Positions 1 through 23,722 of a DNA stretch of 23,722 bases are shown piece by piece; positions within the stretch are counted from its first letter, which is position 1, and each line of letters opens with the position of its first letter. This DNA is from a virus. The position numbers and the translations under genes were made by a program. The notes under the pieces were generated by a model, which saw nothing but the letters and a program-made list of their open reading frames with translations, did no database searches and was not told the origin of the DNA. The stretch is from positions 1 to 23,722 of the IMG/VR virus record IMGVR_UViG_3300035698_002190, one strand, 5' to 3'.

Positions 1-245
1 AAGTTGCTAGTGAAAATAAAGAATTAAAACAAGAAGTAAGCGATCTAAAAATAGTTATCACGGGCTTGGAGAAAAAATTAGAAACTCCGGTAAAGCCAAA
101 AGGCGTGATTAAACCAAAAGTCGATAAAATAAAAACCGTGCCAAAACAACCTGTTTCTGAAAAGGAAATGGTTACACGGATTTTAAAGAGTATAGCGGGG
201 AACGCTTCCCACGCGCTTAAAGAATTAAAGAAGCCAAACCTTTGA
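1..245 (+). CDS. C-terminal end of a prohead protease or scaffold-type protein (5' partial)
   Basis: An open frame read from base 3 runs to a TGA at 243-245, giving about 80 residues of a protein that begins outside the window. It is highly charged and rich in Lys, Glu and Val. The first part (ENKELKQEV, EKKLE) looks like a coiled coil, followed by a Pro/Lys-rich linker and a short helical tail. Lying just before the major capsid gene, it is most likely the C-terminal part of the prohead protease, a protease-scaffold fusion, or a separate scaffold. No catalytic residues are in view, so the assignment rests on position and coiled-coil character only. Confidence 0.6.
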   Translation, partial: VASENKELKQEVSDLKIVITGLEKKLETPVKPKGVIKPKVDKIKTVPKQPVSEKEMVTRILKSIAGNASHALKELKKPNL

Positions 246-269
246 GGTTTCTGAAAGATACTAAACAAA

Positions 270-1553
270 ATGAGTCCACAAATGCGAAAAATTAATGGTA
301 AAACCTATATGGTAGAAGATGATGGTGTAACAGCAAATGAAGTTACTGAGAACGAACCAGCAGAAATTCCAGCAGAGGAAGCTCCTGCAGAGGAAGCAGA
401 AGCAGAAGCACCAGCAGAAGCACCAGCAGAAGCACCAGCAGAAGCACCAGCAGAAACTCCTGAAGGTGATGTAGACGAAGCCGCTCAAAAAGCAGCTAAG
501 GCTATTATGGCCGCTCTACCACTAGACAAGTTGACAAAAGCTGTCGACAAGTTGACTGAACAACAGATTAAGGTTACTCCAAAAGCAAAAGACTTAATGG
601 GTCAAGAGTTGACTAAGGAAAAAGTTGCTAAGATGACAGGTCGTGAAAAGATTGTCAAATTTTTTCAGGCTTGTGTTCAAAGCGATCATACTACCTTGAA
701 AGCTCTTAGTGAAGGTACTGCCGCCGATGGTGGTTATCTTTTTCCTGACGAGTTTCGCGCTGAGATTATCCGTGATATTGTTGAGAAGTTTTCAATGCGT
801 TCGTTAGTTCGAGTCATTCCTATGGCCCGGGACGTAATGAAAATTCCGAAAGTTACTTCTGGTCCTAAGGTTACTTGGACAGACGAGAATGACACTAAGG
901 CTACCACTACTGCTACTTTTGACGAGGCTACATTGACAGTTAAAAAGATGGCTGCAATTATGTATTCCTCTGATGAGTTAATTGAGGATAGTGATTTGAT
1001 CGACGTTGTTGATTTGATTGTAACTTTGTTTTCTGAGGCTATTCAACGTGAAGAAGATAGAGTTATTACGATTGGAAATGGTACTACTCAGCCAACTGGT
1101 TTAACAACCGCTTTGGCCGCTACTACTATCGCTAGTGTAACCTGTGCTGGAAATCTAAGTTTTGACAATATGATAAACTTAGAGTACGCCTTACCTCAGA
1201 AATATCAGATTGCCGCTAAGTTCCTTATTCACCGTAACAACATAAGAGAGTTACGTAAGTTACAAGACGACAATGGTAGATATTATTGGAGTGAGCCTGT
1301 AGCTGCAGGTCAGCCTGCTACTTTCCACGGATATCCTGTTATCGAAAATAACAATATGCCGGAAGCTACAATTTTCTTCGGTGACTTCAAGATGGGTTAT
1401 TGGTTAGGTGATCGTAATAAGATGACTGTTAAGATTACTCAAGATACTGAAACTGCGTTTACTAAAGACCAAACAGCTATCCGTGTAGTTTCCAGAATCG
1501 CTGGTAACGTTGTTCTTGGTGAAGCTATCAAGGCCTTAATCACAATTCCGTAG
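270..1553 (+). CDS. Major capsid protein, HK97 fold
   Basis: This 427-residue protein builds the icosahedral shell. Residues about 25-70 are an acidic Ala/Pro/Glu stretch with four exact A-P-A-E repeats. Residues about 75-145 are Lys-rich and helical, like the delta (scaffolding) domain of HK97-type capsids that the prohead protease removes. The HK97 core begins near residue 146 (GTAADGGYLFPDEF) and continues through recognisable family segments: MKIPKVT, the tryptophan-bearing WTDEND, YSSDELIEDS, and GNGTTQPTGL. The C-terminus has the usual HGYPV, FFGDF and AIRVV elements. No clear SD precedes the ATG at 270. The next gene follows after a 57-base gap holding a hairpin. Homology is clear by motif; the cleavage point of the N-terminal domain is inference. 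Confidence 0.95.
   Translation: MSPQMRKINGKTYMVEDDGVTANEVTENEPAEIPAEEAPAEEAEAEAPAEAPAEAPAEAPAETPEGDVDEAAQKAAKAIMAALPLDKLTKAVDKLTEQQIKVTPKAKDLMGQELTKEKVAKMTGREKIVKFFQACVQSDHTTLKALSEGTAADGGYLFPDEFRAEIIRDIVEKFSMRSLVRVIPMARDVMKIPKVTSGPKVTWTDENDTKATTTATFDEATLTVKKMAAIMYSSDELIEDSDLIDVVDLIVTLFSEAIQREEDRVITIGNGTTQPTGLTTALAATTIASVTCAGNLSFDNMINLEYALPQKYQIAAKFLIHRNNIRELRKLQDDNGRYYWSEPVAAGQPATFHGYPVIENNNMPEATIFFGDFKMGYWLGDRNKMTVKITQDTETAFTKDQTAIRVVSRIAGNVVLGEAIKALITIP
408..455 (+). repeat. Four perfect 12-bp tandem repeats in the capsid gene
   Basis: GCACCAGCAGAA occurs four times head to tail in frame, coding A-P-A-E each time, with degenerate copies upstream (GAAGC, GCAGAGGAA). It lies in the disordered N-terminal region of the capsid protein. 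Slippage could change copy number without breaking the frame. Confidence 0.95.
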
Positions 1554-1573
1554 ATATTAGTTAGTTAAGTATA

Positions 1574-1598
1574 GGGGGCGTCTACCTTAGGCGCCTCC
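1574..1598 (+). other. Hairpin between capsid gene and next ORF
   Basis: GGGGGCG (1574-1580) pairs with CGCCTCC (1592-1598), seven pairs with one G-U and an 11-nt loop. No T-run follows, so it is not a canonical terminator. It is immediately followed by the GAGGA SD (1599-1603) of the next gene. It may stabilise the 3' end of the capsid message or damp read-through into the connector genes. Confidence 0.5.
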
Positions 1599-1610
1599 GA
1601 GGACAAAATT

Positions 1611-1775
1611 ATGAAAATAAAATTATTAAGAAAATACAAGGGTAGCTCTGAATCAGAGATTATCAACGTCGAACTAAAAGAAGCGAAAGACCTTGTAAAT
1701 AGAGGTGTGGCTGAATACGCAACATTAAACGATATAACGCGACGTGTATTAGTTAGACCTATATTTAAAAGTTAA
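1611..1775 (+). CDS. Small capsid-adjacent protein (54 aa)
   Basis: ATG at 1611 has a good SD (GAGGA at 1599-1603) and the frame ends with TAA at 1773-1775. The protein starts MKIKLLRKYKG and contains KEAKDLVNRGVAEYA. This matches a frequent phage small-protein pattern (a short beta strand set plus a helix of the type AxxLVxxGxAE) often found right after major capsid genes. Ten bases separate it from the connector gene. Function is unknown; a head-completion or capsid-associated role is inferred from position only. Confidence 0.7.
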   Translation: MKIKLLRKYKGSSESEIINVELKEAKDLVNRGVAEYATLNDITRRVLVRPIFKS

Positions 1776-1784
1776 CTAAAAATT

Positions 1785-2405
1785 ATGGCTTATATCACAA
1801 AAACAGACGTATTAAACTACTTACAAATTGAAACCAATGCGTTCATTGATGCTGGTTTTGCTAATTGGCTAGCTTCTGTCGAGGCCTTTATCGAGAAATA
1901 TACTGGAACGATTTTTGAGAAGACAAGTAGCGAAGATAGATATTTCGATGGTAATGGAAAGAGTATTTTATATTTAACTCAAGAAGATGACTTGATGAGT
2001 ATTGACGCAAGTAAGTTGTTAATCCTAAACAGCAATGGTACGACTTTGGCAATTCTAACCGAAGGACAGTCAAACGATTTCTTGCTTTATCCATTAAATA
2101 CGACACCGAAGTTTGAGATCCGGTTATCTCCGGGATCAAGTATTGGTTCTTTCATTAAAGGTGATAGACGAGTAAAGATAACAGGAGTTTGGGGAAATGC
2201 TGATAGTGTTCCGAATGATATAAAATTAGCGGCCACTCAATTAATAGCAGAGATTGTAAAAGAGGGTGGAGTTGGTGGAGGAGATATTAAAAGTACAAGT
2301 CTTGGTGATTATTCTGTTACCTATACGGACGTAACAAGTTTAGCTGGTTCAACCTTAGGAGTTTTATCAACCCTTGATTTATATAGAGATTTTACACCCG
2401 GTTAA
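1785..2405 (+). CDS. Head-tail connector protein, gp6-like
   Basis: A 206-residue protein beginning MAYITKTDVLNYLQI, with an N-terminal helical bundle (AFIDAGFANWLASVEAFIEKYTG) and the FDGNG turn typical of phage gp6-like connectors (HK97 gp6 and SPP1 gp15 class). These form the adaptor ring beneath the portal. The middle part is beta-rich and the end returns to helix (KLAATQLIAEIVKEGG). There is no SD; the ATG follows AAAATT. Position between capsid and head-closure genes fits. The family call is by pattern; exact ring stoichiometry cannot be seen. Confidence 0.8.
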   Translation: MAYITKTDVLNYLQIETNAFIDAGFANWLASVEAFIEKYTGTIFEKTSSEDRYFDGNGKSILYLTQEDDLMSIDASKLLILNSNGTTLAILTEGQSNDFLLYPLNTTPKFEIRLSPGSSIGSFIKGDRRVKITGVWGNADSVPNDIKLAATQLIAEIVKEGGVGGGDIKSTSLGDYSVTYTDVTSLAGSTLGVLSTLDLYRDFTPG

Positions 2406-2406
2406 T

Positions 2407-2730
2407 ATGCCTACATTACTAACAAGTTTAAAAGACAAAACGGTACATATTGCTAGGTTAACGACTACTTCAGGTTTTAAAATGTTAGCAACTACAGTTA
2501 CCCACGCAGAGATGCACATTCAGCCGTTAAGTCGAGAAAGAACAGAATTGATTGAAGGAGTTTACGGTAAAACCTATGTGTTTTATTGCGACTCGAGTGT
2601 TGATATAAAACAGGGTGATAAGTTAAGAGATGAAGATGACAATTATTATAAGGTGATTGACGGTGGTGTTTCTAAACGTGACTTTGGAAATTTCGAACAC
2701 GACGAAATCATTGTCGAGAAATTAGATTAA
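2407..2730 (+). CDS. Head closure / head-tail adaptor protein
   Basis: The likely start is ATG at 2407, one base after the previous stop (TAATATG), giving 107 residues from MPTLLTSLKD. An in-frame ATG at 2374 would overlap the previous gene by 32 bases and is less likely. The protein is a small beta barrel type: KTVHIARLTTTSGF, GKTYVFYCD, GDKLRDEDDNYYKVIDG. It resembles stopper proteins (SPP1 gp16 class, phage head-tail joining family) that close the head after packaging. Order in the operon supports this. Confidence 0.7.
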   Translation: MPTLLTSLKDKTVHIARLTTTSGFKMLATTVTHAEMHIQPLSRERTELIEGVYGKTYVFYCDSSVDIKQGDKLRDEDDNYYKVIDGGVSKRDFGNFEHDEIIVEKLD

Positions 2731-2731
2731 T

Positions 2732-3103
2732 ATGGCTACCGGAGCAATACAAATTAAAGGATTAGCTGAGTTACAGAAACACTTAGGAAAATCAAAATCG
2801 ATTATATCTAAATTTTTTCAGGTAGCAATCGCTAGAGCTACTATGCTGATGTTGAGAGATTTGAAGACCGGAGGTTATGTACCAGTTGATACAGGTAGGC
2901 TTAAACAATCAATAAGGCCCCGTATTGGAGTGTTAAGCAGTATTATAGAGCCACACGTCAACTATGCCTTATATGTACACGAGGGGACGAGATTTCAGAA
3001 AAAACAGCCATTTTTTAAAGTAGCTATTGATAGGAATAAGAGTAAAGTAGAAAAAGAGTTTGAAGGAGCCATTGCTAAAATAGTAAAAGAATTAGCTAAA
3101 TAA
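2732..3103 (+). CDS. HK97 gp10-like tail completion protein
   Basis: A 123-residue protein with the family signature: an N-terminal helix (GLAELQKHLG), the conserved PVDTGRLKQSIRPR segment and YALYVHEGTRFQKKQPFF, then a C-terminal helix. This family (HK97 gp10 / phage minor structural protein) sits at the neck and joins tail to head. The start follows the preceding stop by one base, again as TAATATG and without an SD, which suggests translational coupling. Confidence 0.85.
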   Translation: MATGAIQIKGLAELQKHLGKSKSIISKFFQVAIARATMLMLRDLKTGGYVPVDTGRLKQSIRPRIGVLSSIIEPHVNYALYVHEGTRFQKKQPFFKVAIDRNKSKVEKEFEGAIAKIVKELAK

Positions 3104-3105
3104 AT

Positions 3106-3555
3106 ATGTTTCAAGAATTATTAGAAAAAATTAAAACGATTTTGCAAGCAAACACGTTACTTGCTCACGTTCAGGATTGGGAAGAAATACAAACTGACAG
3201 TGATCCGTTTGCTATTGTAGTGCCGTCAGATAATGAATCAGATTATTATTCTACTCAAGAGAATGAAAGAATTTATGCTTTTAGGATAATGATATTTGCT
3301 AGTAGGAATAAAAAAATACGTAGCCCTAGTAATGCTGAAAGTTTGATGAAACAGCTTATTGATACGATCTTGGACGATATTGATAAAGATTATGATTTAT
3401 CAACGTTAGGCGCGCCAGTCAAAACAGGTTACACTTTTATTAATTTTATGGCCACACCGTCCGCTTGGGGATATGCTATGCCAGACGATCAGTATAGAGT
3501 TGCAACTATAAACGTTCAAGCAAGGGTTCACGTAGACGTTGATGCTATTACATAA
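3106..3555 (+). CDS. Putative tail terminator / tail completion protein
   Basis: A 149-residue protein beginning MFQELLEKIKTILQA. The alternating helix and strand layout (AFRIMIFASRNKK; LMKQLIDTILDDID; YRVATINVQARVHVD) matches the lambda gpU / tail terminator type, and its place between gp10-like protein and the tail tube is the usual one. The C-terminal strand with alternating hydrophobics is typical. Direct sequence similarity to a named family is weak by eye, so the call leans on gene order. Confidence 0.6.
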   Translation: MFQELLEKIKTILQANTLLAHVQDWEEIQTDSDPFAIVVPSDNESDYYSTQENERIYAFRIMIFASRNKKIRSPSNAESLMKQLIDTILDDIDKDYDLSTLGAPVKTGYTFINFMATPSAWGYAMPDDQYRVATINVQARVHVDVDAIT

Positions 3556-3587
3556 TTAAATAATTAATTAAGAAAGGAAACAATACT

Positions 3588-4571
3588 ATGCCGAAATGGA
3601 TAGGACGACGCCAATCCGTTGGTTTAGGTGTCGAATCTACTAGAGGGACAAGTGTATCAGCTAGTTACTGGTACAATGTTCTAAGTTGGAGTCATTTTGA
3701 CGTTCCCCAAAGGGCAAGGTCAAATGCTAGTTTCGGTGAAATTAGCGAGGGTGATGTTGCGCCGGTTGTTCAAAATCACGCCGAGGGTGAAATGGAAATT
3801 GAGGTTGGTGATGTAAGTATTGGTGTTATCTTAAAGGCTTTATTAGGTACTGAAACAGTTACCGGGCCGGTAGATAGCGCATATACGCACACTTACTCTC
3901 TACAGAATGACAACGTACACGACAGTTTAACTATTATTACCGTAGATCCAATCGGGACATTCAGATTTTCAAGGGCTATGATAGACAGTCTAACGTTGAA
4001 TATCACGAAAGATTCTATTGTTAGTACAGTGGTAAGGTTTTTGTCTAACCCTGCTCAGGAGTATTCGCCGGCTACTAAGACTTATTCAAAAGAGAATAAG
4101 TTTATAGGCCGTGGACTAAACTTTGATATTGCTACCACTACGGCTGCTTTATCAAGTTCTACTCCGACTAAGGTTAGAAGTTTGACATTGACGTTTGAAA
4201 AGAACGCTGAAATCCGTGCAGTCTTGTCTACAATCCACCCTGAGGATATTGTGAATAAACTATTTACTATCCGAGGTGAGATTGAAGTTGATTACGAAGA
4301 TAGAACTTATCTAGATCTTGTCAGAGATGGAAGCTACAAGGCAATTAGAGTTGAGTTAGTAGGTACAACTTTAATTACAGGTTCAACTGCTACTTTCCCG
4401 GCTTTCAAAATTGACTTAAGCAAAGTTGACTTTGAGAATTGGGCTGGTGATTTCCCGAATGATGATGTGGTAACTCAGACACTTGAGTTTTTTGCACTCT
4501 ACGATGTTGGGGGTCAGGATAATGTTATCAACTCGTGTACTCTGATAAACGAACTGGCTACAGTCTACTAG
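3588..4571 (+). CDS. Major tail tube protein
   Basis: A 327-residue protein preceded by a strong SD (AAGAAAGGAA, about ten bases before the ATG), matching a product needed in many copies. It opens MPKWIGRRQSVGLGVESTRGT, the usual start of tail tube proteins, then has HAEGEMEIEVGDVSIGVILKALLG and long beta stretches. The second half resembles a domain duplication (LNFDIATTTAAL, KVRSLTLTFEKNAEI). It polymerises into the tail tube around the tape measure. The length fits a two-domain tube protein. Confidence 0.8.
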   Translation: MPKWIGRRQSVGLGVESTRGTSVSASYWYNVLSWSHFDVPQRARSNASFGEISEGDVAPVVQNHAEGEMEIEVGDVSIGVILKALLGTETVTGPVDSAYTHTYSLQNDNVHDSLTIITVDPIGTFRFSRAMIDSLTLNITKDSIVSTVVRFLSNPAQEYSPATKTYSKENKFIGRGLNFDIATTTAALSSSTPTKVRSLTLTFEKNAEIRAVLSTIHPEDIVNKLFTIRGEIEVDYEDRTYLDLVRDGSYKAIRVELVGTTLITGSTATFPAFKIDLSKVDFENWAGDFPNDDVVTQTLEFFALYDVGGQDNVINSCTLINELATVY

Positions 4572-4595
4572 ATCGACTGGCCAAACTGAAATTTT

Positions 4596-4754
4596 ATGAA
4601 AAAATATTGCTTAAAATGTAAGGAGTCAACGACTCATAAGGCTCACTATGGTTGCATAACTATTTTGGTATGCGTAGTGCTTTTTCCTATTGGGTTGTTG
4701 GCTCTTTTAATACCGCGAAAGCGTAAATGCTTAGAATGCGGAACTTATAATTAA
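4596..4754 (+). CDS. Small membrane protein with split zinc ribbon, LITAF-like
   Basis: A 52-residue ORF. It has an N-terminal CLKC knuckle (Cys5, Cys8), a hydrophobic segment (residues about 21-40, ITILVCVVLFPIGLLALLIP), basic RKRK, and a second knuckle CLEC (Cys45, Cys48). Two CxxC pairs bracketing a membrane-inserting helix are the arrangement of LITAF-type zinc ribbons, in which both knuckles bind one zinc at the same membrane face. It sits between the tube and chaperone genes, starts after ATTTT without an SD, and ends 10 bases before the next ATG. Its role in the phage is unknown. Confidence 0.75.
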   Translation: MKKYCLKCKESTTHKAHYGCITILVCVVLFPIGLLALLIPRKRKCLECGTYN

Positions 4755-4764
4755 TTGAAAAATT

Positions 4765-5112
4765 ATGAACAGAGAAACTAAAAAAATCAAAACTCCAAGT
4801 GGTTACGAAGTAGTTTTAAATTGCTGGTTAACCGGAGGAGAAAGACAAGCTATCAATGCCTCTATTTTAGAGGGTAAAGAAATTAGTCCTGCCGGATTTT
4901 CATTACAAGATATGAAGTTAGACGGTGCTGATTTAATGAAAGTACAGAATGCACAACTTAAACAATACGTTGTTGGTGTTAAGGTTGACGGTAAGGACGT
5001 TGAAGGTGACTTACTGGAAACTATGTTGAATTGGAAAGAAGAAGATTATAATTCTGTTAGCAATGCAGTTAATGAATTAGGCAAAGGAGAAACAGAAAGC
5101 CCAAAAGAATAG
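4765..5112 (+). CDS. Tail assembly chaperone, short form
   Basis: A 115-residue acidic protein beginning MNRETKKIKTPSGYEVVLN. It contains a helical core (ERQAINASILEG, DLMKVQNAQLKQYVVGVKVDG, EDYNSVSNAVNEL) typical of lambda gpG-like tail assembly chaperones. These bind the tape measure during tail building and are not in the virion. It is encoded just before the tape measure, as expected. Its final codons carry the slippery heptamer that gives the longer product. Confidence 0.85.
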   Translation: MNRETKKIKTPSGYEVVLNCWLTGGERQAINASILEGKEISPAGFSLQDMKLDGADLMKVQNAQLKQYVVGVKVDGKDVEGDLLETMLNWKEEDYNSVSNAVNELGKGETESPKE

Positions 5113-5324
5113 AGGATCAGTATAGTAGCATATTGAGGAGAGGACGTGGTCAAATAGACGACGATACATTAATGATAATAATGTGTAAGCAGATGAAGTG
5201 GGATTATTTTACTTACAGAAAACAACCATATTGGTTTGTGACTGCTTTGAATAATATTATCAACGAGGAAATTAATCACAAGAATAAAGAAATAAGAAGG
5301 GAGCAGAGAAAAAATGGCCGATAA
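4765..5324 (+). CDS. Tail assembly chaperone, -1 frameshift product (gpGT-like)
   Basis: The downstream frame has no ATG before 5169 but is open from the slippery site to TAA at 5322-5324, and overlaps the tape measure start at 5314. A -1 shift at 5100-5106 joins 114 residues of the short form to about 72 more, giving about 186 residues. The extension (RIEDQYSSILRRGRGQ then MKWDYFTYRKQPYWF) is basic and aromatic, like the T domain of lambda gpGT, which recruits tail tube subunits. The -1 direction and C CCA AAA phasing match the known mechanism in other siphoviruses. Actual frameshift efficiency is not known. Confidence 0.85.
5100..5106 (+). other. -1 ribosomal slippery heptamer CCCAAAA
   Basis: In the zero frame the bases read agC-CCA-AAA, an exact X-XXY-YYZ heptamer, six bases from the zero-frame TAG (5110-5112). 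Slippage leaves both P-site Pro and A-site Lys tRNAs able to re-pair. No strong downstream stem is obvious by eye. Confidence 0.85.
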
Positions 5325-7104
5325 AAAACTACAAATTATACTAACTGCTAAGGATAAAGCCAGCAAAGAAATCAAGGGAATGAGTAAAACTCTTGGTAAG
5401 TTGAAGACTGGTGCTAAACTTGCTGGTTTAGCTGTGGCTGCTTTAGCTGCGACTATGGCTGTTAAGGGTGTTCAGGCTGCAGTCCAATTTGAATCTGCAA
5501 TGAGTGATATCAATACCCTATTTGATGATAATGGTCAGAAAGTTGCTGAATTAGAAACTGGTATTAAGGATATGTTAAAGGTAATGCCTAAGTCAGCCGA
5601 AGATTTAGGTGCGTCTGCTTATGCGATTGTTTCTGCTGGTATAACAGATACGGCAGAAGCGTTAAAGATTTTAGAAGCAGCAACTAAATTATCTGTTGCT
5701 GGTTTAGGTTCTGCGGAAGAAGCAACAACATTAATGGTTCTTGCTCAAAATAATTTTAAAGATAGCACTTTAAGCGCAGAAGAAAAAGCAAATGTATTAT
5801 TTAAAACAGTAAGAAATGGTATCACTACAGTGGCTCAAATGTCACAAAGTTTTGGTTTGTTAGCTCCATTATTTGAAACTGTTGGTGGGACACTAGAAGA
5901 AATGTCTGCCGCAACTGCTGCATTAACGCAGGTAAATAAAAGTGCAAGTATATCTCAAAACTCTTTAAAAGCTGGTTTAGTTGCTATGAGTAAGCCGACT
6001 GCACAAGCTTCTGGATTATTCAAAAAATTAGGAGTAGATACATTCGAAGCTTTAGTTGAACAGAGTGGTGGTGTTATTGCTGCTTGGGGTGCAATGCAAG
6101 AAGCTACAGAAGGCAATACTGAAGAATTTGCAAAAGCTATGGGTTCTGGCGAAGCGTTAACTGCTGTTATATCTTTATTAGGTAGTCAATCAGATTCGTT
6201 TAATAGTTCTATGGCTTCTATGACAGACGGAGTTAATGTTCTTGATGAAGCTTTTAAAAAGCAATCAGAAACAACAGAAAAACAATATCAATTATTCAAG
6301 AATAATTTGAATTTAGCTTTGATGGCTTTGGGTAGTATTATATTACCGTTGGTTAATGCTGGAATTAAGCCTCTAATTGAATTATTTGCTTTGCTTACTG
6401 ATAAGCTAAGTGGTTTAACCGATGTTGGTGGTGGAATAAAAACTTGGTTTGAGGAAATGATACAATTAATCGATTTAAAAACTGGACTGATAACTGTGTT
6501 GAAAGAAGAATGGGAAAAGGTATATGTAGTTTTGCAAGAAATTTTAATGCCAGCTCTTGAGCAGTTATTTGAAATATTTAAACGTCACGAAGAAGAATTA
6601 GTTATAATCGCTAAAATGTTTGGTGTTGTATTAGTTGGTTCTTTAATTCTAGCTATTAAGACCTTAGCGGCTTTAATAATTGCCGGAGTTCAAGTTATAG
6701 CTTGGATTGTGGAATTTGCTGATTGGTTAGATAAGGTAAGTCAAGGGGCAATTCTAGTATTTGGTCAAATATTAGATGGCATAATTAATAAATTTAAGTC
6801 TATTGTAGAATGGGCTAAAAAAGCGGCCGAAGCTGTAGCAAAAGGCTTTGGTGGTTTTAGTGATATATCGGGAGCAGTGTTGGGCGCACCTGCTAGAGCT
6901 TTGGGATTGGCTACTGGCAGAGTGGTTACTCAGCCAACTAATGCTTTGATCGATGAGTCTGGCCCGGAAGCAGTTATACCATTAAATAAGGCTGGAATGA
7001 TTGGAGGAACTACTTTTAATATCACAGGAGTATTCGGTAGTGACGCGGCAGAAGAAATAGGAGATCAGATTATTGATAAATTAAAAAATCAACAAGCAAT
7101 ATGA
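5314..7104 (+). CDS. Tail tape measure protein
   Basis: A 596-residue protein with TP901-type tape measure features. It has a Lys-rich N-terminal helix (MADKKLQIILTAKDKASKEIKGMSK), a hydrophobic stretch near residues 33-55, and the conserved core FESAMSDINTLFD, SAYAIVSAGITDTAEALKILEAA, AEEATTLMVLAQNNF and ISQNSLKAGL. Further hydrophobic helices near residues 335-365 and 430-468 may enter the host membrane at injection. The C-terminus has PTNALIDESGPEAVIPL. It sets tail length; at about 1.5 angstrom per residue a tail near 90 nm is expected (inference). It overlaps the chaperone extension at its start and the hub gene by ATGA at its end. Confidence 0.95.
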   Translation: MADKKLQIILTAKDKASKEIKGMSKTLGKLKTGAKLAGLAVAALAATMAVKGVQAAVQFESAMSDINTLFDDNGQKVAELETGIKDMLKVMPKSAEDLGASAYAIVSAGITDTAEALKILEAATKLSVAGLGSAEEATTLMVLAQNNFKDSTLSAEEKANVLFKTVRNGITTVAQMSQSFGLLAPLFETVGGTLEEMSAATAALTQVNKSASISQNSLKAGLVAMSKPTAQASGLFKKLGVDTFEALVEQSGGVIAAWGAMQEATEGNTEEFAKAMGSGEALTAVISLLGSQSDSFNSSMASMTDGVNVLDEAFKKQSETTEKQYQLFKNNLNLALMALGSIILPLVNAGIKPLIELFALLTDKLSGLTDVGGGIKTWFEEMIQLIDLKTGLITVLKEEWEKVYVVLQEILMPALEQLFEIFKRHEEELVIIAKMFGVVLVGSLILAIKTLAALIIAGVQVIAWIVEFADWLDKVSQGAILVFGQILDGIINKFKSIVEWAKKAAEAVAKGFGGFSDISGAVLGAPARALGLATGRVVTQPTNALIDESGPEAVIPLNKAGMIGGTTFNITGVFGSDAAEEIGDQIIDKLKNQQAI

Positions 7105-8624
7105 TAACCTTAACCATTGATAGTATAGATAAAACTAATATTATTAATTGGAAAAGTCTTAATATAAAGAATGTTCTAACGACTCAAGTTGATACTTGTA
7201 AATTCACGACTAAAGGTTACGAAGGTCATCAATATATCCCCGAGGTTGGCCGTGAAGTTATCATAACCCATAGTGGGACTAGGATATTTGGTGGCGTTAT
7301 AGTCAGGAGAAAACAAAGGACAGACGCTAATGTGATGAATGTCTATGATGTTGATTGTGTAGATTTTACTAGGTTGTTGGACGGTAAATTGGTTAATCAA
7401 ACTTATCAAGATACTACGGTTGACGCGATAATAGCAGATATCATTTCAACCTATACGACTGGTTTTACTACAGTTAACGTTAACAATCCAACTCAAGTAG
7501 CTTTTGTTGCGTTTAGGTATCAAAATGTTTCAGCCTGTTTAAAAGCGTTAGCAGATTTAACTAAATATCAATGGTACGTCGATTATACTAAGGACGTGCA
7601 TATGTTCGCTAAGGGAGATGAGATTGCGCCTAGAGATATTATTGATACGAACGGGTCTTACAATCGTGATACTTTAATAATTAGAAAAGATAACAGGCAA
7701 ATTAAAAATACCGTCTATGTTAGAGGTGGGACTTATTTAGGCGATACGTTTACAGCAGTTTATGTTGGCGACGCAACGCAAAATGTTTATCCTTTAACTT
7801 ACCAATACGACGAGGATAATTTTCAGGTCACGGTTACTGCCTCAGAATATTCCGTAGGAGAGGAGCCGGTTAATAATCCTTTAGCGTATGATGTTTTACA
7901 TAATAACGAGGCTAGATTACTTAGATTCAGAGATGATCGTATTCCTCAAAACGGAATAGAGGTCAGAGTTGGTGGACGACCTAAACTTCCGGTTATTGTA
8001 AAAGTTAGAGATACCGCGGCTATAGAGGCGGCTCAATCAGCAGAGGGTGGTAGTGGTACTCACGAATTTATAATTTTTGATAAAACACTAGACACGAAAG
8101 AGGGTGCAAGGGAAAGAGCCAGAGCTGAACTATATGCTTATGCTAGGAGTCTAGTTGAAGGCGAATTTAAAACTTTAATTGATGGATTTGTTGCCGGGCA
8201 GAAAGTTAGGATAAACTCTGATGTTCTAGGTTTAGATACAACTTTTATTATAAGTAAGGTGTCAACGAAGATGTGGACGCCTAAGGAACCGATATATAGT
8301 ATTACTTTAATATCGGAAAGGACGCTCGGGATCATAGAAGTTTTACAACAATTATTAAATAAAGATAAATTGACGCTAGTTGTCGCGCCTAACGAATTGA
8401 CAGACTTAGTTGAAAGTACGGACGAAGAAATAACAATGACGGAAACTGCTGTTGCCTCGATTGTGCATAATCCTATATCAGATGAAATGACTCTAGCAGA
8501 TACGGTTACAGGTCAAAGTTTAAATTATGATATTCAATTTGTGCTTGGTCCTTATATTTGGTCAGGCGAAGGATCAGGCGATCATAAGCGAGTATTTATA
8601 ATGGACGGATCAATATTAGGTTAA
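7101..8624 (+). CDS. Tail hub / distal tail protein, Gp37-like
   Basis: A 507-residue protein starting within the previous stop (ATGA). The first 200 residues show the beta-rich hub fold of gp27/ReqiPepy6 Gp37-like siphovirus tail proteins (VGREVIITHSGTRIFGGVIV; VYDVDCVDFTRLLDGKLVN; then TVDAIIADIISTYT and LKALADLTKYQWYVD). The middle has GGTYLGDTF and an insertion rich in strands. Residues about 330-400 (TKEGARERARAELYAYARSL) return to the hub fold. The last 90 residues (TDEEITMTETA, DEMTLADTVTG) look like a separate repeat-like tip. It probably closes the tail tube and anchors fibres. Confidence 0.8.
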   Translation: MITLTIDSIDKTNIINWKSLNIKNVLTTQVDTCKFTTKGYEGHQYIPEVGREVIITHSGTRIFGGVIVRRKQRTDANVMNVYDVDCVDFTRLLDGKLVNQTYQDTTVDAIIADIISTYTTGFTTVNVNNPTQVAFVAFRYQNVSACLKALADLTKYQWYVDYTKDVHMFAKGDEIAPRDIIDTNGSYNRDTLIIRKDNRQIKNTVYVRGGTYLGDTFTAVYVGDATQNVYPLTYQYDEDNFQVTVTASEYSVGEEPVNNPLAYDVLHNNEARLLRFRDDRIPQNGIEVRVGGRPKLPVIVKVRDTAAIEAAQSAEGGSGTHEFIIFDKTLDTKEGARERARAELYAYARSLVEGEFKTLIDGFVAGQKVRINSDVLGLDTTFIISKVSTKMWTPKEPIYSITLISERTLGIIEVLQQLLNKDKLTLVVAPNELTDLVESTDEEITMTETAVASIVHNPISDEMTLADTVTGQSLNYDIQFVLGPYIWSGEGSGDHKRVFIMDGSILG

Positions 8625-8641
8625 TAAATAAATTAAATATT

Positions 8642-8713
8642 ATGCCAAGAGGCGATGGAACTGGCCCTGCAGGAGCGGGACCAAAAACAGGAGGAGGACG
8701 GGGAAGTTGCTAA
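8642..8713 (+). CDS. 23-residue Gly-rich peptide resembling the DUF5320 N-terminus
   Basis: ATG at 8642 opens a 23-codon frame starting MPRGDGTGP and continuing GAGPKTGGGRG to a C-terminal Cys. This is close to the opening of DUF5320 proteins (MPRGDGTGPMG-type), which in many bacteria are short proteins with unknown or metal-related roles. The GC-rich composition differs sharply from the surrounding phage DNA. Its stop codon lies inside a perfect hairpin. It lies between the tail hub and fibre genes with no SD. Whether it is translated cannot be told; the motif makes chance unlikely. Confidence 0.55.
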   Translation: MPRGDGTGPAGAGPKTGGGRGSC

Positions 8714-8719
8714 CTTCCC
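8701..8719 (+). other. Perfect 8-bp hairpin over the stop codon of the small Gly-rich ORF
   Basis: GGGAAGTT (8701-8708) pairs with AACTTCCC (8712-8719) around a 3-nt loop. The TAA at 8711-8713 lies in the loop and right arm. There is no T-run, so intrinsic termination is doubtful; mRNA processing or protection is possible. Confidence 0.65.
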
Positions 8720-8749
8720 TCTCCCATTAATTATAAATAAATTAAAAAT

Positions 8750-9331
8750 ATGGAAAAAACAAAATCAGGAATAATAATTCCTAAAAGTGATAGTTTAAAA
8801 ATAAAGGGCAAAGTTAAGGCTACTGTGGCAAGAATGAAAAAGCCTCAGCATTTTAGGCTTTACGAGGAGATTCTACGACGTATAAAGATGAAGTTACCTT
8901 TTATAGATTTGGTACGGGAATTGAATTATCTTTGCACTATTAGAATTTTTGAAACTCCGAATACAGTTTGCACAGTCGGTCGATCTATGATAGCAGATAA
9001 TTTAACTAATAGTGGTCCTGATCATACAATGCTGGTTAATTACACGGCAGTAGGTGATGATTCAACCGCGCCAGTTATAGGTGATACGGCTTTAGGAAAT
9101 GAAACGTATAGAAAGACGCCACCGGCTAGTTTGACTAATTCAAATAACATAGCTTACATAACAGCATTTTATACTGCGGCGGAGGCTATCGATACGCACA
9201 AAGAATGTGGTTTATTTTCTGATGGCTCGGGTGTAGCTGATTCAGGTGTTTTATTGATTCACGCTTCTATTGATATATCTAAGACTGGGGTTGATACGCT
9301 TACGGTCGACCACACTCTGACAATTTCTTGA
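8750..9331 (+). CDS. Tail fibre-like protein
   Basis: A 193-residue protein. After a basic N-terminus (residues 1-60) the body has the layout common in siphovirus fibre proteins: GRSMIADNL, then NYTAVGDDSTAPVIGDTALGNETYRK, then IAYITAFYTAAEAIDTHKECGLFSDG, and a closing LLIHASIDISKTGVDTLTVDHTLTIS. That run (value-by-time phrase, TxLGxE, xEAGLFxxG, DTLxVxWTITI) is a recognisable fibre/baseplate wedge module that ends at the distal attachment point. The TGA stop is part of the -35 of the downstream promoter. Likely a virion protein at the tail tip; receptor unknown. Confidence 0.7.
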   Translation: MEKTKSGIIIPKSDSLKIKGKVKATVARMKKPQHFRLYEEILRRIKMKLPFIDLVRELNYLCTIRIFETPNTVCTVGRSMIADNLTNSGPDHTMLVNYTAVGDDSTAPVIGDTALGNETYRKTPPASLTNSNNIAYITAFYTAAEAIDTHKECGLFSDGSGVADSGVLLIHASIDISKTGVDTLTVDHTLTIS

Positions 9332-9356
9332 CAATAAACCATAGGTAATATACAAT
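9328..9356 (+). promoter_or_regulatory. Sigma-70 promoter for the HNH gene
   Basis: TTGACA (9328-9333), 17-bp spacer, TACAAT (9351-9356). The -35 is fully consensus and overlaps the stop of the fibre gene. Predicted transcription start is near 9363, inside the loop of the inverted repeat at 9350-9385. The leader would be about 20 nt without an SD. Confidence 0.75.
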
Positions 9357-9385
9357 TAAAGTATAATAAATAACTTTAATTGTAT
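9350..9385 (+). repeat. 13-bp perfect inverted repeat covering the HNH start codon
   Basis: Left arm 9350-9362 (ATACAATTAAAGT) pairs without mismatch to right arm 9373-9385, loop 10 nt. The left arm contains the -10 box; the right arm contains the first two bases of the ATG (9384-9386). It can be an RNA hairpin in read-through transcripts or a protein operator. Confidence 0.85.
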
Positions 9386-9848
9386 GACGTTCGTAAAAGG
9401 ACACAAAATCAATCAAGGTAGAAAATTAACAGATGAAATCAAAAAGAAAAAAAGTGTAGCTATTAAAAAAGCTTACAAGGAAGGTCGAATGGACTATATG
9501 AAGGAAGTCTGGGATAAAAATAAAGAAGAATGGCAAGGTGATAAAAATCCAAGATGGAAACCAATAGGAAGTAAAAGATACGAACACGGTTACGTCTTAA
9601 TAAAAGTTGATAATAATATCTGGATAAAAGAAGATCGGTTTATAGCTGAAAAAATAATTGGAAGAAAAATAAAATCAAATGAAACTGTCCACCATATTAA
9701 CGGCAAGAGAGATGATAACCGAGAGGAAAATCTTTATTTAATGACACGGACCGAGCATAAAGCTTGGCATACGTTGGACAACTTGAATAAAGATTTAAAA
9801 GATAATCGACCTAACTTAAAATCAAACTTACACAATGTTAATTATTAA
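9384..9848 (+). CDS. Free-standing HNH homing-type endonuclease
   Basis: A 154-residue nuclease. The N-terminus (GHKINQGRKLTDEIKKKKSVAIKKAY) resembles NUMOD3-type DNA-binding modules. The middle (GSKRYEHGYVLIKVDNNIWIKEDRFIAEKIIG) and VHHINGKRDDNREENLYLM form an HNH_3 type catalytic centre with His103, His104, Asn106, Asn112 and Asn116, followed by EHKAWH. The gene sits between two tail-fibre-type genes, has its own promoter, and is Lys/Asn rich unlike its neighbours. These are the marks of a mobile homing gene inserted in an intergenic site. No intron is visible around it. Confidence 0.85.
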   Translation: MTFVKGHKINQGRKLTDEIKKKKSVAIKKAYKEGRMDYMKEVWDKNKEEWQGDKNPRWKPIGSKRYEHGYVLIKVDNNIWIKEDRFIAEKIIGRKIKSNETVHHINGKRDDNREENLYLMTRTEHKAWHTLDNLNKDLKDNRPNLKSNLHNVNY

Positions 9849-9858
9849 ATAAAAATAT

Positions 9859-10887
9859 ATGCCTAAACCTTGGAGTGCAGGAGACGAATTACTAGCTACT
9901 GAATTAAACGCTGCTATAAAATGGGGAGGTGACGCTAGTGATGGTGCTTTAGATACATCGGGCGGAGTCGTTAATATAGATTTCGGTAATGAACAAATTG
10001 TAACAAAAAATTATTCTTCAATTAATATTGCTACGAACAATCTAACCTTTACGAATCCTCACGTTAACGGGACTTTATTAATATTAAGATCCACGGGAAA
10101 TGTTACGATTTCAGCAGATATTGAATTAACTGGTGCTGGTGCTAATAATGGAACTACTGGATTTTCAATATTAGATACTACTGCTCATTATGGTGAAGAT
10201 GGTGATGATGCTTCAGGTGATACTGGTGGAACCGGCTCTGGTGAAGGAGGAGTAATCTTTGATGATAACTTATTATTCTATGTTACTCCTGATGAAAATA
10301 GGTTTTATAGAAAATTCTTGAATATTGTTACAGGTTCAGGTGGTGGTGATGGCGGTTCAAGAGCAGGTGGAGCAAATGGTGGTGATGGTGGTTATGGAGG
10401 AGGAGGATTAATTATTGAATGTGGAGGTGCACTTGATTTTTCTGGAAATATTAATGTTGATGGTAAAATTGGTACGGCTGGCATATTTACAGGAGGAAAC
10501 GCAGGTGGCGGTGGAGGCGGAGGTGGTGGCTCTGCAGGAATGGCTCTTGTTATGTATAATTCCTTAACTGCAAATACTGGAACTATAAACGCTAGAGGTG
10601 GAGCAGGTGGTGCTGGTGCAACAGGTGGACCTAATGCTAGTACAGGTGCAGGTGGCGGTGGAGAAGGCGGAGGCGGAGGCGGTAGTTATACAGGAGCAGG
10701 TAGTGCTGGGGGCAATGGTGGTAATAATACTGCTAACGGTACTCCGGGTACTGCAGGAACAGGCTCACGTGGTGCAGGTGGAGGAGGCGGTGGTGGAGCT
10801 GGTTCTGGAACTGGTGGAACTGGTGGATCTCAAGGTACAACTGACTCTAATCATTATCTTATAGTTAAAAATAATATATTCTCTTAA
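9859..10887 (+). CDS. Glycine-rich tail adhesin
   Basis: A 342-residue protein. Residues 1-105 have a beta-type attachment region (MPKPWSAGDELLATELNAA is a frequent start of phage tail-tip proteins, then IDFGNEQIVTKNYSSINIATNNLTF). From about residue 95 to 330 it is dominated by glycine runs (GGGGGGGGG near 214-222, GAGGGGGGGAG near the end), separated by short strands. This resembles the polyglycine-II sandwich of T-even gp38-type adhesins, where Gly-rich helices present receptor-binding loops. It is the last gene of the structural operon and is followed by a terminator. The receptor is unknown. Repetitive DNA here makes local recombination likely. Confidence 0.7.
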   Translation: MPKPWSAGDELLATELNAAIKWGGDASDGALDTSGGVVNIDFGNEQIVTKNYSSINIATNNLTFTNPHVNGTLLILRSTGNVTISADIELTGAGANNGTTGFSILDTTAHYGEDGDDASGDTGGTGSGEGGVIFDDNLLFYVTPDENRFYRKFLNIVTGSGGGDGGSRAGGANGGDGGYGGGGLIIECGGALDFSGNINVDGKIGTAGIFTGGNAGGGGGGGGGSAGMALVMYNSLTANTGTINARGGAGGAGATGGPNASTGAGGGGEGGGGGGSYTGAGSAGGNGGNNTANGTPGTAGTGSRGAGGGGGGGAGSGTGGTGGSQGTTDSNHYLIVKNNIFS

Positions 10888-10922
10888 TAAAAAATACAGA
10901 TAAAAATAATTAAATAACAAAG

Positions 10923-10952
10923 AGAAAGGCCTCGGAAACGGGGTCTTTTTTT
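10923..10952 (+). terminator. Rho-independent terminator of the structural operon
   Basis: AGGCCTCG (10927-10934) pairs with CGGGGTCT (10939-10946) around a GAAA tetraloop, with A-U pairs extending the base, followed by a T-run to 10952. It ends the late operon 36 bases after the adhesin stop. Confidence 0.9.
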
Positions 10953-10984
10953 ATACAAAACTATATACTAAAAATAGAGTAAAC

Positions 10985-11015
10985 TGTGGAAAACTATCCA
11001 CACCCCCTTTTTTTT
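10985..11015 (+). terminator. Paired DnaA-box-like arms followed by C5-T8 (possible second terminator)
   Basis: TGTGGA (10985-10990) and TCCACA (10997-11002) form a 6-bp stem, then five C and eight T (11008-11015). Each arm is part of a near DnaA box: TGTGGAAAA forward and CTATCCACA reverse, one mismatch each to TGTGGATAA/TTATCCACA. It may be a weak terminator, a protein site, or both. It lies 36 bases before the early promoter. Confidence 0.5.
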
Positions 11016-11051
11016 ACCTAAATTAACACAAAAAAGGACACCCTAAAACCC

Positions 11052-11080
11052 TTGACAACTATATAAAACTAAGTTATGAT
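11052..11080 (+). promoter_or_regulatory. Strong sigma-70 early promoter
   Basis: TTGACA (11052-11057), 17-bp spacer, TATGAT (11075-11080); expected start near 11087. It drives the small-gene operon beginning at 11120. The rest of 10953-11119 is AT-rich and holds only the hairpin at 10985. Confidence 0.85.
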
Positions 11081-11119
11081 ATCTATATCACTAAATAACT
11101 AAAGAAAGGCAAAAACACT

Positions 11120-11344
11120 ATGGAAAGCGAAGAAGTAAAAAATCAAATCAAGGGGACACTAGATCAAATTAAAAAAGAGACTTTCGTAGACGGGTACAAA
11201 GCAACAGACGAGGAAGCAATGGGAATGCTGTTATCAAAGTATTTCGAATGGAATGGTAACAGAATTTTAAAAGCCTGTGCTTATGGATTAGAGGACGCCA
11301 ATTTTCACCAAGAGAGTGCAATAGTAATGGACTTAATTAAATAA
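11120..11344 (+). CDS. Hypothetical early protein (74 aa)
   Basis: First gene after the early promoter, with the strong SD AAAGAAAGG. The 74-residue acidic protein (MESEEVKNQIKGTLDQIKKE) appears all-helical, with DEEAMGMLLSKYFEWNGNRILKACAYGLEDANF in the centre. No family is recognised. Its leading place suggests early expression at high level, as for host-takeover proteins, but that is inference. Confidence 0.75.
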   Translation: MESEEVKNQIKGTLDQIKKETFVDGYKATDEEAMGMLLSKYFEWNGNRILKACAYGLEDANFHQESAIVMDLIK

Positions 11345-11361
11345 AAGAAAGGTAAAAAATT

Positions 11362-11574
11362 ATGAAAATCGAGGATTTAAAAAAAGCAGGAGGAAATGTA
11401 AACGAAGAAGTTTATGAATGTCCGAAGTGTGGAGAGTACGAGTTGAGGCCTGAAAGAATGGGTCACAGAGATGAGGATTTTGCTAAATGGGATAAGACAG
11501 GAACTTGGATCTGCGACAATGCGGATTGTGGGGCAGAGTATTGGGATAGCGATGGAGAGTTAATACTACAATAA
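11362..11574 (+). CDS. Small zinc-ribbon protein
   Basis: A 70-residue protein with an AGAAAGG SD. Cys20 and Cys23 (CPKC) and Cys51 and Cys56 (CDNADC) form a four-cysteine zinc site separated by a charged stretch with aromatic WDKTGTW. The surface is acidic, unlike simple DNA-binding fingers. Function is not recognisable; it may bind host proteins or nucleic acid. Confidence 0.75.
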   Translation: MKIEDLKKAGGNVNEEVYECPKCGEYELRPERMGHRDEDFAKWDKTGTWICDNADCGAEYWDSDGELILQ

Positions 11575-11575
11575 T

Positions 11576-11749
11576 ATGATTGATAAAGATTACACGTTTC
11601 CAAAAGAGAGAGAGGAATATCCGGGGTTAAAATCTACTAGAGAGAAATGTAGAATGTGTGATGGCTCAGGAATAAAAATGACGCAGTTTGGTGAGGACGA
11701 TGTTAACCAAGATGTGTGCAGTAATTGCGACGGAGAGGGGGTTATCTAA
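11576..11749 (+). CDS. DnaJ-type zinc-finger small protein
   Basis: ATG at 11576 follows the previous stop by one base (TAATATG) and the frame ends TAA at 11747-11749, giving 57 residues. It holds two CxxCxGxG knuckles, CRMCDGSG (Cys25, Cys28) and CSNCDGEG (Cys48, Cys51), the pattern of the DnaJ/tRNA-modification zinc domain. The following gene again starts after one base. Small stand-alone DnaJ-like fingers are common in phages; partner unknown. Confidence 0.75.
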   Translation: MIDKDYTFPKEREEYPGLKSTREKCRMCDGSGIKMTQFGEDDVNQDVCSNCDGEGVI

Positions 11750-11750
11750 T

Positions 11751-12218
11751 ATGGAATTGTACAAAGCAAAAAATATGGCAGAGCAGTTAATGGCTAAACA
11801 CGAATTATTTGGTTGGAGATTTCAATTTGATGACGCAGTTAGACGATTTGGATATTGTAGTTATAAAAAGGAGATTATCAGTATATCTCGTAACTTGGTT
11901 GAATTGAATAGTGAGGAAAAAGTTAGAGATACGATACTTCACGAAATAGCCCACGCGCTTTGTGATAGGAAAGACGGACATAATAGTAATTGGATATTTA
12001 AAGCAAGAGCGATCGGTTGTGATGGTGAAAGATGTTATAACCACGAAGAAATAGAAACGCCGGAATTAAAATGGAAAGCTACTTGCTCAAAGTGTGGTAG
12101 AGTCGTAAATTATGCTAGACGGCCAAAAAATAGAAGAAGTTGCGGTGAATGTACTCCTCACAGATTTGATGAAAATTGTTTATTAATAATTGAGGCTAAC
12201 GAAAAATATGGAAAATAG
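11751..12218 (+). CDS. SprT-like zinc metalloprotein
   Basis: Start chosen at ATG 11751, one base after the previous stop; an in-frame start at 11688 would overlap the preceding gene. The 155-residue protein has HEIAH (64-68), with Glu65 as catalytic base and His77 (KDGHNSNW) as probable third ligand. A C-terminal zinc ribbon follows with Cys112, Cys115, Cys131 and Cys134. This is the SprT/Spartan-like layout, a family linked to proteolysis of DNA-protein crosslinks. The target in a phage is unknown. The 3' end overlaps the next gene by 11 bases. Confidence 0.8.
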   Translation: MELYKAKNMAEQLMAKHELFGWRFQFDDAVRRFGYCSYKKEIISISRNLVELNSEEKVRDTILHEIAHALCDRKDGHNSNWIFKARAIGCDGERCYNHEEIETPELKWKATCSKCGRVVNYARRPKNRRSCGECTPHRFDENCLLIIEANEKYGK

Positions 12219-12546
12219 AAAACCATTGAAACAATTAAAAGTCAAGGTCGAGAATACATTGAGGAATTATCCTAGAAGTAGAAATAGCGACGTTTACTTA
12301 ACTCAAATGATTATATTTGGTTATCAGAATAGTCAGGTTAAAAAGATTGAAGGGCAATATTGGTTCAGCGCTGATAGTATGTATATAGTGCGAGAGGATA
12401 ACGTCAAAAGAATCCGGGCCCACTTTCAAAATGACAAAGGTATGTATCTGCCAGATGATCCGAAAGTTAGAGAGGCAAGGCATATTGGCGAGGAGGAGTG
12501 GAGAAAATTCTTAGGATTAAATCCTGAGATGAGGGAAGTAGATTAG
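12208..12546 (+). CDS. Hypothetical protein (112 aa)
   Basis: ATG at 12208 overlaps the end of the SprT-like gene and has GAGG about 12 bases before it; a TTG at 12190 in frame is less likely. The protein is basic at its start (MENRKPLKQLKVKVENTLR) and then has YLTQMIIFGYQNSQVKKIEGQYWF and SADSMYIVREDNVKRIRAHFQND, suggesting a helix pair of DNA-binding type. No family is recognised with confidence. Confidence 0.65.
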   Translation: MENRKPLKQLKVKVENTLRNYPRSRNSDVYLTQMIIFGYQNSQVKKIEGQYWFSADSMYIVREDNVKRIRAHFQNDKGMYLPDDPKVREARHIGEEEWRKFLGLNPEMREVD

Positions 12547-12547
12547 T

Positions 12548-12802
12548 ATGAGGCAAAAACGTACAATCGAAGATGTAAGAAAAGATTTGTCTAAGTCGGA
12601 GGCTAGATTAAAAGAAGTTATAGAAAAAGGTGACTCTGTAATTAGTCAATACGATTTGGACTTCGGTTATGATGCGCACTTTTATCTTAACTGTCCTGAC
12701 TATGGCAAAGGTATGTTATATGCTCACGTTAGTTATTACGAAAAAGAACTTAATAAATTTATTGATGAAGGCAAAGACTTAGAGCAACTTTCATTAATCT
12801 AA
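12548..12802 (+). CDS. Hypothetical protein (84 aa)
   Basis: Starts one base after the previous TAG (TAGTATG). A basic helical N-terminus (MRQKRTIEDVRKDLSKSEARLKEVIEKG) looks like a coiled coil; the rest has YDLDFGYDAHFYLN and a C-terminal helix. No family recognised. Its tight spacing shows it belongs to the early operon. Confidence 0.65.
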   Translation: MRQKRTIEDVRKDLSKSEARLKEVIEKGDSVISQYDLDFGYDAHFYLNCPDYGKGMLYAHVSYYEKELNKFIDEGKDLEQLSLI

Positions 12803-12821
12803 AAAAGAAAGGATAAAAATT

Positions 12822-13073
12822 ATGAAAGTAAACAAACCAAAATGTCCAATATGCGGTTATAAGACAAGAGAATATTCTTTTTCAAATAGGAAGATAGATA
12901 AACAATGGGAAACTTGGTATAAAGGGCATATTAAACATCACATAACAGTTAAAGCGAAAAATGAACTTTGGCAAAAACATCTTGGTATTAAATCAAAGAC
13001 TCCTCACTTAGATTATTTTGATAAACAAAAAAAGACAATTATCAAAAGAATTAATCTACAAATTGAATTATGA
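12822..13073 (+). CDS. Small CxxC...HxxxH zinc-finger protein
   Basis: Preceded by AAAAGAAAGG. The 83-residue Lys-rich protein has CPICGY (Cys8, Cys11) and HIKHH (His36 to His40) separated by about 25 residues, a single long-loop C2H2-like finger. The rest is basic and helical. It probably binds nucleic acid. It overlaps the endolysin gene by ATGA. Confidence 0.65.
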   Translation: MKVNKPKCPICGYKTREYSFSNRKIDKQWETWYKGHIKHHITVKAKNELWQKHLGIKSKTPHLDYFDKQKKTIIKRINLQIEL

Positions 13074-13564
13074 AAAAAACAAAAACAAAATTTAGACTAA
13101 GAGTGTTGATAGCCGTTGAGGCAATGATAATCTTAACTTGGATTGGGCTAACTATTGATGAGTCAGTCTATGCCGTAGATTATTCATTGTGTGGCCTTGA
13201 TAGCGTAGAATGTCCGGGCGAGTTACCAAATACCCTGATTGAGGTAAAAACACCACAAACGGGAGAAATAGAAGGATTAAAGGTGTCTGTGGAGCAGATA
13301 ATAGCAGTTATTGCGTACCAAGAGGATTTTGACAATAATCTACTACAAAACATAGCAAGATGTGAAAGTGGCTTGGTGGCAGATAAACGAGGTAGGTTAG
13401 ATCCGCGCGACAGAGGTACGTTCCAAATTAACAGCCGGTGGAACCCTAGTGTGTCTGACGAACAAGCTGATGATCCGTGGTTTGCTACAAGGTGGACTAT
13501 CAACGAAATAAGAAATGGCAATATTTGGAAGTGGGACGCTTCTAAACATTGTTGGAATAATTAA
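13070..13564 (+). CDS. Secreted lysozyme-like / transglycosylase endolysin
   Basis: A 164-residue protein. Residues 1-12 are basic and 13-27 hydrophobic, with a possible signal-peptidase site after Ala35 (SVYA). Residues about 75-160 form a lysozyme/SLT-like domain: NIARCESGLVADKRGRLDP with catalytic Glu99, then DRGTFQINSRWNP and the closing Trp-rich helix (ATRWTINEIRNG, WKWDASKHCW). The enzyme cuts the glycan strand of peptidoglycan. It is encoded among early genes, not with a holin. The N-terminal segment would allow Sec export, so lysis or entry without a holin is possible. Cys98 and Cys161 might pair. Confidence 0.8.
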   Translation: MKKTKTKFRLRVLIAVEAMIILTWIGLTIDESVYAVDYSLCGLDSVECPGELPNTLIEVKTPQTGEIEGLKVSVEQIIAVIAYQEDFDNNLLQNIARCESGLVADKRGRLDPRDRGTFQINSRWNPSVSDEQADDPWFATRWTINEIRNGNIWKWDASKHCWNN

Positions 13565-13585
13565 TTAAAAAGAAAGGACAAAATT

Positions 13586-13882
13586 ATGACTAAATTGTAT
13601 TACACTCCGCCAAGCGACAAATGCTTTGAGGAGTTAAAAGAAAAAGCAATTGAACTTTGGAAAGAGGTTGATAGCGACAACGATAAATATGGTTATGCTA
13701 CTGGTAAGATTAATTCAATTAAAGATATCAAGAATATTCAAGATAACTTTATGTATATGGTAGCTATGTTTGATACCAATAATCAAGGACTATTAGCAGA
13801 AAAATTATCAGACGAGGCTAGAAAAGAAGTTAGAGATAGAATGATTGATGGAGGAAACCCAGAATACTTAATTAAATTTTAA
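13586..13882 (+). CDS. Hypothetical protein (98 aa)
   Basis: Preceded by AAAGAAAGG. The 98-residue acidic helical protein opens MTKLYYTPPSDKCFEELKEKAIELWKEVDSD and has KINSIKDIKNIQDNFMYMVAMFDTNNQGLLAEKL. This resembles short phage early proteins of unknown role seen beside recombination genes. No domain is recognised. Confidence 0.7.
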   Translation: MTKLYYTPPSDKCFEELKEKAIELWKEVDSDNDKYGYATGKINSIKDIKNIQDNFMYMVAMFDTNNQGLLAEKLSDEARKEVRDRMIDGGNPEYLIKF

Positions 13883-13892
13883 CAATAAAATT

Positions 13893-14084
13893 ATGAAGAA
13901 ATTTTTAACAGTAACCGATTTGCTAGAGGCTGATTGGTTCCCAATTAAAACTAGAAAGACAATCTACGATTTGGTTAAATGTGGAAAATTAAAAGCTACG
14001 AATGTCGGAGCAGGTAACAAAATACCTAAATACTCTTTTTTAAAGACAGATGTTATCAATTTTCTAGTTAACCGAGAAGATTAA
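13893..14084 (+). CDS. Excisionase-like / MerR-type HTH protein
   Basis: A 63-residue protein with a winged-helix DNA-binding pattern: FLTVTDLLEADWFPI, RKTIYDLVKCGKLKATNVG, then KYSFLKTDVINFLVN. This is the HTH_17/excisionase layout (read-the-helix, recognition helix with Tyr-x-x-Val-x-x-Gly-x-Leu, wing, closing helix). It may act as excisionase or as a transcription regulator. No integrase is in view, so a regulator of the next operon is the safer reading. The promoter for the ERF operon begins right after it. Confidence 0.7.
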   Translation: MKKFLTVTDLLEADWFPIKTRKTIYDLVKCGKLKATNVGAGNKIPKYSFLKTDVINFLVNRED

Positions 14085-14086
14085 AC

Positions 14087-14129
14087 TGTGTATAACTTTA
14101 TTGACTTAATTATTAAAATAAGTTAAAAT
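14087..14129 (+). promoter_or_regulatory. Promoter of the ERF operon with DnaA-box-like site
   Basis: TGTGTATAA (14087-14095, one mismatch to the DnaA box), five bases, TTGACT (14101-14106), 17-bp spacer, TAAAAT (14124-14129). Expected start near 14136; the SD AAAGAAAGG follows at about 14148. Confidence 0.75.
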
Positions 14130-14164
14130 TAATATATATTAATTAAAAAAGAAAGGAAAAAATT

Positions 14165-14719
14165 ATGGTAGATGAAAAAAAAGAGAAATCAAATCAAAGT
14201 GATTTCTACAAGGACTACGGAAATTTAATGATAGAAATTCAAAGTCTAGCAAAAAATCAAGACAACCCATTTTTCAAATCAAAGTACGTGCCGTTAAAAG
14301 ATGTGTTAGCAGAGGCTAAAAAGGTCTGTTTATCTAACAATTTCATTTTTATTCAAAGGCCAATTATTAGACGTAATGGGCCGGAAACAGGAATAATAAA
14401 TGTTTTGGTTACGGAATTAATCCATAAAACAGGCGAAACAAAGGTCGGGGAAATTGAATTGGTTAGGAAAGACAATAGTGATCCGCAGAAACTTGGGGGA
14501 GCATTAACTTATTGTCGTAGATATAGCCTAACAGCTATGCTGGGTATTCAAGAGGAAGATGATGATGGCAATAATGCTAGTGATAATAAGACAGTAGCTC
14601 CAACTGTTGTAGGTCAATGTTGTGAAGATTATCCAAATTGTGCTTGTCCTCAACCAGTAGAGCCAAAAGGAAAAACTAAAAAAGTGGTAAATTTTAATGT
14701 ACCACCGTTTAAAAAATAA
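14165..14719 (+). CDS. erf: ERF-family single-strand annealing protein
   Basis: A 184-residue recombinase that anneals complementary single strands. The ERF core is clear: NPFFKSKYVPLKDVLAEA (residues 34-51), then GIINVLVTELIHKTGE, and DPQKLGGALTYCRRYSL plus AMLGIQEEDDDGN (residues 107-136), the most conserved part of the family. The C-terminal 45 residues are specific, with Cys-rich CCEDYPNCACP and a basic end (FNVPPFKK). It leads the recombination operon with a strong SD and its own promoter. Its partner may be the next gene. Confidence 0.93.
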   Translation: MVDEKKEKSNQSDFYKDYGNLMIEIQSLAKNQDNPFFKSKYVPLKDVLAEAKKVCLSNNFIFIQRPIIRRNGPETGIINVLVTELIHKTGETKVGEIELVRKDNSDPQKLGGALTYCRRYSLTAMLGIQEEDDDGNNASDNKTVAPTVVGQCCEDYPNCACPQPVEPKGKTKKVVNFNVPPFKK

Positions 14720-14729
14720 TAAAAAAATT

Positions 14730-15302
14730 ATGGAAGAATTTAAACTTATTGAGCAAGACGCTTTGGCTGTTATACCTGAGAATGTTATGGATATACAATC
14801 TCAAGATGATTATACAAAGGCCGGAGATTTACTGAAAATTGTAAAAAACAAGGTTAAGAGTTTGGACGAAAAACGAAAAGAATATACTCAACCTATTGAG
14901 CAAACTAAGAAAAAATTGATATCTGATTTTAAAAGGATAGCAGAACCATTGATTGAATTTGGTGCAGAGTTGTCAAATAAGATGGTTGAATTTAATGAGA
15001 TAGAGCAAAAAAGACTAGACGAGGAGCAGAAAAAAATTGATGATGATGCCTTAGAAAAGTTGAAAGAAGATAAAGAAAGCGCGGTTGATGTTCCGGTAGT
15101 CAATGATATAAGGACTACGCGTGGAAATATTGCAACGTCAACGATAACAAAGAGCTGGGATTTTGAAATCCTTGATCCGTTAAAAGTACCAAATGAATAC
15201 TGCAGTCCGGATTCAGTTAAATTACGTCAAGCTGTTAAGTCTGGACAGCGTGAAATTGACGGTGTTAAAATATTTGAAAAAAAATCAATAACTAGTAGAT
15301 AA
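14730..15302 (+). CDS. Coiled-coil recombination-associated phage protein
   Basis: Start chosen at ATG 14730; an in-frame ATG at 14697 lies within the ERF gene. The 190-residue protein has a long coiled coil (residues about 25-120: KVKSLDEKRKEYTQPIEQ, LIEFGAELSNKMVEFNEIEQ). A conserved C-terminal motif follows: KSWDFEILDPLKVPNEYC, SPDSVKLRQAVKSG and REIDGVKIFE. This tail is common in phage proteins encoded with ERF, Sak or RecT (DUF1351-like). It may load or organise the annealing protein; this is by association. Confidence 0.75.
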   Translation: MEEFKLIEQDALAVIPENVMDIQSQDDYTKAGDLLKIVKNKVKSLDEKRKEYTQPIEQTKKKLISDFKRIAEPLIEFGAELSNKMVEFNEIEQKRLDEEQKKIDDDALEKLKEDKESAVDVPVVNDIRTTRGNIATSTITKSWDFEILDPLKVPNEYCSPDSVKLRQAVKSGQREIDGVKIFEKKSITSR

Positions 15303-15306
15303 AATT

Positions 15307-15540
15307 ATGGCAGAAGAAAAAAAAGAGCGAGTATTTGTTGGATTAACAAAGGTAAAAACGTTTCAGAATGGTGGTAAGATAATCAAACTTGGGATGAAGA
15401 TGGAAGATTTACAGCCACACGTTAACGATGGTGGTTGGGTAAATTTAATCATTGCTAGGAAAAAAGATGCTGATGGTACAGGTGAAAAAGATTATTATAC
15501 CTACATTGATGACTACGTACCAAAGCCAAAAGAAAATTAA
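15307..15540 (+). CDS. Hypothetical protein (77 aa)
   Basis: Four bases separate it from the preceding stop. The protein has predicted strands (ERVFVGLTKVKTF, GKIIKLGMKM, GWVNLIIARKKDA, DYYTYIDDYVP), suggesting a small all-beta fold. Such short proteins in ERF operons sometimes are single-strand DNA binders, but there is no recognised family motif. It is the last gene before the promoter region at 15541. Confidence 0.65.
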   Translation: MAEEKKERVFVGLTKVKTFQNGGKIIKLGMKMEDLQPHVNDGGWVNLIIARKKDADGTGEKDYYTYIDDYVPKPKEN

Positions 15541-15707
15541 AGGTCGAAAAATAACTATCGTTTACAACATTACAATGTAGATAATTTGTGGATAAGTAGA
15601 TTAAGATAGTGATGTTTTAGGGTATATCTATTAGGTATGCCCGATAAACATTGTTACTTTGTGGAAAACTTGACATAGGTTTGAGAATAATGTTAAAATA
15701 TTAATAT
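15541..15707 (+). other. Non-coding region with DnaA boxes: candidate origin or control region
   Basis: This 167-bp gap has a perfect DnaA box TGTGGATAA (15587-15595), a near box TGTGGAAAA (15660-15668), a small inverted repeat ACATT-AC-AATGT (15567-15578), AT-rich stretches and a promoter. It lies directly in front of the DnaA domain IV gene and one gene cluster before the replication initiator. That makes it the best candidate origin in the window, but the same parts could be purely a transcription control site. Confidence 0.5.
15660..15699 (+). promoter_or_regulatory. Leaderless promoter of the DnaA-like gene
   Basis: Box TGTGGAAAA (15660-15668), then TTGACA (15670-15675), 18-bp spacer, extended -10 TG-T-TAAAAT (15691-15699). 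The expected start (about 15706) is within two or three bases of the ATG at 15708, so the message should be leaderless. No SD exists. Confidence 0.75.
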
Positions 15708-15998
15708 ATGAAAGACATAAAAATAAAATTGGCTCACGGAGAAATAATAGCTAGAATATGTTTAGATTTTGAAGTAAGTTATGACGACGTGATGAGCAAA
15801 AGTAGAAAAGCCGAGTTGGTAGACGCTAGATCTGTGATAGCGTCTGTTTTATTTCAGCTTGATATTCCTAAGTTAACCATTGCAAGGATATTAAGGAAGA
15901 AAGATCACACTACTATTATTAATTACTTAGAACGCTTGAAAAATAAATCCCGGTTAAGAAAAATGGCTAATGGTTATTTAGAAATTTTTAGCAAGTAA
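15708..15998 (+). CDS. Stand-alone DnaA domain IV (DNA-binding) protein
   Basis: A 96-residue protein that matches only the C-terminal domain of DnaA. The matches are: ICLDFEVSYDDVMSKSRKAELVDARSVIASVL (helix-turn-helix and basic loop, residues 17-48) and KKDHTTIINYL (residues 64-74, the DHT signature that contacts the DnaA box). No AAA+ part is present. By family it should bind TTATCCACA-type boxes, several of which flank its own promoter. It may recruit or block host DnaA, autoregulate, or control the phage promoters that carry the box. The last is inference. Bacterial DnaA is about 450 residues, so this is a domain, not a truncation by frameshift: no upstream remnant is seen. Confidence 0.9.
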   Translation: MKDIKIKLAHGEIIARICLDFEVSYDDVMSKSRKAELVDARSVIASVLFQLDIPKLTIARILRKKDHTTIINYLERLKNKSRLRKMANGYLEIFSK

Positions 15999-16011
15999 TA
16001 TTGGTTCTTTT

Positions 16012-16081
16012 CTGCTCGTCACCTTTCACCACTTTTCCCAAAGTGGATATTACGGACGAGCAGTAGAGAGCTTTGAAAGGT
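16012..16081 (+). promoter_or_regulatory. Candidate structured RNA element masking an SD
   Basis: Outer stem CTGCTCGTC (16012-16020) with GACGAGCAG (16055-16063), nine perfect pairs. Inner stem CCACTTT (16029-16035) with AAAGTGG (16040-16046) and a TCCC loop. ACCTTTC (16021-16027), unpaired between the two stems, is exactly complementary to GAAAGGT (16075-16081), which is the SD of the ORF at 16088. Together these can form a pseudoknot that hides the SD. Alternatives: a DNA hairpin used by the replication initiator. Confidence 0.55.
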
Positions 16082-16087
16082 ACAAAT

Positions 16088-16198
16088 ATGGAATATTTAT
16101 TTATTAGTAACTATGGAGTAGATGATGATAAAATTGTTAAATTTTTAGGTAAGGATTTAGATTTTATTAAAAAGGAACTTGAAATCAATGCAAATTAA
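16088..16198 (+). CDS. Small ORF ahead of the replication initiator (36 aa)
   Basis: ATG at 16088 with SD GAAAGG; ends TAA at 16196-16198 and overlaps the start of the next gene by 11 bases. The peptide is MEYLFISNYG followed by an acidic-basic helix (DDDKIVKFLGKDLDFIKKEL). It may be a leader ORF that couples translation to the replication gene. Function unknown. Confidence 0.55.
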   Translation: MEYLFISNYGVDDDKIVKFLGKDLDFIKKELEINAN

Positions 16199-16922
16199 TA
16201 ATTCACTACATAGAAATTTTGAAGGAGTATGGATACCCAAGGATATTTGGTTGGATAATAATTTGACAATTATGCAAAAATGTATGTTTGTTGAAATTAA
16301 AAGTCTTGATAATGAGGATAATGAATATAAAGGTTGTTTTGCTACTAATAGATATTTTGCTGAATTTTTTGGTATATCAGTAGTGCAGGTAAGTAATCAC
16401 ATTTCTAAATTAAAAAGTAAAAAATATATTAAAGAGGTATCTTTTGATGGCAAAGTAAGAGTGTTGAAATGTTGTGTACAAATGGAGATAACCCTTAAAG
16501 AAACATTGAAGACCCCCTTAAAGAAACCTTTAATACCCCCACAAAGAAACCTTGAAGTCCCTTATAAGAATAATAGTACAGTTAATAATACAACTAGCAA
16601 GGCTGACTTGATTGAAAAATATAAACAAAATTTTTCTTACTTGAATTTAAAATTAGAATGGTATGATTTTGAGGTTTATAATCGTGACCAACGTAAAAAG
16701 CCGATTAAAAGTTTAGAGAGAACGTGGCTTAATTGGCTTAAACAAGCCGAGAAGTTTAGACAACAGTCGCCGGCCGTGGTTCAGCATAAAGAAATGGAAT
16801 TAGAGCAAGAGAAGTTGGAACGAACGAGAATAGAATACGATACAAATAAGGCAACTCCTGATGGAGCAAGAGCTAAAATCGCCGAGGGTAAAAAAATGTT
16901 AGTGGCTAAAATGAAAATATGA
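16188..16922 (+). CDS. Replication initiator with N-terminal HTH (replisome organiser type)
   Basis: Start chosen at ATG 16188, with AAAGGA about 12 bases upstream; an in-frame TTG at 16179 is possible. The 244-residue protein begins with an HTH_36-type domain (FEGVWIPKDIWLDNNLT, then the winged helix ATNRYFAEFFGISVVQVSNHISKLKSKKYI). A Lys/Pro-rich linker with KKPLIPPQ follows. The C-terminal half has WYDFEVYNRDQRKKP and LERTWLNWLKQAEKF, as in phage replication proteins of the O/DnaD-like class that load the helicase. It likely binds the origin. It ends in an ATGA overlap. Confidence 0.8.
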   Translation: MQINNSLHRNFEGVWIPKDIWLDNNLTIMQKCMFVEIKSLDNEDNEYKGCFATNRYFAEFFGISVVQVSNHISKLKSKKYIKEVSFDGKVRVLKCCVQMEITLKETLKTPLKKPLIPPQRNLEVPYKNNSTVNNTTSKADLIEKYKQNFSYLNLKLEWYDFEVYNRDQRKKPIKSLERTWLNWLKQAEKFRQQSPAVVQHKEMELEQEKLERTRIEYDTNKATPDGARAKIAEGKKMLVAKMKI

Positions 16923-17404
16923 ATGAATTAATAACAATTCAATCTACAGAGCACTATCAGCAATTAGTCGAGGATTGTAAATCAATACTCATTGAAAAGA
17001 TTTTTAGGGCTAAAATGGAGGTTATAGAAGCTAAATGGGAAGTAGGTCAAAGGATATCAACGGATAATAAATTTGAGGAATACTCAACGGAGAGCGGTGA
17101 TTTTATTAAACAATTAGCAAAAGATTTAAAAGTTAGCAGGTCTGATCTATATGATAGCGTCAAATTTTATAAAATGTTTCCGGACGGTGTGTCTACTGCA
17201 ATAGACTCGTTAGGCAAAAATCTAAGCTGGACCAAGCTACGGGTTAAGTATTTAGGTAAGCGCGCCACTAAAGAACCGGAGGTTAGATACACGATTGAGG
17301 AAGTAGAAAATGCTTATCATACTTACATAGCCGATAGTGCTAAAACGTTTGAAGAATTTAAAATAATATTAGAGTCAGTAGAAAGGCCTAAGTTAAGAAG
17401 ATGA
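16919..17404 (+). CDS. Helical protein, DUF1016 N-terminal-like
   Basis: A 161-residue helical protein starting in the preceding stop. EVIEAKWEVGQRIS, SGDFIKQLAKDLKVSRSDLYDSVKFYKMFPDG and LSWTKLRVKYL resemble the N-terminal winged helix domain of DUF1016/YhcG-type proteins, which are found with nucleases and in phage regulators. There is no nuclease part, so it may be a DNA-binding or scaffold protein. The resemblance is by eye. Confidence 0.55.
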   Translation: MNELITIQSTEHYQQLVEDCKSILIEKIFRAKMEVIEAKWEVGQRISTDNKFEEYSTESGDFIKQLAKDLKVSRSDLYDSVKFYKMFPDGVSTAIDSLGKNLSWTKLRVKYLGKRATKEPEVRYTIEEVENAYHTYIADSAKTFEEFKIILESVERPKLRR

Positions 17405-17742
17405 GGAGTGGCAATATTAACAATTTTAAGGAAAATGATAGGTTATATTTTACTTGGAATCGTGGGATTTGTTGGTGGTGTGGTAGAAACCACGCAGACT
17501 GTCTTCATCATATTTTTGGCAGAGGACAAAGAGGAGATAATATTCATAGCAGTATTTTGAATGCGGCGCCATTAAATAATTGTAGCTGTCACCTAGACAA
17601 GAATTTGAAAGACAAAGACACTAGGAAAAAGTTTTTAGAGCTAACTCTACAATTTTTAATAAGGCAAGGTTATAAATTAAAAGATAGGGATAATAATTTT
17701 TTAAAGAAGTATGCAGAATACTACACCGACGTTAAAATTTAG
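17401..17742 (+). CDS. HNH-like zinc endonuclease (phage recombination type)
   Basis: A 113-residue protein that starts in the previous stop (ATGA). Cys24 and Cys27 (CWWC), then DCLHHIFGRG (His36, His37), NAAPLNN (55-60) and CSCH (Cys61, Cys63, His64) form an HNH/zinc-bound beta-beta-alpha metal nuclease pattern. It is part of the replication-recombination operon next to a RusA-type resolvase, as in many phages where such enzymes act on branched DNA. It overlaps the RusA gene by 32 bases. Confidence 0.65.
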   Translation: MRSGNINNFKENDRLYFTWNRGICWWCGRNHADCLHHIFGRGQRGDNIHSSILNAAPLNNCSCHLDKNLKDKDTRKKFLELTLQFLIRQGYKLKDRDNNFLKKYAEYYTDVKI

Positions 17743-18082
17743 CTTACCATTGCCACCAAGCAAGAATGTCCGAATGGGCTTTAGCGCTAAGGGAAAAGTT
17801 TATACGAGCCAAAAAGTTAAAGATTATTATGAGTATGTTGAAAAGGTTTTGAGGTTAGTCTTAAAAGCGAATAAGATATTTTTTAGAGATGATAAAATTG
17901 TTATTGAATGTTGGTGGTTTATCAAGAGAAGTAATTGTGACGTGATTAATTACCACGACTGTTTAGGAGATGCAATTAAAAAAGGTATTGAAGTTGATGA
18001 TAGGTGGTTCCTGATCCGTGATATGGATTTTGAAAAAAGTAATGGCTGTCCACACGTTGAAATTAATATGTATTATTTATAA
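17711..18082 (+). CDS. rusA: RusA-family Holliday junction resolvase
   Basis: A 123-residue protein with the RusA pattern. LPLPPSKNVRMGFSAKGKVYTSQKVKDYY (residues 12-40) is the opening loop of the family (PPSxN, then the strand with the Ser/Thr-x-x). It is followed by KRSNCDVINYHDCLGDAIKKG (residues 72-92) and EVDDRWF (residues 94-100), whose aspartates (Asp77, Asp83, Asp88, Asp96) are the metal ligands. It cuts Holliday junctions formed by replication and annealing. The start lies inside the previous gene. Its stop codon overlaps a perfect -10 box for the RNA downstream. Confidence 0.88.
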   Translation: MQNTTPTLKFSLPLPPSKNVRMGFSAKGKVYTSQKVKDYYEYVEKVLRLVLKANKIFFRDDKIVIECWWFIKRSNCDVINYHDCLGDAIKKGIEVDDRWFLIRDMDFEKSNGCPHVEINMYYL

Positions 18083-18083
18083 T
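18057..18083 (+). promoter_or_regulatory. Promoter for a candidate non-coding RNA
   Basis: Perfect TATAAT at 18078-18083, overlapping the RusA stop codon, with TTGAAA at 18057-18062 (15-bp spacer, short). The predicted start falls at about 18088-18090, where the GC-rich segment begins. The short spacer lowers confidence. Confidence 0.45.
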
Positions 18084-18087
18084 TTGT

Positions 18088-18229
18088 GGGACGGCTGATG
18101 CGTGGTTGGTCGTTACCGTCAGAACAAAATGTGTTGCTTTAAGCTTATTACTCCTGTTTGAAAAGTTAAAAGGTTTCAGATATGGCACGGTAACGTATGC
18201 TAGACGCTACAAAATCTGATACACGCACT
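18088..18229 (+). ncRNA. Candidate structured non-coding RNA
   Basis: No ORF of worth covers this gap. Its first 35 bases are about 60% GC, well above the phage background. Pairing segments: TGCGTG (18099-18104) with CACGCA (18222-18227); CGTTACCGT (18111-18119) with ACGGTAACG (18187-18195), nine perfect pairs; TCAGAT (18176-18181) with ATCTGA (18214-18219), which crosses the previous helix and would form a pseudoknot; and a local alternative GACGG (18090-18094) with CCGTC (18116-18120), which competes with the long stem. A promoter ends just before it. No known RNA family is recognised. The end is uncertain. Confidence 0.45.
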
Positions 18230-18235
18230 TATAAT

Positions 18236-18264
18236 TTGCTTAACCTAGCTAAAAATGATATAAT
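18236..18264 (+). promoter_or_regulatory. Promoter of the DUF488-tRNA-modification cluster
   Basis: TTGCTT (18236-18241), 17-bp spacer, perfect -10 TATAAT (18259-18264) with extended TGA before it. Start expected near 18271; SD AAAGAAAGG follows before the ATG at 18300. Confidence 0.75.
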
Positions 18265-18299
18265 GATTATATAAAAATAAAAAAGAAAGGTACAAAATT

Positions 18300-18713
18300 A
18301 TGGAGAAAATTTACTCAGTGGGGCACTCAACTTTAGGTCAAGTTGCGTTGTTAAAAAATTTAAAAAGATACTCAATTCAAATTATAGTTGATGTCCGAAG
18401 TAGGCCGTATTCAAGATATGCGCCACAATTTAACAAAGAGGAGTTAGTTCACTTTTTATTAAGAAACGGTATTCAGTATAAGTGGGCCGGAGAATATATC
18501 GGTGGCTTGGATAAAAATATAGATTGGGACGAGGGTATTAGAAAATTAATTAGATATTCAGAGAATGCTATCGTGTGCGTGATGTGTAGTGAGGGCGATC
18601 CGAAAAAGTGTCATAGATATCAAAAGATTGATCCGTCGCTCAAGGCAAATAATATTGAGATGATACATATTTTAACGAATGGTGAGGCGATGAAGATTAA
18701 TTCATTATTTTAA
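18300..18713 (+). CDS. DUF488 family protein
   Basis: A 137-residue protein with a clear DUF488 signature: YSVGHSTLGQVALLKNL, IIVDVRSRPYSRYAPQFN (residues 28-45), NGIQYKWAGEYIGG, and the C-terminal VCVMCSEGDPKKCHR (residues 92-106) with two cysteines and a histidine. Family function is unsettled; the conserved Cys/His site suggests an enzyme or metal site. It has its own strong SD and promoter, and precedes the tRNA by only five bases. Presence in a phage suggests a base- or RNA-related role, but this is inference. Confidence 0.85.
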   Translation: MEKIYSVGHSTLGQVALLKNLKRYSIQIIVDVRSRPYSRYAPQFNKEELVHFLLRNGIQYKWAGEYIGGLDKNIDWDEGIRKLIRYSENAIVCVMCSEGDPKKCHRYQKIDPSLKANNIEMIHILTNGEAMKINSLF

Positions 18714-18717
18714 ATAT

Positions 18718-18788
18718 TGCGGGATCGTCTAGTGGTAGGACGCTTGACTTTACGTTAAGAAACCGGGGTTCGACTCCTTGTCCCGCAG
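18718..18788 (+). tRNA. tRNA, Gln-like body with predicted anticodon UUA (ochre-suppressor type)
   Basis: Acceptor stem TGCGGGA (18718-18724) with TCCCGCA (18781-18787), seven perfect pairs, discriminator G. D arm GTCT/GGAC with loop AGTGGTA; T arm CGGGG/CCTTG with loop TTCGACT; variable loop four bases. Anticodon arm CTTGA/TTAAG encloses CTTTACG, so positions 34-36 are TTA, which reads UAA. Position 37 is C instead of a purine, and C32-G38 can pair to shrink the loop to five. The U1-A72 pair and G73 are glutamine identity elements. CCA is not encoded. It may decode UAA/UAG as Gln, or be non-decoding. Confidence 0.8.
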
Positions 18789-18794
18789 AAAATT

Positions 18795-20198
18795 ATGCCA
18801 CTTCAACTTGAAAAAATCTTTTTAGGAAACACGCCTAGCGAACAGAGAAAATTTTTGTTAGGTGTCTTGAGGTACTTACACGGTAAAGGTTTTAACAAGG
18901 TAGTTATTCCGGCTTGTGGTCAGTTTACTATTGCGAAGTGCGCAAAGATTGCTGGTTTTCAGAATGAGCAATTAGTTACCAGCGACATTTCGCTTTTTAG
19001 TTCCTTACTTGGTTATCTATACGCTGGAAAGGATATTGACGAAATCAATTTCAAGGTAGTTGGTAAATATGCAGAGGGATATGGTGCAATAGATAAATCT
19101 AAACAACCCGAGAAGGTAGCTTATTTGCTTTTGCTGATGAAGATGGCTCAGTTGCGGACGCATATAAAATACGAGAAGGTAATTTATGACGAGATCGTTG
19201 AAAATTTTGGCGAACACTTGAAAGTAGTAACAGACAAGATGAGCAAGTTAAGAGAATTTTACAAAGGACTTAATTATAATATCGCGGACTTAAGAAAAGA
19301 GATTGAGAGGCCGGAGCTTGATGACAAGACGATAGTGGTTATCAATCCACCAGCGTTCAAGGGCGGGTATGAAAAAATGTTTAAGTTCGAGGAGTTTATT
19401 GATTATAAGTGCGACATTGAAGAATTTGATTTAGCCAAGGAATACAATAAGCTATACGATCATTCCAAGACAAAGCCGTTCCCAGTTATCTGGTACAAGT
19501 ACAAGGAAGTTGAGAAGTTTGATCCGAATGAGGTTATGTTCGCGCAGGAATATTTTGTTGATCGATACGATTATTGGCTTATTACTAAGCCAGATCTTGT
19601 TAAGGACTTCGATTTTAAAGGCCACGTTAATTTTAAAAACAAAAAAGAGCTAAGGAAATATAAAAATTCTGAAATTTTTGGGCCCGCGGACGAGATAACG
19701 CCGGAAACAAAAGTAAGTTTTATATCAGTTGAGCAAGAGATCGCGCTTTATTATCGGGATCTGTGGTGCCACAAATTAGGCAATACGAAAGCAGAGCATT
19801 ATTTTCTTATCGCACTAGACGGCAAAATATTCGCCACAGTCGGCTTTCATTCGTCAGAACTGTTTAGAATGGACAGCACAAGGGTATTTGAGAATTATGG
19901 TTTTACCTGCCCGAGTACGAAATATCCGAATATTAACAGACTGTTGATGTTATTTATTACCTGTAAGGAGATGAAGAAAGTTATGACAGGTTCTATGTCA
20001 AACGTCAATAGGGTGTATGACCTCCGCGGACTTAAAACAACCTGCCTATCAAAATATCGTAAAGTGAAGTTAAACAACGGTTTAATGAATATTATTAAAA
20101 AGGAAAAGTTGCCGGACGGAATGTATAAGCTGATGTACGATACCGACTTTCACGACTACGATTTCAAAGGCGCGATTAATAAATTTTTAACTGAATAA
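18795..20198 (+). CDS. DNA adenine methyltransferase-like protein with C-terminal GNAT-like region
   Basis: A 467-residue protein. Residues 34-70 look like the SAM-binding start of a Rossmann methyltransferase (VVIPACGQFTIAKCAK with PACGQF as motif I, then TSDISLFSSLLGYLY as the acidic loop). Residues 180-190 hold INPPAFKGG, a variant of the NPPY motif IV of N6-adenine methyltransferases. The C-terminal part (GKIFATVGFHSS, VFENYGF, YPNINRLLMLFITCKEMKKVM, RVYDLRGL) resembles a GNAT-like domain, as in Mom-type adenine modifiers and antirestriction methylases. It probably modifies phage DNA against restriction. Its neighbour, a ParB-like gene, supports this. The NPPA variant and the GNAT call are uncertain. 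Confidence 0.65.
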   Translation: MPLQLEKIFLGNTPSEQRKFLLGVLRYLHGKGFNKVVIPACGQFTIAKCAKIAGFQNEQLVTSDISLFSSLLGYLYAGKDIDEINFKVVGKYAEGYGAIDKSKQPEKVAYLLLLMKMAQLRTHIKYEKVIYDEIVENFGEHLKVVTDKMSKLREFYKGLNYNIADLRKEIERPELDDKTIVVINPPAFKGGYEKMFKFEEFIDYKCDIEEFDLAKEYNKLYDHSKTKPFPVIWYKYKEVEKFDPNEVMFAQEYFVDRYDYWLITKPDLVKDFDFKGHVNFKNKKELRKYKNSEIFGPADEITPETKVSFISVEQEIALYYRDLWCHKLGNTKAEHYFLIALDGKIFATVGFHSSELFRMDSTRVFENYGFTCPSTKYPNINRLLMLFITCKEMKKVMTGSMSNVNRVYDLRGLKTTCLSKYRKVKLNNGLMNIIKKEKLPDGMYKLMYDTDFHDYDFKGAINKFLTE

Positions 20199-20200
20199 TT

Positions 20201-20951
20201 ATGCGTGATGAAAAAGATAGACAATTTGAAAGGCTATTCGAGATCGATAAAAACTTTGCTATTTATAGGGTTGCTGTTGAATTGCTAAGAGAGCAAGACA
20301 AGAATGCTAGAGTTATGTCAAACGACAAGTTCGATCGCCTTACTGAAAATATTAAAAAGGACGGCAGACTTGAGAGTCTACCTCTTTGCGTTAAAAAAGG
20401 CAAATCAGGCCGGGAATGAGGAATTTCATATAATTTCGGGTCATCATCGCGTCAGGGCCGCGCGCAAGGCAATGATTCTTAATATCCCGTGTTTAGTTAT
20501 TGAGAGAGAGATGAGTACGGACGAGATTGTATCAAAACAGCTAAGCCATAATTCGCTAACTGGCTTTGACGATAAGCAGGTTTTAAAGGCTCTATACGAT
20601 GAGATCCAAAATATTGATTTCAAAATCGCGTCAGGCCTAACGGACCAAGAAATTAATTTTGACCTAGACGCCGTAAGCATTGACGATATTAAATTAAATT
20701 TGGACTACGAGCTTATTAATATACTGTTTTTGGCTAAGCATACAGAAAAGTTTGAGGAAGTTATTAATTCACTCGCCCCGGAAGCTAAGATATACCTAGC
20801 GGATAAAGAAGACTTTAATAGGTTTGCCGAAACTGTCCGCAAAGTATCTGCCCGCGACAATATAAAAAACGTCGGAACAATAATGGTTCGAATGATGGAT
20901 ATTGTAGAGGAGTATTTAAAAAATAATCCTAAAGAGGAGAAAAAAGATTAG
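20201..20951 (+). CDS. ParB-like protein, split by a frameshift at an A6 run
   Basis: Frame 20201-20419 gives ENIKKDGRLESLPLCVKK; the continuation with EFHIISGHHRVRAARK (the ParB/Srx GxxR signature) and TDEIVSKQLSHNSLTGF lies in the +1 frame and ends at 20951. With one A fewer in the A6 run (20393-20398) the two halves join as VKK-ANQAGNEEF into one 249-residue protein. So either the gene is broken, the run is a sequencing error, or frame is restored by transcriptional slippage on A6. ParB-like proteins in phages are linked to DNA modification, nicking or partition. The 3' half is helical and acidic. Evidence for the intact reading is strong. Confidence 0.75.
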
Positions 20952-20972
20952 TGATTAACAAAAATACAGTTT

Positions 20973-20986
20973 GGCTTATTTAAGCC
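20973..20986 (+). repeat. Inverted repeat before the terminase genes
   Basis: GGCTTA (20973-20978) and TAAGCC (20981-20986) with a TT centre, in the 81-bp gap between the ParB-like and small terminase genes. It could be an operator or a small hairpin. There is no T-run after it. Confidence 0.55.
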
Positions 20987-21032
20987 GTTAAACGCTAAAA
21001 AGGTAACGAATTAGACTAAGATAAACTAAAAT

Positions 21033-21560
21033 ATGCCAGAAGAAAAAAAAGAAGAAGAAAAAATATGGTTGAAACTACCATTAAAAGATAGACTAGCGGT
21101 TGAGTTACGCTATATAGGCCTAAGAGCGCAAGAGATTGCTGATAGGATTGAGATTCCTAAATCTACTGTTGATGGATATTTTGATGAGAATGGAAGGCTA
21201 CGTATTCAATACGAGGCTTTTGAAAGGTTTATGAATAAGCAACGTGAGGAAGTGTTAAAGAATAAGCTAATTGAAGTAGACGAAAATATTTACAGGATCA
21301 CTACTTTAGTTATGAGGAAGTTTGGTCAAAGAGTTCAAGATGATGAAGGTGTTAAGCTAGAAGCTAAGGATTTTAAAATAGCTTGGGAGATTCAAAGGGT
21401 TATGCAAGGTTTAGCAACAGATGTTAAGCGTCAAGATATGACTTTCAATCAAGATGAATTGGATAATGAAGCTGAGGAGATACGTCAATTAATGGAAGAT
21501 AACAAGAAACGAAAGGACAAGGAGAGAAAGGATCAGGAGGAAAAAGAGGAGAAGAAATAG
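21033..21560 (+). CDS. terS: Terminase small subunit
   Basis: A 175-residue protein with an N-terminal helix-turn-helix (LAVELRYIGLRAQEIADRIEIPKSTVDGYF), a central helical region suited to oligomer formation (EEVLKNKLIEVDENIYRITTLV), and a very charged Lys/Glu C-terminal tail. It recognises the packaging site and stimulates the large terminase encoded directly after it. The terminase start GTG abuts its TAG. Gene order and HTH support the call. Confidence 0.82.
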   Translation: MPEEKKEEEKIWLKLPLKDRLAVELRYIGLRAQEIADRIEIPKSTVDGYFDENGRLRIQYEAFERFMNKQREEVLKNKLIEVDENIYRITTLVMRKFGQRVQDDEGVKLEAKDFKIAWEIQRVMQGLATDVKRQDMTFNQDELDNEAEEIRQLMEDNKKRKDKERKDQEEKEEKK

Positions 21561-22928
21561 GTGGCTATTGAAGATATACTGTTTAAAAATCGTGACGGCA
21601 AACGTCAGATAATGAAGAAGACACAGCACGAGATTTTTAATCTGATCGCTAACCGGGAGCACCCGAGAAATACGATATGTTGCCATACTAGATATGGTAA
21701 GTCAATGACGATAGCTCAGGCAGTTCTTTTCAGAGTAGTATTCCACCCGGAAACTTGGATTTTTATTGGTCCAAAAAAAGAACAGGCTGAAATTCTGATG
21801 AATCATCTTATACAGCACTTGTTCGATTCGTCTAAATTTTACTCACAGTTAGACGTTGATATACCGATTGAGAGATTAAAGAAAAAAGAACGGAAGGATC
21901 GTTTAACTTTTAGGAGAGGCGGAGAGGTCTATGTCTTATCGGCTCAAGCTACTAATGCCCATAATCTAGGCGCGTTGCTTGGACACGGTTCAGCTAATAT
22001 CATTATGGACGAGGCGCCATTGATTCCTGATCCTGTTGAGGCTATGATATTCCGAATGCTTGCTAACTCGGCAGATAACTTTTTGCTTAAGGTAGGTAAT
22101 GCGTTTGAAAATAATCATTTTAGACGTTCGTTCCACGATGATGCTTATAGGAAAATTATCGTTGACTGTTATAAAGGTTTAGAGGAAAGTAAGGTTTTGC
22201 CTTATGACGAGGGTTACTTAACTCAGTCAATGATTGATGAGGTTGGAGATAGGCCATTTTTTGAGCAGTTATGGGAGTGTAAATTTTCAGAAGGTTCGGT
22301 TACTGATGAAAGAGGTTATACTCCAATAATTACTGAGAAAGAATTGTTGGCTTCATTCGATAGATTCGATAAGTTGGATAAGAAGATCGACACTATACCA
22401 ACGATAGGAAATGACGTTGGGGCCGGAGGTGATTACTCGGTACATTACGCTAGATGGCCTAAATTCGGCCGTAGGATTGATCGGAACAAGGATAGGGACA
22501 CAATGAGTCAAGTTGCTAGGATTAGGAAGTTTAGAGATGAATTTAAGGTTGATGAGGATTATCCGTATTACGTGATTGATAAAATTGGTATTGGTACAGG
22601 TGTTGTTGATCGATGTCTTGAATTAGATATACCGGTTGTTGGATTTGTTGCCGGTTCGAATGCACAAGACACAGAGAGATTTTCAAACGCTAAGTCAGAG
22701 GCATACTGGGATTTAGCTCAATGGGTAAAAAAGAATGCGGTTGAGAGAGATAAGGATTTATTACAACAGCTACCTGAGATCCGTTATAAGGAAGATTCAG
22801 AACGTAGAGTGAAGATCGAACCAAAGCAGGATTATGTTAAGAGAATGGGACATAGCCCTGATGACGCTGAGGCTTTAATGCTTACGTTTGCACCAAGAGA
22901 ACCTGAGCCTGAATTAATGATTTTATGA
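21561..22928 (+). CDS. terL: Terminase large subunit
   Basis: A 455-residue packaging motor. ATPase: variant Walker A TRYGKSM (residues 43-49), Walker B NIIMDE (147-151; Asp150, Glu151). Nuclease: Asp285 (GNDVG), Asp340 (YYVID) and Asp434/435 (SPDDAEALM) as metal ligands, the RNase H-type pattern of TerL. It begins with GTG directly after the small subunit stop; GAGGAG about nine bases upstream is its SD. The length matches TerL. It ends before a leaderless promoter. Confidence 0.95.
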   Translation: MAIEDILFKNRDGKRQIMKKTQHEIFNLIANREHPRNTICCHTRYGKSMTIAQAVLFRVVFHPETWIFIGPKKEQAEILMNHLIQHLFDSSKFYSQLDVDIPIERLKKKERKDRLTFRRGGEVYVLSAQATNAHNLGALLGHGSANIIMDEAPLIPDPVEAMIFRMLANSADNFLLKVGNAFENNHFRRSFHDDAYRKIIVDCYKGLEESKVLPYDEGYLTQSMIDEVGDRPFFEQLWECKFSEGSVTDERGYTPIITEKELLASFDRFDKLDKKIDTIPTIGNDVGAGGDYSVHYARWPKFGRRIDRNKDRDTMSQVARIRKFRDEFKVDEDYPYYVIDKIGIGTGVVDRCLELDIPVVGFVAGSNAQDTERFSNAKSEAYWDLAQWVKKNAVERDKDLLQQLPEIRYKEDSERRVKIEPKQDYVKRMGHSPDDAEALMLTFAPREPEPELMIL

Positions 22929-22937
22929 TATATTAAT

Positions 22938-22979
22938 TGTGGATAACTTCCTTGACAACATTATTATATATGTTATACT
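22938..22979 (+). promoter_or_regulatory. Leaderless promoter with perfect DnaA box
   Basis: TGTGGATAA (22938-22946, perfect), five bases, TTGACA (22952-22957), 16-bp spacer, extended -10 TG-T-TATACT (22971-22979). Start expected at about 22986, exactly the ATG of the next gene. Confidence 0.8.
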
Positions 22980-22985
22980 GGTTAT

Positions 22986-23162
22986 ATGAATAAAAAAGAT
23001 ATGAGAACTTACAAACAAACCGCTTTCAGATTTTCTCCGGAAACTGAAAAACAATTATTGAAATTAACATTAATTGAATCAATTACGAAAAATAAGCAGG
23101 TTCCTAAAGTTGACATTATTCGTGATCTTATTAAAAATGCTTATAAAAAATTAGATAATTAA
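22986..23162 (+). CDS. Ribbon-helix-helix DNA-binding protein
   Basis: A 58-residue protein translated from a leaderless message. It opens with a strand (YKQTAFRFS) and continues with a helix (PETEKQLLKLTLIESI) and a second helix after KQVPKVDIIRDLIKNAYKKL. Strand-helix-helix with a basic, polar strand is the RHH (Arc/CopG) fold. It is likely a transcription repressor, perhaps of its own promoter or of the packaging/head genes that follow. No SD. Confidence 0.75.
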   Translation: MNKKDMRTYKQTAFRFSPETEKQLLKLTLIESITKNKQVPKVDIIRDLIKNAYKKLDN

Positions 23163-23173
23163 TAAGAGATAAG

Positions 23174-23341
23174 ATGGAAAATTACGATAAAAAGATAAAT
23201 AGAGTGGAAGTAATTGATTGGACTAAAGATGTTGAAGAAGGTGGTGGTGGGAGATTGGTTGATTGGGCTAATGATATTTTTATATCTACTGATTTACAAG
23301 ATGATGGCAGAACTCTAAAAGTTTTTATTAATAAGAGATAA
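23174..23341 (+). CDS. Hypothetical small protein (55 aa)
   Basis: ATG at 23174 with TAAGA before it; ends TAA at 23339-23341. The acidic protein has EVIDWTKDVEEGGGGRLVDWAND and a beta end (RTLKVFIN). No family recognised. Tight spacing with its neighbours supports a real gene. Confidence 0.6.
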   Translation: MENYDKKINRVEVIDWTKDVEEGGGGRLVDWANDIFISTDLQDDGRTLKVFINKR

Positions 23342-23345
23342 TAGT

Positions 23346-23495
23346 ATGGGATTATTAAAAGCATTAATTAGAACAGCGGTTGAATTACCAATATCAGCAG
23401 TTAAAGATGTTGTAACCTTAGGCGGAGTAGCTATTGATGAAGGTTCTTCTTTAGTGGACACTTATAAAGATATTTTATCTGATTTAGATGATTGA
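23346..23495 (+). CDS. Small conserved-type phage protein (49 aa)
   Basis: ATG at 23346 opens MGLLKALIRTAVELPISAVKDVVTLGG, an amphipathic helical segment followed by an acidic end (DTYKDILSDLDD). Short phage proteins with a KDVVTLGG-type core are frequent near head genes; their function is not known. A membrane-interacting helix is possible. Confidence 0.65.
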   Translation: MGLLKALIRTAVELPISAVKDVVTLGGVAIDEGSSLVDTYKDILSDLDD

Positions 23496-23571
23496 CCTAC
23501 GACAAATAATAATAACAATAATTGGAGTGGCGATCACTGCCAGTCTGGATAATAATTTACTTAAAACATAA
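23488..23571 (+). CDS. Very small membrane peptide (27 aa)
   Basis: ATG at 23488 overlaps the end of the previous gene by eight bases; ends TAA 23569-23571. The peptide MIDLRQIIITIIGVAITASLDNN has one hydrophobic helix. It might be a holin-like or accessory peptide, or a chance ORF. Confidence 0.4.
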   Translation: MIDLRQIIITIIGVAITASLDNNLLKT

Positions 23572-23646
23572 GAATTAAATTTATGGAGAATAAAAAATTC
23601 AGGAACAAAAGAATACCCATACGATAAACAATAATTAATAAGAATT

Positions 23647-23722
23647 ATGAATTTAGAATGGTTTACATTAAAACACATAGTTGGAGTAATAGTCTGTTGG
23701 TTTTTTCTAACACCAATAATAG
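23647..23722 (+). CDS. Membrane protein (3' partial)
   Basis: ATG at 23647 opens MNLEWFTLKHIVGVIVCWFFLTPII and runs off the window. After a short polar start there is a hydrophobic helix (IVGVIVCWFFLTPII). It could be a small membrane protein such as a holin. Only 25 codons are visible. Confidence 0.5.
   Translation, partial: MNLEWFTLKHIVGVIVCWFFLTPII

Follow-up and report, generated by a model that had tools for sequence, protein, structure and literature searches.

A DnaA-type box lies directly beside the −35 hexamer in three of the five strong promoters of a stretch of viral DNA, and the arrangement of such a box, a promoter and a closely placed start codon recurs in other virus contigs. 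The stretch, called here the window, comprises the 23,722 bases of the virus record IMGVR_UViG_3300035698_002190. On balance the element is probably a DnaA-responsive phage promoter, for which host DnaA would be the general reader and on which a stand-alone DnaA domain IV, encoded by this phage, would act as a competitor and self-regulator.

The strong sigma-70-like promoters of the window were found on the plus strand in non-coding DNA, at 9328, 11052, 14101, 15670 and 22952. The last three carry a DnaA-type box 1–5 bases 5′ of the −35, as the first-pass annotation had claimed. The boxes, TGTGTATAA, TGTGGAAAA and TGTGGATAA, have the same orientation, are centred about 42–45 bases 5′ of the predicted start and all fit TTWTNCACA, the E. 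coli DnaA box consensus (PMC7561715), which may not be that of the host. Box TGTGTATAA (TTATACACA, 14087–14095, plus strand) is located 5 nt 5′ of the −35 of the promoter TTGACT-N17-TAAAAT (14101–14129, plus strand), which drives the recombination gene for an ERF-type single-stranded DNA annealing protein (14165–14719, plus strand; ATG at 14165, Shine-Dalgarno sequence AGAAAGG). Box TGTGGAAAA (TTTTCCACA, 15660–15668, plus strand) is separated by 1 nt from the −35 of TTGACA-N18-TAAAAT (15670–15699, plus strand), and 8 nt separate this promoter from the ATG of the 96-residue domain IV protein (15708–15998, plus strand). Box TGTGGATAA (22938–22946, plus strand) precedes by 5 nt the −35 of TTGACA-N16-TATACT (22952–22979, plus strand), which lies 6 nt from the ATG of a 58-residue protein proposed to be of the ribbon-helix-helix type (22986–23162, plus strand). 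These three boxes are single. A pair is found about 75 nt 5′ of the 15670 promoter, where a second exact copy of TGTGGATAA (15587–15595, plus strand; 9 of 9 matches) forms a tandem with the one-mismatch box TGTAGATAA (15576–15584, plus strand; 8 of 9) at a spacing of 2 nt. The two exact boxes counted earlier are thus those at 15587 and 22938, whereas a variant, TGTGGAAAA, adjoins the 15670 promoter. The coordinates given earlier are right. The reported identity of the segments 14087–14106 and 22938–22957 at 16 of 20 positions was recomputed and is correct. Inverted, abutting box-like sites, TGTGGAAAA/CTATCCACA (TGTGGAAAACTATCCACA, 10985–11002), are also present about 50 nt 5′ of the 11052 promoter; a weak terminator hairpin is another reading of the same bases.

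In the whole window, boxes with one mismatch or none number 14, which is mildly high (7.1 expected; 3 of 100 shuffles as high). Eight of these 14 fall in the roughly 9% of the window that is non-coding, where 0.61 would be expected and none of 2000 shuffles reaches eight, so that the earlier remark calling single-mismatch boxes “not unusual” does not hold in non-coding DNA. Exact boxes number two in non-coding DNA against 0.02 expected. When the 50 bases 5′ of each strong promoter were shuffled, the chance of an adjacent box was about 0.001 or less per promoter, and for three of five promoters it comes to about 1e-9, a figure to be read as “very unlikely” and not as exact, since both the enrichment and the adjacency tests were designed after the boxes had been seen. 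These results support the view that the boxes of the window are of the DnaA type, do not lie at random and go with promoters.

The product of the 15708 gene had been described as DnaA domain IV alone, and this description is borne out by both profile and fold. It scores 42.5 bits against the Pfam family PF08299 (Bac_DnaA_C), for which the curated cut-off is 31.5, and its AlphaFold model (pLDDT 86) matches 1L8Q, the Aquifex DnaA, with a TM-score of 0.85 and 1J1V with 0.79; the Foldseek probability is 1.00, although the E-values are no better than 4e-3 to 5e-3. In 1J1V, the domain IV of E. coli is in complex with a DnaA box. Among the base-contacting residues of DnaA, namely R399, P423, D433, H434, T435 and H439 (PMC7561715), the phage protein keeps R399, D433, H434 and T435 as R33, D66, H67 and T68, by a manual mapping of the E. 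coli numbering. P423 is replaced by L56 and H439 by N72, and an Asn at the latter position (TTIIN) is found in several full-length DnaA proteins too. Profile and fold together identify the protein as a genuine DnaA domain IV, and it retains most of the residues that contact bases. The AAA+ domain is absent from the 96-residue open reading frame, and the protein therefore cannot serve alone as an initiator.

Relatives of this protein are encoded by at least 460 virus stretches. Its matches in genomes proved to be full-length dnaA genes of hosts, and so did MT837747. The domain IV and ERF proteins, used to look for closely related early regions, returned distant matches only. In 84 other loci with a stand-alone DnaA C-terminal domain (DnaA-C), mostly pelagiphage-like, a TTWTNCACA box was found within 350 nt upstream in none and within 500 nt in two, and among the loci read the combination of box and DnaA-C gene is therefore peculiar to the window.

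The messages of the 15708 and 22986 genes are predicted to be leaderless, based on the distances of 8 nt and 6 nt, respectively, between the −10 and the ATG, and on a search for a Shine-Dalgarno sequence 5′ of the two genes, which found none; about half of the genes of the window likewise have no clear one. The predicted start of the 15670 promoter falls within a few bases of the ATG at 15708. The 22986 protein has no Pfam match and shows a weak match to a PHROG repressor family (E 0.049), and its predicted structure contains two helices (pTM 0.35) with no useful match in the PDB. In contigs L120, L122, L142 and others similar to them, an ATG 4–12 bases 3′ of a strong −10 is common even where the box is missing. 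Such an ATG follows 32 of 88 promoters in contigs of this type as opposed to 2 of 169 in pelagiphage-type loci, which suggests a host group rich in leaderless genes.

A scan of IMG/VR for TGTGGATAAC-N0-6-TTGACA returned at least 120 contigs, and in the 80 of these that were taken further, a −10 follows TTGACA in 37% of cases with the box and in 17.5% of boxless cases from the same loci (p=2e-4). A strict form of the element, consisting of the box, the −35, the −10 and an ATG exactly 6 bases after the −10, is present in 38 other virus contigs, compared with none for a reversed box, the sole control pattern scanned; the 22938 promoter of the window fits this strict form as well. The 38 contigs fall into five clusters (28, seven and three singletons) that share no DNA of 300 bases or longer, most contigs belonging to one cluster, and they contain 19 distinct promoters once near-identical ones are merged. 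The gap between box and −35, counted after TGTGGATAAC, is 4–6 bases in 36 of the 38, and within the cluster of 28 similar promoter segments precede different genes. In six of the 19, another exact box lies upstream at a distance of 2 or 3 bases. Over 68 distinct sites, the spacing of a second exact box is 3 nt in five cases, 2 nt in two and 0 nt in one, and no further spacing occurs up to 24 nt. In vivo, E. coli DnaA binds box pairs with a spacing of 2 or 3 bases (PMC11317965), and with this agreement in spacing the tandem viral boxes are most likely DnaA sites.

Neither the 27 whole box-promoter contigs, which may be incomplete, nor two relatives that share the capsid gene were found to encode a DnaA-C domain. 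A search for the hosts of the box-promoter contigs found nothing at the DNA level for one group; the other matched varied phages, and only in ribonucleotide reductase. The element was found in none of 399 bacterial genomes of one phylum, a count that is uninformative as about zero would be expected in that amount of sequence.

One contig, L022, overlaps the window over 2,942 identical bases and adds 2,083 bases upstream of its start. Further relatives were obtained with the terminase and the capsid, but in these the DnaA-C region is either missing or not covered. L027 and L030, which have the capsid gene in common with the window, both contain boxes at the promoter 5′ of a portal-like gene, a label given from sequence reading and gene order and not from an HMM. 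The promoter in L030 reads TGTGGATAAC-TCT-TTTACA-N17-TACTCT with the box co-oriented, and the one in L027 has two boxes of opposite orientation, the nearer being about 10 bases 5′ of TTGACA-N17-TATTCT. G001, whose terminase is 55% identical to that of the window and in which no DnaA-C was found, has no box at its portal promoter, but a small gene inside its interrupted capsid gene comes with TGTGGATAAC-N4-TTGATT-N17-TATAAT. With promoter boxes in all three relatives, yet none at the portal promoter of G001 and a change in the linked gene, the box position is partly conserved and its linked gene variable. Inserts with HNH-type endonuclease genes interrupt the capsid gene of L026, L030 and G001, and Rfam gave no intron match for L026, L030 or L277. 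The leaders between promoter and portal gene in the relatives L027 (3858–3998, plus strand) and L277 (1093–1240, minus strand) contain two strong hairpins each (z about −5) and match no Rfam family; they are possibly a conserved late leader RNA.

From what was observed or computed, i.e. the boxes with their positions, non-randomness and recurrence, and the domain IV fold with most of its contact residues, we infer binding, the identity of the binder, the sign of regulation, the leaderless transcripts and the host. A protein bound at about −42 to −45, adjoining the −35, could contact or exclude RNA polymerase, and a box near −43 would suit either an activator touching the polymerase or a blocking repressor; activation is the favoured sign, as a guess made from the box position. 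Host DnaA would be the general reader of the box promoters, and the recombination and replication genes behind the 14101 and 15670 promoters, together with the gene after the terminase behind 22952, would respond to host DnaA in its free or active state. For host DnaA, the tandem pair at 15576/15587 would be a suitable site. The domain IV protein, whose gene stands behind such a promoter, would bind at the boxes of these promoters as well, free of ATP control and of DnaA–DnaA contacts, and would thereby regulate its own gene and compete with host DnaA. That host DnaA is the more general reader is argued by the recurrence of the element in contigs devoid of DnaA-C and by the 84 DnaA-C loci, none of them boxed within 350 nt.

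The first-pass annotation had proposed a regulatory circuit run by the domain IV protein, and the boxes and the protein on which it was built stand; that the protein is the purpose of the element is not supported, given that none of the 27 box-promoter contigs encodes DnaA-C. A version of this circuit in which the domain IV protein is a dedicated transcription factor of the box promoters and host DnaA plays a minor part is rather unlikely. It draws on the kept fold and contact residues, on the three box-like sites upstream of the protein's own gene and on the suitability of a monomeric domain for single boxes, but has to face the element in viruses that have no such gene and the other stand-alone DnaA-C genes that have no upstream box. 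Since E. coli DnaA mostly needs pairs in vivo (PMC11317965), where its binding to lone boxes is poor, and the promoter boxes are single, reading by host DnaA is weakened at these three sites. By analogy, the monomeric domain IV could fit single boxes better, an isolated domain IV being bound to one in 1J1V, and this counts as one point for the earlier proposal. In this phage, action of a captured domain IV at these boxes is plausible as a layer added to reading by host DnaA.

The cluster at 15576–15668 could instead belong to a phage replication origin that host DnaA recognises, the other boxes being auxiliary or due to chance. Three box-like sites lie within these 93 nt, two of them paired at 2-nt spacing, the cluster adjoins the DnaA-C gene, the neighbouring gene at 16179 matches replication initiation proteins, and a strong structure lies between the two genes; however, the GC skew is monotonic with no turning point, and the −35-adjacent boxes at 14087, at 22938 and in other viruses would be left unexplained; an origin is improbable. 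Even less probable is that the motif is unrelated to DnaA and serves as an upstream element of promoters in the host group generally: the fixed place beside the −35 in several virus clusters would fit this, but the motif is absent from other leaderless promoters of the same contigs, its tandem copies keep the spacing of DnaA pairs and the 9-mer fits the DnaA consensus. That box-like words are incidental in AT-rich phage DNA agrees with the window-wide count taken alone and is hardly credible in view of the non-coding enrichment, the adjacency test and the reversed-box control.

DnaA is a known activator or repressor of bacterial promoters, including those of dnaA and nrdAB, and in bacteriophage lambda host DnaA activates transcription of ori-lambda (PMC8203912). 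DnaA boxes are found at those bacterial promoters as in the window, where they differ in residing in phage DNA, in lying at a fixed place a few bases 5′ of the −35 and in preceding, in two of three cases, a gene predicted to be leaderless. Lambda shares with the proposed mechanism the control of phage transcription by host DnaA, and differs in phage group and box placement. Lambda is not known to encode a domain IV protein. Pelagiphages of the HTVC010P type encode DnaA among their proteins (PMC6811365), and theirs is likewise a C-terminal domain devoid of AAA+ and located 3′ of a single-strand annealing gene. The pelagiphage proteins are 160–190 residues long, with an N-terminal extension and no consensus box upstream, whereas that of the window has 96 residues and boxes; the identity is about 29–33% over the common domain. 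Sites for a host cell-cycle regulator occur similarly in non-coding DNA of alphaproteobacterial phages, but there the regulator is CtrA, and DnaA sites showed no positional bias (PMC9437464). Transcriptional control by DnaA, also in lambda (PMC8203912), and stand-alone DnaA-C genes in phages are thus already known. No phage study of a box-promoter-leaderless element was found in the open-access literature, in which the recurrent viral element appears to be undescribed.

A wider and more tentative idea is that several unrelated phage lineages take host DnaA, and with it the state of replication, as the input to leaderless promoters, and that in this phage a captured domain IV, monomeric and independent of ATP, competes at those boxes and moves the promoters from the control of the host to that of the phage. 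If true, phages would repeatedly have placed promoters under the replication initiator of bacteria, and this would be a directly testable route for a phage to sense the growth or replication of its host and to time its genes accordingly. Phages may in this way read the state of host DNA replication, and a domain IV made by the phage would be a natural competitor of DnaA and a tool for probing regulation that depends on DnaA.

Two further features of the window are an RNA hairpin and a tRNA. The interval between the DnaA-C and replication genes contains a very stable hairpin (16003–16090, plus strand; −33 kcal/mol, z about −5), in which a further 8-bp pairing, ACCTTTCA/TGAAAGGT, would form a pseudoknot; it has no match in Rfam. 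The tRNA (18717–18789, plus strand) scores 50 bits with the Rfam tRNA model and therefore has a real tRNA shape. It has an unusual C at position 37, and its anticodon, UUA, would pair with the stop codon UAA, which makes it a possible ochre suppressor.
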